Assembly (NCBI GenBank): GCA_036268875.1
Contig: DATATI010000083.1
Coordinates: 62,001 to 126,000 of the forward strand
Reading direction: 5' to 3'
Length of the DNA stretch: 64,000 bases
Source: Polyangia bacterium
GTDB taxonomy: Bacteria; Myxococcota_A; Polyangia; Fen-1088
This document shows positions 1 through 64,000 of this stretch, one piece after another (the first letter of the stretch is position 1; each line of letters starts with the position of its first letter). The notes under the pieces are model-generated. The model saw nothing but the letters and a program-made list of their open reading frames with translations, ran no database searches and was not told the origin of the DNA. The position numbers and the translations under genes are program-made.

Positions 1-2090
1 CCATCGACCAGGCGTTCGGCCTCGGCGCGCGCGAGGTCCAGCAACGCCAGCGTGCCTGGGAGATCGCCAAACATCAGCGCCGGCGCGCCGGCTTGCCGCC
101 GTCCGAACAGATCGCCAGGACCACGCAGGGCCAGGTCAGCTTCGGCGATGCAGAAGCCGTCGCTGGTCTCGGTCAAGCACCGCAAACGCTCGATCGCCGA
201 CGCCGTCGCGGCTGGTTCGCCGTCGCCGCCTTGATTGAGCAACAACAGACAGCGACCGGCGTGCGCGCCCCGCCCCACCCGCCCGCGCAGTTGATGCAAT
301 TGGGCCAGGCCGAAACGATCCGCTTCTTCGATCAGCATGACGGTGGCGTTGCCGACGTCGATGCCTAGCTCGACCACCGTGGTGGCGACCAGGACGTCCA
401 GGGCGCCCGCGGCGAAGGCGCGCAACACGGCGTCTTTCTCCGCGCTTTTCAGGGCGCCGTGTAGCAGGCCCACCCGCGCCGGCGCCAGCCGACGGATCAA
501 CGTTCGGTGGTGCGCCACCGCGGTGACACTGCCAGAGCGCGCCGAATGCTCTCGCGTCGGGCAGACCACGAACGCCTGGCGACCGGCCGCCACCGCATCG
601 GCCAGGGCGCGATAGGCGCCGTCCCGCTGCTCGTCGGTGGCGCACAAGACGGTGGCGATGGGCTGTCGCCCGGGCGGGTGATCAGAAAGCACGGTGGCGT
701 CGAGATCGCCGTAAAGGGTCAGCGCCAGCGATCGCGGAATCGGCGTCGCTGACATCACCAGCAGATGCGGCGCCGAGCCCTCACCAGCCCGCAAGCGCGC
801 GCGCTGGGCGACCCCAAAACGGTGCTGTTCGTCGACCACCACCAGCCGCAGATCCGCGCAGTCGGCGGCGGCATCCAGCAACGCCTGCGTGCCCACCAGC
901 AGATCGATGGCGCCCTTCCCCAGGCTTTCCCGCAATCGCTGGCGCTCGACGCGCGTGGTGGCGGCGGTCAGCAGGGCCACGCGCAACCCGAACGGCTGTC
1001 CCAGCTTCGTCAGCGTGCGGCGGTGCTGTTCCGCCAGGACCTCCGTCGGTGCCATGACCAACGTCTGACCACCGGCGCGCGCCGCCGCGATGGCCGCCAG
1101 CAGCGCCACCACCGTCTTGCCGCTGCCCACGTCGCCGATCAGCAGACGCTGCATCGGCCGCGGCGCATCCAGGTCGGCGACGATCGCCGCTACCGCCGCC
1201 TGTTGCCCAGCGGTCAGCGAGAAAGGCAGGCGGGTCTGGGCATCGGCCAGCAGGGCCGCGGCGTCGACGGCGCAGCCGCGGGCCGGCAACGCCCGCGCAC
1301 TGGCGCGGTCGAGGCAAAAGCCCACTTGCAGGATCAGCAATTCCTCCAGCGCCAGTCGCCGATGGGCAGGCGATCGGCCGGCCGCGAGATCCTCCAGCTC
1401 AGCCGGCGATAATCCCGCCTCCGGCAAATGCAGCGCGCGCAACGCCACCGCCAGCGGCGGTAAGCCGCAGCTTTGGCGAAGGCAGGCCGGCAACACATCG
1501 TCATCGTCATCGACGTCCAGTCCGGCCACCGCCGCGGCGATCATTTTTTCCAGTACCCGGCCCCCGATGCCGTCGACGGCCGGGTAACGCGCGCGGATCC
1601 CGGGAACACCGCCCCCCGCCACCAGCGACGTCAGGTTGGTGGGGTGAATCAGCTCGGCCTTGTCTTCGTCGTTCCAGCGCAACGGACCGGCCAGCGTCAC
1701 CACGCTGTCCTTGGCGAATGATTTGGCCATGCCGCCCGGCGGGCGAAACCAGCGTGCCCGCAGCGTCGCGCCGTCGTCATCGATCGTGACGTCCAGAAAA
1801 CGGCGCGGAAAAATGTGCACCTTGCGCACCACCCCGCGTACCACCACCAGCCGATCCGCCAGCGCGGCGCCCAGCGTGGCGATCTTGCTTTGCACGCGCA
1901 GATCGTCGTACCCGCGCGGCAGGTGGCGCAGCAGATCGCCGACGGTGACGATGCCGGCGGCCGCCAGGCGCGCCCGCGTCTTGGGCCCAGCGCCCGGCAG
2001 CGTCGACAGCGAATCGCCGCCGCCCTGCCCCGCCGCCCGACTACCGTTTGTAGGTAAAACGGAGCTCGTAATCGCAGAGGTAGAAGACAT
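1..2090 (-). CDS. recG: ATP-dependent DNA helicase RecG (3' end outside window)
   Basis: RecG is a superfamily 2 helicase that remodels stalled replication forks and branched DNA in the cytoplasm. Reading the minus strand gives about 696 residues with no stop before the window edge. The N-terminal part has a helix-hairpin-like LPGAGPKTRARL followed by an OB-like wedge region. Then come Walker A GDVGSGKT (about residue 318), the DExH box VVVDEQHRFG (about 418), MSATPIPRSLALT, and the family signature GPGDLFGRRQAG near residue 655. Only the last residues are missing. I chose the ATG at 2090, preceded closely by a purine-rich GAGGGGG; it lies inside the 3' end of the FHA gene (50-base overlap), so translation is probably coupled. 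No frameshift was seen in the stretches translated. Confidence 0.93.
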   Translation of the reverse strand, partial: MSSTSAITSSVLPTNGSRAAGQGGGDSLSTLPGAGPKTRARLAAAGIVTVGDLLRHLPRGYDDLRVQSKIATLGAALADRLVVVRGVVRKVHIFPRRFLDVTIDDDGATLRARWFRPPGGMAKSFAKDSVVTLAGPLRWNDEDKAELIHPTNLTSLVAGGGVPGIRARYPAVDGIGGRVLEKMIAAAVAGLDVDDDDDVLPACLRQSCGLPPLAVALRALHLPEAGLSPAELEDLAAGRSPAHRRLALEELLILQVGFCLDRASARALPARGCAVDAAALLADAQTRLPFSLTAGQQAAVAAIVADLDAPRPMQRLLIGDVGSGKTVVALLAAIAAARAGGQTLVMAPTEVLAEQHRRTLTKLGQPFGLRVALLTAATTRVERQRLRESLGKGAIDLLVGTQALLDAAADCADLRLVVVDEQHRFGVAQRARLRAGEGSAPHLLVMSATPIPRSLALTLYGDLDATVLSDHPPGRQPIATVLCATDEQRDGAYRALADAVAAGRQAFVVCPTREHSARSGSVTAVAHHRTLIRRLAPARVGLLHGALKSAEKDAVLRAFAAGALDVLVATTVVELGIDVGNATVMLIEEADRFGLAQLHQLRGRVGRGAHAGRCLLLLNQGGDGEPAATASAIERLRCLTETSDGFCIAEADLALRGPGDLFGRRQAGAPALMFGDLPGTLALLDLARAEAERLVD

Positions 2091-2679
2091 CCCCCTCGTC
2101 GATCCGTTTGTTGTCGATGCGCATGCCCTTGAAGTCGATGCCGTTGGTCGACCCCAGGTCCTTGATGAAGTAGGTGCCGTTGCGCCGAATGACGGCGGCG
2201 TGCTTGCGCGAGATGTTGCCGTCCTTGATCGGCAGATCCGACGATTTTGACCCGCGACCAATGATGAACTGGTCCTTGTCGATGCGATATTTCTGGTTGT
2301 CGAACACCAGGTACAGCGGCGCCGTCGATCCGCTGGAGCTGCCCTCGCTCAGCGCCGTGCGCGGCGGTGGCGGCGGCGACGCTATGACCTGCGCGCCCAG
2401 CGGCGGTGACGGCGCCGGAATGCCGCGCACTCCGAAAGGCGACGCGGGCGCGGGAGCGCGCAGCGGCGACGGACGCGGCGACGGCGGCGTGGGCGGCGGG
2501 GTGTCCTCCTCCGAAACGCCGGTCTGGTACCCGGCCAGCTGAGCGTAGGCCAGCAAGGCGTCGTTGATCAGATCGTCGACCTCGGAGTCCTGCTCTTCGG
2601 CCATGCGCTGGAAGGTGTTCCACAGGACGTCGTCGCACTGAAAGTTGCGCGGGTTCCTGCTCTTGCCGTCACGAGGCAT
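2041..2679 (-). CDS. FHA-domain protein with short helical N-terminus
   Basis: The 212-residue protein has three parts. Residues 10-50 (NFQCDDVLWNTFQRMAEEQ onward) look like a small helical, perhaps ribbon-helix-helix-like, module. A Pro/Ser-rich linker follows. Residues 121-212 form a forkhead-associated domain with GRGSKSSD, ISRKHA and LGSTNG at the expected spacing; these residues read phosphothreonine in the family. It is likely a cytoplasmic adaptor in Ser/Thr kinase signalling. No kinase gene is nearby, so its partner is unknown. It sits two bases downstream of the HEAT-like lipoprotein gene and overlaps recG, implying one transcript. The FHA call is secure; DNA binding by the N-terminus is only a guess. 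Confidence 0.88.
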   Translation of the reverse strand: MPRDGKSRNPRNFQCDDVLWNTFQRMAEEQDSEVDDLINDALLAYAQLAGYQTGVSEEDTPPPTPPSPRPSPLRAPAPASPFGVRGIPAPSPPLGAQVIASPPPPPRTALSEGSSSGSTAPLYLVFDNQKYRIDKDQFIIGRGSKSSDLPIKDGNISRKHAAVIRRNGTYFIKDLGSTNGIDFKGMRIDNKRIDEGDVFYLCDYELRFTYKR

Positions 2680-2681
2680 GG

Positions 2682-4010
2682 TCAGGCTTTCTTCCTGACG
2701 ATGTCGGCGGCGCGGGCGGCGGCCTTGCCGATGGTCTCGCCGGAGGGGAAGCCTTTCAGTGACGTGGAATCCTTGACCAGCTTTTCCAGCGCCGGAGCAT
2801 CGGGCGCGCGGCCCACCTGTTCCAGCGACATCACCGCCGTCATGCGCGCCAGCGACGACCGCGAGTCCAGCGCCTTGACCAGCGCCGGACGCGCCGCCGC
2901 TCCCAATTTTTCGATCAGCTTGACCAGCAAATCGTCGACGTCGACCTTCTTGTACGTCGCCGTGGCTGGAAACGCCTCCAATGCGGGGATGATCCCGTCC
3001 GCCTTGCTGATGGCCAGCACCACGTCGAAGGCGCGGTAGCGAACGATCTCTTCCTTGTCGGACGAGATGATGTTCAGCAGCCCTTGGCGGGCTTCGATGC
3101 CGCCGATGCTTTCCACCACGCCAAACATCTCGTCACGCACCAGCTTATCCGCCTTGGGATCGCCGGCTACTTTTAGTGCCAACGGCAGCACGCTGGCGTC
3201 GCGCCTCTCGCGCATCGCCCGCACCGCCGACACGGCGTCCTCATGGTTACTGTCCTGACTTTTCTCCTCGAGGAACTTCACCGCCACCGGGCCGCCCACC
3301 GTGCCGATGGCCTTCCACAGGGCCATCGGGATGGGTTTTTCCTTCTTGGCCCGCGCCACCAGCGCGGTCGCCCCTTTGTTGCGCGCGCCTTCGTCGCCCA
3401 CGCGCCCCAGGAGATCAGCGGCCAACGGGTAAGCCGGCGTCGGCTGGCCCAGCACATTCGCCAGCATGGCCGCGCCGCCCGGCCCGATGGCCGCCAGCAT
3501 CTTCTCGATCGAGTGACGCCCGTTGCGCAGATGCCCGCTCTTCAGATCGGCCTCGATGGACGGCAGCAAGATGACGTCGATCTGTTCTTTTTCGTCGGTG
3601 GCGGCGAACTGGCGCAACGAGAACAGAGCGTCGCGAAAAGCCAGCGCCTTGTCCGGACTGGGATCGTGCATCGCCGCCTGGTCCAGCGGCACCGCCGCCC
3701 GGATAACGGCGAACCGTTCGTCGGGGGTGAGCTGGCCGATGACGCCCTCGGCTTCTTCGGCGTGGCCACTATCGACCATGGCCGCCGCTGCCTCGGCCCG
3801 CAGCGACGGCGACACCGAACGGTCGGCCAGCGCGTCCCGCAGCTTATCCGGGCCTTTTTGGGTGGTCTTCCAGAGTTGGATGTTTTCAGACGTCGGCTTC
3901 GAACACCCGGGCGTCGCGGCCGCAGACCACGCCAGCGCGCACGTCAACACAGCCGTGGTTGACCGCGGGAAGGGCCAGGAACTCGCCATGCGCGCACGGA
4001 TGTTAGACAC
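2682..4010 (-). CDS. Putative lipoprotein with HEAT-like repeats
   Basis: A 442-residue protein with a basic N-terminus, a hydrophobic stretch and a Cys at residue 36 (ATPGCSKPT). The Pro at -2 makes this a non-classical lipobox, so lipidation is probable rather than certain. The rest is almost wholly alpha-helical with repeating units such as ALKVAGDPKADKLVRDEMF and ARPALVKALDSRSSLARMTA, typical of HEAT or PBS-lyase-like repeats that act as protein-binding scaffolds. It heads the minus-strand group leading to the FHA gene and recG, and is divergent from the FadL-like gene across 63 bases that hold a small hairpin (CGCTG-ATCG-CAGCG, 4012-4025). No enzymatic motif is visible. Confidence 0.75.
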   Translation of the reverse strand: MSNIRARMASSWPFPRSTTAVLTCALAWSAAATPGCSKPTSENIQLWKTTQKGPDKLRDALADRSVSPSLRAEAAAAMVDSGHAEEAEGVIGQLTPDERFAVIRAAVPLDQAAMHDPSPDKALAFRDALFSLRQFAATDEKEQIDVILLPSIEADLKSGHLRNGRHSIEKMLAAIGPGGAAMLANVLGQPTPAYPLAADLLGRVGDEGARNKGATALVARAKKEKPIPMALWKAIGTVGGPVAVKFLEEKSQDSNHEDAVSAVRAMRERRDASVLPLALKVAGDPKADKLVRDEMFGVVESIGGIEARQGLLNIISSDKEEIVRYRAFDVVLAISKADGIIPALEAFPATATYKKVDVDDLLVKLIEKLGAAARPALVKALDSRSSLARMTAVMSLEQVGRAPDAPALEKLVKDSTSLKGFPSGETIGKAAARAADIVRKKA

Positions 4011-4073
4011 GCGCTGATCGCAGCGTCAAGGCATTGCCGCTGCCCCACCCTTCGGATAACGTCGCGTCACCTC

Positions 4074-5609
4074 ATGGATTTCGGCACCCGCGGCGAACGC
4101 GTCCGGCGCGCCTCGGTGGCGGTAGCGGCGCTGTGGCTGGGGCTGGGCGGACGGGCGTGGGCGGCGCCGTTTGATGATCCGCACCTGGGCGGTCTGACGT
4201 TCAGCGGGCCCACGTCGGCCACTTTGGCCGCGGTGTACTGGAACCCGGCGGCGCTGGGTTTGGTGCGCGGCAGCCAGATCATGATCTCGGGAACGGCGCG
4301 GGTGATCCGCACCGGCGTCCACCGCGCCCCCATCGATCCGGCCACCGGCCAGCCAGGCGGCAGCAGCGGCGCCGGCGACGCCACCGCCAAAGATGTCATT
4401 CAGCCGGTGCAGTACCCGATCGGGCCCGGGGGCTTCGCCGGCATCAGCACCGACCTCGGCGGCGATCGCTTCACACTGGCCTTCGCCACCTACCAGCCGT
4501 ATGCCGAGAAGGTTCAATTCGACGTCGCGCCGACCGGCGACGAGCCAACCCGCTATCACCGCCTCTCGGCCGATTTGCGCAACCTGGCGCTGGTTCCCGC
4601 ACTGTCGATCCGCTTTGCCGGCGATCTGCGAGTGGGCGTGGCACCCGGTTTTCTTTTTTCCACCGGCCAACTGTCCTTCGCCGAACGCGTCCCCGGCGTG
4701 CCGGTCAGCGGCGCCGAGGATCCGGCGGGCGACGGGCGCATCAACATCGATTCGGGCCAGGGAATCGGCGACGCGAAGTTTTCGCTGACCCTGGCGGGCG
4801 GCATCTATTACCGCACGCGCAGTCTGGAATTCGGTCTGGCCTATTCCAGCCGGCCGTTCGGTGGCGACATCAGCGGCGTCGAAGTCGCCGGCAGCAGAAC
4901 CACCGTCACCGCACCCGGCGGCGCCACGATTACCTGTCGCCCGTTGCCCGTCGATCCCGAAGCGCCCGGCGCCGCCGCCAGCCGCGCCGCCGGCTGCGTC
5001 TTCGGCGACATCAACTACCACCTGCCCGACACGTTCATCGGCGGCGTCACCTGGCACCTGTTTCATGGCCTGGAGATCACCGGCATCGTTCGCTGGATGC
5101 GCTATCACGTCATGGACCAGATGGACATCCGCCTCACCGGCACCACCCTGCAGGCGGCGGGTCTGCCGGAGCACATCGTCTTGCACCAGGGGTTTCAAGA
5201 TGTCTGGGACACCCGGGTGCGGGTCTCGTACTGGCTGAAGGAACGCCTGCACCTCGGCGCTGTCCTGCGCGTCGAGACCAGCGCGGTCCCCGCTCAGGAC
5301 GTCAACCCGGCCGCCGTCGACGGCTTGAAGGTTGAGCCGATCGTCCTGGCCGAGCTCAGCCTGGGCCGCCACCTGTCGCTGTCTGCCGGTTACGGGGTCA
5401 CGCTGATGGGGCAGGTCAATGCCAGCCCGTCGCGCTTCGATCCGCAAGCCGCGGCCGCCTGCGCCACCACCACCGCCGGAAAGCCAGCCGGCGACATCGG
5501 CAACCCCGGCTGCGTGGCGCGCGATCGCGGCCTGGCCCGCCCGACCGCCGAGGGGACGTACAGCCGATTCGTGCAAGACTTTGGACTGTCGGTGACGTCG
5601 CGGTTTTGA
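4074..5609 (+). CDS. FadL/OmpP1/TodX-like outer-membrane protein
   Basis: A 511-residue exported protein. A signal peptide ends near AWA-APF (about residue 31). The mature N-terminus carries the family pattern with SATLAAVYWNPAALGLVRG, matching the Ala/Thr-rich hatch segment ending in NPA that plugs FadL-type barrels. The body has alternating polar and hydrophobic strands with aromatic residues, and the last residues (LSVTSRF) end in Phe as in many beta-barrels recognised by BAM. FadL-family proteins move long-chain fatty acids or other hydrophobic compounds across the outer membrane; the substrate here cannot be told. An M16 peptidase gene starts 12 bases downstream, so it probably heads a plus-strand operon. 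Function inside the family is uncertain. Confidence 0.82.
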   Translation: MDFGTRGERVRRASVAVAALWLGLGGRAWAAPFDDPHLGGLTFSGPTSATLAAVYWNPAALGLVRGSQIMISGTARVIRTGVHRAPIDPATGQPGGSSGAGDATAKDVIQPVQYPIGPGGFAGISTDLGGDRFTLAFATYQPYAEKVQFDVAPTGDEPTRYHRLSADLRNLALVPALSIRFAGDLRVGVAPGFLFSTGQLSFAERVPGVPVSGAEDPAGDGRINIDSGQGIGDAKFSLTLAGGIYYRTRSLEFGLAYSSRPFGGDISGVEVAGSRTTVTAPGGATITCRPLPVDPEAPGAAASRAAGCVFGDINYHLPDTFIGGVTWHLFHGLEITGIVRWMRYHVMDQMDIRLTGTTLQAAGLPEHIVLHQGFQDVWDTRVRVSYWLKERLHLGAVLRVETSAVPAQDVNPAAVDGLKVEPIVLAELSLGRHLSLSAGYGVTLMGQVNASPSRFDPQAAAACATTTAGKPAGDIGNPGCVARDRGLARPTAEGTYSRFVQDFGLSVTSRF

Positions 5610-5621
5610 TAAACGACCACG

Positions 5622-7054
5622 ATGCGCGCTGGTTGCCGACCGCTGATGATCTCGCTGGTGGGTCTGTCGTGCGCCACGCTCAAGGGTACGGGCCTGCGTG
5701 GCCCGTCCGGCGCGTCGCGGACCGCGCCGCCGCCGACGGGGTATGCCGCCGTCAAAGCAGAGGTGGTGGCGACCGCCACCCTGGGCGCGTTGACCGCCAC
5801 CAAGTGGCGTCTGGGCAACGGCCTCGAGATCATCCTGCTGCCAGATCCCGCCGCCACCAGCGTCAGCTACATGACCTGGTTTCGCGTCGGCTCGCGCCAC
5901 GAAGATGAACCGGCCGGACAAACCGGTCTGGCGCACCTGTTCGAACATCTGATGTTCACGCAGACCAAAGGCCAGCCGGCAGGCGCCTTCGACCAGGGCA
6001 TCGAATCCGCCGGCGGCAGCGCCAACGCCATGACCTACTATGATTTCACCGCCTACATGGACGACGTGCCGCCCGAAGCTCTGGCCACCACCGTCGAACT
6101 GGAAGCCGACCGCATGATGAACCTGGACCTGCGCAAAAAGCAGGTCGACAACGAACGCGACGTGGTGGTCGAGGAACGGTTGTTCTCCGTCGAGGACAGC
6201 GTTGACGGCTGGCTGGACGAGCTGTTGCACAAGCAAGCCTTCCGCACCCACCCGTATCGCTGGCCGGTGATCGGGTGGATGAAGGACATCAAGGCGTCCA
6301 CCCCCGAGACGGCGGTGGCCTTCTATCGGCGGTTCTACGCGCCCAACAACGCCGTGCTGGTGGTGACGGGGCGGTTCGAGGTGTCGGCGGTGCTGTCCCT
6401 GATCGCCGCGCGCTACGCCGGCCTCGCCCCGTCGGCGGATCTGCCGACCGATCAGACCCAGCCTGAACGCGCGCCAGCCGCCGAAGTGCGCACGGTGATC
6501 GAGCGGCCGGTGCCCGCGGATCGCTTTGTGGTCGCCTTGCCCGCGCCCAGCCTGGGAGGCGCCGATCGCGCCGCCTACGAGGTGCTGAGCGAGCTCCTGC
6601 TGGAAGGCCCCTCGTCGCGGCTTTACCGGGCGCTGGTGGTGGAAAAAGAGATGGCCTCGTCGGTCAGTGGCCACGTCGAGCAGACAAAAGACCCAGGTCT
6701 GTACGCCATCTGGGTGCAAATGACCAAAGGCCACGCCGCCGAAGAGGCCGAGGCCGTGCTGATGGACGAGCTCGGCCGTCTGGTGAAGACCACCGTGCCC
6801 GCCGCCGAGCTGCAGAAAGCGAAGGCGCGCCTCGAGACCGGATTTTGGCAGCAGCTTTCGTCCAGCCACGGGCGTGCCGAGCTGTTGGGGAATTTCGACA
6901 TCGCCTGCGGCGATTTCCGCCGGCTGTTCCAGCGCGCCGGCGAGTACAACCAGGTCACCGCTGCCGACGTGCAGCGGGTGGCGGCGGCCTATTTCGCCAG
7001 CGGCGCGCGCTCGGTGGTGATCGCTCGACCGCGCGGCGGGAGCCCAGCAGCACC

Positions 7055-7058
<4 letters not shown>
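5622..7058 (+). CDS. M16 family zinc metallopeptidase (catalytic subunit)
   Basis: A 478-residue protein of the insulinase/mitochondrial-processing-peptidase family. The inverted zinc motif HxxEH is present as HLFEH (residues 105-109), and a distal Glu in VVVEERL about 76 residues later fits the third zinc ligand. A hydrophobic N-terminus (ISLVGLSCATL) suggests export; the Cys there is a poor lipobox. The C-terminal half is the non-catalytic M16_C fold. Its stop overlaps the start of a second M16 gene (ATGA), the arrangement of two-subunit M16B peptidases in which one chain holds zinc and the other completes the chamber. Expected to degrade or process peptides in the periplasm. Confidence 0.9.
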
Positions 7059-8473
<1,415 letters not shown>

Positions 8474-8489
8474 GCGTGGGAGAACTGGC

Positions 8490-9038
8490 ATGAATCCGGA
8501 CGACGAGCGGACGTTGGGTCAGGGGAAGTATCTGAAGCTGGTCGAACGGCAGGGGTGGGAGTTCGTGCATCGCTATGGCTGCAGCGGCGTGGTGGTGATC
8601 GTGGCGGCGACGCCGGACGATCGGTTGCTGCTGGTGGAGCAGTTCCGTCCCGCGGTCGGCCATCGGGTGATCGAGCTGCCGGCTGGTCTGGTGGGCGACA
8701 CGGTGGAATGGAAAAACGAGGCGCTGATCGACGCCGCTCACCGCGAGCTCATCGAAGAGACCGGCTGGCAGGCGACGGCGATGACCCCGCTGGCGGAATC
8801 GCCCACCGCGGTCGGGTTGTCTTCTGAACGACTGACGTTCTTCGCCGCCGGCGGACTGAACAAGGTCGGTCCGGGCGGCGGCGACCACACCGAAGACATC
8901 GTCGTGCACGAGGTCGCGCGCGCGACTTTGGAGCAATTTTTGGCCAGCAAACGCCGCGAAGGATTTCTGGTCGACTACAAAATCTTCGCTGGCCTGTATC
9001 TGGCGACGGTCGAGGCTAAGGACAAACCGACGATTTGA
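8490..9038 (+). CDS. Nudix hydrolase, ADP-ribose pyrophosphatase-like
   Basis: A 182-residue cytoplasmic Nudix protein. The Nudix helix is readable as E-x7-REL-IEET-GW (EALIDAAHRELIEETGW), preceded by ELPAGLVGD. The Gly normally five residues before the first Glu is two residues further away here (GDTVEWKNE), a slightly longer loop. The layout (beta strand with VEQFRPAVGHRVIELPAG before the box) matches ADP-sugar pyrophosphatases that cleave ADP-ribose-type substrates with Mg ions bound by the REx2EE glutamates. It lies 16 bases after the M16 pair with a GGGAG-like site before the ATG, probably in the same operon. Its end overlaps the convergent lipoprotein gene by 23 bases. Substrate is inferred from family only. 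Confidence 0.88.
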   Translation: MNPDDERTLGQGKYLKLVERQGWEFVHRYGCSGVVVIVAATPDDRLLLVEQFRPAVGHRVIELPAGLVGDTVEWKNEALIDAAHRELIEETGWQATAMTPLAESPTAVGLSSERLTFFAAGGLNKVGPGGGDHTEDIVVHEVARATLEQFLASKRREGFLVDYKIFAGLYLATVEAKDKPTI

Positions 9039-9786
9039 TGATGGCCAGATAGGTTCCGCAGGACGAGTCGCCCTGGCTCTTGTCACTGTTGTAAACGGTC
9101 TGGCAGGCGTTCTTCAGCCCGTCGTTGGTGGCGGCGTTGCAACAGGCCAGGAGGTCGGCGCACGTGCCTCCGGCGTCTGTGCCCGGCAGGCCGAGGTCAA
9201 GCCCGTTCAGGTCAAGGCTGGGAACGTCAAAACCACCATCCAACCCGGGCAGGCCGTTAAGATCCGTTCCGCCCAGATCGAAACCGTTGAGATCGAAATC
9301 GCCGCCATCGAACCCAGGAATGCCCCCATCGCCGCCCAAGCCAGCGCACGCGGGAATCGAGCACGACGACGCGCAACTGGCATACGAAATCTCGCAGGTT
9401 TGGCATTCGCTGGACTGGGGGCACTGAGCGACGCAAGTCATGTCGCATTTGCAGTCCTGGGTGCACTGGCCATGGGCGGCGCAGGGGCCCGAGAACGTTC
9501 CGGACTTGTAGCCCGGCCCAAGGCAGGTCTTGTGGTCGCTGTCGCAGGCGTTGGCGACGCAATCGGTGAGCGTCGAAATTTCGGCCTGCGTGCAGTTGGG
9601 CAGCATCGAGTCCGCACACTGGGAGTAACCATTGGCGCCGCCAGCGCTTGAGGATCCACCGCTTCCATTCCCGCCGTCCTGACCGCTGCTGCCTCCGCTT
9701 CCCGCTGCGCTGGAGCTTTTTCCGCAACCAGCGGCGGCCACCAGGCAACCGATCATCAACACGCCCGAAATTGAGGCCTTGCGCAT
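9016..9786 (-). CDS. Cys-rich lipoprotein with Asp/Gly/Leu repeats
   Basis: A 256-residue secreted lipoprotein. The sequence MRKASISGVLMIGCLVAAAGC is a clear signal ending in a lipobox (AAAGC), followed by a Ser/Gly linker. The middle has many Cys in spaced pairs (CTQDCKCDMTCVAQC, CQTCEISYASCASSC), so it is probably disulfide-rich. A low-complexity segment follows with repeats such as DLNGFDLGGTDLNG and LDLNGLDLGLP, then a final Cys-containing domain. Such layouts are common among surface lipoproteins of predatory or soil deltaproteobacteria; no function can be named. I chose the ATG at 9786 since GGGAG lies about seven bases upstream; an ATG two codons earlier is too close to it. Confidence 0.75.
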   Translation of the reverse strand: MRKASISGVLMIGCLVAAAGCGKSSSAAGSGGSSGQDGGNGSGGSSSAGGANGYSQCADSMLPNCTQAEISTLTDCVANACDSDHKTCLGPGYKSGTFSGPCAAHGQCTQDCKCDMTCVAQCPQSSECQTCEISYASCASSCSIPACAGLGGDGGIPGFDGGDFDLNGFDLGGTDLNGLPGLDGGFDVPSLDLNGLDLGLPGTDAGGTCADLLACCNAATNDGLKNACQTVYNSDKSQGDSSCGTYLAIIKSSVCP

Positions 9787-9868
9787 CCCCATTCTCCCGT
9801 CCGCAAAATTGACGAGTACAACTTCGCGGGTTCGCGACCGCCGGTCAAGAGGTGCGGTCTTTCGACGC

Positions 9869-10264
9869 TCAGTCCTTGCCGACGATCTCAAATCCCGCCG
9901 CGCCTTGCGACGGGCCGGAATGACAGGACAGCTGATCAATGTGCGCTCGCCTGGGCGCGCCGAGCCACAGTTCTTCCAGGAATTCGCCCAGCGAAGAGCG
10001 CGCGCCCTCGATCTCGATGGCCAGGGTTCCGGGTTGGCTGGCGACGAAGCCGCACAGGTTCAGGCGCGTGGCCAGGGTGTAGATGAACGCGCGAAATCCC
10101 ATGCCTTCCACGGTGCCGTTGACCTGGATGTTCCAGCGCACCGGCTGCTGCTCCCAGGCGCCGTCTTCATTGACGGAGGACTCAGGCACGCGCTCATCAT
10201 CATAATGGCCGCCGGCCTCGTCAAGGTGATCCTGTGTGGTGGAATTCCATTTTGCGAAACGCAA
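9869..10264 (-). CDS. Acylphosphatase-domain protein, HypF N-terminal-like
   Basis: Up to 131 residues; the last 90 form an acylphosphatase fold. The phosphate-binding loop reads GTVEGMGFRAF with the catalytic Arg, and the usual catalytic Asn position lies in GFVASQPG, where Asn is replaced (Ser/Gln), so activity may be reduced. The segment FRAFIYTLATRLNLCGFV and the following IEIEGARSSLGEFLEEL resemble the N-terminal domain of the hydrogenase-maturation protein HypF more than stand-alone AcyP, but no HypF or hydrogenase genes are nearby. The start is unsure: TTG at 10264 or GTG at 10189, which would give a normal family length of about 106 residues. Confidence 0.7.
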   Translation of the reverse strand: MRFAKWNSTTQDHLDEAGGHYDDERVPESSVNEDGAWEQQPVRWNIQVNGTVEGMGFRAFIYTLATRLNLCGFVASQPGTLAIEIEGARSSLGEFLEELWLGAPRRAHIDQLSCHSGPSQGAAGFEIVGKD

Positions 10265-10287
10265 GATCGATCGCGCCCGGGTTGGGC

Positions 10288-11031
10288 TTAGCCCAGAACT
10301 GCTCGCGTCGCGGCGGGATCGTTGGTGATGATCCCGTCCACGTCCATCGCCGCCAGCGCACGCAAAGCCGCCGGGTCATCGACGGTCCAGACGTTGACCA
10401 GATGACCGCCGCGGTGCCAGGTCGCCACCTGACCGGCGTTGCACAGCACGGCTTCGGGGTGGACCGCCGCCGGGCGCAACAGCGAAGCCGCCCACGGACG
10501 GCGCAAAAGCCGTGGTCCTTCCCGTTCGAACAGGAGCCCAGCCGGAATACCCGCCGCGCGCCTTTGCCACTGAAAGACTGCCCGCGGGTGAAACGACGAC
10601 ACCAGCACGCGGTCGGCGGCCCCGGCCTGTTCGACGATGGTCGCCACCCGATCGGCCAGCGCGGCCAGCGGACCGCCCCAGAAACCATTCGCCTTCAGCT
10701 CGACGTTGACCAGACACGGTGGCGCACAGACGGCCAGCGCTTGCTGCAGGGTAGGAATCCGCGCGCCCGATGTCAGCGCCAGGTCGCGCAGATCGGCGTA
10801 TGGCAGGTCGGCGATGCGCTCGGGCCGGGCCCCCAGACGCGCCAGATCGTCGTCGTGGAAGACCATCACCTCGCCGGTGGCGCACGCAAGCACGTCCAGT
10901 TCGACGCCGTCGGCCCCGTCGACGAGGGCGCGCGCGAACGCTTCCAGGCTGTTTTCGGGGCAAACCGCGCTGGCGCCACGGTGGCCCAACACCAACGGAC
11001 GGCCGGGCGGGCGCCGCTGCCAGCTTGTCAT
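10288..11031 (-). CDS. Glycerophosphodiester phosphodiesterase
   Basis: A 247-residue cytoplasmic GDPD-family enzyme that hydrolyses glycerophosphodiesters to glycerol-3-phosphate and an alcohol. The TIM-barrel active site is complete: LVLGHRGASAVCPENS (catalytic His and Arg), GVELDVLA (metal-binding Glu/Asp), VFHDDDLARL (second His), LVNVELK (Glu/Lys), and the terminal VNVWTVDDPAALRAL plus GIITNDPA typical of the family. Length fits. The ATG at 11031 is preferred; a GTG six codons earlier is possible. It is divergent from the TPR lipoprotein gene across about 46 bases and lies upstream of the acylphosphatase gene in the same direction. Confidence 0.9.
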   Translation of the reverse strand: MTSWQRRPPGRPLVLGHRGASAVCPENSLEAFARALVDGADGVELDVLACATGEVMVFHDDDLARLGARPERIADLPYADLRDLALTSGARIPTLQQALAVCAPPCLVNVELKANGFWGGPLAALADRVATIVEQAGAADRVLVSSFHPRAVFQWQRRAAGIPAGLLFEREGPRLLRRPWAASLLRPAAVHPEAVLCNAGQVATWHRGGHLVNVWTVDDPAALRALAAMDVDGIITNDPAATRAVLG

Positions 11032-11077
11032 TCGAGAAAAGCGTACCACCCGACGCGCGCGGATCTAAAATCAGAGG

Positions 11078-13447
11078 ATGATTCGTAGTCGATCGTGCGC
11101 CGTCGGGGCCGCCTTGCTGGCGACAATTTCGGCGGCCGCCTGTGCCCACCACGGCTCGGCGACGCCGACCGGCCCGGGCATGCAGGCCAAGGCTGACGCC
11201 TCCCGCCTGGACAAAGTCGCGTTCGAAGACGATTTCCTGGAGGGCCGCTTCGTCTTTCAGGCCTTGCGCATCGGCACGCCAGAACGCGCCGTCCTGCGCG
11301 GCAAGCTGATTCACTATCTTCTGGATCCAGTGGTGGCGCTGAACGCCGACCACCTGCGCCAGGAGATGCGCGAAACGGAGAGCGACGACATCACCGATCG
11401 CATCTTCGATTGTCTGCGCGACGCCCTGGGCCTTTACGACCCGACGGAGATCGCCGACGCGGTGAAAGCCATTCCCGCGACCGAACGCGATCTGATCGGG
11501 CGAGCGGCCCGGCTGGTGGTGGGGCTGTTCTCTCCACGCGGCGCAGATTCGCAGGTGGTGCTGGCGCTCGGCGCGCTGGCCACGCTGGATCCCGGTAATC
11601 GGGAATGGACCGATCGACTGGACCAGCTGATCAAATGGAGCGAGGAAGCCAGCGCCGCGCCCGAGACCGCCAACGGCCACCGCCCGACCAGCGCCGTCGA
11701 CACGCTGGAGAGCGCGCTGGGTGATTGGCCGGCGCCGTCACTGGCCACGCCGCTGGACGGTCTTTACGTCGATCGCCAGAAGAAATTCCAGTCCGTGCTG
11801 CGCCGGCCGCTGGGCGGCGAATCGGCGCGCAAGGCGCTGGGCGAGTTGCTGATGGCCCACGGCGAGGAGATGCAGCGCGCCCTGGCCAGCGTGGTGACGC
11901 TGTACCTGCGCTGTGGGCGCATCGATCTGGCGGCGCAACGCTCGCAAGCGCTGTCGCAACAACCGGGCGACGATCCGGAGTTGCGCGAGCTTTTGGTGGC
12001 GGCGAACCGGCCGGCGGCGACGGCGGCCGACTTCGTTCGACTGGCCCGGCAGTTTCTTCCACGCATCGATTTTCTGGGCGGCACCGCCACCGACGCGCCG
12101 GATCTGGTGGTGGCGGCGCGCGTGCTGAACAACGGCCTCGGCAAGGTTCCCGACGATCCCGATCTCTTGGTGCTGTCGGCCCACGTATCGCGCGTGCTGT
12201 CGATGCCGTTCCTGGCCATTCGCCAGCTGGAAGAAGCGCTGGCGATTCTGGAACGGTCGCCGACCACGCACGATCAGCAGGCGAAGATCTCCGCCGAGCT
12301 GGAGGAGCTTTATTTTGCCCGCCTGCAGCTGCGGCTCGATCCCGAACGCGAGGCGCTGGACAGCGGCGAGGCGGACGCCCTGCGCCGCCGCTCGCGCGAG
12401 GATCACAAGCGATTTGCCGGCACCGACTTCAAGGTCACCGACGCCGACATCGACTTCGAACTCGGGCGAAGTTATGTCAACGCCGGTCAGGTGGACAAAG
12501 CCGACGCCCTTTTCGCCCACGCCCACCAGCAAAGTCCGAGCACCATCGGTGTGATCATCGAGCAGGCCAAGCTGACATTGAAACGCGGCGATCCGCGGCG
12601 CGCTGCTCAGATCCTGCGCGACAGCTTCGAGGGCGTGCGGGGCAGTGAAGAGCAAGAACCGTCGGTGGTCGGGCTGTCGCGCCTGCAACGCCTGCTGGGC
12701 GATGCCTACGACGCCGCCGGCGATCCGCAGGGCGCCGCCACCGCCTGGCGCACGTCGCTGGCCGGCTGGGAACAGCTGGTGTTCGCGCTCGAGCGGCGCA
12801 AGAATTTCACCGCCGCCGCCGAGGCCACCGTCGAGGTCGGGCGCCTGGCGTATTTGCTGGGCCGTCACAGCGACGGCATCCGCAAGTTCGACGAGGCGCT
12901 GGAAGAAGACCCCGACCGCGAGCAGACGTACATCGACACAGTCGCCTTCCTGGTGGAAAACGGCGAGGCCGACGCCGCGCTGAACATCTACCACCGAGCC
13001 CTGTCGCGCCCGAGCCGCAGCGTCTCCGAGTACATGAAGGTCTACACCTCGCTATGGGTGCTGGATCTGAGCCGCCGCGCCAGCAAGATCCCCGATGCCC
13101 AGGCCGAGGCGTACTTAAAGACGCTGGACCATCAACACGGCGAGATCCGTCCGCGCCGGGGCGCCTCCTGGTATCGCCAGCTGGCCCGTTTCGCGGTCGG
13201 GAAGCTGTCTTACGAACAGCTCCGCCCCGTCGCCGACACCGTCGGCAAGCAAGCCGAGGCGTTCTTCTACGAGGCCATGCACCGCCTGGCCGACGGCCGC
13301 GCCGACGACGCCAGCCAGCTGTGGAAGAAGGTCATCGACACCAAGATGTTTTCCTTCTTCGAGTTCGACATGGCGGCGCGCTATCTTCGTCTGGGCGCGC
13401 CCTCGGCGCCGTCACCCGATCGAGAAGGCGGCACCGAGACGATTTAA
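11078..13447 (+). CDS. Large TPR-repeat lipoprotein
   Basis: A 789-residue protein. The N-terminus has a basic start, hydrophobic core and lipobox ISAAAC, predicting a lipoprotein. The mature part is helical with tetratricopeptide-type units throughout, for example FELGRSYVNAGQVDKADALF, EVGRLAYLLGRHSDGIRKFD and TVAFLVENGEADAALNIYH. TPR scaffolds hold protein partners; no catalytic domain is visible. The gene stands alone on the plus strand and is followed 48 bases later by tRNA-Cys. It could be an outer-membrane assembly or secretion scaffold; this is a guess from the architecture only. Confidence 0.8.
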   Translation: MIRSRSCAVGAALLATISAAACAHHGSATPTGPGMQAKADASRLDKVAFEDDFLEGRFVFQALRIGTPERAVLRGKLIHYLLDPVVALNADHLRQEMRETESDDITDRIFDCLRDALGLYDPTEIADAVKAIPATERDLIGRAARLVVGLFSPRGADSQVVLALGALATLDPGNREWTDRLDQLIKWSEEASAAPETANGHRPTSAVDTLESALGDWPAPSLATPLDGLYVDRQKKFQSVLRRPLGGESARKALGELLMAHGEEMQRALASVVTLYLRCGRIDLAAQRSQALSQQPGDDPELRELLVAANRPAATAADFVRLARQFLPRIDFLGGTATDAPDLVVAARVLNNGLGKVPDDPDLLVLSAHVSRVLSMPFLAIRQLEEALAILERSPTTHDQQAKISAELEELYFARLQLRLDPEREALDSGEADALRRRSREDHKRFAGTDFKVTDADIDFELGRSYVNAGQVDKADALFAHAHQQSPSTIGVIIEQAKLTLKRGDPRRAAQILRDSFEGVRGSEEQEPSVVGLSRLQRLLGDAYDAAGDPQGAATAWRTSLAGWEQLVFALERRKNFTAAAEATVEVGRLAYLLGRHSDGIRKFDEALEEDPDREQTYIDTVAFLVENGEADAALNIYHRALSRPSRSVSEYMKVYTSLWVLDLSRRASKIPDAQAEAYLKTLDHQHGEIRPRRGASWYRQLARFAVGKLSYEQLRPVADTVGKQAEAFFYEAMHRLADGRADDASQLWKKVIDTKMFSFFEFDMAARYLRLGAPSAPSPDREGGTETI

Positions 13448-13495
13448 GGCCGGCGGAAGTTGTGGTATCACCTGCCGGTCAATTCAGTCTCATCC

Positions 13496-13567
13496 GGTGC
13501 CGTGGCCAAGTGGTAAGGCAAGGGTCTGCAAAACCCTCATTCCCCGGTTCAAATCCGGGCGGCACCT
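13496..13567 (+). tRNA. tRNA-Cys (anticodon GCA)
   Basis: A full cloverleaf of 72 bases: acceptor GGTGCCG pairs with CGGCACC, the D stem is GCC/GGC, the anticodon arm is AGGGT-CTGCAAA-ACCCT with anticodon GCA, the variable loop is CATTC, and the T arm is CCCGG-TTCAAAT-CCGGG. The discriminator base is T (U), the identity base for bacterial tRNA-Cys. The 3' CCA is not encoded. Confidence 0.96.
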
Positions 13568-13573
13568 CAGAAA

Positions 13574-13600
13574 GCGTGGGGGGACTAAATCCCCCCGCGC
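13574..13600 (+). terminator. Strong GC hairpin after tRNA-Cys (terminator-like)
   Basis: A ten-base-pair stem (GCGTGGGGGG with CCCCCCGCGC, one U-G pair) closed by the loop ACTAAAT, seven bases after the tRNA. No T-run follows, so intrinsic termination is uncertain; it may also mark the 3' processing site. The rest of the gap to 13699 contains a second imperfect hairpin (CCCTCCC-TTT-GGGAGAGGG) and no gene. Confidence 0.4.
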
Positions 13601-13699
13601 CACCCCCCAACGGATTGCGCGCGCAAGGTGAGCCCGCGCGGCGGCGGCTCCTGGATGAAAATAGCGAAACGGATCCGGTCCCCTCCCTTTGGGAGAGGG

Positions 13700-15055
13700 T
13701 CAGGGCGGATCCGCCTTCAATTCCCACAGTGGAATCAACTGGCGCGGATCGCCGCCGGTGCGGGTGAAATCGGCCAGCAGATCATCGGCGGGGCAGCGGG
13801 CGGCCTGGGCATAGGTGTCCAGCGGATCCAGCAGCGCGGCGTCGGCCGTGCCGTCGCTGAGGCGCGACAGGCCAGTACGGGCGATGCGCAAAAGCTCGAC
13901 GGCGAGCTCGCTCAGGCGGTGGCCACCCAACGTGGCGCCCAGGCCGGCGCGCGGCACGTCCCGGCGCAGTTGTAGGCGCTCGGCGACGCCGGGAGCGGCT
14001 ACCAGCGCCCACGCGGCCCGGCGCGCCTCGGCGTCTTCCAAGAGTCCGCGCCACAGCGCTCCCAGGCCCGACGCCATCGGGATCGGTCCGGCGTCGGCGC
14101 CGCGCAGCTCGATGTATTTTTTCAGGCGCACCTCGGGAAACAAGGTCGAAAGATGGACCTCCCAGTCCTGCAGGGTGGGCCGTTCGTCGCCGAAACCGTC
14201 GTGCATGAAACGGCGAAAAGTCATCCCGCCGGTCGGCTGGTAGACGCCGGCGCGCACCACGAAGAACATCGGGACATCCAGGGCCCACTCGACGTAGTCG
14301 GCGAAAGAAAACGCCGGCGCGAAGGCAAACGGCAGGATGCCACAGCGATCGTCGTCGGTCTCAAGCCAGATGGCGGCGCGGAAGCTTTTGAATCCATTCG
14401 GCCGATCGTCCGTGATCGGCGACGCCGCGAACAGCGCGGTGACGATCGACGTGACCCCGAGGGCGGTGCGGATCTTGTCGGTGGCGTCGGCTTCGCTTTC
14501 ATAGTCGAAGTTGGCCTGCACGGTGGCCGTCCGCTTCATCATGTCGTGCGCCAACCGGCCGTGACTGGGCAGATACGAACGCATCACCGTGTAGCGACGC
14601 TTGGGCAGCCAAGGGATGGTCTCCAGCGATCCGAAGGGGCGCGCGCCGACGCCCAAAAAACGAATCCCCATGGGCGTGGCAATCTCTTGCACCTCGCGCA
14701 CGTGACGAAACAAGGCATCCCGGCAGGCCCGCGCGCTTGACAGGGTGGCGCCTGACAGCTCCAGCTGACCGCCCGGCTCGATGGTGATGCGCTCGCCGTT
14801 GCGCTCAAGAGCGATGACGTGGCCGTCCTCGCGCTGAGCGCCAAAGCCCCGCGCAATCAGCTGCTCCAAGATCGCCGAGATGCTGCGCTGGCCGTCGTAT
14901 GGGACGGCCAGCCCGTCGGGAAGGACGCCGATCTTTTCTTGCTCGATGCCGATGCGAAACTGGGCCCGGGGCTTGGCGCCGCCCAGGAAATAGGCGCGCA
15001 GATCCTCCGTCGCGAGCGGGCGGCCGAGATCTCCTGCGTTCGATTTTGCGGACAT
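13700..15055 (-). CDS. gshA: Glutamate-cysteine ligase (plant/alphaproteobacterial type)
   Basis: A 451-residue ATP-dependent ligase that joins glutamate and cysteine, the first step of glutathione synthesis. Family features: the N-terminal IGIEQEKIGV, ITIEPGGQLELSGA, the RYTVMRSYLP segment, MMKRTATVQANFDYESE, then TFRRFMHDGFG and RGADAGP near the C-terminus. Length agrees with the plant-type GCL family (around 450), which differs from E. coli GshA. No gshB is present in the window. The gene faces tRNA-Cys (132 bases between). Start chosen at the ATG, 210 bases from the divergent receiver-like gene; no strong ribosome-binding site is visible. Confidence 0.93.
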   Translation of the reverse strand: MSAKSNAGDLGRPLATEDLRAYFLGGAKPRAQFRIGIEQEKIGVLPDGLAVPYDGQRSISAILEQLIARGFGAQREDGHVIALERNGERITIEPGGQLELSGATLSSARACRDALFRHVREVQEIATPMGIRFLGVGARPFGSLETIPWLPKRRYTVMRSYLPSHGRLAHDMMKRTATVQANFDYESEADATDKIRTALGVTSIVTALFAASPITDDRPNGFKSFRAAIWLETDDDRCGILPFAFAPAFSFADYVEWALDVPMFFVVRAGVYQPTGGMTFRRFMHDGFGDERPTLQDWEVHLSTLFPEVRLKKYIELRGADAGPIPMASGLGALWRGLLEDAEARRAAWALVAAPGVAERLQLRRDVPRAGLGATLGGHRLSELAVELLRIARTGLSRLSDGTADAALLDPLDTYAQAARCPADDLLADFTRTGGDPRQLIPLWELKADPP

Positions 15056-15204
15056 TCGTTAGGTTTTTTTTGAAAAGGTGCCGCCGGGAGCGCGAAAGGC
15101 TAGCGGCGGGTTCGCCGTCCGTCAACGTAAGGCGGAGCTGAATTTGCGGTATGGGTTTTCTTGACCGCCGCCCACAAGGTGCGAGCTTGAAACCCGAGAG
15201 GAAT

Positions 15205-15233
15205 TTCTGGCGCTTCGGCCGGCGGCGTATAAT
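15205..15233 (+). promoter_or_regulatory. Possible sigma-70-type promoter
   Basis: A perfect TATAAT (15228-15233) lies 33 bases before the ATG of the receiver/DUF4388 gene. The hexamer 17 bases upstream (TTCTGG) is a poor -35, so activator help or low strength is possible. A TTGAAA at 15187 is too far away to pair with it. Confidence 0.35.
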
Positions 15234-15266
15234 CTGCTGTCGTCCGCCTGGGCGGGCGGCCGGCCT

Positions 15267-16997
15267 ATGAACCCACTTTCGCTTCTGCTGCTGGTCGATT
15301 CGGACCGCAAGGGGCTTGAAGCCCTCACCTACGGATTCGAACGAGAAGGCTGCGCCGTGGCGGGGACCATCGACGCGACGTTGGCGCCCGAACTGGCGCG
15401 CACCACCACACCGCAGCTGGCCGTGATCTCGTTGCATGAACCGGATCCCCAGACCCTGAGTCTGATAAGCGGCCTGCGGGGGCAACCAAACACCAAGGAC
15501 CTGCCGGTGGTGACGCTGGGCCCGGCGGCGCTACGACCGGCGGCGCTGGCGGCCGGGGCTTCGGATTTCCTCAGTACGCCGCTGTTCGTTCGCGACGTGG
15601 TCAGCGTGGGCAAGCTGATGCTACTGATGCGCGGGGCGCTGGCGGCCAGCCAGGGCGAAGGCGGGATCGAACTGCAGGCGCGCCTGTCGGAGTACTACGG
15701 CCTTTACTACTTGATTCGAGCGATGTCCGCGACCAGCCGGTCGGGCATCCTGCAATTGAGCCGCGGCAACAAGCGCGGCGAGGTGCGTTTCTCCGAAGGC
15801 ACGGTGACATCGGCGCACGTCGGGTCGACGCAAGCGGTGCCGGCACTGCACCAGTTGCTTCTGTGGGAAGAGGCGGCGCTGTCGCTGAAGCTGCGCCCGG
15901 TGGTCAAGCGCGGACAGTTTTCAATGGCGCCGGCCGAGCTGCTGGACGAGTGCGAGCGTTTCTTGCGCGACTTTGCCCACGCCGCGCGCGATCTGGGATC
16001 GCCGCGCACCATCTACGTCGCGGTGACCGGGGCGCCGGTGCCGGGAGCCAAGAAGGTCCCCGCAGAAGCCATGCCGGTGATGCGTCTATTCGACGGGCAA
16101 CGCGCCTTGGCCGAGGTGATCGAGGACAGTCCGTTCCGCGTCTTCGACACCCTGCGGGTGATCAAACGCCTGCTGGACGCCGGCGGTCTCGCGCTGAAGC
16201 CGGGACCGGTGATACGCGATGGCAACGCGGCAGGCGAAACGGATCAATGGACGCTGCGGCCGACGGCCAGCGCGCCAACGCCGCCGCGCCCGAGACTGGC
16301 GCGCCAAAGCGGCGCCCACGCGCCGACCGGTAACGCCGGCGTTCCGCGCCTCACGCCGGCGCGCCTGAGCAGTGTTCCCGAGCAACGCGGCGGCGCCGCC
16401 GATCGGCGCAAGACCACCCGGCCGCGCGAGCTGTTGGCGCCCATGCCCGCGCCGGTGCCCGGTCGAACGCCGGCCCCCATCCCACTGACCGTCCGCAAAA
16501 ACGCCCCCGAACCGGTCGTGCTGGTCAACGACGCGGGCAGCGGCAGGCGGCCGATTCGCCCCCCCACTCCATCGGCGCTGGTGGCCCTGGGCACCGAGCC
16601 GACCATCCACGCCAAGCTGGACGCCGCCTTCCCGCACAGGTCGACGCCGATGGTCGCGCACGAGCCTCCACCCCTCACCACCAACCTGGCGTCGGCGCAT
16701 CTGGCGCCCACCCCGATGCCGGTGGCGACGCCCGGTTCGGGACCGGTGCTGCCGGTGGGAAAGACGCCACCGCCCCAGAGCAAGGGTCCCGATTCAAAGA
16801 CCAAGCTGAAAAAATCGCACCCGCGCTTGACCCCTGCGTCGACGTTCAACGCGATCGAGAGCGACTTCTTCGCGCGGGAGGCCGACCTTTACAAGCACGA
16901 CGTGGTCGAATCGTTTGACGATCTCGATCGGGGTGGCACTGGCCGCAAGATGCAGCCGGTGCGCAACGCGCCCGGGAACGCCCGCAAGAAACGCTGA
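15267..16997 (+). CDS. Receiver-like domain + DUF4388 + Pro-rich tail
   Basis: A 576-residue cytoplasmic protein. Residues 4-120 have the receiver fold (LLLLVDSDRKG at the acidic pocket, LPVVTLGPA, GASDFLSTPL), but the phosphoacceptor position is Ser55 in LAVISLHEPD, so canonical phosphorylation is unlikely. Residues about 145-225 match DUF4388, a PATAN-like domain found with signalling modules (YYLIRAMSATSRSGILQLSR, GEVRFSEGTVTSAH). The last 250 residues are Pro/Ala/Thr-rich and probably disordered, ending in a basic patch. It likely works as a phosphorylation-independent scaffold in motility or development signalling. It stands alone between gshA (divergent) and a convergent lipoprotein gene. 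Confidence 0.78.
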   Translation: MNPLSLLLLVDSDRKGLEALTYGFEREGCAVAGTIDATLAPELARTTTPQLAVISLHEPDPQTLSLISGLRGQPNTKDLPVVTLGPAALRPAALAAGASDFLSTPLFVRDVVSVGKLMLLMRGALAASQGEGGIELQARLSEYYGLYYLIRAMSATSRSGILQLSRGNKRGEVRFSEGTVTSAHVGSTQAVPALHQLLLWEEAALSLKLRPVVKRGQFSMAPAELLDECERFLRDFAHAARDLGSPRTIYVAVTGAPVPGAKKVPAEAMPVMRLFDGQRALAEVIEDSPFRVFDTLRVIKRLLDAGGLALKPGPVIRDGNAAGETDQWTLRPTASAPTPPRPRLARQSGAHAPTGNAGVPRLTPARLSSVPEQRGGAADRRKTTRPRELLAPMPAPVPGRTPAPIPLTVRKNAPEPVVLVNDAGSGRRPIRPPTPSALVALGTEPTIHAKLDAAFPHRSTPMVAHEPPPLTTNLASAHLAPTPMPVATPGSGPVLPVGKTPPPQSKGPDSKTKLKKSHPRLTPASTFNAIESDFFAREADLYKHDVVESFDDLDRGGTGRKMQPVRNAPGNARKKR

Positions 16998-17028
16998 GCG
17001 CGCGGACATCCCCCGCACGCTCCCTGGG

Positions 17029-17688
17029 CTATTTGGACTGCCAGCCTAGCTCGACGCGGCCGATGGGGCTGGCGATTCGCAGGGTCAGGCTGCCGCTTTT
17101 CGCACCGGCGAACTCCGTGGACCCGCCACCGACGATATCCGACGAGCCGGAGGCCGGAAACCGCACCGCGTACGATTTGGTGAAAGGCGTCTTGGCCGGA
17201 AAAAAATCGCTCTCATACGCGTCGGGCAATCGTTCGACGCGCACGTATTCAGGCGCCAGCTCGTGGCCCAAGCCGTCGACCAAGGTGATCCGCCAGGCCG
17301 AGTCTTTTTTCTCCAGGTCGTTCCATTTGTAGTTCGCGCTCTGCGCGGTCAGGTGGAATTCATACGCCTGGCGAAAGCTGTCCATCTGCGCCTGGCGCAG
17401 CAGCGACCGATCGGCCTGCGACAGGCTGTAGATAGCCGCGTAGTGTTCGATATAGGCCTGGCGGTAGTCCCAGCTTTTGAAGGTGCCCCACACTTCCAGG
17501 GCCACGTCGACCACGTCGACTTCGTTCAAAGCGCGATCGTGGCGCGTCCAGCGGTTGTAGACGGCGGGGTAGTCCTTGTTGACGTAGCTGCGAGGCGCCT
17601 CGGAAAAATCCACCGGCTTCGGCTTCGAGGCAGCGCAGGCGGCGACCGACGCGGCCAGGGCCAGGGCGGCCGCCCATCGTCCGTTCAT
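17029..17688 (-). CDS. Putative lipoprotein, unknown function
   Basis: A 219-residue protein with a short signal and lipobox (ALAASVAAC, Cys18). The mature chain is mixed, with an aromatic-rich helical region (NRWTRHDRALNEVDVVDVA, WDYRQAYIEHYAAIYSL) and a C-terminal beta-rich part ending RIASPIGRVELGWQSK. I do not recognise the family. The start ATG overlaps the pyrE stop by one base (TGATG), which fixes the start and implies coupling to pyrE. The functional link to pyrimidine synthesis is not obvious. Confidence 0.72.
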   Translation of the reverse strand: MNGRWAAALALAASVAACAASKPKPVDFSEAPRSYVNKDYPAVYNRWTRHDRALNEVDVVDVALEVWGTFKSWDYRQAYIEHYAAIYSLSQADRSLLRQAQMDSFRQAYEFHLTAQSANYKWNDLEKKDSAWRITLVDGLGHELAPEYVRVERLPDAYESDFFPAKTPFTKSYAVRFPASGSSDIVGGGSTEFAGAKSGSLTLRIASPIGRVELGWQSK

Positions 17689-18254
17689 CAAACGAAGTCC
17701 CGCTTGCGAAACAGGGTGACGAGTGGCGCTTCTTTCTCCAGCGTCTCGCGGCCACCCTCTTCGCGATCGACCAGGCCCAAGATCACCGCCACCTTCAAGC
17801 CGTGCTCGCGCGTGCGGGCGATGGCCTTCAGCGCCGACCCGCCGGTGGTCACCACGTCCTCGAGGATCGCCACCGGCATTCCCGGGCGCAGCGACTTCGT
17901 TCCCTCCAGCCACTGACCGGTGCCGTGACCCTTGGGTTCCTTGCGAACATAGAACGCCGCCAGCGGACGCCCGGCGATGAAGCTGACCGTCGCCACCGCC
18001 GAGGCCAGCGGATCGGCCCCCATGGTCACGCCGCCGATGGCCTCCACCTCGCGCGCTTGCTCGCTGAGGATGCGGTGGAAAAGCGCGCCCACCAGGAAGT
18101 GACCTTCAGCGGTCAGCACCGCTTGCTTGCAGTCGATGTAAAAGTTGCTCTTCAACCCCGACGCCAGCGTCACCTCGCGCTGCTCGTAGGAAAGCCGCTT
18201 CAGCAGGGACAGCAGGCGGGCCTTGCGCTCATCGAACAGTTCGTCGCCAATCAC
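17688..18254 (-). CDS. pyrE: Orotate phosphoribosyltransferase
   Basis: A 188-residue cytoplasmic enzyme that makes orotidine 5'-phosphate from orotate and PRPP in pyrimidine synthesis. Visible motifs: LASGLKSNFYIDCKQ at the N-terminus, GGVTMGADPLASAVA, the catalytic flexible loop with VRKEPKGHGTGQWLEG, and the PRPP-binding motif VAILEDVVTTGGSA. Length is slightly short of E. coli PyrE but normal for the short type. It is followed by a lipoprotein gene with one-base overlap. The 100-base gap upstream holds no clear promoter. Confidence 0.95.
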   Translation of the reverse strand: MIGDELFDERKARLLSLLKRLSYEQREVTLASGLKSNFYIDCKQAVLTAEGHFLVGALFHRILSEQAREVEAIGGVTMGADPLASAVATVSFIAGRPLAAFYVRKEPKGHGTGQWLEGTKSLRPGMPVAILEDVVTTGGSALKAIARTREHGLKVAVILGLVDREEGGRETLEKEAPLVTLFRKRDFV

Positions 18255-18354
18255 GATGGCGACGGTTTTACCACCGCCAGCCGCCGCGCGCGAAGACCGC
18301 CGTCACGCGCGGTGGGAAAAAATTCGGCCGTTCTCTCCGGCCCGATCGAAACGC

Positions 18355-19092
18355 CTAAAGGCCTTCCAGCGGATCGTCCTTGACGTCCTTCTTGCCCAGA
18401 CGGGGCCTGGCGGGCGCGGCCGGCGTGGCCTCCGCGCGCTCGGGTCGGCCGGGTGCGGCGCGGTGGCGTTTGGCCTCGTTGGCGCGTTCCACCAGCGCCG
18501 CGGCCTCGGCGCGGATCTTCAACCGCTCTTCGTCGCTCTTCGCCGCCGCCAACCGCTGCTCCATGTCCTTCTGGATGGCCGCCGTCTTGCGTTCGAAATC
18601 AGCTTGGGCCAGCTTGTTCTGGCGCGCCAGCTCGTCGTTGCGCGCTTGCGCGACCTGCAGCTCGGCCTGGTGAGAAGAGTACATCCGATATCCCAGGATG
18701 CCGGCCACCGCCACCAGCACCACGGTCACCCCGGCGATCGCCTTCAGCGGTGACTTGTGGCCAGAACGGGCCTGCACCTCCAGGCGCATGCGCTCGTGCT
18801 GCAGCTTGAGCTCGCCTTCGACGCGCGCGCGGCGCTCGGACTCTTGCAGACGGAACTGATCGTCGCGAACCTTCTGCTCCTTTTCGTCTTCGATGCGACG
18901 CAGGCGATCTTCTTCGTCGCGCTTCCGGCGCTCTTCGTCTTCGCGGGCGGCGCGCACGGCAGCTTCCTTGGCCTTCTGATCGGCCTCGGCGCGGGCTTTG
19001 GCGTCGTCCTGCTCTTTCTTGACCCGGTCGTCTTCGATTCGCCGAAGTTCCTTCAGCGAGAACAGTACGGAATTCTCTCGACGCTCGGCCAT
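18355..19092 (-). CDS. Coiled-coil single-pass membrane protein with ENSVLFSL motif
   Basis: A 245-residue protein. The first 16 residues carry RRENSVLFSLKELRR. Residues 17-110 are highly charged (Glu/Arg/Lys/Asp) and predicted coiled coil; residues about 117-138 (LKAIAGVTVVLVAVAGILGY) form one membrane helix; a second charged helical segment follows and the tail is Ala/Pro-rich, ending DDPLEGL. The motif ENSVLFSL also occurs in the GltJ-like protein at 24402-26156, there also before a single membrane helix, suggesting a shared cytoplasmic partner. Orientation with the motif in the cytoplasm is inferred. No enzyme motif is present. Confidence 0.78.
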   Translation of the reverse strand: MAERRENSVLFSLKELRRIEDDRVKKEQDDAKARAEADQKAKEAAVRAAREDEERRKRDEEDRLRRIEDEKEQKVRDDQFRLQESERRARVEGELKLQHERMRLEVQARSGHKSPLKAIAGVTVVLVAVAGILGYRMYSSHQAELQVAQARNDELARQNKLAQADFERKTAAIQKDMEQRLAAAKSDEERLKIRAEAAALVERANEAKRHRAAPGRPERAEATPAAPARPRLGKKDVKDDPLEGL

Positions 19093-19163
19093 GGGTGCCC
19101 TTTCAACTCGCGGTCAGCCTGCTGCTCGTTCCGCCGCGATCTTGCGTCCGATCACGTAACACG

Positions 19164-19192
19164 AAAATCCCCTTCGTTCAAACGAACCGGGG
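19164..19192 (-). terminator. Intrinsic terminator-like hairpin
   Basis: On the minus strand CCCC-gg-TTCGTT-tg-AACGAA-GGGG folds into a stem with a two-base bulge and is followed by ATTTTCG. It sits after the gene at 19298-19774 and before the gene at 18355-19092, so these may be separate transcripts. The core TTCGTTCAAACGAA is a perfect palindrome and could also be an operator. No gene is seen in 19093-19297. Confidence 0.45.
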
Positions 19193-19297
19193 GGAACTTC
19201 GCGTGGTTTTCGACGAGCTTGCGGTGACGCTCGGCGAAGGTGGGCGGATCAAGGACGACGGTCGGGCTGCTTTTCGCTCATCGGCCCTTGTTCGCGT

Positions 19298-19774
19298 CTA
19301 CTTGAACTCCTTGAGCATCCGATCGATGGCGTCTTCTTTTTTCGCCGTGGAGTTCCTGGATCCCCTTCCGTCGCGCGCCGCGACGGCCTTCCCGTGCGCG
19401 GTTTTCGCCACGTGCATGCGGTGATGCCGAGCGCCCCCATGATGACGAACAGGAGTCGGAGCGGCGACCACTGTCCGCGCCTCGGCCGGCACCTCCGCCT
19501 TCGGCGCGGCCGCGACCATTGCCGCCGGCTGCGCCGCTGCGGCCACATGGGCCGGCTCGGGCACCGCCACTTGCTGCTGTTCCGCCACTGCCGCCAGCAC
19601 GCGGGCCGTCGCCGCCTCCGCCGCCAAGTCGACGGCATGTCGGTGCCACATCGCCCCTCCCAGCACCAAAGCAGCGATCAAAACCAACCCTCCCGAAGCC
19701 CACAAAGCGAGCACGGCCGGATGCGGGCCTTGACTCGGAATATTGAAGCTCGGAAGGATGACTTTCGCGCTCAT
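19298..19774 (-). CDS. Single-pass membrane protein, unknown
   Basis: A 158-residue protein with a short N-terminal cytoplasmic segment, one membrane helix (about residues 20-42, LALWASGGLVLIAALVLGGA), an Ala/Val/Pro-rich extracytoplasmic stretch, a His/Arg-rich patch (RHHGGARHHRMH) and a charged C-terminal helix KKEDAIDRMLKEFK. I do not recognise the family. The layout resembles the helix plus Ala-Pro linker of TonB/GltJ-type proteins. The ATG at 19774 has GGAG eight bases upstream and is preferred over codons further upstream. It lies upstream of the ENSVLFSL coiled-coil protein in the same direction, with a hairpin between them. Confidence 0.62.
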   Translation of the reverse strand: MSAKVILPSFNIPSQGPHPAVLALWASGGLVLIAALVLGGAMWHRHAVDLAAEAATARVLAAVAEQQQVAVPEPAHVAAAAQPAAMVAAAPKAEVPAEARTVVAAPTPVRHHGGARHHRMHVAKTAHGKAVAARDGRGSRNSTAKKEDAIDRMLKEFK

Positions 19775-20015
19775 TGATTGGTCTCCATGGAGTTCCGGTA
19801 AAACCACAGCAATTTCCATTCCGGTCATCCAACGCGACAACCATTTGAAACAATTGAGCGGTCCTGCGGGGCCTGCGGTCACCGGCCTGGGGACAATCCC
19901 CCCCGAATGCCCTTTTCGGCCCCGGCTGGCTTCATTTGGCGAGGCGGTGGTTCCAAGCTATCGTCCCCCGATGGCGCGGTCCGCCCGTTGACTGTCGCCA
20001 TCACTGTCGATTGCC

Positions 20016-20750
20016 ATGCCCCACTACGTCGATCTGCACGCGCACTTTCTACCGGCGCTTGACGATGGAGCCACCGACCTGGCGATGGCAATGGCGATGG
20101 TGCACGCGGTGGCGGCGCTGGGATTTTCCGAACTCTTCGCCACGCCTCACCAGCGCCTGGGCATGTTCATGCCCGAACGGTCGGCCATCGACGGCGCCTT
20201 CGCAACGGTAGCGCAGGCGACCGTCGAAGCGGGGTTGCCGGTGCGCCTGGGCCTCGGTGCGGAGAATTATTGGGACGAAGTCTTTCACGCCCGCGCCGTC
20301 AAGAACGCCATGCCCAGCTACGACGGCGGACCGGCCTTCCTGTTCGAGGTCACCCCGCAAATGATGCCCCCGGGGATCGAAAACCGGCTGTTCGATTTCC
20401 GCATGAGCTCCCGCCTGCCGGTGATGGCGCACCCGGAGCGGTACGCGGCCATCCAGCGCGAGCCAGCGCAGGCCGAGAAGCTGGGGCGGACGGCGGCCCT
20501 GCTGGTCGATCTCGCCGCGCTCGAAGGCGCGCACGGCAAGGCCGAGATGAAGACCGCGCGGCGGTTGGTGCTGGATGGACTGGTCCACGCCGCCGCCTCC
20601 GACGTGCACCGTCCTGAAGACGCCACCTCGGTCGCCGCCGGCATGGATTGGATCCGCAAGCAGCGCGGCCAGGCGGTCTTGGATCGATTGCTGGACGAGA
20701 ACCCTCGTCGTATGTTGACCGGCGAATTGCCCGAGCCGCCGTCATCGTGA
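20016..20750 (+). CDS. PHP-domain tyrosine phosphatase (CpsB/YwqE-like)
   Basis: A 244-residue protein of the polymerase-and-histidinol-phosphatase fold. Metal-binding motifs are DLHAHFLPALDDGA (residues 6-19), FATPHQ, the later VMAHPERYAAI and AASDVHRPED. This pattern is that of CpsB/CapC protein-tyrosine phosphatases, which dephosphorylate bacterial tyrosine kinases controlling capsule and exopolysaccharide assembly. No kinase or polysaccharide genes are in the window. A membrane-protein gene starts 30 bases downstream, probably in the same operon. Substrate is inferred. Confidence 0.85.
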   Translation: MPHYVDLHAHFLPALDDGATDLAMAMAMVHAVAALGFSELFATPHQRLGMFMPERSAIDGAFATVAQATVEAGLPVRLGLGAENYWDEVFHARAVKNAMPSYDGGPAFLFEVTPQMMPPGIENRLFDFRMSSRLPVMAHPERYAAIQREPAQAEKLGRTAALLVDLAALEGAHGKAEMKTARRLVLDGLVHAAASDVHRPEDATSVAAGMDWIRKQRGQAVLDRLLDENPRRMLTGELPEPPSS

Positions 20751-20780
20751 AAGCGGCTGACGGCTGACCCGTCCCCTCGC

Positions 20781-21839
20781 ATGACCCCTCGATTTTGGTT
20801 GAAGGTTTCCGCGTCGCTGTTCGTCGGCGTGGTCTGCGTCTTGTTCGCCCTTCACGGCATCGACGGCCAGCAGGTGCTGGCGGCGATGCGCGCCCTACCG
20901 CTGTCGGCGGTGGCGGTCTATCTGGTGACGCTGGCGCTGACGCATCTGTTTCGTGCCTGGCGCTGGGAATACTTGCTGCGTCCCCTCGGTGTCTCGCTGC
21001 CGCTGGCGCGCCTGCTGCCGATCTCATCGGTGGGGTTCATGGCGATCTTGGCCTTGCCGGTGCGCCTGGGCGAGTTCGTGCGACCTTACTTCGTGGCCCG
21101 TGAACGCCACCTGCGGATGAGCACCGCGCTCGGCACCGTGGCCGTCGAGCGCATCGTCGACGGCCTTTTGATCTCGATCCTGTTTTTTGTTTCTTACCTG
21201 GCGTCGGCCGGCGACACCTTCTCGCCCGAGCTGCGCTTCGGCGCCTGGCTGTCGTTGCTGGGGTTCCTCGGCTTGACGACGTTCCTAGGTCTTGCTCAGG
21301 TGTGGACGGACGCCACGATCAACGTGGCGCTGCGTCTGTCGCTGCTGCACTGGCTGGCGCCGCACAAGGCGCAGGTCATCGGCGACAAGGTGCTGGCGCT
21401 GATCTCCGGGTTTCGGGTCCTGCGCGATCCGCGCAACTTCGCCATCTTCCTGCTGCAGTCGATCATTTACTGGAGCATCAACGGCCTCGGCATGTGGTAC
21501 CTGGCCTGGCAGATGAACCTGCCCATCTCCATCGGCGCCGCCTTTGCCACCATGGCCTTCACCGGCGTGGTCCTGACCTTGCCCAATTCGCCCGGCCTGG
21601 TAGGGCAATTTCACGCCGCCATCAAGCTGGGCTTGCTGGCCTACCTGCCCGCCGCGATCGTGAACGGACCGGGCATGGCCTACGCGATCGTCCTGCACGG
21701 GGTGCAGACCATCTGGTACGTGACGGTCGGGTTACTGTCGATGCTGCTGCTATCGTCGGGCGGACGGGCGCCGTCGCTGGCGGACGCGGTCCGCGAATCG
21801 AACCGCGCGGCGGACGCGCCCAATCTGGAGGTGTCGTGA
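20781..21839 (+). CDS. LPG-synthase-like membrane protein (UPF0104/AglD family)
   Basis: A 352-residue integral membrane protein with seven to eight hydrophobic segments. Family motifs are [49 protein letters not shown] and [17 protein letters not shown], as in the lysylphosphatidylglycerol-synthase transmembrane region family. Members flip or modify lipids or lipid-linked sugars; the soluble aminoacyl-transfer domain of MprF is absent. Its stop overlaps the GTG start of the next gene (GTGA). A role in lipid or envelope modification beside the CpsB-like gene is plausible but unproved. Confidence 0.85.
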
Positions 21840-22333
21840 ACCGCGTGGCTTTGGTGCTTGTCGCGCTGCTGACCGGGGGGATCGCCGTCGTCACCGCCAC
21901 GCCGGCCCAGGCCCGGACCAGCAACGTGGTCGGCTACCCGGTGACCGACGTGTGGCCAACGGCGATCCGTTTTCTGCGCGTCGATCGTGACTATGCCATC
22001 AAGGAAAAAGACGAGACCGCCGGCTACGTCATCTTCGACGCGACGGAGAACAAGCGCGCCTACCGCGGCACGCTTGAACTGGTGGCCACCAGCGACAGCG
22101 AGGGTCGCCCCTCGACGCAGATCGTGGTGACGCTGGCCGATCTGCCGCGCCACTTCGAGGTGGCGCTGGTCGACAAGCTGGCGGCCAAGCTGCGTGAAGA
22201 GCGGGGTCTGCCCGCCGCGCCGCCGCCGAAACGCCCGCCGCCGGCGCCGCCGGAAAACCCGCCGCAAAAACCGCCCACCGCCGAACCCGGCGCGCTGCCC
22301 AAGCCGCCGGTGTGGGGACCCGAACTCCGATAA
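21836..22333 (+). CDS. Exported protein with Pro-rich tail, unknown
   Basis: A 165-residue protein with a signal peptide ([15 protein letters not shown] then ATPAQA). The mature domain of about 95 residues begins [20 protein letters not shown] and has alternating strands and helices; the tail is strongly Pro-rich ([15 protein letters not shown]) and probably spans or binds the wall. The GTG at 21836 is chosen because it overlaps the previous stop and has GGAG five bases upstream. I do not recognise a family. Co-translation with the LPG-synthase-like membrane protein suggests an envelope role. Confidence 0.75.
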
Positions 22334-22353
22334 CAACCACGATAAAAACCACC

Positions 22354-23403
22354 ATGACAACCGCCACGACCACCGCAGCGCCGCCGATCGATCTGCGCAG
22401 CGACACGGTGACCAGACCGTCCGCCGGCATGCGCGCCGCCATGGCCGCCGCCGAAGTGGGCGACGACGTGCTGGGCGAAGATCCCACGGTGATTCTGCTG
22501 CAAACGCGCGCCGCCCTGCTGCTGGGAATGGAGGCCGCCCTGTTCGTGCCGTCAGGGACCATGGCCAACCAGATCGCCCTCAAGATCCACTGCGAGCCCG
22601 GCGACGAGGTGATCGTCAGCGACGGGGCCCATGTGGTGTGGCACGAGATGGGCGGCGGCGCGGCCCTGGCCGGCGTGCAGCTTTTCGCCGTCGGGCGCGG
22701 CGGAACCTTCACCGGCGAAGACGTCGACGGCGCGTACAAGCCGTCCTCTTCGCTGCAGTCCCCCACCCGCCTGGTCTGCGTGGAGAACACCCACAACCGC
22801 GGCGGCGGCGTCGTCTGGCCGCGCGCCGATCTGGATTCGGTGGTGGCGACGGCGCGCCGCCTTGGGCTGCGCCTGCACCTCGACGGCGCGCGCCTGATGA
22901 ACGCCGCCGTGGCCAGCGGGCAAACGCCGGCGGCGCTGGCCGACGGTTTTGACACCGTCTCGTTCGCCTTTTCGAAGGGACTGGGCGCGCCGGTGGGTTC
23001 GGTCATCGCCGGGTCGCGCCCGCTTATCGAACGCGCCCATCGCTTTCGCAAGATGCTGGGCGGCGGCATGCGCCAGGCCGGCGTCATCGCCGCGGCGGCT
23101 CTGTACGCCCTGGACCACAACGTCGATTGCCTGGCCGACGATCACGCCAAGGCGCGCCTGCTGGGCGAACGGCTGGGCAAACTTCCCGGCCTGACCGTCG
23201 ACACCGCCCGGCTGCACAGCAACATCGTGATGGTTGATCTCGATCCGCGCCTGCCCCCGGCTAAGGCGCTCTCGGCCCGCCTGCACGCGCGCGGCGTGTT
23301 GTGTTTTCCCTTCGGTCCGCGCCGCCTGCGCCTGGTCACCCACCTAGACGTTTCGCGCGCGCAATGCGAACGCGCCGCGGAGATCTTCGCCGACGTGCTG
23401 TAG
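22354..23403 (+). CDS. Low-specificity threonine aldolase
   Basis: A 349-residue PLP-dependent enzyme that cleaves threonine or allo-threonine to glycine and acetaldehyde. Motifs: [12 protein letters not shown] near the start, [50 protein letters not shown] (PLP ring Asp), and [14 protein letters not shown] with the Schiff-base lysine. Length and order agree with the beta-eliminating lyase/aldolase family. The ATG at 22354 is preferred; a GTG at 22312 would overlap the preceding gene. It ends six bases before a convergent small carrier gene. Confidence 0.93.
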
Positions 23404-23409
23404 ACGCCG

Positions 23410-23628
23410 CTAGGAAGACAGCTCGACCAGCGGCGCGCCCTCTTCGACGGCGGCGCCTTCCTTGACCAGCACGGCGGTGACTTTCCCCGCCGAAGGCGAT
23501 TCGACCGGCATCTCCATCTTCATCGATTCAAGGATGACGACGGTCTGGCCTTCGCTGACCGTGTCGCCCACCTTGACCTCGATCTTCCAAACCGTTCCGG
23601 TGATGTGCGCGTTCACGCTGGTGGCCAT
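23410..23628 (-). CDS. Stand-alone biotin/lipoyl carrier protein
   Basis: A 72-residue protein that is nothing but a biotinyl/lipoyl domain. The attachment site is ESMKMEM, where the lysine in MKM would carry biotin; the surrounding hairpin GDTVSEGQTVVIL and SAGKVTAVLVKEGAAV fit biotin carrier domains of acyl-CoA carboxylases. Very short free-standing carriers of this kind exist, but here no carboxylase or carboxyltransferase gene is adjacent. The ATG at 23628 gives the usual start (MATSVNAHITGTVWKI). It lies downstream of the Fe-S protein gene in the same direction (34 bases). Confidence 0.85.
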   Translation of the reverse strand: MATSVNAHITGTVWKIEVKVGDTVSEGQTVVILESMKMEMPVESPSAGKVTAVLVKEGAAVEEGAPLVELSS

Positions 23629-23662
23629 GCGCGTGGCAGTAGAAACCGTCCGCGCCAGGCGG

Positions 23663-24367
23663 TCAAGGTTTGCCAGCGTCGGGATCAGCCTTTGGCATCG
23701 ACGCGGCCATGTGAAAGGCCAGCTGCCGTTCGCTGTAGCGCTGCTCGGGCGCGCGGATGCAGCGGCTGCGCGCCGCACAGGCCAGATGACAGGCGGGATC
23801 GCAGAGCCGGTTTGCGCGACAGACACTGTAGACGAAACCGCTGAGGGCGACGGCGCGCGCCGGGCAGGCCGCCACGCAGGGCGCGTCGCAACCGGCGCAG
23901 CCGTCGCCCGGCGCCGGTTCGGCGGGCAATGCCACGTCGACGATCACCAGCGCGCGATAAGCCCACCAGGGCCCGAACTGCGGGTGAATCTGCATGCCCA
24001 GCGGCCCGGGCGCGCCCAGACCGGCGGCCCGCCCCAGCCGCTGAAAGGGCAGCGGCGTGCCGGCGTCCACAAACGGGAAAAAAATCCCGTGGCCGACGAC
24101 CGTGCCCAGGCTGTCGCGCACCGCTGCTTCCACCTCGGCGCGCGTGAAGCGATCCAGCGGATTGGGTTTCCCATCGGCGCCGCCGATAGCGGCGACAAAC
24201 CGATCGAAGAAGCCCCGGCCGCCCGAACCAACCAGCAGCGCCGACACGCCGCTGGCGCGCAGCTCGCGCAGGCGCGGACCGCCGACGATGGCGCACGCCC
24301 GGTCGAACGCCGCCTCGCCGAGCGGCAGCACGATGTTCAGGCCAGCCTCCGCCAACCGGCGGCGCAA
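23663..24367 (-). CDS. 4Fe-4S ferredoxin-like protein (QueG-like Cys clusters)
   Basis: About 234 residues. The C-terminal half contains two Cys groups, CAGCDAPCVAACPA (C-x2-C-x3-C-x3-CP, a 4Fe-4S motif) and CRANRLCDPACHLACAARSRC, arranged as in epoxyqueuosine-reductase-like proteins. The N-terminal half (for example ALLVGSGGRGFFDRF, FPFVDAGTPLPFQRLGRAAGL) resembles the domain preceding the clusters there. The frame has no ATG or GTG near its beginning after the upstream stop; TTG at 24367 is the likely start. Redox function is likely; the substrate is unknown and true QueG activity is doubtful. Confidence 0.68.
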   Translation of the reverse strand: MRRRLAEAGLNIVLPLGEAAFDRACAIVGGPRLRELRASGVSALLVGSGGRGFFDRFVAAIGGADGKPNPLDRFTRAEVEAAVRDSLGTVVGHGIFFPFVDAGTPLPFQRLGRAAGLGAPGPLGMQIHPQFGPWWAYRALVIVDVALPAEPAPGDGCAGCDAPCVAACPARAVALSGFVYSVCRANRLCDPACHLACAARSRCIRAPEQRYSERQLAFHMAASMPKADPDAGKP

Positions 24368-24401
24368 CAGATCCAGCGCGGCGGAGGTGGACGTTGTGGC
24401 C

Positions 24402-26156
24402 CTACTTCAGGATGAAGGGATACGGCGTTGTCAAACCGTCGGACGGCGGGAAGGCCGCCGACTTGACGGCCTTCTCGACGCAGTTGCCGCTGGGCGTGCC
24501 AGCGAACTTGCCTTGAGCGGTGGCCGACGACACCCTGCCGCTTTTGCCGATGACCACGTTGACCATCACCATGCCCGGGACCTTGTACTGGTTATAGCAA
24601 TCCCCGACCTTGCCCTTGACGCTGTTCATGCCGGCGACGACGGCGTTCTTCGACAGCGGCCCCGACGCGGCGGGCTCGGCGACCGCCTTGCGCGAGTCAT
24701 CATCGCCGCGCAGCTTGGACGCCTTGGGCGCCTTCGGCGATAACGCCCCCTCCAGCAAATCGTCCAGCGATCCCTTGGTCGGCTTCTTCTCTGTCGGATC
24801 GGCGGCGGGCGCGACCGCCGGCGATCCGGCGGCGGTGGCGGATCGTCCGCCGCCGCTGGGGTCGGCGCTGGCCACCACGCCATGACGGCCGCCCTTGCCG
24901 TGTTTGCCGGGATGCGCGGCGGTTGTGGGCGCGGCCGCCACTCCGCTCTTGGGCGCCTCGCGGGGCGGCAGCTTGTCGTCGGGGATGCTCGGCTGCGGCG
25001 TGGTCGGCGCAGTCGCGGTCTCGGACGGTTTCACCGCAGCAGCGGGGGCCGCGGCCACCGGAGCGCTGACCGACGCCGGCGTCGGCTCGGCCAGTACCGG
25101 CGGCTTGTCGGAAAAGATCTTCCACGCCATCAACAGGATCACGCCCACCAGTGCCACCATCAGCACGATGCCCGCATAGATCCACTTGGGCGGACCGCTG
25201 GACGTGGGCAGCGACAGCAGGACCGGTGCCGCCGGCGAGAACGCGCCGAAGGACGGCAAATCGTCGCCGTTGCCCATCGGCCCGTCACCTGGCGAACCCA
25301 GCGTCGACGCCGCCATGGCTCGGATATCGATCAAGCCCGATCCTTCGGATCCAGGCGACGGTGTGCCGCCGCCGCTGGGCGCCGGTTTCGCCGAGGCGCC
25401 GGGCGCGGCCAGCGATTGCAAGTTCGACAGCGAAAACAGTACCGAATTTTCGTGGCGCTGGGCGGTCAGGCTCTCCAGCCGGCCGCCGTCGTGTCCGGCG
25501 CTGATGCCGCCCCCGTTCCCGTTACCCCAGTGGTTCTCTTCGGTGGACGGACGCGGAGAGGCCTGCGCGGCGAACAGATCGCCACCGCCCAAATCGGGTC
25601 CCGGCGACGGCGCCGAAAATCCCATCGGATCGTGGGCGCCGCGTTCCTCGGAGATCGCCGGCGCGACCGAGATGCTGCCGAACAAACCGCCGCTGTTGGT
25701 GGGGCTGGCGGCGTGAACCACCTCGGCCGCTGACGACTCGGAGGCGCCGTTGGTCTCGGTGAAATGCTCGCTCTCGGCCTCGGCGCCGGGCGTCTCGGCC
25801 GCGGGGCTGGAGATCGCCTCGTCGGCGAACTCCGGTACCGTCGACAGCTTGATCCAGTCGGCGAAGCCGTCCTTCCAGACGTAGGTCTCGCCGTTCACCT
25901 CGCCGCGGGAGATCCGGGCGCGCACGTCAGCGTCGGGCAGCGGACCGACCTGATCGCCGTCTACCACCAGGTGCCAGCCGCCGTCACCATCGGCCGCCGG
26001 CGGCGGTTGATTGGCCGCCACCCCGCCACCATCATTGGTGCCCCGCACGACGATGATGTGGCTGCATTTCTTGCAGCGGATCTTGAAAACTTTTCCGCGA
26101 ACCTTGTCGTCGGAAATCGAATACTTGGTCGCGCAGGAATCACAGACGATCTTCAT
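24402..26156 (-). CDS. GltJ/AgmX-like motility protein (zinc ribbon, GYF, TM, AgmX/PglI CTD)
   Basis: A 584-residue single-pass membrane protein. Residues 1-38 form an MJ0042-type zinc ribbon (Cys 5, 8, 28, 31). Residues about 60-112 form a GYF-like domain (WHLVVDGDQVGPLPDADV, later GFADWIKL). A long disordered linker holds RHENSVLFSLSNLQSL (residues 234-249) and GLIDIRAMA. The membrane helix is 325-348, followed by an Ala/Pro periplasmic linker and a C-terminal AgmX/PglI domain (NSVKGKVGDCYNQYKVPG to PYPFILK). This is the architecture of Myxococcus GltJ, a focal-adhesion component of gliding motility, whose cytoplasmic domains bind regulators. Orthology versus paralogy cannot be decided here; no other glt genes are in view. 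Confidence 0.85.
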   Translation of the reverse strand: MKIVCDSCATKYSISDDKVRGKVFKIRCKKCSHIIVVRGTNDGGGVAANQPPPAADGDGGWHLVVDGDQVGPLPDADVRARISRGEVNGETYVWKDGFADWIKLSTVPEFADEAISSPAAETPGAEAESEHFTETNGASESSAAEVVHAASPTNSGGLFGSISVAPAISEERGAHDPMGFSAPSPGPDLGGGDLFAAQASPRPSTEENHWGNGNGGGISAGHDGGRLESLTAQRHENSVLFSLSNLQSLAAPGASAKPAPSGGGTPSPGSEGSGLIDIRAMAASTLGSPGDGPMGNGDDLPSFGAFSPAAPVLLSLPTSSGPPKWIYAGIVLMVALVGVILLMAWKIFSDKPPVLAEPTPASVSAPVAAAPAAAVKPSETATAPTTPQPSIPDDKLPPREAPKSGVAAAPTTAAHPGKHGKGGRHGVVASADPSGGGRSATAAGSPAVAPAADPTEKKPTKGSLDDLLEGALSPKAPKASKLRGDDDSRKAVAEPAASGPLSKNAVVAGMNSVKGKVGDCYNQYKVPGMVMVNVVIGKSGRVSSATAQGKFAGTPSGNCVEKAVKSAAFPPSDGLTTPYPFILK

Positions 26157-26215
26157 TTACGCCTCAGCCGAGGTGGGATGCCGTTTGCCGGAGCCACACG
26201 GTATCAGGGTCAGAG

Positions 26216-26243
26216 ATTATATTTAGGCGGCGCGGCGGTGCAA
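26216..26243 (-). promoter_or_regulatory. Sigma-70-type promoter of the GltJ-like gene
   Basis: On the minus strand TTGCAC, 16 bases, TATAAT. The -10 is perfect and sits 60 bases before the ATG at 26156. It lies in a short AT-rich patch in otherwise GC-rich DNA. The 172-base gap from 26157 to 26328 holds no gene. Confidence 0.6.
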
Positions 26244-26328
26244 GCGAGACTGGCGCAGTTCTCAAGGCGTTTCGGCGATTTAGCTGGGGGCAAGCAGGGC
26301 GATATCCGACACCACCCGCGGCGAACAA

Positions 26329-27606
<1,278 letters not shown>

Positions 27607-27607
27607 T

Positions 27608-28864
27608 TTATTGTTCCTTCTTCTTCTTTTGCTGTTGGCGGGTGGATGACAGAAGGCCGCTGTCGGTTTGAACCACCGCGCCGAAACCCCAGCGCTTGGC
27701 GTAAGCTTCCAGCTCGGCGCCGCGCAGGCCGCACGGCTCGGCCGCGGCGCGCTCGCCTCTGGCGCGAAGCTCATCCGCCAGACGTTGCGCCGCCGCCGCC
27801 GGGCCGACCACCAGCACACCGCCGTTGCCGTTCAGATTGAGGTGCCCGCCGTCGGTGGCGCCGCCGTTCTCTTGCTGCGCGCGCGCGTCCAGCACGGCGG
27901 CGGCGGCTTCCACGTCGATGGCGAAGCCGACCGCCGGACAGGGCCGACCGTACCGTCCCAGCAGATCGTCATAGCGACCACCGGCCAGAACCGCGTCGGG
28001 CGCGCCGGGCACGAAACCTTGCACGCGCACGCCGGTGTAATAATCGAACCCGCGCACTTCGCCGAGGTCGACGTGCACGCGGGCGTCGATGGTTCGCGCC
28101 GCCACGGCATCGACGATCGCTTGCAGCTGGGCCAATGCGCGTTTGATTCCGGCGGTGGGCGCGCGCTTGCGAGCGTCGGCCAGGATCGACGGCGGCCCCG
28201 ACAGCGACGGCAAAAGCGCGGCGAACGCCGACGCGGAATTCGGTCCGCGCGCCGCGCGCAAGATCTCTTCCAGCCCGGCGCCGTCGCGCTTGCCGATGCA
28301 AAGGCGCGCCTCCTCGCGCGCGCCGTCGGGCAGATCGACCGCGTCCAGAACCTCGCGCGCCAGACCAAGGTGGCCGAGATCGATGGTCGGCGTGCCCAGT
28401 CCCGCCGCCTGCAGCGCCGCCGCGCCAAGGGCGATCATCTCGGCGTCACCGTGCGGTCCGGCGACACCGGCCAGCTCGACGCCGGCCTGGATCAACTCGC
28501 GCTGGCCGCGCGCCCCGCGTTCAAGCCGCACCACTGTGCCTTCATAACAAAGACGGATGGCGCCGGCCTCGTCGCGATAGCGCGTGGCGATGAGCCGCGC
28601 GATCTGCGGCGTGATGTCCGGCCGCAACGCCACCACCTGGCCCGAGCTCGGCTCGACGAAACGAATGGCCGCCGCGCGCCCGGCGCCGCCCAGCCCCAGC
28701 GCCAGCACATCTTCGTATTCGAAGGCCGGCGTGATGACGCGGGCAAATCCCCACCGTTCGAACACGCCCAGCAGCGTCTCGGCGATTCGTCGACGTGACG
28801 CCGCCGCCGCCGGCGCGAAATCACGCATGCCCGTCGGCAACCGTAATTGAGGACCATTGTTCAT
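27608..28864 (-). CDS. hisZ: ATP phosphoribosyltransferase regulatory subunit HisZ
   Basis: A 418-residue paralogue of histidyl-tRNA synthetase that activates short-form HisG in histidine synthesis. Motifs: LPTGMRDFAP at the start, FVEPSSGQVVALRPDITPQ (HisS motif 2 region, HisZ-like), IRLCYEGTVVRLERG, FDYYTGVRVQGFVPG and AGGRYDDLLGRYG. The tRNA-charging signature residues and the full anticodon domain of HisS are lacking, so HisZ is preferred. The C-terminus is an odd low-complexity tail QQQKKKKEQ. The ATG at 28864 fits the usual N-terminus. hisG itself is not in the window. Confidence 0.88.
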   Translation of the reverse strand: MNNGPQLRLPTGMRDFAPAAAASRRRIAETLLGVFERWGFARVITPAFEYEDVLALGLGGAGRAAAIRFVEPSSGQVVALRPDITPQIARLIATRYRDEAGAIRLCYEGTVVRLERGARGQRELIQAGVELAGVAGPHGDAEMIALGAAALQAAGLGTPTIDLGHLGLAREVLDAVDLPDGAREEARLCIGKRDGAGLEEILRAARGPNSASAFAALLPSLSGPPSILADARKRAPTAGIKRALAQLQAIVDAVAARTIDARVHVDLGEVRGFDYYTGVRVQGFVPGAPDAVLAGGRYDDLLGRYGRPCPAVGFAIDVEAAAAVLDARAQQENGGATDGGHLNLNGNGGVLVVGPAAAAQRLADELRARGERAAAEPCGLRGAELEAYAKRWGFGAVVQTDSGLLSSTRQQQKKKKEQ

Positions 28865-28901
28865 GAACGACCGATCGCGGACCAACCGGCCCGGCACGCG
28901 C

Positions 28902-29855
28902 CTAGATTTTATTGACGGCGTTCTTGACCACGCCGTCTTTCAAGTAGCCGACGAACACTTCGGCCAGCTCGATGGCCACCTTTTCCTGCGCTTCCTTGGT
29001 CGATGCGCCGAGGTGCGGGATGGCGATCAGGTTTTCTTGCTCGAACAGCGGCGAGGGATCCGGCGGCTCCTTGCTGAAGACGTCCAGCGCCGCGCCCGCC
29101 AGGTGCCCCGACTTCAGCGCCTCCAGCACGTCGGTCTCGTTGACCACGCCGCCGCGGGCGACGTTGATCAAGTACGAACCCTTCTTCATCTTGGCGATGG
29201 TCGCCGCGTTGAAGAGATCCTTGGTCTCGGCGACCAGCGGCACGTGCAAGGTGATGAAGTCCGACTTTTCAATCAGCTCGGGCAACGTCGTCGTCTTCAC
29301 GCCGCCGGGCAGCGCCGTTCCCGCCGCCACGTACGGATCGTAGCCGATCACGTTCATCTTCAAACCAACCCCGCGCTCGGCCACCTGGCGTCCGATGTTG
29401 CCAAGACCGATCACGCCCAGGGTCTTCCCGGCGATCTCCGTTCCCATGTACTTCTTCTTCTCCCAGATGCCCTGGCGCATGCTCTGCGCCGCCTGCGGGA
29501 TCTTGCGGGCCAGCGCGAAGATAAGCCCCACCGACAATTCGGCGGCCGCCGCGGCGTTGCCCTGCGGCGTGTTGATGACCAGCACCTTCTTTTCCGTCGC
29601 GGTCTTGACGTCGATGTTGTCGACGCCGACGCCGGCACGGCCGATGATCTTCAGCTTGCCCGGGTTTTCCAGAATCGCCGGCGTCACCTTCGTCGCCGAG
29701 CGAATGCCGAGGCCCTGGTAGCCGCCGATGATCGAGGCCAGCTCGGCGGGCGGTAACCCGACCTTGTAGTCAACCGAGAAACCTGCCTGCTGCAGGATCT
29801 CGACCGCTTTTTTGGACATATCGTCGGCGATGAGGACTCGAATCGGTTCAGACAT
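28902..29855 (-). CDS. serA: D-3-phosphoglycerate dehydrogenase (short form)
   Basis: A 317-residue NAD-dependent 2-hydroxyacid dehydrogenase. Motifs: IIGRAGVGVDNID, VINTPQGNAAAAAE, the Rossmann GLGNIG (VIGLGNIGRQVAERG), INVARGGVV with catalytic Arg, FSKEPP with Glu, and IPHLGAST with catalytic His. The C-terminal ASB and ACT domains of longer SerA forms are absent, so serine feedback is probably missing. The adjacent class V aminotransferase suggests that these two enzymes perform the first two steps of serine synthesis. A good ribosome-binding site (GAGGAGCG-like) precedes the ATG. Confidence 0.9.
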   Translation of the reverse strand: MSEPIRVLIADDMSKKAVEILQQAGFSVDYKVGLPPAELASIIGGYQGLGIRSATKVTPAILENPGKLKIIGRAGVGVDNIDVKTATEKKVLVINTPQGNAAAAAELSVGLIFALARKIPQAAQSMRQGIWEKKKYMGTEIAGKTLGVIGLGNIGRQVAERGVGLKMNVIGYDPYVAAGTALPGGVKTTTLPELIEKSDFITLHVPLVAETKDLFNAATIAKMKKGSYLINVARGGVVNETDVLEALKSGHLAGAALDVFSKEPPDPSPLFEQENLIAIPHLGASTKEAQEKVAIELAEVFVGYLKDGVVKNAVNKI

Positions 29856-29891
29856 TGCGACGCTCCTCGAACGAAGTGGAAGGACGGACGG

Positions 29892-31037
29892 TTAAGGCCT
29901 TCGGGTCTGGGCGAACGTGGCCTGCGCAGCGGCCACGCCCGATCCCGGACGAATGTTGTACCCGAGATCGGACAACGTCATCTCCAGACCGGAGATGGCG
30001 GTGATGATGTCGAACTCGCTGAAATAGCCGATGTGAGCGATGCGGACGATCTTGCCCTTCAGGTGCTCTTGTCCGCCGGCGATGGTGATCCCGTAACGGA
30101 TGCGCATCTGCTTCACCACCGCCGTGCCGTCGATGCCCGACGGTACGCGGATGGCGGTGACGGCGTTGCTGGGCGACGAGGCGAACAATTCCAACCCCAG
30201 ACCTCCGGCCGCCGCGCGCGTGGCTCGGGCCAGCCGGTCGTGGCGGGCGAACACGCCCTCCAGCGTCTCTTCCTTCAACATGCGCAATGATTCTTGCAAG
30301 CCGACGATCAGCGAAACCGCCGGAGTGAACGCGCTCTCGCTTTTTTCCTGGCTCTTTCGCTCGCGCGCCAGGTCGGCGTAAAACCGCGGCAAGTTGCAGC
30401 GCTCGTTGGCCTTCCAGGCCTTCTCCGAGACGGCGACCACCACCAGCCCCGGCGGCAACATCAATGCCTTCTGCGAGCCGAGAACCACCACGTCCAGACC
30501 CCAGCGATCCATCGGCACGTCGAACACCCCGACGGCGGTGATGGCATCAACGCACAAAAGAACGTCGGCGCGGCGGCGCACCACTTTCGAGACGCCTTCG
30601 AGATCGTGCTTCACTCCGGTCGACGTTTCGGAGGCCGTGGCGTAGACGGCGCGGATGCTGGGATCTTTATCCAGCGCCGCCGCCACCACAGTCGGGTCGA
30701 CGCTTTTGCCCCACTCGACGTCGATGAAGACGCAATCGATGCCGTAAGCCTGGGCGATCTTGCCCCAGCGCTCGCCAAACTTGCCGCCGCGGATCACCAG
30801 CACGCGATCGCCCTGGCGCAGGAAGTTGGTCACAGCCGCTTCCATCCCCAAGGTGCCCGAGCCGGTCATCTGCAAGACCAGCTGCTTGGTCTGGAACAAC
30901 CACTTCAACCCTTCTTGCGTTTCCTTCATGCACTCGATGAAGGCCGGGGCGCGGTGGTACAGAACGGGTCGCGCGATAGCCAGCCGCACCCGGTCAGGAA
31001 CCGGCGTTGGACCAGCGGTAAGCAGGTACTCTTTCAT
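29892..31037 (-). CDS. Class V aminotransferase, phosphoserine/serine-pyruvate type
   Basis: A 381-residue PLP enzyme. Motifs: LLTAGPTPVPDRVR at the N-terminus, QMTGSGTLGMEAAV, LLCVDAITAVGVFDVPMD (PLP-ring Asp), VVLGSQKALMLPPG with the Schiff-base lysine, and IAGGQEHLKGKIVRIAHIG, as in the alanine-glyoxylate/serine-pyruvate aminotransferase family (PucG/SPT-like). Because serA follows 36 bases downstream, the likely role is phosphoserine aminotransferase, as proposed for similar class V pairs in other phyla; this is inference from context. The ATG at 31037 is preferred over a TTG three codons earlier. Confidence 0.85.
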   Translation of the reverse strand: MKEYLLTAGPTPVPDRVRLAIARPVLYHRAPAFIECMKETQEGLKWLFQTKQLVLQMTGSGTLGMEAAVTNFLRQGDRVLVIRGGKFGERWGKIAQAYGIDCVFIDVEWGKSVDPTVVAAALDKDPSIRAVYATASETSTGVKHDLEGVSKVVRRRADVLLCVDAITAVGVFDVPMDRWGLDVVVLGSQKALMLPPGLVVVAVSEKAWKANERCNLPRFYADLARERKSQEKSESAFTPAVSLIVGLQESLRMLKEETLEGVFARHDRLARATRAAAGGLGLELFASSPSNAVTAIRVPSGIDGTAVVKQMRIRYGITIAGGQEHLKGKIVRIAHIGYFSEFDIITAISGLEMTLSDLGYNIRPGSGVAAAQATFAQTRRP

Positions 31038-31066
31038 CGCGTGCAAACCTGGGAAAACTGGTGCTG

Positions 31067-31095
31067 GTTCTAGTACAAGTTGGCCGATAGTCCAA
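31067..31095 (-). promoter_or_regulatory. Promoter of the aminotransferase-serA-hisZ-purA operon
   Basis: On the minus strand TTGGAC, 17 bases, TAGAAC, 30 bases before the start codon. It overlaps a plus-strand promoter candidate for the ABC-F gene. Confidence 0.5.
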
Positions 31096-31107
31096 GGTCG
31101 TTGTAAT
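31080..31107 (+). promoter_or_regulatory. Promoter candidate of the ABC-F gene
   Basis: TTGGCC, 16 bases, TGTAAT, ending 23 bases before the ATG at 31131. It overlaps the opposite promoter, so the two transcripts may compete. Confidence 0.4.
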
Positions 31108-31130
31108 CAACCGTTCGCGAAAAACCGCTC

Positions 31131-33092
31131 ATGTCTGTGGCTCAATTTTCCGACGCGCACTTCGGCTATCCGGGCACCGAGATCCTCTCTGGCGCGTCGC
31201 TGCTGATCCGTCCCGGCGATCGGTTGGCGCTGCTTGGTCCGAACGGCACCGGCAAGTCGACCGCCTTGCGTCTGCTGGCCGGCGACCTGCAACCGGACAG
31301 CGGCGACGTGCGCGTGCTGGGCAAGTCCAGCGTGGCGTACCTGCGCCAGTCGCAAGAGTTCAGCGGCCACGGCACGGTGATGGACGCGCTGCTAGAGCCG
31401 TTCGCTGCGCTGCAAAAGCTTCACGAAGAGCTGACGGCGATCGAGCATCGGCTGGCTGCCGGCGGCGACGGCGAGCTCGGCCGCTACGGCGAGCTGCAGG
31501 AGCGTTATCAGCGCGAAGGCGGCTACGATCTGGAATCGCGGGTGCGGCGCTTGACCGCCGACGTCGGCTTCACCGAAAGCGATCTCGGTCGTTCGGTGAA
31601 CACCTTGTCGGGCGGCGAGCGCGGGCGCCTGGAGCTGGCCAAGGTGCTGGTGCGCCAACCGGATCTCCTGCTGATGGACGAGCCGACCAATCACCTGGAC
31701 CTGGCGGCCATCGAACGCCTGGAGACGTTCCTGGCCGACTATCCCGGCGCCTTCGTGCTGGTCTCGCACGATCGCGCCTTCGTGCGTGCGGTGGCGCGCG
31801 AGATCGTCGAGCTGGAGAACGGCAAGTTCGTCCGCTACCCGTTCGGTTACGACAAGTACGTCGTCGAGCGCGACGCGCGCCTGGAACGCGCGCGCACCGA
31901 ATACGAACGCCAGAAGGAACACGTCGACAAGACCGAAGACTTCATCCGCCGCAACCTTGCCGGCCAGAAAACCAAGCAGGCGCAAAGCCGGCGCAAGATG
32001 CTTGAAAAGCTGGACCGCCTGGAGCGGCCCGAGGACCACTGGCAGTTCGCCGGTAACATCGCGCTCGCGTTTTCGACCGGCGCCGATCTGGGCAGCAAGG
32101 AGACCATCCGCGCGCCGGGGCTGACCGTCGGCTATCCGGGCGCGCCGTTGCTCCGCGACGTCACGGTGAATGTCTACCGGGGCGACAAGCTGGGCATCGT
32201 CGGTCCCAACGGCAGCGGCAAATCGACGCTGCTGCGGACGCTGATCGGCGAGCTGCCGCCGCTCGCGGGCCGGGTAGAGATCGGCGCCGGCGTGCGCATC
32301 GGCTACTTCGATCAGAAGCTGGGCACGCTGTCCGAAGAGCTGACCCTGATCGACGAGATTCGTTCGGTCCGCGCCGATCTGTCGCCCGAATACGTCCGGC
32401 AGTACCTGGCCAAGTTTCGTTTCTTCGGCGACGATCCGTTCCGCACGGTGCGCGGCCTGTCGGGCGGCGAGCGCAGCCGGCTGGCGATGGCCAAGATCAT
32501 GTTGTTCCCGCGCAACGTGCTGGTCCTGGACGAGCCGACGAACCACCTGGACATCCCGGCGCGAGAGACCCTGGAAGGCGCGCTGACGGCGTACGAAGGC
32601 ACGCTGCTGGTGGTCAGCCACGATCGGTATTTTCTTGATCGGCTGTGCACGCGGGTGGCGGTGATCGACGGCGACCGCGTCGAGGTCCAGGTGGGCAATT
32701 ACTCGGACTGGCGGCGACGTCAGCGCGACAGCGCGGCGCCGGCAAAACCAGCCCCCGCACCCCCAGCGACAAAAAAAGAACCACCGCCGCACAAGAAAGA
32801 CCCGCCCCTGGCCGCCGACGCGGAAGCCGCACGCACCGCCAACAAGGATCGCGAGCGCGAGCGCCGACGACTGGAAAAGCGCGTGGAGACGCTGGTGGCG
32901 GATGTGGGCAAGCTCGAAACCGAGCTCGGCGTCGTGCGCGCCCAGCTTTCCAGCGACCACGCCGGCGACTGGCAGAAGCTGCACACCCTGGCCGACCGCG
33001 AACGCGAGTTGGATGCCCTGCTGGCCCGCAAGATCAGCGAGTGGGAGGCGGCCGGCGACGCGCTGCAAACGGCGCGCGATCCCAAACGCTGA
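31131..33092 (+). CDS. ABC-F family ATPase (Uup/EttA-like)
   Basis: A 653-residue soluble protein with two ABC domains and no membrane part. First domain: Walker A GPNGTGKST (residues 36-44), LSGGERGRLELAK, Walker B LLLMDEPTNHLD. Second domain: GPNGSGKST (about 360), LSGGERSRLAMAK, LVLDEPTNHLD. The linker between them is charged and helical (ERARTEYERQKEHVDKTEDF) as in the P-site tRNA interaction motif. A Pro/Lys hinge leads to a C-terminal coiled coil of about 90 residues, a feature of Uup-type members. ABC-F proteins act on ribosomes during translation; Uup also binds branched DNA. The exact subfamily cannot be fixed by eye. Confidence 0.92.
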   Translation: MSVAQFSDAHFGYPGTEILSGASLLIRPGDRLALLGPNGTGKSTALRLLAGDLQPDSGDVRVLGKSSVAYLRQSQEFSGHGTVMDALLEPFAALQKLHEELTAIEHRLAAGGDGELGRYGELQERYQREGGYDLESRVRRLTADVGFTESDLGRSVNTLSGGERGRLELAKVLVRQPDLLLMDEPTNHLDLAAIERLETFLADYPGAFVLVSHDRAFVRAVAREIVELENGKFVRYPFGYDKYVVERDARLERARTEYERQKEHVDKTEDFIRRNLAGQKTKQAQSRRKMLEKLDRLERPEDHWQFAGNIALAFSTGADLGSKETIRAPGLTVGYPGAPLLRDVTVNVYRGDKLGIVGPNGSGKSTLLRTLIGELPPLAGRVEIGAGVRIGYFDQKLGTLSEELTLIDEIRSVRADLSPEYVRQYLAKFRFFGDDPFRTVRGLSGGERSRLAMAKIMLFPRNVLVLDEPTNHLDIPARETLEGALTAYEGTLLVVSHDRYFLDRLCTRVAVIDGDRVEVQVGNYSDWRRRQRDSAAPAKPAPAPPATKKEPPPHKKDPPLAADAEAARTANKDRERERRRLEKRVETLVADVGKLETELGVVRAQLSSDHAGDWQKLHTLADRERELDALLARKISEWEAAGDALQTARDPKR

Positions 33093-33239
33093 CGCGCCGG
33101 CGCCGTCACCTAAAGACGCCTTGTCGGCCTACCGATGTCTCTATTTGGAAGGTAGGGATTGTCGGTTCCCTGCTTCGTGACAAACTTCATTTCATACTTT
33201 CGGTTCGTGGGTCATGCCTGCGATCGGGGGGTACGCGGA

Positions 33240-34277
33240 ATGTTTCTTCGCCCAGTCGGTACCATCGCCATCCTGTCGTTCGCGGCCGCCAGCTGCGCCG
33301 GCAGGAGTTCTCATCTGGTGAACGGCAGCAACGCGGGCACGGTGGTCGCGGGGGTCTGGGACGGCGTCTTTCGCGCGGTCCTGCGCGACGGCGTCGGCAG
33401 CGGCGACACGCGCATCGAAAAACAGGAATGGCACCTGTCGCAGGCCGGCGACAACGTCAGTGGTTACTACATCGCCGCCCTGACCTTCGTGTCGGGCGAT
33501 GGCCGGCCATACATGTGCAACCGCGAGGCGCAATTCTCGGCCATGCAACGCTTCGACGTCAGCGGCCAGGTGCGCGGCGGCGTGGTGGAGATCCAGGAGA
33601 TCGCCCAGCGGTCGGCGCAAGGTCGCTGCGATCCGGGCAGCCGGCGGCTGGCGCGCTACCAGGGCAACCTGCGCGGCGACGTGCTGACGTTGGTGGCTGG
33701 CGAGCACCGGCAGACCCTTTACCGCAACAAGGACGCCGGCACGCGCCGCGAGGCCAGCGCCGCCGACGTGCTGGCCAACGCGCCCGCCAGCGAGGCGACG
33801 TTCCCCAGCTTGGATCAGCGCGACCTGGCCAACAACGGCACCGCGCCCGTCACCGGATCAGCGCCCACCGACGTCAGCGGCCTGTGGGTGTGGGAACACC
33901 GGGGCGCCGCCCCCGGTGGTGACGAAAAGCAAGAGCGCGAGGAGTGGCACGTCACCCAGGAAGGCAGCAAGCTGACCGGTTACTACGACCGCGTGGTGCA
34001 CCAGGTGTCGATCGACGGCCACGCTTACCGCTGCAGCATGTCCCTCGATTTCCAGATCGCCACCCGCTATCAGATCAGCGGCGAGGTGCGTGGCGACCAG
34101 GTGATCATCTACGAGAACTCGTTCGAGGTGCTGGAGCCAAACGCCTGCGACAACGGCAAGCGCCGCCTTGACGCCTACGAAGGCCAGGCCTCGGACGAAG
34201 AGCTCCGGCTGGTCTGGGGGGTGGGCGGCCAGGTCCTGCACCGTCCGCGGCCCGACGTGCCGACCCAGCGATTCTAG
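33240..34277 (+). CDS. Lipoprotein with two copies of a ~120-residue domain
   Basis: A 345-residue protein starting at the ATG at 33240, which gives a short signal and lipobox (SFAAASC). The mature chain holds two similar units. Unit one has KQEWHLSQAGDNVSGYY, the Cys pair around YMCNREAQF and RCDPGSRRLARY; unit two has REEWHVTQEGSKLTGYY, YRCSMSLDFQ and ACDNGKRRLDAYEG. Conserved Trp, Tyr and one Cys pair per unit suggest a disulfide-stabilised beta-barrel-like domain duplicated in tandem. I do not recognise a named family. It converges with the double-DsbA gene four bases downstream. Confidence 0.76.
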   Translation: MFLRPVGTIAILSFAAASCAGRSSHLVNGSNAGTVVAGVWDGVFRAVLRDGVGSGDTRIEKQEWHLSQAGDNVSGYYIAALTFVSGDGRPYMCNREAQFSAMQRFDVSGQVRGGVVEIQEIAQRSAQGRCDPGSRRLARYQGNLRGDVLTLVAGEHRQTLYRNKDAGTRREASAADVLANAPASEATFPSLDQRDLANNGTAPVTGSAPTDVSGLWVWEHRGAAPGGDEKQEREEWHVTQEGSKLTGYYDRVVHQVSIDGHAYRCSMSLDFQIATRYQISGEVRGDQVIIYENSFEVLEPNACDNGKRRLDAYEGQASDEELRLVWGVGGQVLHRPRPDVPTQRF

Positions 34278-34281
34278 GGCG

Positions 34282-35973
34282 TTACTTCTTCTTCAGCTCG
34301 GCGTCGATCAGGGTCTTGAACTGATCGAAGGGTTGCGCCCCGACCAGGCGCGAGCCGTTGACGAAGAACGTGGGCGTGCCGGTGGCGCCGACGGCGGCGG
34401 CGTCCTTGGCGTCGGCGTCGACCTTGTCCTTGAACTTGCCGCTGTCCAGGGCGGCGCGGAACTTGGTCATGTTGAGGCCCATGTCCTCGGCATACTTTTC
34501 CAGCGACGGGCGATCCAGCGCTTGCTGGTTGGCGAACAGCTTGTCGTGGTACGGCCAGAACTTGCCCTGCTCATTGGCGGCCAACGACGCCTCGGCGGCC
34601 AGGTGCGCCTTGTCGTGAAACGGCAGCGGCAAGTTGCGAAAGGCGATCTTCACCTTGCCCGGATACTGATCCTCGATCTGCTTTAACGTCGGGGTGACGC
34701 GGCCGCAGAACGGACACTGGAAGTCGGAGAACTCCAGCACCGTCACGGGCGCCGAGGCCGCGCCCTTGATCGGCGCGTCGCCGACCTTGACGTCAACCTT
34801 GGCCTCCGGCGCCGCCGGTGCCGCTGCAGCGGCTGCGGGTGGCGGACTGTTCGCCGCCTGCTCCATCAGCTTTTGATAGACGTCCTTGAGCGGTGTGCCC
34901 TTCTTGATCAAGGCGTCGGCCTTCTTGATCTCCTCGTCGATGATTGCCTGGAAATCGCTGAAGGGAACCGCGCCCACCAGCTCGCGTCCATTGATGAAGA
35001 ACGTCGGCGTGCCGTTGGCGCCCACCGAATTGGCCAGCTTCTGATCCTGGGCGATCTCGTCTTTCAGCTTCGGATCGTCCATGTCCTTCTTGAACCTGGC
35101 CATGTTGAGGCCGATCTCGGCCGCGTACTTGTCCAGGTTGGCGCGTTCAAGCTGGGTGTTGTTGTCGAACATCTTGTCGTGCAGCTCCCACGCCTTGCCC
35201 TGGCGGTTGGCGGCCTGAAAGGCCAGCGCCGCCTCCATGGCGTGCTCGTGGAACGGCAGCGGCTGGTTCACGAACACCACCGCCACGTCCTTGCTGTACT
35301 TCTGCTCGACCTCTTTCACCGTCGGCGTGGCCCGCTTGCAGAACGGGCACTGGAAATCGCTGATCTCGGCGATGGTCACCTTGGCCGCCTTCGGCCCCAG
35401 TCGCGGGTTGTGCGCGGCGAACATGATCTTGCGCGGCCCCGACGGCGCCGCTTGCGCGGCCGGCGCGGCGGCGCCTGGCGCTGGCTTTTGCTTGTCGTCG
35501 ATGGCGGCCAGGATCTGCGGCAGCGGCTTGCCGTCCTTGGCCATCTGGATGGCCAGCTTGGCCAGGTTCGGACTGCGCGGACAGTTGGGATCCTTCTTCA
35601 CGCAGGTGCCGATCGAACCCATTCCGCAGCCGCATTCGCAGTTGCGTTCGTTCATCGCCTGCATGGCGGTGGTCTTCTGGGGGGCGGTCAGTCCGTCGAA
35701 GCTCAGGCCGGAGACCGTCGCCAGATCGGCGGACTTCATCCAGCCGGCGGGAAACTCACCTTCGGCTTTATACGTCTTGTCGGGAAGCTTGGTGCCGGCG
35801 GGCACGCTGTCCGCTGATTTGTCCGCCGTCTTGGATGGCGCCAAGTCACCGGCGGCCGTCGTCGCATGGCCGCCGCCGGTTTCGCGGCCGACCAGAAACC
35901 CGACGGCCAACCCGGTGACAAGCGGCCAAATAGCGGCACCCCAATGCCGACCCGTCTCTGCTTGCTGCGCCAT
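34282..35973 (-). CDS. Membrane-anchored protein with two DsbA-like domains
   Basis: A 563-residue protein. An N-terminal membrane anchor (residues 13-30) is followed by a Cys-rich helical segment (NCECGCGMGSIGTCVKKDPN, residues 111-130) similar to small Cys motifs that precede thioredoxin folds in deltaproteobacteria. Two DsbA/DSBA-like thioredoxin domains follow, each with active site CPFC (209-212 and 420-423) and a cis-Pro loop GTPTFF(I/V)NG. An Ala/Pro linker joins them. It should act as a periplasmic thiol oxidase, isomerase or reductase. Two complete active sites in one chain are unusual; whether both turn over is unknown. Confidence 0.9.
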   Translation of the reverse strand: MAQQAETGRHWGAAIWPLVTGLAVGFLVGRETGGGHATTAAGDLAPSKTADKSADSVPAGTKLPDKTYKAEGEFPAGWMKSADLATVSGLSFDGLTAPQKTTAMQAMNERNCECGCGMGSIGTCVKKDPNCPRSPNLAKLAIQMAKDGKPLPQILAAIDDKQKPAPGAAAPAAQAAPSGPRKIMFAAHNPRLGPKAAKVTIAEISDFQCPFCKRATPTVKEVEQKYSKDVAVVFVNQPLPFHEHAMEAALAFQAANRQGKAWELHDKMFDNNTQLERANLDKYAAEIGLNMARFKKDMDDPKLKDEIAQDQKLANSVGANGTPTFFINGRELVGAVPFSDFQAIIDEEIKKADALIKKGTPLKDVYQKLMEQAANSPPPAAAAAAPAAPEAKVDVKVGDAPIKGAASAPVTVLEFSDFQCPFCGRVTPTLKQIEDQYPGKVKIAFRNLPLPFHDKAHLAAEASLAANEQGKFWPYHDKLFANQQALDRPSLEKYAEDMGLNMTKFRAALDSGKFKDKVDADAKDAAAVGATGTPTFFVNGSRLVGAQPFDQFKTLIDAELKKK

Positions 35974-36000
35974 GCGCGTGCTTATAGCAGAAACGGAAAT

Positions 36001-36183
36001 CTATTCTTCGTCGTCGTCCGCGGTCTTCGAACGCCGGCTGCTTGTGGAGTCAAAGTCCAACTCGCCGGCGAACATCTCGTCCAAAATTTCGTCGACCGAG
36101 CCGCCGCTGACGTCGCGTCGCAGCTCTTCGCGTTCGAACTCTTCGAAGGTGCGGTAAATCTTTTGATCGTCGTAGCGTCCCAT
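36001..36183 (-). CDS. Small acidic protein, unknown
   Basis: A 60-residue protein rich in Asp/Glu (YRTFEEFEREELRRDV, EILDEMFAGELDFD, tail DDDEE). It is very likely real: a textbook AAGGAGA lies seven bases before the ATG, and a promoter-like pair with a palindrome precedes it. No cysteine, membrane segment or known motif is visible. It is divergent from parA-parB. It might be a small regulator or an inhibitor that binds a basic partner; this is speculation. Confidence 0.75.
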   Translation of the reverse strand: MGRYDDQKIYRTFEEFEREELRRDVSGGSVDEILDEMFAGELDFDSTSSRRSKTADDDEE

Positions 36184-36218
36184 GTTCGTTCTCCTTGTTC
36201 GTGTCGACCAACAGAAAC

Positions 36219-36262
36219 CCTACATGTAGGTTTAGATAATACCCTCGCTCACATCGGGTCAA
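36219..36262 (-). promoter_or_regulatory. Promoter candidate with CCTACATGTAGG palindrome
   Basis: On the minus strand TTGACC, 15 bases, TATTAT (spacing shorter than ideal), then the perfect 12-base palindrome CCTACATGTAGG (36219-36230) at the expected transcription start, about 36 bases before the small acidic gene. The position suits a repressor operator. The region lies between that gene and parA. Confidence 0.45.
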
Positions 36263-36348
36263 ATTTTTCATCGCCCGCGCGCGCCCCACGACAGAACGAG
36301 CGCGGGTTGAACGCTTTCACTCGCGCGTGTTAGGTAGGGTTCGCCCTC

Positions 36349-37149
36349 ATGGGAAAGATCATCGCGGTCGCCAATCAGAAGGGCGGCGTGGGCAAGACCA
36401 CCACGGCAGTGAACCTGAGTGCATCGCTGGCCGCCGCCGAAAAACGGGTGCTGCTGGTCGACGTCGATCCCCAAGGGAACGCCAGCTCGGGTCTCGGGTA
36501 TGCCCGTGGCGACGCCGAAGCGGACAGCATCTACGACGTGCTGGTGGATGGCCGTCCCTGCGTCGAGGTCATCCGCAAGACCGAGCTGCCCATGCTGGAC
36601 CTGATCCCCGCTACCGCTGACCTGGCCGGCGCGGAGATCGAACTGGTCTCGCTGCCCGAACGCGAGACGCGCCTGCGCGGTCCGCTGCGTGCGATCGCCC
36701 GCGATTATGATTTCGTCATCGTCGACACGCCGCCGTCGCTGGGCCTGTTGACGCTGAACGCGCTTTGCGCCGCCGACAGCGTGCTGGTTCCGTTGCAGTG
36801 CGAGTACTACGCCCTCGAGGGGTTGTCCGATTTGCAAAACACCATCAGCTTGGTGGGGCAATCGCTGAACCCGGGATTAGCCATCGAAGGCATCGTTCTG
36901 TGCATGGTGGATACACGACAAAATCTGACCGAGCAGGTGGCCACCGAGGTGCGCGCGCACTTTGATGGCAAGGTTTACGCGACCACCGTCCCGCGCAACG
37001 TGCGCCTGTCGGAGGCGCCGTCGTTCGGCAAGCCGATCATCCTTTACGACATCAGCTCGAAGGGCGCGAAGAGCTACCTCGATCTGGCACGCGAGTTCCT
37101 GGGCCGCCACGGCGCCGGCGCGGCGGCGACGGTGGGCGGCCAACCATGA
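36349..37149 (+). CDS. parA: Chromosome-partitioning ATPase ParA (Soj)
   Basis: A 266-residue ParA/MinD-family ATPase. Deviant Walker [13 protein letters not shown] (residues 10-21), switch [15 protein letters not shown], switch [12 protein letters not shown], and the C-terminal [10 protein letters not shown] signature of chromosomal Soj are all present. There is no N-terminal DNA-binding extension, as in chromosomal ParA. It drives segregation of ParB-bound origin regions along the nucleoid. parB overlaps by four bases (ATGA). No ParB site (parS, TGTTTCACGTGAAACA-like) was seen near the genes in this window. Confidence 0.96.
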
Positions 37150-38039
37150 CCGGACCCAAGCGCAAGGCGCTGGGCCGCGGTCTGGCGGCGCTGATTCCCA
37201 GCGCCCCGCCCTCGCCCGCCATGGCGCCGGCCGGCAGCACCTTGTCGGCGCGCGGCGACGGCCTGCGCACGCTGGCCATCGAAGAGATTCACCCCTCGGG
37301 CGATCAACCGCGCCAGATCTTCGACGACGCCCGCCTGGCCGAGCTGGCCGATTCCATCCGCACGCAAGGAGTGATTCAGCCGGTGATCGTGCGGGTGCGC
37401 CCGCAAGGCGGCTACGAGCTGGTGGCCGGCGAACGCCGCTGGCGCGCCGCCCAGCGCGCCGGCCTGCACGAGATCCCCGCCGTCGTGCGCGACATCGCCC
37501 CGATGCGCGCCTTCGAGATGGCGATGGTCGAGAACCTGCAGCGCGCCGACCTGAACCCGATCGAAGAGGCGGCCGGCTATCAGCGCCTGATCAGCGATTT
37601 CGGGTACACGCAGGAGACCCTGGCCGGCCGGGTAGGCAAGGATCGCACGACGGTGACCAATGCCTTGCGCCTGCTGCGGCTGCCAGAATCGGTGCGCGAT
37701 CTGGTGGTCGCCGGGCGCATCTCGATGGGACACGCGCGGGCGCTTTTGGGCCTCGAATCCGTCGACGCGATGGAGCGGCTGGCTCGCCGGGTGTCGGCGC
37801 GCGAGATGTCCGTTCGTCAGGTCGAGGCGCTGGTGCGGCGCGAGCGCAGCGTCTCGGCGGCGGCACCGACGCCCGCCGCGCCGTCGGCGTCGGCGCGCGA
37901 CCTCGGCGACCGGCTGGCGCGGATCCTCGGCACGAAGGTCAAGGTCGTCGAGGCCGGACCGGGGCGCGGCCACCTGGAAGTTCACTATCACTCGCTGGAT
38001 CAGCTCGACGCCTTGATCGCCCGCTGGCTGCCGTCATGA
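37146..38039 (+). CDS. parB: Chromosome-partitioning protein ParB (Spo0J)
   Basis: A 297-residue ParB-family DNA-binding CTPase. The N-terminal ParB/Srx domain has [27 protein letters not shown] (CTP-binding GERRWRA box, here given in part) and [14 protein letters not shown]. The helix-turn-helix for parS follows ([20 protein letters not shown]), and the C-terminal dimer domain ends at [11 protein letters not shown]. The N-terminus has GRGLAALIP, matching ParA-interacting sequences of chromosomal ParB. It overlaps parA and the following PilZ-like gene by four bases each, so all three are probably co-translated. Confidence 0.96.
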
Positions 38040-38764
38040 CGCCGGCTCACGGCTCCAGCAGCGACGGGCGGCGCAATCAGCCCGCGCCGGCGCCGCTGAC
38101 CTTCGATCTCGAGTTTCGTTCGGCCGGATCGTTCCTGCTGGCCTACGCCAACCACCTGGCGGCGGGCGGACTTTTTCTGGAGGTCAACGTTCCGCCGATC
38201 AACGATCCGGCGGTGGTTGTGTTCCTGCGCGTCCCCGGACAGGCCCCCATCGAATTGGCCGGCCAGATCGCCTGGGCGCGCGAGCACGCCGCAGGCCCCG
38301 GACAGCCGCCAGGGGTGGCCATCGACATCCTCACGCCGACCGACGACTATGGCGCCATCGTCGACGACCTGGCTCATCACTTTCACGGCGTGCGCGTGTT
38401 GCTGGGCACCGGCGAGCCGGCCCCGCGGGCCATCCTCAGTCGATATTTGAAGTCGATCATGGCCTGCGAGATCGTCGAGGTCGACTATCGCCAGCCGGCC
38501 GAACGGCAAAACGCGGTCGTCGATCTGGCGATGGTTGACCTGGATTCTTCGGGGGCGCACGGCGACGATCTGGTGCGCCGGCTGGCCGCCGGCTCGGACA
38601 CCCGCGCTTCACCGATCATCGCCCTGGCGCAGCTGGAGCGCGATCGGGTGCGGGCCCAGCAACTGGGTGCGCACGAAGCGCTGGCGAACCCGCCGCAATT
38701 TCCCGATCTGCAGGCGTCGGTGGTCCGCTGCGTGACCCGCCCGGTGCGGATCCAGATCAAGTAG
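38036..38764 (+). CDS. PilZ-like (TIGR02266 type) plus receiver-like protein
   Basis: A 242-residue protein beginning with ATGA overlap to parB. Residues 20-115 resemble the PilZ variant found in myxobacteria (GGLFLEVNVPPINDPAVVVF, AGQIAWAREH). The c-di-GMP motif is missing: no RxxxR, and NHLAAGG lacks the Ser of (D/N)xSxxG. Residues 117-235 have receiver-like secondary structure (VRVLLGTGEPAPRAIL, LAMVDLDSSGAHGDDLVRRL, SPIIALAQLE). Asp168 is at the phosphoacceptor position, but the N-terminal acidic pair is absent. It may sense something other than c-di-GMP or phosphate. Its link to partitioning is suggested only by the operon. Confidence 0.72.
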   Translation: MTPAHGSSSDGRRNQPAPAPLTFDLEFRSAGSFLLAYANHLAAGGLFLEVNVPPINDPAVVVFLRVPGQAPIELAGQIAWAREHAAGPGQPPGVAIDILTPTDDYGAIVDDLAHHFHGVRVLLGTGEPAPRAILSRYLKSIMACEIVEVDYRQPAERQNAVVDLAMVDLDSSGAHGDDLVRRLAAGSDTRASPIIALAQLERDRVRAQQLGAHEALANPPQFPDLQASVVRCVTRPVRIQIK

Positions 38765-38789
38765 CGAACTCGGGCGACCAAGCGCGCGT

Positions 38790-39644
38790 TCAAAGACCGG
38801 CGCGCGCGCGAGCCGACGCCAGTGTGTTGGCCAGCAGCATGGCGATGGTCATCGGTCCCACGCCGCCGGGCACCGGCGTGATGGCGGCGGCGCGCTCGGC
38901 GGCGGCCGCGAACTCGACATCACCCAGCAGTTTGCCGTTCGGCAGGCGGTTCATGCCCACGTCGATGACCACCGCGCCGGGTTTGATCCACGCGCCTTTA
39001 ACCATCTCCGGCCGGCCCACCGCCGCCACCACCACGTCGGCGCGGCCGATGACGGTGGCAAGCGCGCGGGTCTTCGAATGGCAGACGGTCACCGTGGCGT
39101 CGGCGGCGATCAGCAGGGCGGCCATCGGTTTGCCGACGATGTTCGACCGCCCGACGATCACCGCATCGGCGCCGGACAGTTGCGCGCCGGCCTCTTCCAG
39201 CAGCTTCATCACGCCGAACGGCGTGCAGGCGATGAAGCGCGGCTCGCCCAGCAACAAACGGCCCAGGTTGTCCGGATGAAACCCGTCGACGTCTTTGGCC
39301 GGATCGACTGACAGAAGAACCCGCCGCGCGTCGATGCCTGCGGGCAAAGGAAGCTGGACCAGAATGCCGTGGACGTCGCGGTTGTGGTTGAGCGCGTCGA
39401 CAAGAGACAGCAGCTCAGCTTCGGATGTCGTCGCCGGCAGGTGGTGATCGAACGTGCGAAAGCCGGCCTCCCGGCAGGCCTTGCTCTTGCCGTTGACGTA
39501 GACCTGGGAAGCCGGATCGTTACCCACCAGGACCACCGCCAGGCCCGGCTGCGCACCCTTCGCGGTCAGCGTCTTCGCTTCTTCGGCCAGCCCGCCGCGA
39601 ATGCGGGCCGCCAGCGCCTTGCCGTCGAGGATCGTCGCCGCCAT
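38790..39644 (-). CDS. folD: FolD bifunctional methylenetetrahydrofolate dehydrogenase/cyclohydrolase
   Basis: A 284-residue one-carbon enzyme interconverting methylene-, methenyl- and 10-formyl-tetrahydrofolate. Catalytic motif YVNGKSKAC (Tyr and Lys), [29 protein letters not shown], the NADP-binding [14 protein letters not shown], and the C-terminal [11 protein letters not shown] are all present. Full length. The ATG at 39644 fits the family start; an ATG three codons earlier is possible. It is convergent with the PilZ-receiver gene and divergent from the beta-propeller gene. Confidence 0.96.
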
Positions 39645-39804
39645 CGAAGGCAAACCCTATATCACGAGCGCCGGCTGGCGGCGTCCGGATTCAGGATGGC
39701 GGCCGAACCACGGCCGCGGGCGCCGACGCGCGCTGAAGACACGGTCGCTCGCCGCGCGCTTCTGATCGCCGCAGGCGGGCACGCGCGTTGCAATTTCGCG
39801 CCGC

Positions 39805-41250
39805 ATGATGCGTTCGTCTTCTGGTTTGCGTTGCTTCGGGATCCTGACTTGCACCTGGGCGCTGGGGGCGCCGCGCGCGCAGGCCGCGGCGTACGGTCCG
39901 CTGTTGCCCGAGCCGGTGCTGGCGGTGGCCACCAGCGACACCACCGTGGCCGCCATCGTCGACGGCGGACGCGGGCGTCAGGTGGTGCTGCTGGCGCGTG
40001 AACCGACCCAGCCGCTGATCTGGAACCGCTGGCCCGACGAAGCCGCGCGACGGCCGGCCGATGCCCCGGCGATCCGCCGCCACGCCGCCGACGTCGATGA
40101 CGTGATCTCCGAATACGATCTCAGCGAGGCCGACCGCGAGACGCCCGAATTCGAGCAACTGCTGGACGACGAGGGCGTGGACGAAAAACCGCGCCCGCTG
40201 AAAAACCGCGCCGACGAACCGCCGCTGGTCGCGCGGTCGTTGGCCGGCAGCGCGCGGGAAATCTGGCTGGGCAGCTCGCGCGGCGTGTGGGCCGTCGACA
40301 CCACCGCCCTCGGTCACCGCTGGCGGCCGCGCGGGCTTTCCGACCGCGCCGTCTCTCACGTCGCCGTCGGCGCTGACAACGAAGGACGCACGACGGTGGC
40401 CGCCATCAGCGACGACGTGGTCTGGATGACCGACGACGGCGGTGCAAACTGGACCCTGGCCGGCGTCCTGACGTCGGCGGCGCGGGCGTTGGCGGTGGCC
40501 CCCGGCGGCGCTTTGCTGCTGGTCGCCGCCGAGAACGGGCTGTGGGCGATGGCCCCGCACCGTCAACCGCGGCGTCTGGATGGCGGCCCCGCCGACGACG
40601 TGGTGGCGTGCGGTCGGCAGGTGGTGGCTCTGGGCGGCGGCACGCTGCGGGTTTTTTCGGCCACGCTGGAGGGCGAGCCGTTGATCGTCGCCGGCGTCCC
40701 CGCGCGCGCCGTTCGTTGTCCCGACGGCGGCGACGGTCCCTGGATTGGTCTTGGCGCCGCTGGCCTGGTCTCGCGTGATGGCGGTCGAAACTGGCGCGCG
40801 GTCGGTGAAGGCGCGCTGGAGATCACCGCCGCGCGCATCGACGGCGCCGAGCTGTGGCTGGGCACGCCGCGCGGGCTTTACGCCGGCATCGTCGAACGCC
40901 AAGCGCACCCGCCCGCCGATTTCTCCGCGCCGCCGGCGCGCGATCCGCTGGACGTTGACGAAGAAGATTTGCTTCGTCGGCGCATCGCCCAACCGCCGCT
41001 GTGGCTGAGCTATGTGCCGCGGGTGAGTGTCCTTGCCAGCGCCGACGCCGGCGACGGACAGCGCACGGTGCGAGCGATGATGCTGCTGACCATCCCGTTT
41101 CAGCGTGCGGGACGAACGGCGCGCGCCCCGCTGGCCAGCGAGCTGGCTCTGGAGGTCACCCGCCGTCGCGTCCGGTCCGCCGCCCGAGCGGACGATCGCG
41201 CGCAACTGGAGCTGCGCGCCGTCGAAACCCTGGCGGAGACACCGCCATGA
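39805..41250 (+). CDS. Exported beta-propeller (BNR-like) protein
   Basis: A 481-residue protein with a signal peptide (FGILTCTWALGAPRAQA). The mature part contains propeller-like blades with Asp-box signatures: WMTDDGGANWTLAG, LVSRDGGRNWRAVG, and blade edges GSAREIWLGSSRGVWAVD and GAELWLGTPRGLYAG. An acidic insert (EYDLSEADRETPEFEQLL) interrupts the first blades. The C-terminal 90 residues leave the propeller and form strands that may meet the partner encoded next (ATGA overlap). Similar exported propellers act as assembly factors or binding proteins; no catalytic site is evident. It starts a four-gene plus-strand cassette ending in two PilZ proteins. Confidence 0.75.
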   Translation: MMRSSSGLRCFGILTCTWALGAPRAQAAAYGPLLPEPVLAVATSDTTVAAIVDGGRGRQVVLLAREPTQPLIWNRWPDEAARRPADAPAIRRHAADVDDVISEYDLSEADRETPEFEQLLDDEGVDEKPRPLKNRADEPPLVARSLAGSAREIWLGSSRGVWAVDTTALGHRWRPRGLSDRAVSHVAVGADNEGRTTVAAISDDVVWMTDDGGANWTLAGVLTSAARALAVAPGGALLLVAAENGLWAMAPHRQPRRLDGGPADDVVACGRQVVALGGGTLRVFSATLEGEPLIVAGVPARAVRCPDGGDGPWIGLGAAGLVSRDGGRNWRAVGEGALEITAARIDGAELWLGTPRGLYAGIVERQAHPPADFSAPPARDPLDVDEEDLLRRRIAQPPLWLSYVPRVSVLASADAGDGQRTVRAMMLLTIPFQRAGRTARAPLASELALEVTRRRVRSAARADDRAQLELRAVETLAETPP

Positions 41251-42029
41251 CGGATCATTCTTCAGCACCAACGACCCTGCTTTCACCCCGCGCCTGCCCG
41301 GCGCGAATCAACGGGACCTGCGCCGGCGCGCTGGTCTTGGCCGCGATAGTTCTCGCGGTGAGCCCCGCACGCGCCGACGACGCCGTGGTCCCCACGCCGT
41401 CCGGCAGCGCTTCCGTCCCGGCACCGCCCGGTAACAACCCGCCCCCCAATCACCGGCGCATTGACCACGCCGCGGTCCTGGCCGCAGCCTCCGCCGACGA
41501 GCCACCATTGGACGAGCTGCGCGCGGCGGCCACCGCACTGGTGCTGGCCGAGCCGGAGCGCGCGCGGTCGCTGCTGGCCCGGTCCGGCGCCGCCGGCTGG
41601 TTGCCTGAGGTGCGCGTGCGCGTCGACCGTCGCTTCGAGCGTGACGAGTCGCTGGACTACGGCCGCACGGCGGCCGATGTAACCGCGCCGGTCGGCATGG
41701 ACACGCACAACGACGTCAGGTACGAGGTTCGCGCCACGTGGGACCTGTCGCGCATCGTCTTCAATCCCGAGGAGCTGGGCGCCCACGCCCAGGCCCTGCG
41801 ACTGGCGGATATCCGGCGCGAAGTGGAGATGATGGTGGTACGGTTGGTGTTCGAACGCAGGCGCCTCAAGGCCGAGACCGCAACTTCCGATGCCCCCGAC
41901 GGTGCCCCCCGTCTGCGTCGAGAACTGAGGATTGAGGAAATTGAAGCCGAGCTGGATGCGCTGACGGCAGGAGCCTTTTCCAGCCCGCGAAATCATCGAT
42001 CACAACATGCGGCCAGCCAAAAACCGTGA
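41247..42029 (+). CDS. Exported protein, unknown, coupled to beta-propeller
   Basis: A 260-residue protein starting at the ATGA overlap with the propeller gene. A signal-like segment (ALVLAAIVLAVSPARA) is followed by a Pro/Asn-rich linker. The mature chain has VRYEVRATWDLSRIVFNPEELGAHAQA and a long basic helix (EVEMMVVRLVFERRRLKAE), reminiscent of outer-membrane efflux or porin end segments but not clearly assigned. The final 23 bases overlap the following PilZ gene. With the propeller it probably forms an envelope complex; function unknown. Confidence 0.72.
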   Translation: MTDHSSAPTTLLSPRACPARINGTCAGALVLAAIVLAVSPARADDAVVPTPSGSASVPAPPGNNPPPNHRRIDHAAVLAAASADEPPLDELRAAATALVLAEPERARSLLARSGAAGWLPEVRVRVDRRFERDESLDYGRTAADVTAPVGMDTHNDVRYEVRATWDLSRIVFNPEELGAHAQALRLADIRREVEMMVVRLVFERRRLKAETATSDAPDGAPRLRRELRIEEIEAELDALTAGAFSSPRNHRSQHAASQKP

Positions 42030-42447
42030 GCGAACCCAGGATGCACGCCAGCACCCGCGGTTCCAGGCTGACGTGCAGGTGTCGGTGGCCGTGGGCGATC
42101 GTAAGTTACCGGCCCGCACCCGGGATTTCTCGCGCTCCGGCCTGTGCCTGATCTCCTCCGAGGAGATCGCCCGCGAGACCAACGTCGCCATCGAGCTGGT
42201 GCTGTCGTTCGCCGCCGGCGGCGTCTCCGAACCGCTGCGCCTGCGCGGCCGCACCGTGTGGTGCACGGCGATGTTCGGTTCCTACCAGGTGGGCGTCATG
42301 TTCGTCGACATCAACGCCGAGCGCGCCCGTTATCTGGACATGTTCATGGGCCTCCTCGACGGCACCAACGGCGCTGACGATCCGCTGGACAACGAACGCG
42401 AGGACACCGACCGGCGAATCGATCCCGATGATCCGTTTCGTCCCTGA
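42007..42447 (+). CDS. PilZ-domain c-di-GMP-binding protein
   Basis: A 146-residue cytoplasmic protein, essentially one PilZ domain. The c-di-GMP motifs are complete: RQHPR (RxxxR) near residue 15 and DFSRSG (DxSxxG) about 25 residues later, followed by the strands VWCTAMFGSYQVGVMFVDI. An acidic tail (EREDTDRRIDPDDP) follows. It should bind cyclic di-GMP and act on a partner by direct contact. It overlaps the exported protein upstream and is followed 14 bases later by another PilZ gene. Confidence 0.9.
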   Translation: MRPAKNRERTQDARQHPRFQADVQVSVAVGDRKLPARTRDFSRSGLCLISSEEIARETNVAIELVLSFAAGGVSEPLRLRGRTVWCTAMFGSYQVGVMFVDINAERARYLDMFMGLLDGTNGADDPLDNEREDTDRRIDPDDPFRP

Positions 42448-42461
42448 GGCGCCGAAAGACC

Positions 42462-42881
42462 ATGGCCGCACCCAAGTCTTCCCCGCCGTCGCCACCGAAG
42501 CCGCCGCCCGCCGCGCGTCCGCGCCGCCAGCACCGCCGGCTGACCATCCGTATGTCCGCCGAGGTTCGCACCGCGCGCACCGTCTTCACCGCCACCACCC
42601 GCGATCTGTCGGCGGGGGGCGCCGGCATCATCTCGGATCGCGGGCTGACCGAAGGCGAGGAGATCGCGCTCGGCCTGTTTCTGGTGGTTGACGACGTCGA
42701 AGAGCAGATGCCGCCGTTGTGGGTGAAAGGCCGGGTGATGTGGGCCAGCGGCGAGCAACTGAACCAGCACACGGCCGGCGTGCGATTCAGCGGCGTCACC
42801 GACGAGCAGAAGAAATGGCTGGGCAAGGTGCTGTCGCAGCTGAACGATCCCGGCGCGACGCCGGCGCCCGATCGTCACTGA
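42462..42881 (+). CDS. PilZ-domain c-di-GMP-binding protein (second)
   Basis: A 139-residue protein with a Pro/Ala-rich N-terminal arm (about 20 residues) and one PilZ domain: RRQHRR provides the RxxxR site and RDLSAGGAGI the DxSxxG site, then LWVKGRVMWASGEQLNQHTAGVRF. It is divergent in sequence from the preceding PilZ protein, so this is not a recent duplication. Two intact binders in one transcript suggest two outputs or a heteromer. Its 3' end overlaps the convergent FAD-protein gene by seven bases. Confidence 0.9.
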   Translation: MAAPKSSPPSPPKPPPAARPRRQHRRLTIRMSAEVRTARTVFTATTRDLSAGGAGIISDRGLTEGEEIALGLFLVVDDVEEQMPPLWVKGRVMWASGEQLNQHTAGVRFSGVTDEQKKWLGKVLSQLNDPGATPAPDRH

Positions 42882-44437
42882 CCGGCGTTCGCCACGACGG
42901 CCTCGGCGATGCGGACGCCGTCCAGCGCCGCGCTGACGATGCCGCCGGCGAAGCCCGCGCCCTCGCCCGCCGGGTAAAGGCCCGCCACCGATGGTGATTG
43001 CAGCGACCGCGGATCGCGCAGGATGCGCAGGGGCGCGCTGGTGCGGGTCTCGGCGCCGACCAGCAGCGCGTCCGCATGCATGAAGGCCCGCAGGCGCGCG
43101 CCGATCCCGCGCAGGCCTTCACGCAACGCCGCGGCCACCAGCGGCGGCAAGACGGCGCGCAGATCGGCGGGAACAATCCCTGGACGATAGCTGCTGGCGG
43201 CGACCGTGTTGCTCGGGCGATCAGCGAGAAAATCTTCCAGCCGCTGCGCCGGTGCGCGCAACTGACCGCCGCCAGACTTCTCGGCCGCGGTTTCAATGGC
43301 GCGCTGAAAGTCGACGCCCGCCAGCGGACCAGCCGCGGCATCACCGAAGTCGTCGGGGTTGACCGTCACCACCAGGCCGGCATTGGCGAAGGGCGAATCG
43401 CGACGAGACAAGCTCATGCCGTTGACGACCAGACCGCCCGGCTCGGTTCCGGCGGGGACGATCCAGCCGCCCGGGCACATGCAGAAGCTATAGACGCCAC
43501 GTCCCTGTCCTTCCGACGTCAGCTCGTAAAATGCCGGCGGCAGCTTGGGATGGCCGGCGGCGCGGCCGTATTGAATCTCGTCGATCAAGGGTTGCGGGTG
43601 TTCGATGCGCACGCCGACGGCAATCCCTTTGCGCTCGATGGCCACACCGTCGCGTACCAGCCAGCGATAGACCGCCCGCGCAGAATGGCCGACCGCCAGC
43701 ACGACGACGTCGGCGGCGATCTCGTCGCCGTCCAGCAGGCGCAACGCTTTCACCCGGCGATTCTGGATGACCAAACCGCCGGCGGCCGTCTCGAAGCGAT
43801 AGTGAACGCCGTGCGCTTGCAGATGCTCGCGCAATGCCGTCAGCACCTTGGGCAACCGATTCGAGCCGACGTGTGGCCGCGATTCGCTCTCCACTTCCGC
43901 CGGCGCGCCGAAGCGGACCAGATCGGCCAGCACCGCGGCAATGCCGGAATGATCCTTTGAGCGCGTGTACAGCTTGCCGTCGGAGTACGTACCCGCCCCG
44001 CCCTCGCCGAAACAATAGTTCGACAGCGGGTTCAGTTGCCCGCGGTTGGCGAGCGCCAGATCGCGGCGACGCGGCTGCACGGGTTTGCCCAGCTCGACGA
44101 TCGTCGACGGCACGCCCGCTTCAAGCAAGCGTAGCGCTGCCCAGCTTCCAGCCGGACCCGAACCGACGATCGTCACCCGCGGCGTGGCCACCGACGGCGG
44201 CCACGCCAGCACCGCCCGCTGCGGCGCCGCCTCGTCGCTCAGCAACTGGCCGGCGCGCGCCACCGCCACGCGCAGGCGAAAGCCAAGCGGCCGCCCTTTG
44301 CGCGCGTCCAGCGAGCGCCGCAAAAGACGCCACGGCCCGACCGTGTCGGGCGCCCAACCGAGCGCGCGTGCCAGCCGCGGCTCCAGCGGATCGTCGGCGG
44401 CGTCGAGCGGCAGAAAGACTTCGACCAGTTCAGGCAT
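42875..44437 (-). CDS. FAD-dependent oxidoreductase (uncharacterised family)
   Basis: A 520-residue protein. An N-terminal alpha/beta part precedes the FAD-binding Rossmann motif VTIVGSGPAGSWAALRLLE (about residues 88-106). Then come NPLSNYCFGEGGAGTYSDGKLYTR, RPHVGSNRLPKVL, VVLAVGHSARAVYRWL, a Cys-containing GVYSFCMCPGGWIVPAG and the closing PAGEGAGFAGGIVSAALDGV, a set typical of the widespread family of large FAD-dependent proteins. The reaction is unknown. Next to it in the same direction, after 36 bases, lies the HExxH-YkgJ fusion gene upstream. Confidence 0.88.
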   Translation of the reverse strand: MPELVEVFLPLDAADDPLEPRLARALGWAPDTVGPWRLLRRSLDARKGRPLGFRLRVAVARAGQLLSDEAAPQRAVLAWPPSVATPRVTIVGSGPAGSWAALRLLEAGVPSTIVELGKPVQPRRRDLALANRGQLNPLSNYCFGEGGAGTYSDGKLYTRSKDHSGIAAVLADLVRFGAPAEVESESRPHVGSNRLPKVLTALREHLQAHGVHYRFETAAGGLVIQNRRVKALRLLDGDEIAADVVVLAVGHSARAVYRWLVRDGVAIERKGIAVGVRIEHPQPLIDEIQYGRAAGHPKLPPAFYELTSEGQGRGVYSFCMCPGGWIVPAGTEPGGLVVNGMSLSRRDSPFANAGLVVTVNPDDFGDAAAGPLAGVDFQRAIETAAEKSGGGQLRAPAQRLEDFLADRPSNTVAASSYRPGIVPADLRAVLPPLVAAALREGLRGIGARLRAFMHADALLVGAETRTSAPLRILRDPRSLQSPSVAGLYPAGEGAGFAGGIVSAALDGVRIAEAVVANAGQ

Positions 44438-44473
44438 GCGGCGGCGGCCAAGGCAGCGTGAGGAGCCTGCGGA

Positions 44474-45523
44474 TCAGCGACTGATGCCCACGCGTTGGCG
44501 GGCGCTCAAACAATGATTGCCCCCGGCGGCAAATTCACGACAGGTGCTGGGACGGTCTTCATAGATGCGACAGTGATAGCGCGAAGACGGTCTCGGGCGC
44601 GAATCGTCGGCTGTGGCCGCGTCGCCGGCGGGCGGCGTGTCGACGTTCAGGGCCGCGCAGCGTTCATTGTTGCGCAGGATCTCGAAGCGATACCCGCGCC
44701 GCACGATCAGCTCGGGCTGCTTCCAGACCACCGGATCACGCATGGACACGCTGACCACGTGATAGGCCTCGCGGCAGCAGGCGCCGCAGGTTTGACAGTC
44801 GACCGGCGGCTCCCATTTTTCGCAGGCGGCAAAATCCCGGCTGGTGCGGCCCGCGGAATCACTTTTCGCCGCGGCATTTTTTTGCCGGCAGCGCTCGACT
44901 GGCCGGCCGCGTCCGCCGACGTAAAGCCAGGCGCAAGAACCGCAGGTCTCATTCGCTGGTCCCAGGGCGAAACCCAGCGGATGTCTTTCAACCGACGCTC
45001 CGTCCAGCAACGACGCGGTGGCGGCCAGCGCCTGGCGCAAGGTCGAGATCCATGTCGCCGCGCTGGAGCCCTCCGTGGCCAACGCCGCGCGCCCGATCGC
45101 TGCGCCGGCGTCGCCGTGACGAAGGGGATCGTCGCCGATCAAATCGTAGAAACCGCGATACTCGGTGGTCGGAGCCATCAGTGCGCGCAGACCGAAAGGC
45201 TGGGCCAGATGCGCCTGCAGCCGCAGACAGGCGTGCTCTCGTTCGATGCCCGCTCCACCCGATACATCAAGCCCCCAATCCGGAAATGTCTGGCGGTCGG
45301 GGCCTTCGACAAACGCGTGGCACAATTCGTGGAAAACCAGCTGCGCAAAAGAGTCGTCGATATCGAGGATCTCTGGAATCCCGATGAATATACGGCCCTG
45401 CCCGTCACTGGAGGCGTAACTCTCCGGACCACGCTGTATTTCGAAACCGAGCGTGCGCGCCGCACTGGACCAGATTTGATCGATGGCGGCGCTGGACAGC
45501 GGACTGGGACGATCGCGTGACAT
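44474..45523 (-). CDS. HExxH metallopeptidase-like and YkgJ Cys-cluster fusion
   Basis: A 349-residue cytoplasmic protein. Residues 1-200 contain HELCHAFVEG with the zinc motif HExxH (65-69) and, about 27 residues later, EREHACL that could supply a third ligand. The middle has Cys pairs (CGSCAWLY, then CRQK). The C-terminal part has CQTCGACC, CAALN, CRIYEDRPSTCREFA and a final Cys, the pattern of YkgJ/UPF0153 iron- or zinc-binding clusters. I know no named family with this combination. It may be a metal-cluster-dependent peptidase or an oxidative-stress sensor; function is open. Confidence 0.72.
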   Translation of the reverse strand: MSRDRPSPLSSAAIDQIWSSAARTLGFEIQRGPESYASSDGQGRIFIGIPEILDIDDSFAQLVFHELCHAFVEGPDRQTFPDWGLDVSGGAGIEREHACLRLQAHLAQPFGLRALMAPTTEYRGFYDLIGDDPLRHGDAGAAIGRAALATEGSSAATWISTLRQALAATASLLDGASVERHPLGFALGPANETCGSCAWLYVGGRGRPVERCRQKNAAAKSDSAGRTSRDFAACEKWEPPVDCQTCGACCREAYHVVSVSMRDPVVWKQPELIVRRGYRFEILRNNERCAALNVDTPPAGDAATADDSRPRPSSRYHCRIYEDRPSTCREFAAGGNHCLSARQRVGISR

Positions 45524-45732
45524 CGGCTTTTCTCGCTACTTATCGCTGGAATTACCTGAACCACGGCCAAATCGTCTAAACATCTTTTTGTTATTTACAC
45601 TTCACAAACATCAAGAATATTTGACAAATCACCGAAGGAGGCCCTTGCATCCGGCCAGTAGAAGGGCCAGTCTAGCCGGTCCGTGGCAAAGATTCCGCCG
45701 CGGTCACCAACGAAACCTTGCGAGGTGGAGAC
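45524..45732. other. AT-rich divergent intergenic region
   Basis: A 209-base gap between the HExxH-YkgJ gene and the transglycosylase-like gene. The part 45575-45630 is clearly more AT-rich than the flanks and includes TTGACA at 45621-45626, but no matching -10 is spaced correctly. It probably holds both promoters and perhaps binding sites. No gene is seen. Confidence 0.6.
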
Positions 45733-46650
45733 GTGTTGCCTTCCCTGCAAAAGCTACCTTATGGTGCCGTGGCCGCTGTGGCGGGCTTCTTCGCTTTGCC
45801 GCTGTCGGCTCCCAACGCTGGCGTCAATTCTGTAAACACCACGACTGAAGAGATCGCCGCGGCCCCCAGCCCCGACAAGCAAAGCTCCGTCCAACTGAGC
45901 GGCGACGACAGCTGCATGGCCCGCACCATCTGCGCGATCAAAGAACGCATCCGCTGGCAGACGCCGGCGTGGACGCCCTCGCAGTGTCGTCGCATCGCCG
46001 GCGCCGTCAGCGCGTCGGCGAAAAAATACAATCTGAGCCCGACATTGATCCTGGCCGTCATGATCAACGAGAGCGACATGAACGAAAAAGCGTCGCGGGT
46101 CTATACACGCGACAACGAAATCTACGCCAAAGACAGCGGCCTGATGGCCATTCGTTGCTTGCTAGACAAGACTGATCACTGCACCAACGGCAACGTTCGC
46201 GGCATGGCGTGGAAGGACCTGATGGACCCGGTCACCAACGTCGAAGCCGGCGCGCGCGAGCTGGCGCACTGGCGTGACGGCGGCGGCATCACCCGCGTGA
46301 CCATCAACAAGCGAGACGCCCAGGGGCATCTGCAGCGCGTGACCAAGGACGTGCCTTGCCAGCACAAGAACCACGCCTTCTGGGCCCACTACAATCATGG
46401 CCCGCGTTATATCGACAAAGGGTATCCGCGCCACTACCCGCACCGCATCGCCGTGCTGGATCACGCGCTGGCCACGGTGATGAACCTGCCGGCGCCCGAA
46501 TTGACCGCCGGTCGCATTACCATTCACGATCCCGGCAAACGCGAACGCACCCCGGATCGCCCGATGGAACCGCGCTTCAAGAAGCTTTGCCACCAGATCA
46601 TGGACAGCGCGTCGTGCTCTCCGGTAGCCCTGAACGAACGCGCAAACTGA
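45733..46650 (+). CDS. Exported lytic-transglycosylase-like protein
   Basis: About 305 residues with a signal-like N-terminus (YGAVAAVAGFFALPLSAP). The middle matches the SLT/goose-lysozyme-like fold: SASAKKYNLSPTLILAVMINESDMNEKA with the catalytic Glu in INES, then DSGLMAIRCL and NVEAGARELAHW where the family usually has GLMQI and N-x-x-A-G-x-x-Y. Some positions differ, and two Cys pairs (CMARTIC, CLLDKTDHC) suggest disulfides. It could cut glycan strands or be a non-lytic relative. The start is GTG at 45733 after AGGTGGAG; TTG at 45718 is possible. Placed upstream of the flagellar genes but on the opposite strand. Confidence 0.72.
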   Translation: MLPSLQKLPYGAVAAVAGFFALPLSAPNAGVNSVNTTTEEIAAAPSPDKQSSVQLSGDDSCMARTICAIKERIRWQTPAWTPSQCRRIAGAVSASAKKYNLSPTLILAVMINESDMNEKASRVYTRDNEIYAKDSGLMAIRCLLDKTDHCTNGNVRGMAWKDLMDPVTNVEAGARELAHWRDGGGITRVTINKRDAQGHLQRVTKDVPCQHKNHAFWAHYNHGPRYIDKGYPRHYPHRIAVLDHALATVMNLPAPELTAGRITIHDPGKRERTPDRPMEPRFKKLCHQIMDSASCSPVALNERAN

Positions 46651-46658
46651 TCACAACC

Positions 46659-46689
46659 AAATCGCGAATACTTTCGTGATTTGCTTTTT
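46659..46689 (+). terminator. Intrinsic terminator
   Basis: A ten-base-pair stem AAATCGCGAA / TTCGTGATTT with loop TACT, then GC and five T. It starts nine bases after the transglycosylase-like gene and lies just before the 3' end of the convergent flgL. Confidence 0.75.
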
Positions 46690-46704
46690 GTCGACCCGCG
46701 CTGC

Positions 46705-47586
46705 TTAGAGCTTGTCGACCAGGGACAGGCCGAAGCTGGCGGCGGAGGCGGTCAGGGTGGCGTCGAGAGCGTGGTTCGCCAGCGCCAAATTGGTGGCGCT
46801 CTCGAAGCTGTCGGCGTCCTGTTCGCGCGACAACGATGCCGTGGCGTCGACCTTCGCGCTGGCGGCGACCGTTTGCGCGGTCTGAAAGGCGTCCATCGAC
46901 GAACCGACCTGGGCCAGCGCATTGCCAACTTGGTGGGTGACCGCGTCCAGATTTCCCAGCGTGGCGCGGATGCTGTCGCCGTCGTTGCTCTTCAGCGCCG
47001 TCGACAGCGCCGACAGCGTGGCGAAAAGATCGGCGCCGCCGCCCGCGCCTTTCACCGCCACGTCGGCCCGAACCGACGCCGCCTCGGTCACGCCGGGGGC
47101 CACTTCGACCTGGCGCACGTTGCTGTCGCCCTGATAGTTCCCGGAGGCGTCAAAGGGCGGTTGTGAATCCTTGGTGCCGCCGAAAATATAGCGCCCGTTG
47201 AAGTCGGTGTTCATCAACGTCACCGCTTGCTTGTTCAGACTGTCCACCTCGGTGGCGGCGTTCTGGCGATCGGTGGCCGAATAACTGTCGTTGCTCATCT
47301 GCACGGTCAACTCGCGGACCCGGGCCAGCACGTTCGAGAGCTGCTGCAGCGAACTGTCCGCCACGCCCAGTTCGTCGTTGGCCTTGCCGGCGCCCGAGTT
47401 GACCGCGTCCAGGCGCGCCAGCGTGCTGCGGCCCTGAACGATCAAACCGGCCGCCGTCGGATCATCGCCCGGGTGCGTGACTCGCTGGCCGGTGGACGCC
47501 TCGTTCGACGCTTGCAGGACGCGATCGCGCGCCGTCATCGAGTTGCTGGCGGCCATGTCAAACATCATTCGTTCCGTTACACGCAT
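46705..47586 (-). CDS. flgL: Flagellar hook-filament junction protein FlgL (HAP3)
   Basis: A 293-residue flagellin-like protein forming the filament-side junction. The N-terminus MRVTERMMFDMAASNSMTARDR and ASTGQRVTHPGDDPTAA match the HAP3 D0/D1 helices, and the C-terminus DSFESATNLALANHALDAT gives the partner helix. The middle contains the FNGRYIFGGTKDSQPPFD motif typical of FlgL. It is the last gene of the flg run and follows flgK by 14 bases. Length is slightly under the E. coli protein (317). Export is by the flagellar type III system with FlgN as chaperone. Confidence 0.94.
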   Translation of the reverse strand: MRVTERMMFDMAASNSMTARDRVLQASNEASTGQRVTHPGDDPTAAGLIVQGRSTLARLDAVNSGAGKANDELGVADSSLQQLSNVLARVRELTVQMSNDSYSATDRQNAATEVDSLNKQAVTLMNTDFNGRYIFGGTKDSQPPFDASGNYQGDSNVRQVEVAPGVTEAASVRADVAVKGAGGGADLFATLSALSTALKSNDGDSIRATLGNLDAVTHQVGNALAQVGSSMDAFQTAQTVAASAKVDATASLSREQDADSFESATNLALANHALDATLTASAASFGLSLVDKL

Positions 47587-47600
47587 GGTGCTCCTCGTCC

Positions 47601-49007
47601 TTACTGAATGGCCAACAAGGTGTCGAGCATGCCGTTGGTGGTGGTGATGACCTTGCTGACCGCTTCGAAAGCTCGCTGGGCCTTGGTCATGTTCACCATC
47701 TCTTCGTCCAGGTTCACGCCGGACACCGATTCGCGCATCTGACTGAGATTGTCGGCGATGCTCTTGTCCTGATCCGAGATTGCCTGCGAAAGCTGCGCCT
47801 GCGCACCAAAGCCAGTAACGATGTTCTGGAACGCCGTCGTGGCGTTGGTGCCGGTGGACAGCGCCGTGTTCTCGGTGTTGATCAAGGCCTGCATGTTGCT
47901 GCTGTCGCCGGTGGCGCCGGGCGCCGACGCGGCTGCCAGCAGCGACGGGTTGGCCAGCAGACCGGCGTCGACGGAGATGGAGCTGGCCGCGCCGGCCGAC
48001 GTGGCGCCGACGGTGAACATCTGATGACCGGTGGTGCCGTCGGCGGCGAAACCCGCGCTGTGCACGGCATTGATCGCGTTCCCGAAATCAAAGGCCAGCG
48101 TGTCGATGCCGTTCTCCGCGCTGAGGATGGCGCCGTCGCGCGCGCCGATGCCGCCGCCCAGTTGACCGCCGATGGCGTTGCCAGCCAGGGTCACCGGACC
48201 GGTGCCGTCGGCGCGGGTCAATTGAACAGCCAGGTGGCCGCCGTTCGTCGGATCGGCGATGACCGACAGCTTGCCGGCTTTCTGCTCGCTGACCAGGGCG
48301 GCGCCGCCGGGCAGCGCCATCGAGACGTCGCCCTGATCGTTGGTCACCGGCACGGCGCCGGTCAACTGGCTCAGCTCGTCTTGCAGCTGCTGCCGCTGAT
48401 CCAGCAGATCGTTGGGCTGGGCGCCGGTGCTGCGGGCCATGCGGATCTGGGTGTTCAGGGCGGCCATGTTCGCCGCGTCCTGATTCACCTGCGTGACCGT
48501 GCCGGCCAGCTTGGCGTCCACGCCGTTGCGCACGTCCTCCAGCGAGGCTGACGTGCGGTTGAAGGTGCGGGCCAGGGCCTGCGCCGAAGCGACGGCCGCC
48601 TGTCGCAGACCCGAATCGTTCGGATTCTGAGCGACATCACGAAGGGCGGAATAAAACCCGCTGAGCGCTGCTGTCAGGCCGGTGCCGCCGTCGGGATCCA
48701 ACGCGGTCACGGCGTTCAGGGCGTCGCTTTGCGACGACGAGAAACCTTGGGCGGAGATCGCCGCCGGCATCTGGCGCTCGAGAAATTGATCGCGCGCCTG
48801 GGTGACCGACTGCACGCCGACGCCGCGGCCGATGAACGAAGTGCCGTCGAGATCGGTGGGCGTCAGCGCTTCCAGGTTGGCGGTCTGTCGGCTGTAACCG
48901 GGCGTGTTGACGTTGGCGATGTTCTGGCTGGCGGTGGCCGCGGCCGTGCGGTGCGCGTCCAGGCTGGTGCTGGCCTGCGAGAGGATCGAAAGCAGATCGG
49001 CGGCCAC
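47601..49007 (-). CDS. flgK: Flagellar hook-associated protein FlgK (HAP1)
   Basis: A 468-residue hook-side junction protein. The N-terminal helix region has ASQNIANVNTPGYSRQ and the typical FIGRGVGVQSVTQARDQFLERQ. The C-terminus SGVNLDEEMVNMTKAQ leads into the usual heptad helix ending MLDTLLAIQ. The domain between is shorter than in enterobacteria (547 residues total there), with a D2-like region (GDVSMALPGGAALVSEQKAG). It lies two bases after flgN and 14 bases before flgL in the transcription direction. Confidence 0.96.
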   Translation of the reverse strand: MAADLLSILSQASTSLDAHRTAAATASQNIANVNTPGYSRQTANLEALTPTDLDGTSFIGRGVGVQSVTQARDQFLERQMPAAISAQGFSSSQSDALNAVTALDPDGGTGLTAALSGFYSALRDVAQNPNDSGLRQAAVASAQALARTFNRTSASLEDVRNGVDAKLAGTVTQVNQDAANMAALNTQIRMARSTGAQPNDLLDQRQQLQDELSQLTGAVPVTNDQGDVSMALPGGAALVSEQKAGKLSVIADPTNGGHLAVQLTRADGTGPVTLAGNAIGGQLGGGIGARDGAILSAENGIDTLAFDFGNAINAVHSAGFAADGTTGHQMFTVGATSAGAASSISVDAGLLANPSLLAAASAPGATGDSSNMQALINTENTALSTGTNATTAFQNIVTGFGAQAQLSQAISDQDKSIADNLSQMRESVSGVNLDEEMVNMTKAQRAFEAVSKVITTTNGMLDTLLAIQ

Positions 49008-49008
49008 G

Positions 49009-49485
49009 TCAAGCCACCCGGCTGACGGTGCGTGATTGCCAGATCCCGGTCGACGATCCGCGGCGGGTGTACGCCGTCGGGGTCGGGTTCATCGCGCCCA
49101 GGTACGCGCGCACGTATGACAGCGCGCGCTGGCCCAGGATGCGATTCAGATCGTCCAGCTCGGCCAGCGCGGCGGCCAGCGCGCGAATGGCGCCCAGGCC
49201 GTCTTCCAACCGCGCGGCCTCCGCGGGTTGCCGGGCGCGTAACCCAGCGACGGTGACCTCTTTCAACCCCAGCGCGGCGGCGGCGGCTCCCAGCGCGGCG
49301 GCGAGATCGTTCTGCAGGCGGCGAACCTGATCGTTGAAAGTGGCGCGGAGGGCAGCCCGATGCACCAGACCGTCGACGTCCATGGTGCGAATCAGGGCGC
49401 GCTCTTGCCTCGCCCGCTCGACCTCGGCCTCCAGTGCCTTGCGAATGCTGTCTACGACCGTGAGTGCCAGTTCGAGCTGATTCAT
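49009..49485 (-). CDS. flgN: Flagellar chaperone FlgN
   Basis: A 158-residue helical protein of the FlgN/YvyG type that binds FlgK and FlgL before export. The sequence is nearly all helix (ALTVVDSIRKALEAEVERAR, QVRRLQNDLAAALGAAAAAL) with a C-terminal flexible segment ending TGIWQSRTVSRVA. Homology by eye is weak, as usual for this family; the assignment depends on size, helical pattern and the position between flgM and flgK, four bases after flgM. Confidence 0.82.
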   Translation of the reverse strand: MNQLELALTVVDSIRKALEAEVERARQERALIRTMDVDGLVHRAALRATFNDQVRRLQNDLAAALGAAAAALGLKEVTVAGLRARQPAEAARLEDGLGAIRALAAALAELDDLNRILGQRALSYVRAYLGAMNPTPTAYTRRGSSTGIWQSRTVSRVA

Positions 49486-49489
49486 TTTC

Positions 49490-49780
49490 CTAGTGGCCTA
49501 TCATCTCCCGCAATTTTGCGTCGACCTCGGCCGCCTGCAGGATCTCATCTGCGACCTGAGATGGGTTGGGTTTGAACCCGCCCGAACGCACTTGCTGCTC
49601 GATCTGTTTCAGGCGACCGATGCGCGCGCTGCCGGCTGCCGATTGCGCCGCGGCCACCGACGCCTGCGCTTCGCGCGACGCCCGAACGTCCACTTTGTCT
49701 GTGGGTGGAGGCGCCGCCGCTGATTCATTGCCAGCAACGCGATCCACTGCCCCAATTGGTGTCGTGTCTGTGACTTTCAT
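49490..49780 (-). CDS. flgM: Anti-sigma-28 factor FlgM
   Basis: A 96-residue protein. The first half is flexible (Ala/Pro-rich), and the second half has the helices that bind sigma-28: IGRLKQIEQQVRSGGFKPN and PSQVADEILQAAEVDAKLRE. Start IGAVDRVAG is common for FlgM. It should hold FliA inactive until the hook is finished and FlgM is exported. It overlaps the upstream flgJ-M23 stop by four bases. FliA itself lies 10 kb upstream at 60198-60908. Confidence 0.88.
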   Translation of the reverse strand: MKVTDTTPIGAVDRVAGNESAAAPPPTDKVDVRASREAQASVAAAQSAAGSARIGRLKQIEQQVRSGGFKPNPSQVADEILQAAEVDAKLREMIGH

Positions 49781-50547
49781 GGTGCCCCTCGACGACGCGG
49801 TTTACCCGCAATGGAGTCATCGACACGATCTCTGTATCTATTAAGAGCACGCGCCGGATCGACGGGCCTTTCGTTCACTCTTACTTCGAAGTGCAGGTGC
49901 GGGCCGGTGGCACGTCCACTCATCCCGGCGCGGGCGATGGGCTGCCCTTCCTTGACGGTTTCTCCCGGGGTAACCAGCAGTTCCGAAGCATGGGCGTAAA
50001 GCGTGGTCATGCCGTTGCCGTGGTCGATCTCGACCGCGTTGCCGTATCCGCCGCGCTGTCCTGCGCTTTTCACCACGCCGCCGGTGGCCGCCAAGATCGG
50101 GCTGCCGGCGGCGGCGCGCAGGTCGACGCCCGTGTGGTACTTTCTCTCACCGTCGATGGGATCCGAGCGGCGGCCGAAGGGGCTGGTGATCTGTTCAGCC
50201 CCGGTCAGCACCACGGGCAGCGCGCCCGACGAACTGCCCGTCAGATCGGGCGGCGACAACGGCCCGGCGGTCGTCCTTGACTGCGCCGGCGCCGGCGACG
50301 CTTTCGGCGGTGGCCCTTCGCCGTTATCAATCTGGCCAAGCGAATCTTCCAGCATGCGGGCAATTCCGATCCCGCCCCCCTTCGACACCGCCTCGGCCAG
50401 CGTCTCGACGAACAGGTCGGCGCGGACTTGCCCGCCGGCCACATCGCTCGGCTTGAAAGCGCCGCTCGACTGCAGCATCTGCCGCAGCAGCATGGCCTCC
50501 ATCTGCTGGTAGGCTTGGCTGGCGTCCCGCACGGGAGCGGCGGCCAT
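49777..50547 (-). CDS. flgJ: Rod-binding FlgJ domain fused to M23 (LytM) peptidase
   Basis: A 256-residue protein. Residues 8-70 match the FlgJ N-terminal rod-capping domain (AYQQMEAMLLRQMLQSSGAF, LFVETLAEAVSKGGGIGIA). After a Pro/Ser linker, residues 115-240 form an M23 peptidase with intact zinc ligands: HTGVD (His138, Asp142), YAH (His186) and HLH (217-219). Classical FlgJ carries a GH73 muramidase instead. Here the wall-opening activity during rod assembly would be a glycyl or cross-link endopeptidase. The gene overlaps flgI by one base and flgM by four bases. No signal peptide, in line with export by the flagellar apparatus. Confidence 0.9.
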   Translation of the reverse strand: MAAAPVRDASQAYQQMEAMLLRQMLQSSGAFKPSDVAGGQVRADLFVETLAEAVSKGGGIGIARMLEDSLGQIDNGEGPPPKASPAPAQSRTTAGPLSPPDLTGSSSGALPVVLTGAEQITSPFGRRSDPIDGERKYHTGVDLRAAAGSPILAATGGVVKSAGQRGGYGNAVEIDHGNGMTTLYAHASELLVTPGETVKEGQPIARAGMSGRATGPHLHFEVRVNERPVDPARALNRYRDRVDDSIAGKPRRRGAP

Positions 50548-51647
50548 CAGATGACCTCCACGTCGGCGTCGATGGCGCCGGCCGCTTTCATCGCCTGCAA
50601 GATGGCGATCAGATCGCGCGGGTTCGCGCCCAGCAGGTTGAGCGCCTTCACCAGATCCTCGACGGTGGTGGTGGCGGGCAGCCCGATGACGGGCTTGTCT
50701 TTTTCCTTGGCGTCGACGGCGGCCTGCTTGGTCTGCGCCGTATTGCCGCGACCGAAGGCATTCGGCTGGGAGACATTGACGGCGGTGGTCACCGAGATGG
50801 ACAGTCCGCCGTGCGCCACCGCCACCGCATGGATACGCACGCGCTCACCGGCGACCACGGTGCCGGTGCGCTCGCTGACCACGATGCGCGCTTTCTGGTC
50901 GGCCTCGACCTCCAGCGCTTCCAGCTTGGTTACGAGACCGACGGTCTTGCCCTTGTATTCGGCGGGAACTTTGATCTCGACGGCGGCCGGATCAACAGCG
51001 GAGGCGATCTCGCCTTTCATCTCTTTGTTGATGGCCTCGGCGATGCGAGAGGCGGTGGTGAAGTCCGGGCGCTTGAGTCCCAGGACCAATGGGCCCTTTT
51101 CCAGGCTGCTGGCCACCTCGCGCTCGACGATGCCGCCGGCGGGGACGCTGCCCGAGGTGGGCTGGTTCTTTTGCACCGACGTCCCCAGGGCGCCGACGTC
51201 GAAACCGCCCGCCTGCACTGATCCCTGGGCCAGCACGTAGACCTGGCCGTCGGGGCCAGTCAGTGGCGTCACCAGCAACACGCCGCCCGACAGTGAGCGC
51301 GCGTTGCCCATCGAGCTGACGTTCACGTCCAGGCGCACGCCGGGACGGGTGAACGACGACAGCTTGGCCGTCACCATCACCGCCGCCACGTTGCGCACGC
51401 GCACCAGCTTCGGATCGATGCGGATGCCCAGGCGGCCCAGCATGCCGCTGATCGACTGCGAGGTGAAGAACACCGCTTCGGTGTCGCCCGTGCCGGCCAG
51501 CCCCACCACCAGACCGTAACCGTAAAGCGGGTTGTCGCGCGCGCCGCCCACGTCGACCAGCTCCTTGAGTCGCGTCGGCGCAGCCAGGGCCCGCGCGGCG
51601 TAAAGCGCCAGGCCAAGAACCAGCAGGCAAAAACCGAGGCGTTTCAT
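50547..51647 (-). CDS. flgI: Flagellar P-ring protein FlgI
   Basis: A 366-residue periplasmic protein. A signal peptide (LGFCLLVLGLALYAARALA) is followed by the family start TRLKELVDVGGARDNPLYGYG and VVGLAGTGD. Further motifs: RNVAAVMVTAKLSSFTRPG, RLDVNVSSMGNARSLSGG, VVSERTGTVVAGERVRI and the terminal TTVEDLVKALNLLGANPRDLI. Start at the ATG at 51647, giving a normal signal; the frame is open further upstream but not coding. It has 25 bases between its start and the flgH stop. Together with FlgH it shows a Gram-negative cell wall. Confidence 0.97.
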   Translation of the reverse strand: MKRLGFCLLVLGLALYAARALAAPTRLKELVDVGGARDNPLYGYGLVVGLAGTGDTEAVFFTSQSISGMLGRLGIRIDPKLVRVRNVAAVMVTAKLSSFTRPGVRLDVNVSSMGNARSLSGGVLLVTPLTGPDGQVYVLAQGSVQAGGFDVGALGTSVQKNQPTSGSVPAGGIVEREVASSLEKGPLVLGLKRPDFTTASRIAEAINKEMKGEIASAVDPAAVEIKVPAEYKGKTVGLVTKLEALEVEADQKARIVVSERTGTVVAGERVRIHAVAVAHGGLSISVTTAVNVSQPNAFGRGNTAQTKQAAVDAKEKDKPVIGLPATTTVEDLVKALNLLGANPRDLIAILQAMKAAGAIDADVEVI

Positions 51648-51672
51648 CGTGGTGATCGCGCTTTCATGACAA

Positions 51673-52368
51673 CTAGAACGGCCACAGCCAGCCAAAGTAG
51701 CGTTGGAACCAACCCTGGTGCTGGTTGTCGGTGAGAACGCCGCTGCCGACGAACTCGATCTCCGCATCAGCCACCATCGAGCTTTTCACGCTGTTTTCCT
51801 GGTCGATGTCGATGGGGCGGACCACGCCCGAGATGTAGAAGTGTTGTTCCTCGGCGTTCACCAGCACGACGCGGTGACCTTCGACGAACAGGTTGCCGTT
51901 CGACAGCACCTTGCGCACCACCGCCGGCACGGTGGCGGTCAGGTACTCGCTGCGGCCCGATTGCCCGTCAGCCTTCAGGTGGCCGGTCGACGCGCCACCG
52001 ATGGAAGGATCGATGCCCTTCAATTTGCTGAGCAAGCCGAGAAACGCGGTGATCTGCGCCGACGAGTCGGACTCGCGCGTGAGGTCCGTGTTGGCCGAGC
52101 GCTTGGCGTCGGCGACCTCTTCGATCTTCACCACCACCAGATCGTTGACCCGCAAGGCGCGCGCGTCGGTGAACAGCATCGACGCCGGGCGGCCCGGGTG
52201 CCACAGGCTGCCGGCCGACTGCGGTTCGTCTTCCTTGCCGGCCTGGCCCTCCAGCGTGTACTCGCGGCGTTTGGGCTTGTACTGGCCGATGTGCGTGACG
52301 CCGCAGCCGGCGCCCACCACCGCCAGCGCGGCCAACAGAAATCCGATCGTCGTGCGCTGGCACTTCAT
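51673..52368 (-). CDS. flgH: Flagellar L-ring lipoprotein FlgH
   Basis: A 231-residue outer-membrane ring protein. Signal with lipobox VVGAGC; then GSLWHPGRPASMLFTDARALRVND, LVVVKIEEVADAKRSANTDL, and the C-terminal VEGHRVVLVNAEEQHFYISG with VVRPIDIDQENSV, AEIEFVGSGVL and a final Phe, all family hallmarks. Start ATG at 52368 overlaps the flgA stop (ATGA). Length matches E. coli FlgH. Confidence 0.97.
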   Translation of the reverse strand: MKCQRTTIGFLLAALAVVGAGCGVTHIGQYKPKRREYTLEGQAGKEDEPQSAGSLWHPGRPASMLFTDARALRVNDLVVVKIEEVADAKRSANTDLTRESDSSAQITAFLGLLSKLKGIDPSIGGASTGHLKADGQSGRSEYLTATVPAVVRKVLSNGNLFVEGHRVVLVNAEEQHFYISGVVRPIDIDQENSVKSSMVADAEIEFVGSGVLTDNQHQGWFQRYFGWLWPF

Positions 52369-53042
52369 GGCAGCGTCACCACCAAGCGGCCGTCGACCAG
52401 CTCGCCCTCGACGTGTTTTCCCGACGGCAACATCGCGCACGAACGGCCGCGCGCACAGGGTATGGCCCGGCCGCTTTGTTCGATGGCCAGCGCGCCGGCG
52501 ATGATCATGACCTTCACCACGTCCCCGGGGCGCGCGGTGGCCACGGTGGCATCGTCGGCTTCCACGACGGCGCCGGCGACCAACGCCCGCGACGCCACGG
52601 CACCGTCCGAAAGAGACGCCGCCGTCACCGGTGAATGGCCCGAAACGATCTCCCGAGTTTCCACCGCCACCGCGTCGGCCAGCCGCTCGCCGACGCGCAC
52701 GGCGTGGCGGGTGACGGCCACGTCGGCGACCAGGCGCACGCGCACCCAAGACCAGGCTTCGCAACGGTTGCCGCCGCCGCGCGTGCCCACCACCTTGACC
52801 GGAATGCGGCCCGAACCGTCGACGGCACGCGGGATGGTCACCTCGCGCGCCACGCAGCCGCGCCCGGGACCGCGTTCTTCGCTGGCACCGTCGAGGCGCG
52901 CGCCCGGGACGCTGATCGCTTTCTCCAGCGCGGCGACCACCGCAGCCGACGCCGATTCGGCGCTGTCGGCGGGTGTCGCGGTCATCAGCGTGACAGCGCC
53001 GACCACGGCCAGAATCAGCATATGAACGAATACGCGCATCAT
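52365..53042 (-). CDS. flgA: Flagellar P-ring assembly chaperone FlgA
   Basis: A 225-residue periplasmic chaperone for FlgI. A signal peptide (MLILAVVGAVTLMTATPADS) precedes a variable domain and the C-terminal SAF-like region: VTRHAVRVGERLADAVAVET, ASRALVAGAVVEADD, TARPGDVVKVMIIAGALAIE and the final LPSGKHVEGELVDGRLVV, in the usual order. Overlap with flgH and ten bases to flgG show a single operon. Two Met codons stand at the start; the first is used. Confidence 0.9.
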   Translation of the reverse strand: MMRVFVHMLILAVVGAVTLMTATPADSAESASAAVVAALEKAISVPGARLDGASEERGPGRGCVAREVTIPRAVDGSGRIPVKVVGTRGGGNRCEAWSWVRVRLVADVAVTRHAVRVGERLADAVAVETREIVSGHSPVTAASLSDGAVASRALVAGAVVEADDATVATARPGDVVKVMIIAGALAIEQSGRAIPCARGRSCAMLPSGKHVEGELVDGRLVVTLP

Positions 53043-53052
53043 CGTCGTGGCA

Positions 53053-53841
53053 TCAACGCAGGCTGGTCAGCTTTTGCAGCATCTGGTCGGCGGTGGTGAT
53101 CACCTTCGAGTTCATCTCGTACGACCGCTGCGTCGTGATCATGTCGATCATCTCTTCCACCGCTTTGACGTTGCCGCTTTCCAGGGCGCCTTGTTGCAGC
53201 GAGCCCATGCCCTGCTCGCCCGGTTTCTGGCGAACCTCCTGGCCGCTGGCCGCGCTCGGCTGAAACAAGTTGTTGCCGATGGCCTGCAGCGCGCCCGGGT
53301 TGGTGAACGTGGTCAGCTCGATCTGCCCCAGTTCCTGCGGGTTGGTCTGACCCGCCAGCGTCACCGAGACGGTGCCGTCGGGTTTGATCACCGGATCGCC
53401 GGCGGTGCCGGTGGGGATGGTGATGCCCGGATCGAGCACCTCGCCATTCTGGGTGACCAGGCGGCCGGTGTCGTCGACGCGAAAGTTGCCGGCGCGGGTG
53501 AAGGCGATGTCGCCGTTGGCGCGCTGGATGCGGAAGAACCCGACCCCGCCGATGGCGACGTCGTATGGGTTCTGGGTGGTGAGCATGTCGCCCTGCGCGT
53601 TCGAGCGCGTGGTGGTTCCGGTGCGCACGCCGAGACCCACCTGCAGCGGCGCCGGTTGGCCACCGCCGTTCGGTCCCGCCGGCGTGGCCTGCACGATGGT
53701 CTCCGACAGCAGGTCCTGAAACTCGGCGCGCGTTCGCTTGAAGCCAGTGGTGTTCACGTTCGCGAGGTTGTTGGCGATGGTGTCCATCTTCAATTGCTCC
53801 GCCTCCATTCCGGTGGCGGCGGTGTAAAGCGATCGCAGCAT
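53053..53841 (-). CDS. flgG: Flagellar distal rod protein FlgG
   Basis: A 262-residue rod protein. N-terminus MLRSLYTAATGMEAEQLKMD and NNLANVNTTGFKRTRAEFQD; C-terminus SGNVKAVEEMIDMITTQRSY and MLQKLTSLR. Both helices form the rod core in FlgG. The length (262) equals the standard FlgG of E. coli, so the extension that distinguishes hook from rod is present. It follows flgF with 27 bases between. Confidence 0.98.
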   Translation of the reverse strand: MLRSLYTAATGMEAEQLKMDTIANNLANVNTTGFKRTRAEFQDLLSETIVQATPAGPNGGGQPAPLQVGLGVRTGTTTRSNAQGDMLTTQNPYDVAIGGVGFFRIQRANGDIAFTRAGNFRVDDTGRLVTQNGEVLDPGITIPTGTAGDPVIKPDGTVSVTLAGQTNPQELGQIELTTFTNPGALQAIGNNLFQPSAASGQEVRQKPGEQGMGSLQQGALESGNVKAVEEMIDMITTQRSYEMNSKVITTADQMLQKLTSLR

Positions 53842-53868
53842 GACGAACTCCTTGGCGTGCCCTTTTTT

Positions 53869-54585
53869 CTAGCGAGATTTCCCCACGGCGTTCGCCTGAT
53901 CATCCAGGCGACGGTAGGTTTGAATGGCGGTCATGGCGGTTTCGAACTGCCTTTGCGCGTTGATCAGCGCGACGGTGGAATCCAGCGGCGAGACGTTGCC
54001 CATCTCCAGCTGCCCGGTGGTGACCCGCGTGTCCACCTGCCCGACGGTGCCACCCGGACCGGGACCGTAAAGCTGCGGCCCAATGCGGGCGATGTTCCCT
54101 TGCAGCTGGAACGTGGCCAGGCGATCGATCACCGAACCGTCAGCGCGAATCTCTCCCGCTTCGTTGATGGTCAAGTTCGTGCCGGGCGCGACGGAAATGG
54201 CGTTGCCCGACATCCCCAGAACCGCGCGGCCGTCGCTGACCAGCGTGCCGTTCGGATCCAGCTGCAGACGACCGTTGCGCGTGTACGCCGGCTTCCCGGA
54301 AAGTGACGCCACCTGCAAGAACGATTGATCAGCGGGGACGATGTCCAGCGGGTTGTCGGTGGTGACCACCGCCCCGGGCGACATGTCGGTGCCAGCGCCG
54401 ACCACGGTCGAGAAGACCTTGTCCACCAGACCGGGCCCGGTGTAGGCCGGCAAGAACGCCTGAAAAGCCGGCCGCGTCGCCTTGAACCCAGGGGTCTCTG
54501 CGTTGGCCAGATTGTCGGCGATGGAATCGAGCTGGTCCGCTCGTGCCGCTGCGGCGGCCATTCCGACATAGATCCCGTCAGCCAC
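53869..54585 (-). CDS. flgF: Flagellar proximal rod protein FlgF
   Basis: A 238-residue FlgG-like protein with N-terminus DGIYVGMAAAAARADQLDSI, NLANAETPGFKATRPAFQAF, central GDMSP-like linker and C-terminus LEMGNVSPLDSTVALINAQR followed by QTYRRLDDQANAVGKS. Typical FlgF order upstream of flgG. The start is GTG at 54585 with GAGG nine bases upstream. It is the first gene of the minus-strand run flgF to flgL and has a sigma-54-like promoter directly upstream. Confidence 0.93.
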   Translation of the reverse strand: MADGIYVGMAAAAARADQLDSIADNLANAETPGFKATRPAFQAFLPAYTGPGLVDKVFSTVVGAGTDMSPGAVVTTDNPLDIVPADQSFLQVASLSGKPAYTRNGRLQLDPNGTLVSDGRAVLGMSGNAISVAPGTNLTINEAGEIRADGSVIDRLATFQLQGNIARIGPQLYGPGPGGTVGQVDTRVTTGQLEMGNVSPLDSTVALINAQRQFETAMTAIQTYRRLDDQANAVGKSR

Positions 54586-54609
54586 GTTTTTGTCCTCGAC
54601 TGCTGGTCA

Positions 54610-54627
54610 AAGCAAGGCGAAGGCCAA
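54610..54627 (-). promoter_or_regulatory. Sigma-54-type promoter of the flgF-flgL operon
   Basis: On the minus strand TTGGCCTTCGCCTTGCTT: GG and GC are exactly ten bases apart, with TTGC at -12. The expected start of transcription would be about 15 bases before the GTG of flgF. RpoN control of rod and ring genes is common in flagellar systems. Confidence 0.5.
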
Positions 54628-54680
54628 CTGAAAGTGTCGTGTTTCTGACCGGCAAACCCTGACAGTCGGTAAAAATGACT

Positions 54681-54749
54681 GGGCAGAAATTGCCCATCGG
54701 CAATGACGCAAAAAAAATGGCGCCACGGCTAAAGTCCCGACGGTGGCGC
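54681..54749. promoter_or_regulatory. Overlapping inverted repeats upstream of the FliJ-like gene
   Basis: GGGCA-gaaat-TGCCC (54681-54695) and TTGCC-catc-GGCAA (54690-54703) share bases, so only one can form at a time. A third hairpin GCGCCAC/GTGGCGC (54720-54749) ends 15 bases before the ATG at 54765. These may be operator sites or leader structures; the 179-base gap has no gene. Confidence 0.4.
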
Positions 54750-54764
54750 GCCGAAAAAGAATCT

Positions 54765-55190
54765 ATGCGCCCGAAGACCAGGCTGGATCCGGTCATCAAG
54801 CTCGAAGAGCAGAAGGAAGAGCGCAAGCTGGCCGAGATGGCTGCCGCCGGCCGCCAGGTGACCTCTGCCGAGCAAGTGCTGGCCGAAGCGCAGTCGCGCG
54901 CGCAAGCCGATCACCGACGGATCGCCGACGCCACCGACTGGCAACTGGCCGAACTGGCCCACGCGCGCGCGCTGGTCGACGTGCACACCGCCCAGCGCGC
55001 CGTCGATCAGGCGCAGGTCGTGGCCGACACGTCGCGCGACGCCTATCGCGTGGTTCATTCCAAAGCCGAAGCCCTGCGCCGGGTGGCCGCCACCCGCGTC
55101 GAGGAGATCCTGACCGCGCGGGCGAAAGCCGAGACCAAGGAGCTGGACGAGCTGGGCGTACTGACGTTCAAACGACCGCGCGCCGCTTGA
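54765..55190 (+). CDS. FliJ-like coiled-coil protein
   Basis: A 141-residue, nearly all-helical protein. The N-terminus RPKTRLDPVIKLEEQKEERK resembles the FliJ pattern (F-x-L-D-P-V-L-x-L-R). The rest is a long antiparallel coiled coil (RVEEILTARAKAETKELDEL) as in FliJ, which links FliI ATPase with FlhA during export. No fliI is in the window, and the gene sits apart on the plus strand, so the call is moderate. An ATG 30 codons upstream exists but the shorter start matches FliJ length. A glycosyltransferase gene follows after 35 bases. Confidence 0.65.
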   Translation: MRPKTRLDPVIKLEEQKEERKLAEMAAAGRQVTSAEQVLAEAQSRAQADHRRIADATDWQLAELAHARALVDVHTAQRAVDQAQVVADTSRDAYRVVHSKAEALRRVAATRVEEILTARAKAETKELDELGVLTFKRPRAA

Positions 55191-55225
55191 TGGACCCGAC
55201 GACGGTGTCGTCAGGAAGGTGACGC

Positions 55226-56572
55226 GTGGCTGCCCCGGCCGTTTCGCCTCATGACAGCCAAGCGTTCCCCGCGCACGCCCGCCAGCGCATCACCCTTTGC
55301 ATGATCGTGCGCAACGAGGCGGCCCGCCTCGAGCGCTGCCTGACCTCCGCCATGCCCTGGGTGGGTGACGCCGTGGTCGTCGACACCGGTTCCACCGACG
55401 GCACGGCGGCGCTGGCCGAGGCGCTGGGCGCGCGGGTCGTTCACTTCGCCTGGTGCGACGACTTTTCCCAGGCGCGCAACCAGGCGGTGGAGAACGCGCG
55501 CACGCCCTGGGCCCTGGTGCTGGACGCCGACGAACAGCTGGTGGTCGACGACGCCGACGCCTGGGCGCGAGCGATGACTCAGGAAAAGACAGCTGCCTTC
55601 TCCGTCGATTGTCACGACCAGCTGGACGACGGCGGCGTGGCCGTGGGACCGATCCTGCGGCTTTTCCGCCGCGATCTGCCCGGCATGCGGTACGCAGGTG
55701 AGATCCACGAGCAGATCACCGCGGTGGCGGAACGACGTTACGTCACCGCGCACGCTCGTTTCCTGCACATCGATCATGACGGCCACACTGGCGCCGTCAT
55801 GCGCGAACACAAAACCGTCGAGCGCAATTTGACCCTGGCGCGGGCCATGGTGGCTTCCCGTTCGGGCGATCCATTCGCCTGGTTCTGCCTGGGCCAAGCG
55901 CTGGAGGCGGCGCAGACCCCCGCCCTGCGCACCGTCGAGGTCTATGAAAAAGCGCTGACCCTGTTCTTGAAAAACGGGCCGGCCGAGCGCGACGAGAGCT
56001 ACCTGGCGGCGTTGTGGATCAACCTGACGCGGGTCGTGATGCGCACCGGGGATCGGCGCAAGGCCAACCAACTGTCGGCGCGCGCGGTGGCTGAATTTCC
56101 CACCGCGCCCGACCTGCGTTTTCTGCGCGGCCGCGTCCTGGCCGAGGACGGCCAGCATGGCGCCGCCTCGGCGGAGTTCGAGGCGTGCCTGACTCCCGCC
56201 GCCCAGACTTTCTTCATCCGGCAAGATCCGGGCGCCACGTCTTACGCCGCGCAGACGCAGCTTGGCCTTTGCCGCCTGCGCCTGGGCGAGCTGCCAGCGG
56301 CCGAGGAGTGGCTGCGGCGAGCGATGGCCGACGCGCCCACGCACTACCTTCTGCCGCGGCTGGCCCTGGGCATGGTGCTGCTCATGCGCGCCGCCCCCGC
56401 CGAAGCCGAACCGATCCTGCACGCCGCAGTGGAAAGCCACCCCGACAACGCCGACGCCCGCCTCCAATGGGCCCGCGCCCTGCTGGCCCAATGCCGCCGG
56501 GCCGACGCTGAACGAGCGTTGGCGCCACTAGGAACGGATCCGCGCGCGACGCAATTGTTGGCAACGGTGTAA
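55226..56572 (+). CDS. Family 2 glycosyltransferase with TPR-like C-terminus
   Basis: A 448-residue cytoplasmic protein. The first 230 residues form a GT-A glycosyltransferase: ITLCMIVRNEAARLERCL, AVVVDTGSTDGTAALAE, DDFSQARNQAV and the metal-binding LVLDADEQL. The C-terminal half is TPR-like (WFCLGQALEAAQTP, RLGELPAAEEWLRRAM). Such GT2-TPR proteins often glycosylate proteins or surface sugars. It lies next to flagellar genes on the plus strand. Start GTG at 55226 with AGGAAGG upstream. Flagellin as the acceptor is inferred from location only. Confidence 0.82.
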   Translation: MAAPAVSPHDSQAFPAHARQRITLCMIVRNEAARLERCLTSAMPWVGDAVVVDTGSTDGTAALAEALGARVVHFAWCDDFSQARNQAVENARTPWALVLDADEQLVVDDADAWARAMTQEKTAAFSVDCHDQLDDGGVAVGPILRLFRRDLPGMRYAGEIHEQITAVAERRYVTAHARFLHIDHDGHTGAVMREHKTVERNLTLARAMVASRSGDPFAWFCLGQALEAAQTPALRTVEVYEKALTLFLKNGPAERDESYLAALWINLTRVVMRTGDRRKANQLSARAVAEFPTAPDLRFLRGRVLAEDGQHGAASAEFEACLTPAAQTFFIRQDPGATSYAAQTQLGLCRLRLGELPAAEEWLRRAMADAPTHYLLPRLALGMVLLMRAAPAEAEPILHAAVESHPDNADARLQWARALLAQCRRADAERALAPLGTDPRATQLLATV

Positions 56573-57053
56573 GAGTCGGCGATCGCGCGTCTTCATCGAA
56601 AGTCGGCGGGCATGGCGACGCGGCTTCGCTATCGCGGGCGTGGGGTTTGGCCTGGCGGGGGACGGGGTTCTTACGCGGCCGCGGCGAGGTCGCGGCTCGC
56701 AGCAACGAATCAGTCTGCCAACGATGACGTTCTTTTCATCTCGATCCAGCGGCCGCACGGGAACCCCTCGATCCTCGCCTGGCAACCGGCCGCTGCGCGG
56801 CCGGAGCGGCTCCTTACGCCCCCGCCATCCCAAACCCCACCCGCGCTGCACTTCGCCTATCCCCACGATTGAGCGAATGATCCGGATCCTTCGATACTCA
56901 CGCGCTGTGCTCTTGTTGCCAGCCGGCGCAGCACGGGTGGGTGGCGCGGAGTGGAGGGGACCCGCTGGGAAGGCGTCCACGCAGTGACAGGACCCGCCCA
57001 CGCGTAGCTGGCGCACGCCACAAAATCCCCGCCCCCAAGAAGCCAGCGATCAA
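56573..57053. other. 481-base non-coding region with long inverted repeat
   Basis: No credible gene: frames here have unusual composition and no start signals. It contains two inverted arms, 56634-56662 and 56819-56846, with TGGGGTTTGG and TGGCGGGGG in one and their complements in the other, about 155 bases apart, plus a perfect hairpin CCGGCCG-ctgcg-CGGCCGG at 56786-56804. The sequence looks like a repeat element or a structured RNA, and it ends a convergent gene pair. Confidence 0.6.
56634..56846. repeat. Imperfect inverted repeat (two ~29-base arms)
   Basis: Left arm 56634-56662 and right arm 56819-56846 are imperfect complements; the longest exact matches are ten and nine bases. The interior includes a seven-base-pair hairpin. 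It could be a small non-autonomous element. Confidence 0.55.
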
Positions 57054-57440
57054 TCAATACTGCGCGTACGACTTCTCTTCGACGATCGCCGCATCCAGCA
57101 GTTCGTTGATCTGCCGCTTCACCGCCGCCCGCTGATCATTCGTCCGATAGACCGCCCGCGCCAGCGCGACGAACCGCGCCCCGAAGTCGCCGCCCCGTTC
57201 GCAGTCGCGGACCTCGTCCTCGATGCGCCACAAGATCCCGTTGATCGACTTCAACTGCGCCGTCAAACCCTGCAGCGCCTCCGACGGAGCGATGGCGGCG
57301 TCTCGCGCCGCCCGCAGCACGCCGAGCTCGTGGCGAATGTTCACCAGCTTGTCCCGCGCGCCGATGTGAGCGGCCTTGATCTCCAGGATGGTGATCTTGT
57401 CGATCAGCTCGCCCGGACCAATCTCGATGGTGACGTTCAT
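57054..57440 (-). CDS. DUF6165 family protein
   Basis: A 128-residue protein starting at the ATG at 57440 that overlaps the stop of the TPR-glycosyltransferase gene (ATGA). It opens with MNVTIEIGPGELIDKITILE and continues KAAHIGARDKLVNIRHELG, which match the N-terminal signature of DUF6165, a family often found beside TPR-glycosyltransferases. The rest is helical (IEDEVRDCERGGDFGARFVA, RQINELLDAAIVEE). No catalytic residues are evident. By context it may be an accessory of the glycosyltransferase. Confidence 0.82.
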   Translation of the reverse strand: MNVTIEIGPGELIDKITILEIKAAHIGARDKLVNIRHELGVLRAARDAAIAPSEALQGLTAQLKSINGILWRIEDEVRDCERGGDFGARFVALARAVYRTNDQRAAVKRQINELLDAAIVEEKSYAQY

Positions 57441-58942
57441 GCTCGCTTCCTTTCGATGGCGGTCAAAGCCAGGCAGGCGTCGGCGACCACCCCCGCCCAA
57501 TCGCCGGCCTGGCGCTGGCGAAAAAGCCGCAGCGACGGATACCAGGGCGTCTCGGCGCCGCGCCGGCCCCAGCGCCAGTCGGGAACGTGCGACAGCAGCA
57601 ACCACGTCGGCACGCCCAGCACGCCCGCCAGGTGCGGCACCGCCGTGTCCGAGCTCAGCACCAGATCCAGATTGGCCATCACCGCCGCCGTGTCGACGAA
57701 CGCCCCGCCCGGCGCGCCGCCGTCCAGCGACGGGCCCAGATCATCGACAGCCCCGGCCATTTCGATCGGCAACGAACGCAGCTGTTCGCTGCCAAAATCT
57801 TTTTGCAGGCTGTAAACGGCGAACCCACGCTCGCGCGCCTGGCGAATGAAGGGCAAAAGCGCGAGCAGCGGGAGCGAGCGCCGCCGATCGGCCAGATACG
57901 CCGGGTTGCCTTGCCACGCGATGCCGATGGCGCCCGCCCGCCCGCGCTGCCGCTGCCCCAGCGCCGCCTTCCAGAAGGCGGTCCGTTCCGCCGAGGCCAT
58001 CAAATAGTGCTCGTTCGCCGACGCGGCCGGATCGAAGGCGGCCAGAAGCTGCGGCAAGCTCAGCACCGGCACCCGCACGTCCAGCTCATCGTCTGGCGGC
58101 GGCCCACCGCGCGGCACCACCGCATCGATGCCGATGCAGCTGCGCATCAACTGCTCCAGCGCCGGCTGGCATTCAAAGATCACCCGTCCTGCGCCGGCGT
58201 CGTCTTTCAGCAGCCGCACGTAACGCGCGAACTGGATGGTGTCGCCGAGGCCCTTCTCCGCCTGGACCAGCACCGTGGCCCCGCCGAGCCGACGACCGTC
58301 CCACAGCGCCAGGCCCGGCGCCCACACCGGCGGGCCGGGGATCGCCGAGCGCAGCTCGTGCAGCGGCCAGCCCTCTTTCCAGCGCCCATCCTGCAGCAAC
58401 GCCAGCCCGAGATTCCACCGCGCGTCGGTGTTCGCTGGCTCGATGACCAGCGCCCGCTGATAAAGCGCGATCGCTTCTTCGAGCGCGCCCCGCTCTTTGC
58501 ACGCCCGGCCAAGATTGATCGCCGCCCGCGCGTGTCCCGGCGCCATCCGCAGCGCTTGCCGTCCGGCTTTCTCGGCGGCGTCGAAATTCTCCGCCAGCAA
58601 TTCCATCGCCGCCACGTTGGCCAGAGCGTCGGCGCTGTCCGGTCGCAGCTCACAGACCCGCCGCAAACACAGCCGCGCCTCGTTGAACAAACCCTTCGCC
58701 TGATAGGCCAGCCCCAGTTGCGTCCAGGCCGGAACCGATTGGCCGTCGGCTTCCACGCCGCGGGTGCAGGCGGCGATCGCCTCGTCCAGTTTTCCCAGCG
58801 CGCGCAGCGAATTGCCGAGGCCGGTGTGGCCGAGCCAGTTGCTGGGCTCGTCGACCAGCGCCTGATGAAACAGCACCAGCGCCCCCCGGTGATCGTGGCG
58901 ATCTTGCGCCTGCAGAGCTTGCCGTAAAAAGCCGCCCGCCAC
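57437..58942 (-). CDS. TPR protein with GT9-like glycosyltransferase domain
   Basis: A 501-residue protein. Residues 1-200 hold five to six TPR units (GNSLRALGKLDEAIAACTRG, LGLAYQAKGLFNEARLCLRR, NLGLALLQDGRWKEGW). Residues about 215-490 resemble the heptosyltransferase-like GT-B fold: VLVQAEKGLGDTIQFARYVR, IGIAWQGNPAYLADRRRSLP, and LVLSSDTAVPHLAGVLGVPTW. Proteins with this layout modify flagellins or other surface proteins in several bacteria. The next gene is DUF6165. It is 11 bases before the stop of the HDOD gene upstream, in the same direction as fliA and flhF. Confidence 0.85.
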   Translation of the reverse strand: MAGGFLRQALQAQDRHDHRGALVLFHQALVDEPSNWLGHTGLGNSLRALGKLDEAIAACTRGVEADGQSVPAWTQLGLAYQAKGLFNEARLCLRRVCELRPDSADALANVAAMELLAENFDAAEKAGRQALRMAPGHARAAINLGRACKERGALEEAIALYQRALVIEPANTDARWNLGLALLQDGRWKEGWPLHELRSAIPGPPVWAPGLALWDGRRLGGATVLVQAEKGLGDTIQFARYVRLLKDDAGAGRVIFECQPALEQLMRSCIGIDAVVPRGGPPPDDELDVRVPVLSLPQLLAAFDPAASANEHYLMASAERTAFWKAALGQRQRGRAGAIGIAWQGNPAYLADRRRSLPLLALLPFIRQARERGFAVYSLQKDFGSEQLRSLPIEMAGAVDDLGPSLDGGAPGGAFVDTAAVMANLDLVLSSDTAVPHLAGVLGVPTWLLLSHVPDWRWGRRGAETPWYPSLRLFRQRQAGDWAGVVADACLALTAIERKRA

Positions 58943-58953
58943 GACGGTCCGCC

Positions 58954-60201
58954 CTACTGCGCCTTCACGAATGACGTGGCCAGCGCCCGCCAGCCGGGAA
59001 GCTGGGCGGACACGCCGGTGGTCTCTAGATACGCGCCGTCCAGCGCCGCGCGGCGCCCGCTGGCGTCGTTGGCTGGCTGGGTCACCTCGTGGGCCAGCAC
59101 CTCGGCGACGTGAACCGCGCCGGTGGCGTCGAACACCTTGCGGCCGGCCGCCGACGGATCGTGATGGAAGGCCACCGCTTCGACGATCATCGTCGGCAAG
59201 CCCCAGGTGCCGAACAGATAGGCGGCGATCTCCGGGTGCGAGGCGCCGAACTCGGTCGTCTCGAGCAAGGTCAGCGGCAGCGCTTCCCGCGCCGCCGTGT
59301 TCATCAGCTTGCGGTACCGCTCCGGGTGGCGGCCGGCCAGGATCAATTTTCCCGCGTCGTGCAGCAACGCCGCCACGAACGCCTCTTCGCTGGCCACCCG
59401 CGCGGGCAAAAGCCGCGCGGCGATGCGCGCCGCCAGCAGCGAATGCTCCTGCAGCAGCGACAGTGAAAAGCCGTAAAAATCGTCGCGCGCGCCGTAGACA
59501 TTGAACAGCGACGAGGCCAAGGCCAGATACTGAATCGTGTTCAGCCCCAGCATGACCAGCGCCTGCTCGACGCTGGCGATGCGCCCGCCGCCGCCGCGCA
59601 GCCCGACGCCGAAGTACGCCGAGTTCACCAGCTGCAACACCTTGGCGGTCATGGCGATGTCGCGCTCGACGATGCGGGCCACGCGCGCCACGGTGATGCG
59701 CGGATCGCCGAGCGCGCTCTGCAGCTCAAGATAGATCGTCGGCAGGGACGGCAGCGCGCTGATCCCGCCGACCGCGTCGCGGATCGCCGGCCGTTCCAGG
59801 AGCTCGCGCACGGTGCAGGCGCGAGCCAGCGTCTCGCGCAGGGCCAGCACATCGAACGGCTTGGCCAGAAACTGATGGGTCAGCGCCGCCAGCCGCACCG
59901 GCGGCTCGCGCTCACCGTTGGCAGAAAAGATGATGCGGGTGATCCCGGGATAATCGCGCTTGACCTTCTCCAGCAACGGCACGCCGCTCTCGCCGGCCAG
60001 GCGCAGCTCGGTGACCAGCACGTCGACGGAGCGCCCGCCCAGCCGTTCATAGGCGGCGTCCAGGGTGCGGACGAAGACCATCTCCCAGCGGTGGCGTTCG
60101 ACGTGCAGCAGGCGTTCGAACGCCTTCAGCATGGCCGGATCGTCGTCGACAAACAGGATGCAGTGCCGCCGCGGCAGCGCATTCTCGGGCAGCAACGTCA
60201 C
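58954..60201 (-). CDS. Response-regulator/HDOD protein with Glu at the phosphosite
   Basis: A 415-residue protein. Receiver: acidic pair in ILFVDDDPAML (Asp19/20), Ser of IIFSANG, Lys of FLAKPFD, but the phosphoacceptor is Glu65 in DVLVTELRLAGESG. Residues 150-350 form an HDOD domain (ISALPSLPTIYLELQSAL, AKVLQLVNSAYFGVGLRGG, FVAALLHDAGKLIL with the HD pair, TEFGASHPEIAAYLFGTWGLP). HDOD proteins regulate motility and development; the HD residues are partly kept. The gene overlaps fliA by four bases, so it belongs to the flagellar regulon. Glu may mimic the phosphorylated state. Confidence 0.88.
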   Translation of the reverse strand: MTLLPENALPRRHCILFVDDDPAMLKAFERLLHVERHRWEMVFVRTLDAAYERLGGRSVDVLVTELRLAGESGVPLLEKVKRDYPGITRIIFSANGEREPPVRLAALTHQFLAKPFDVLALRETLARACTVRELLERPAIRDAVGGISALPSLPTIYLELQSALGDPRITVARVARIVERDIAMTAKVLQLVNSAYFGVGLRGGGGRIASVEQALVMLGLNTIQYLALASSLFNVYGARDDFYGFSLSLLQEHSLLAARIAARLLPARVASEEAFVAALLHDAGKLILAGRHPERYRKLMNTAAREALPLTLLETTEFGASHPEIAAYLFGTWGLPTMIVEAVAFHHDPSAAGRKVFDATGAVHVAEVLAHEVTQPANDASGRRAALDGAYLETTGVSAQLPGWRALATSFVKAQ

Positions 60202-60908
60202 GGCTCTCCGTCACCCAGCTTGCCCAGCGCTGCGCGCAGCTTCTTCAAACCATCGGCGTGCAGCTGACACACGCGCGGCTCGCTGATGTCCATCATCTTG
60301 GCGATCTCGCGGTAGGTCAGCCCTTCCAGATAGTGCAGGCCGAGGACAGTCTGCAGGCGTTCCGGCAGCCCTTGAAAGCCGGCCGCCAGGGCCTTCGCCG
60401 CCTGCGCACGGGCCAGGCGATCTTCGATGCCCGCTTCCTCTGACGCCGCCGAGAGGGCCACCTTTTCCAGCGAGACGTGCGGTTCGGCCAGCGCCTCGAT
60501 GCCGCTGATCTCGTCCAGCTCCAGGTTCATCTCGGCGGCGATCTCGTCGGTGCCGGCCTCGCGGCCCAGGCGTATCGACAGCTTCTGCTTGGCCTTCTGC
60601 AGATCGTCGGCGCGCGAGCGCAGCCGGCGCGGCAAATGATCCATGCGGCGCAGCTCGTCCAGCATGGCGCCACGGATGCGGTGCTCGACGAAGGTCTCGA
60701 ACGAGACGCCGCGGGTGGCGTCGAAGCGTCCGGCCGCCTCCAGCAAACCCAGCGCGCCCGCCGACCACAGATCGTCGAAGGCGCTGCGCAAGCCGATGCG
60801 CAAGACAATCCGCCGCGCCACCCGATCGATCAGCGTCCCATAGCGCTGGATCAGGTCATCGGCCTCGGAAGTCGCCGAGGCATATGTGGCAAGAGCCCGA
60901 CGATGCAT
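60198..60908 (-). CDS. fliA: Flagellar sigma factor FliA (sigma-28)
   Basis: A 236-residue sigma-70-family factor. Region 2: DDLWSAGALGLLEAAGRFD, GVSFETFVEHRIRGAMLDEL and RRMDHLPRRLR, the FliA/WhiG style. Region 3 helix EIAAEMNLELDEISGIE. Region 4: LTYREIAKMMDISEPRVCQLH, the helix-turn-helix with the FliA-typical SEPRVCQLH. The start ATG at 60908 overlaps the flhG stop (TGATG). FlgM is encoded at 49490-49780. It should transcribe late genes such as flagellin, which are not in the window. Confidence 0.95.
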   Translation of the reverse strand: MHRRALATYASATSEADDLIQRYGTLIDRVARRIVLRIGLRSAFDDLWSAGALGLLEAAGRFDATRGVSFETFVEHRIRGAMLDELRRMDHLPRRLRSRADDLQKAKQKLSIRLGREAGTDEIAAEMNLELDEISGIEALAEPHVSLEKVALSAASEEAGIEDRLARAQAAKALAAGFQGLPERLQTVLGLHYLEGLTYREIAKMMDISEPRVCQLHADGLKKLRAALGKLGDGEP

Positions 60909-61783
60909 CAGACCGCGGTGGCCGCCCCCGATTCCCGCAGCAACCGCTGCCACATCACCTTGAGGCCGCTCTCTAGCTTCGGTTGCGCGCCTTCGGCGAA
61001 CAGCCGCTCGGCGATGGAACCAAGCGCGCGGCTGGCCGGCGAGTGCGGAAACATATCGACGATCGCCCGCTGGGCCATGATGGCGCGATGAAAGTTCTCG
61101 TCGCGCGGGACATAGCCGAGGTGGCGAATCTGCGCGGTGAGAAAGCGGTTCGACACCGCGGTCAGCTTTTGAAAGATCCCCCGCGCCGGCATCTCGTCGA
61201 CCACCGGGTTCACCACCACGCTGAAGTTCCGCACGCCGGCCTGCTGCGACAGCACCTTGACGGTGGCGTAGGCGTCGACCAGCGACGTCGGCTCCGGGCT
61301 GACCACCAGGATCGCCTCCTGCGCGGCGCCCACGAAGAACAGAACGTTTTCGCCGATGCCGGCGCCCGAGTCGATGAAGACCACGTCGAACATGTCTTCC
61401 AGCGGATCCAGCGCCGCCACGAACTGCATCTTCTGCTGGTCCGTCAGATGGGTCAGCGACTGCACCCCCGAACCGGCCGGCAAAAGACAGATCCCGTGCG
61501 GCCCCTTCACCAGCACCTCGTCGATGGGGCGCTGCTGTTCCAGCAGATCGCCCAGGTGATAGCGCGGCTTCAAACCAAAAATGATCTCGATGTTGGCCAG
61601 GCCCAGGTCGGCGTCGATGACCAGCACGCGCTTGCCGGCCTTGGCGGCCAGCACGGCCAGGTTGGCGGCGATGTTGGTCTTGCCCACGCCCCCTTTGCCG
61701 CTGGTGAGCGCGAAGACTTTCAAAGGCGACCGCCCCATGCGTCCTTGGGCGGCCAGTTGGCGAAGGCTATCTGCCTGATCCAC
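60908..61783 (-). CDS. flhG: Flagellar number regulator FlhG/FleN (MinD-like ATPase)
   Basis: A 291-residue ATPase. N-terminal DQADSLRQLAAQG resembles the DQA-type FlhF-activating helix. Deviant Walker A is SGKGGVGKTNIAANLA; then DADLGLANIEIIFGLKPRY (switch region, typical FlhG), VVFIDSGAGIGENVLFF and SPEPTSLVDAYATVKVL. It limits flagellar number and works with FlhF, encoded 26 bases upstream. The C-terminal membrane helix of MinD is replaced by a helical tail. Confidence 0.95.
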   Translation of the reverse strand: MDQADSLRQLAAQGRMGRSPLKVFALTSGKGGVGKTNIAANLAVLAAKAGKRVLVIDADLGLANIEIIFGLKPRYHLGDLLEQQRPIDEVLVKGPHGICLLPAGSGVQSLTHLTDQQKMQFVAALDPLEDMFDVVFIDSGAGIGENVLFFVGAAQEAILVVSPEPTSLVDAYATVKVLSQQAGVRNFSVVVNPVVDEMPARGIFQKLTAVSNRFLTAQIRHLGYVPRDENFHRAIMAQRAIVDMFPHSPASRALGSIAERLFAEGAQPKLESGLKVMWQRLLRESGAATAV

Positions 61784-61809
61784 AGTCGTTGCTCCTTTTG
61801 ATCGTCACG

Positions 61810-62958
61810 TCACTCACCCCAGACGCGCTTTACCAGGTCGGCGCTCTCCACCTGATGAATGTCCTCCGGCACGCGCTGGCCGTCGGCGATGCACGACACC
61901 GGGCGCGGGAAGGCCTGCGTGGCCGACACGATGCTGCCCGGGCCGTCCGCCTCGTCCAGCTTGGTGAAAATAATTCGCTCCGGCCCTGACAGCCGATAGC
62001 GCCGCACCGCCGCCCCGAGCTCGCGACCGCCCGCGGAGGCCGCCAGTACCAACTGCAATTGAATGTTTGGCACCGCGCGCAACATCGCCGTCTGCGCGGC
62101 GATTGACTCGTTATCAGAACGCCCGGCTGTGTCGATCAAGATCAGGTCGGCGTCCTTGGCGCGCGACACCGCCTCGACCAAGGCGGCCTGATCGCGCGCG
62201 ACGTGTGTTGGCAGACCCATGATTTTTCCATACCGCGCCAGCTGGTCGCTGGCCCCGACCCGGTATGTATCGACGGTAATCAGCACACACTTGAACTTGG
62301 TCTCCAGCACCGCGCGGGCGGCTATCTTCGCGACAGCGGTGGTCTTCCCGACGCCGGTGGGACCGATGAGGGCGATGGTCCGCCGGCCTTCGGCCAGCCA
62401 CGGCGCGGGCGCCGCCGGCAGCCGCTTGCGCAGATCGGCACGCACCTCGGCCTCGATCTGCCCGCCCCGCGGGGCGGCGCCCCGGCGCCGGGCTTCCTCG
62501 ATCATCTCGCGCGCCAGAGCGTCCTCGATCCCCCGGTGCACCAGGTGGCGGAAGACTCGCAGCGCTTCGCCGGTGAAGAGGGGGCCGTCGTCGGCGCCCG
62601 GATCATCCTGACCGACCCGGCGGCGCAGCTCCTCGACGACCCTGCGCAAGGCGCTGACCTCGTCCTGCAGATCACCGGTCGGCCGCGGCGCGGAAGCCGG
62701 CGCCCTTTCGACGTTGCCACCGGCGGTGTTCCCGGCCAGCTTGGCGGCGCGTTCAAAGGCGGCCGTGCGACCAACCTGGGCCGGTTCGGCCGCGGCGCCG
62801 GCCGCCACCACCTCCACCTGCGGTTTGCCGAAAAGGCCGCCGGCGATCTCGCGCGTTTGCAAGATCACGGCGTCCCGACCGAAGGCCGCCTTCACGGCGT
62901 TCAGCGCCGACAGGGCGTCGGGGGCCCGAAAAGTCTTCACTGTCGCGTTGCCGTTCAT
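61810..62958 (-). CDS. flhF: Flagellar placement GTPase FlhF
   Basis: A 382-residue SRP-type GTPase. N-terminal part FRAPDALSALNAVKAAFGRD, typical FlhF B domain, then a linker with charged helix. G domain: IGPTGVGKTTAVAKIAARAV (P-loop), ITVDTYRVGASDQLARYGK, LILIDTAGRSD, IFTKLDEADGPGSI and CIADGQRVPEDIH. It recruits the first flagellar parts to the pole. AGGTGAGGA lies upstream of the ATG. Neighbours flhA (32 bases) and flhG (26 bases) give the common flhA-flhF-flhG-fliA order. Confidence 0.96.
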   Translation of the reverse strand: MNGNATVKTFRAPDALSALNAVKAAFGRDAVILQTREIAGGLFGKPQVEVVAAGAAAEPAQVGRTAAFERAAKLAGNTAGGNVERAPASAPRPTGDLQDEVSALRRVVEELRRRVGQDDPGADDGPLFTGEALRVFRHLVHRGIEDALAREMIEEARRRGAAPRGGQIEAEVRADLRKRLPAAPAPWLAEGRRTIALIGPTGVGKTTAVAKIAARAVLETKFKCVLITVDTYRVGASDQLARYGKIMGLPTHVARDQAALVEAVSRAKDADLILIDTAGRSDNESIAAQTAMLRAVPNIQLQLVLAASAGGRELGAAVRRYRLSGPERIIFTKLDEADGPGSIVSATQAFPRPVSCIADGQRVPEDIHQVESADLVKRVWGE

Positions 62959-62990
62959 TTTCAGTTCCTCACCTTTTCAAAAGAAAATCG

Positions 62991-64000
62991 CTAGGCGGCC
63001 GCCCGTCCTTGCACGGACGTCGGCGTTCCCAAATCGATGGTCGCCACCGGCTCGACGGACGTGCCGGGGACCAGCTCGCGCGCCGTCACCACCGACAGGT
63101 CGGGGACAAAGCGCGAGGCGAAATCGAACAGCGGCCGCCGCAGATCGGGCGGCGCGATGATCACGGTGGGCTGGCCGTCGGCGGCAAAGCGCGCCGCCCG
63201 CGTCTCCAGCAGGTTGACCAGCTTGCGCGCCGTATCGATGTCCGGCGCCAGCGTCGCCTCGCCGTCGCTTTGCCCCAGGGTGCGGCGCAGGGCATCCTCG
63301 GTGGCGCGATCCAGCGTCATCGCCCGCACCACGCCGGCGGCGTCGGCGACCTTGGCGGTGATCTGGCGGAACAATCGCCTGCGCACCTGCTCGACCAGGA
63401 ACGAGGTGTCTTTGCTGCGCGGCGCTCCGTCGGCGACCGCCTCCAAGATCGAGCGCAGGTCGCGCACTGAAAGACCTTCACGCAAAACCCCGCGCATCAC
63501 GCGCACGAACTCGCCCAGGGTCACCGTGCCGGGGATGACGTCCTCGACCAGCTTGGGCGCTTCCTTGCCGACGTTGGCGATGAGCTCCTGCACCTCCTGG
63601 CGACCGACCAGCTCGTGCACGTTGCGGCGGATCAATTCAGAAAGGTGCGTGGTCATCACCGACGCCGGATCAACCACGGTCATCCCCGCGCCTTCCGCCC
63701 GTGCTCGATCAGTCGGGGTGATCCACAGCGCGGCCAGGCCGAACGCCGGCTCCTTGCCCGTCAAGCCTTCCAGGCCCGGAACATTGGGCGCGCCACCCGA
63801 CGGATCCAGCACCATCACCCGATCGCTGTAGGCCATGCCCTTGCCGACGTCGATGCCGCGCATGCGCACCCGGTACTCGTTCGGCTCCAGGCGCAGGTTG
63901 TCGCGCAGGTGCACCGGCGGCAGCACCACGCCGAGGTCGGTGGCGATCTGGCGGCGCAGGTTGGTCACCCGGCCGGGCAGCTCGCCGCCCTTGTCGAGAT
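62991..64000 (-). CDS. flhA: Flagellar export protein FlhA, cytoplasmic part (5' end outside window)
   Basis: The last 336 codons of FlhA, a core of the flagellar type III export gate. The visible region includes the linker and the cytoplasmic domain: LGVVLPPVHLRDNLRLEPNEYRV (here read in pieces), GLAALWITPTDRARAEG, TVVDPASVMTTHLSELIRR, VGRQEVQELIANV, LREGLSVRDLRSILEAV and the C-terminal QPTVIIAPPDLRRPLFDFAS. The frame is open at the window edge. It is followed by flhF. The C-domain binds chaperone-substrate complexes such as FlgN-FlgK. Confidence 0.97.
   Translation of the reverse strand, partial: LDKGGELPGRVTNLRRQIATDLGVVLPPVHLRDNLRLEPNEYRVRMRGIDVGKGMAYSDRVMVLDPSGGAPNVPGLEGLTGKEPAFGLAALWITPTDRARAEGAGMTVVDPASVMTTHLSELIRRNVHELVGRQEVQELIANVGKEAPKLVEDVIPGTVTLGEFVRVMRGVLREGLSVRDLRSILEAVADGAPRSKDTSFLVEQVRRRLFRQITAKVADAAGVVRAMTLDRATEDALRRTLGQSDGEATLAPDIDTARKLVNLLETRAARFAADGQPTVIIAPPDLRRPLFDFASRFVPDLSVVTARELVPGTSVEPVATIDLGTPTSVQGRAAA

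Follow-up and report, generated by a model that had tools for sequence, protein, structure and literature searches.

What kind of protein carries a HExxH motif and a YkgJ-type cysteine cluster on one chain is the question raised by a reverse-strand gene in the window, the whole stretch of 64,000 nucleotides analysed here. The sequence-only reading had seen in it a zinc peptidase gated by metal or redox state, or a suicidal metal sensor. The gene and its parts are laid out as follows.

44474..45523, minus strand: coding sequence of 349 amino acids with an ATG start, holding a putative EpmC-like HExxH domain, a four-cysteine segment and a YkgJ/PF03692 cluster
44990..45505, minus strand: the putative EpmC-like N-domain, residues 7-178, from the 106-homologue alignment, profile comparison and predicted model
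45317..45331, minus strand: HELCH, residues 65-69, with the putative ligands H65 and H69
45272..45280, minus strand: D82-W83-G84, a D[WFY]G motif at the same spacing from HExxH as in EpmC
45236..45238, minus strand: E96, a glutamate in the next predicted helix of the model and candidate third metal ligand
44822..44944, minus strand: the four-cysteine segment CxxCAW...C...C (residues 194, 197, 212 and 234)
44510..44800, minus strand: the YkgJ/PF03692 domain, residues 242-338, with CxxCxxCC at 243-250 and further cysteines at 289, 318, 328 and 338

The PF03692 match in the window protein covers residues 242-333 with an E value of 1.1e-5 and 26.5 bits, above the Pfam cut-off of 23, which confirmed that a HExxH domain and a full YkgJ cluster share a single chain. 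An open reading frame overlapping the gene on the plus strand (44495-45520) was taken to be a shadow ORF. NCBIfam gave the protein no name and no meaningful match to any of its families, sequence searches of the PDB returned zero or chance matches, and no relative was found in the viral contigs searched. Homologues occur throughout Myxococcota, and the two-part chain recurs in dozens of Myxococcota genomes with 35-67% identity to the window protein, depending on the part, so the architecture is not a product of chance. A match to the protein was found in 29 of 59 genomes of a first set and, within the class, in 171 of 317 genomes, the weaker matches among these being other YkgJ proteins. A phylum-wide search of 282 genomes with the N-domain profile still gave a match in 86. 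Two relatives that bear a name are metagenome assemblies, and one of these is labelled Myxococcales.

The HExxH motif is conserved as well, so the sequence-only reading does not fall on the first of its own refuting conditions, a HExxH that varies among orthologues. H65, E66, H69, D54, D56, D57, D82, E96, T119 and R123 never vary in the 106 distinct N-domains, and the HExxH, invariant across homologues, is therefore not a chance motif; C68 within HELCH is a cysteine in 98 of them. Among 42 aligned fusions, all of which match PF03692, 12 cysteines are invariant (C194, C197, C212, C234, C243, C246, C249, C250, C289, C318, C328 and C338), and in a cruder alignment of the fused members a single row departs from this, at both C289 and C338. 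The extra cysteine pairs noticed earlier are thus real, formed by 194/197 together with 212 and 234, and the C-terminal part is, judging from the alignment, a PF03692 cluster with eight cysteines preceded by a separate four-cysteine site. It shares CxxCxxCC and the later cysteines with the YkgJ/CxxCxxCC family, including the FliB-type cysteine motif, but here it is joined to an enzyme-like domain and has CxxCAW...C...C in front of it; E. coli YcgN, by comparison, is a small standalone protein of 153 aa. We know of no general function for PF03692 proteins.

By simple motif calling, the YkgJ cluster is present in 55 of the 106 homologues and absent in 51, although at least one of the copies counted as standing alone (L118) retains the CxxCAW pair and is apparently truncated. 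Eight changes between the fused and standalone forms are needed on a quick tree, four of them forced by well-supported branches. One member of the window's own bacterial family (G002, L079:7215-7820) lacks the cysteine part and retains the FAD-enzyme neighbour described below. Six genomes (G332, G336, G359, G382, G441 and G456) hold two copies; in G332 and G382 one is fused and one standalone, the standalone copy falling in a clade nearer EpmC. About half of the homologues consist of the N-domain only, so a gate formed by the cysteine cluster is not indispensable. A metal or redox partnership between the two parts is plausible.

The nature of the N-domain was approached by profile comparison, which indicates that it is very probably homologous to EpmC/YfcM (PF04315; 4PDN, 3WTR), a non-haem iron enzyme that hydroxylates elongation factor P (EF-P). 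The motif HE[IL][CS]H(W)-x4-G-x7-D[WFY]G is common to the N-domain family and the E. coli protein, (nearly) invariant and with identical spacing, as seen in the sister clade (HEICHWLVAG-x7-DWGY) beside EpmC itself (HEISHWCIAG-x7-DFGY). When 106 N-domains were aligned with nine EpmC sequences by hhalign, a P value of 1.3e-6 and a probability of 91 were obtained, and the score of 46.3 exceeded those of all 200 column-shuffled EpmC controls that kept HExxH (best 36.6). The sister clade alone gave P 2.3e-7 over 48 columns reaching into the Glu helix, the similarity of the N-domain being confined mainly to 22-48 columns. The same N-domain profile gave P 5.3e-4 and a probability of 31 against SprT and P 0.034 against YbeY, and comparison with single E. 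coli proteins gave 2.1e-5 for EpmC, 6.8e-3 for YgjP, 7.3e-3 for MtfA, 8.1e-3 for SprT and 0.11 for LoiP. In blind PF04315 searches the best match in 29 relatives was an orthologue, and in 282 genomes 8 of the 19 sub-threshold matches fell on the family of the window protein. Per-member Pfam scans alone were indecisive, with a best E value of 0.0051 for EpmC in four members and of 0.039 for SprT in 15 of 56 members.

EpmC/YfcM is, by these comparisons, the closest relative found for the N-domain, and the family is EpmC-like, not EpmC. The window protein itself gave no match to PF04315, and the cut-off of 23.8 bits was reached by no family member, true EpmC genes apart (best 21.3 bits, in G382), so the family is not filed as EpmC. 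In both, HE[IL]xH is followed by an equally spaced G and D[WFY]G and then by a Glu-bearing helix, the domain has about 180 residues, and the host genome encodes a Lys-type EF-P and EpmA. The loop before the Glu helix is, however, about 5-8 residues shorter in the N-domain family, the second-shell Asp105 of EpmC is not kept, and a C-terminal cysteine domain occurs in about half of the family while E. coli EpmC has none and none was found reported for EpmC. Judged by sequence, the fused protein is a conserved myxobacterial protein that appears to combine a distant relative of the EF-P hydroxylase with a cysteine-rich domain. True EpmC genes (166-206 bits) were found in 8 of 282 Myxococcota genomes (L154-L161, in families f41 and f35). 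The f41 genomes among them are without a strict EpmA match, and G450 and G481 are without epmA beside efp. None of the eight carries the family of the window protein, against about 2.4 expected, numbers too small to count as mutual exclusion.

Taken together, these results make the protein most likely an enzyme of an EpmC-like family that uses non-haem Fe(II) and O2 to hydroxylate a protein and carries a fused cysteine domain of the Fe-S type; we assign this reading a probability of about 0.5. Within it, Fe(II) hydroxylase chemistry is somewhat more likely than not. The iron would be held by H65, H69 and E96 as a 2-His-1-carboxylate site. E. coli EpmC binds its metal through H59, H63 and E98, D105 being a second-shell residue; it functions with Fe(II) and is made more active by NADPH, further components being thought necessary (PMC4231759). 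The register between E96 and E98 is ambiguous by one helical turn in the alignment, which is the least secure point in assigning the ligands. With E96 on E98, Q103 replaces D105; with E96 on E95, the register that hhalign favours, E-x4-[RK]-x-Q-A is aligned and C99 replaces E98.

The cysteine part probably holds an Fe-S centre, which is the natural guess by analogy with FliB, whose related CX4CX3CC motif binds [4Fe-4S] and which also has eight conserved cysteines (PMC8598068). From such a centre electrons might pass to the iron for O2 activation, a role as electron relay to which we give slightly less than even odds. In the window's bacterial family the relay may in turn be fed from NAD(P)H by the adjacent FAD enzyme. 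The neighbouring genes on either side are the following.

42875..44437, minus strand: FAD-dependent oxidoreductase (PF21688), a possible electron donor encoded 36 bp downstream in the same direction
45718..46650, plus strand: SLT transglycosylase gene, divergent and conserved beside the gene in the same-family loci examined (context only)
46705-47586, minus strand: FlgL, about 1.2 kb upstream of the gene
47601-49007, minus strand: FlgK

The PF21688 gene adjoins the gene in all seven same-family relatives examined, and this neighbour is restricted to that one bacterial family (f1). Two adjoining PilZ-domain genes lie at 42007-42881 on the plus strand, convergent with the FAD gene, and their homologues are found near the gene in same-family relatives. 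No neighbour common to the whole family was found.

The substrate would be a translation-linked protein. EF-P is the first candidate, because the host encodes a Lys-type EF-P, which EpmA would modify, and lacks a canonical EpmC: its efp has a KPGKG loop with epmA adjacent, and no EpmC above the PF04315 cut-off was found in this genome. Even so, we regard EF-P as a candidate substrate that is less likely than not, since the strict presence of EpmA does not track the family (odds ratio 0.91, p 0.80, at a threshold that misses diverged epmA genes sitting beside efp). EpmA co-occurrence was accordingly discarded as proof of an EF-P substrate. EpmB co-occurrence was also set aside, as the model does not tell EpmB apart from the remaining lysine aminomutases in these genomes and gave, in the host's own genome, lysine-aminomutase-like matches only, below the cut-off. 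In family f46 efp precedes the gene by about 2.5 kb on the same strand, and a TPR gene separates the two; in three of these loci (L194, L195 and L197) the order along one strand is efp, the TPR gene, then a tRNA-like stretch and finally a divergent member (HEMIH, HELVH or HEMVH). In the f46 members epmA was not seen beside efp.

The same observations bear on the alternative that the EpmC-like hydroxylase modifies another protein instead of EF-P, for instance a ribosomal one, while its cysteine domain serves for substrate binding or metal loading and not as an electron relay. The missing association with strict EpmA fits this reading, as does the gene order in three bacterial families (f14, f17 and f24), where the gene precedes rpsB in the same orientation, and Pfam names PF03692 only as putatively metal-chelating. 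The rpsB link is, however, limited to those three families and may reflect inherited gene order, and no substrate link is shown for any candidate; we judge this reading rather unlikely, though it fares best among the alternatives. Many f14 genomes (L074, L078, L080, L082, L086, L087 and others) carry the standalone form 0-300 bp ahead of rpsB and in the same orientation, and it is found near rpsB in f17 and f24 too.

Slightly less likely still is a cytosolic zinc metallopeptidase of the minigluzincin, SprT or IrrE kind, whose cysteine-rich tail would bind zinc or an Fe-S centre for regulation or substrate binding. The pattern HExxH...E is the gluzincin signature, and an N-domain model built from three sequences (pLDDT 71, pTM 0.74) shows one helix and three strands followed by the helices that carry HELCH and E96, the order found in the SprT, IrrE and selecase metallopeptidases; the whole-chain model, also from three sequences, was poor (pLDDT 50). 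Structure comparison with VIA gave ArdC at Z 5.8 and IrrE, SPRTN and selecase at Z 4.5-4.7, but all scores lie below 8, indeed below 6, and the HExxH oxygenase ChlB (8s5f) also overlaps weakly at Z 3.6. The model thus predicts a generic HExxH (zincin-like) arrangement common to peptidases and HExxH oxygenases, so the fold alone cannot separate the two. Foldseek returned no match below 0.001 with this model. The YfcM entries 4PDN and 3WTR were not among the VIA matches listed, which says nothing on their absence. YfcM has a YbeY-like fold. The alpha-ketoglutarate-dependent oxygenases of RiPP pathways, to which ChlB belongs, likewise carry HExxH, but the N-domain has no meaningful NCBIfam match and a RiPP precursor context was not seen here.

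The choice between peptidase and hydroxylase accordingly falls to the profiles. The SprT matches favour a peptidase, yet they stay short of the SprT family cut-off (the best member E value and the profile P being those given above), and EpmC was a far better match in every profile test, IrrE and selecase having been compared by fold only. With the N-domain profile clearly closer to EpmC than to SprT, YgjP, MtfA, LoiP or YbeY, the zinc peptidase of the sequence-only reading is not upheld. The suicidal metal sensor loses ground on the same tests and is further opposed by the standalone N-domains.

A flagellin-modifying enzyme related to FliB, suggested by FlgL and FlgK upstream and by the similar cysteine motif, is very improbable and was rejected, because flgL and flgK homologues were found in none of the same-family loci examined, several of which reach beyond the SLT neighbour, and the family is widespread without a common neighbour and with no other FliB-like part.

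The EpmC-like hydroxylase fused to a cysteine domain bears on a gap in the biology of EpmC itself, whose electron source and further components were left unresolved by the structural work (PMC4231759). A bolder claim, which we hold to be speculative and unlikely as a whole, is that the family is a hitherto unnoticed branch, in myxobacteria, of the EF-P-type hydroxylases with the electron donor in the same chain, and that, by the Rosetta-stone argument, YkgJ-family Fe-S proteins would be the missing reductase component of protein hydroxylases like E. coli EpmC. The fusion of an EpmC-like domain with PF03692 joins the question of PF03692 function to that of the EpmC electron source, and both can be tested with one protein. 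If true, the finding would add to a small hydroxylase family a branch widespread in Myxococcota and unrecognised here by Pfam and NCBIfam.
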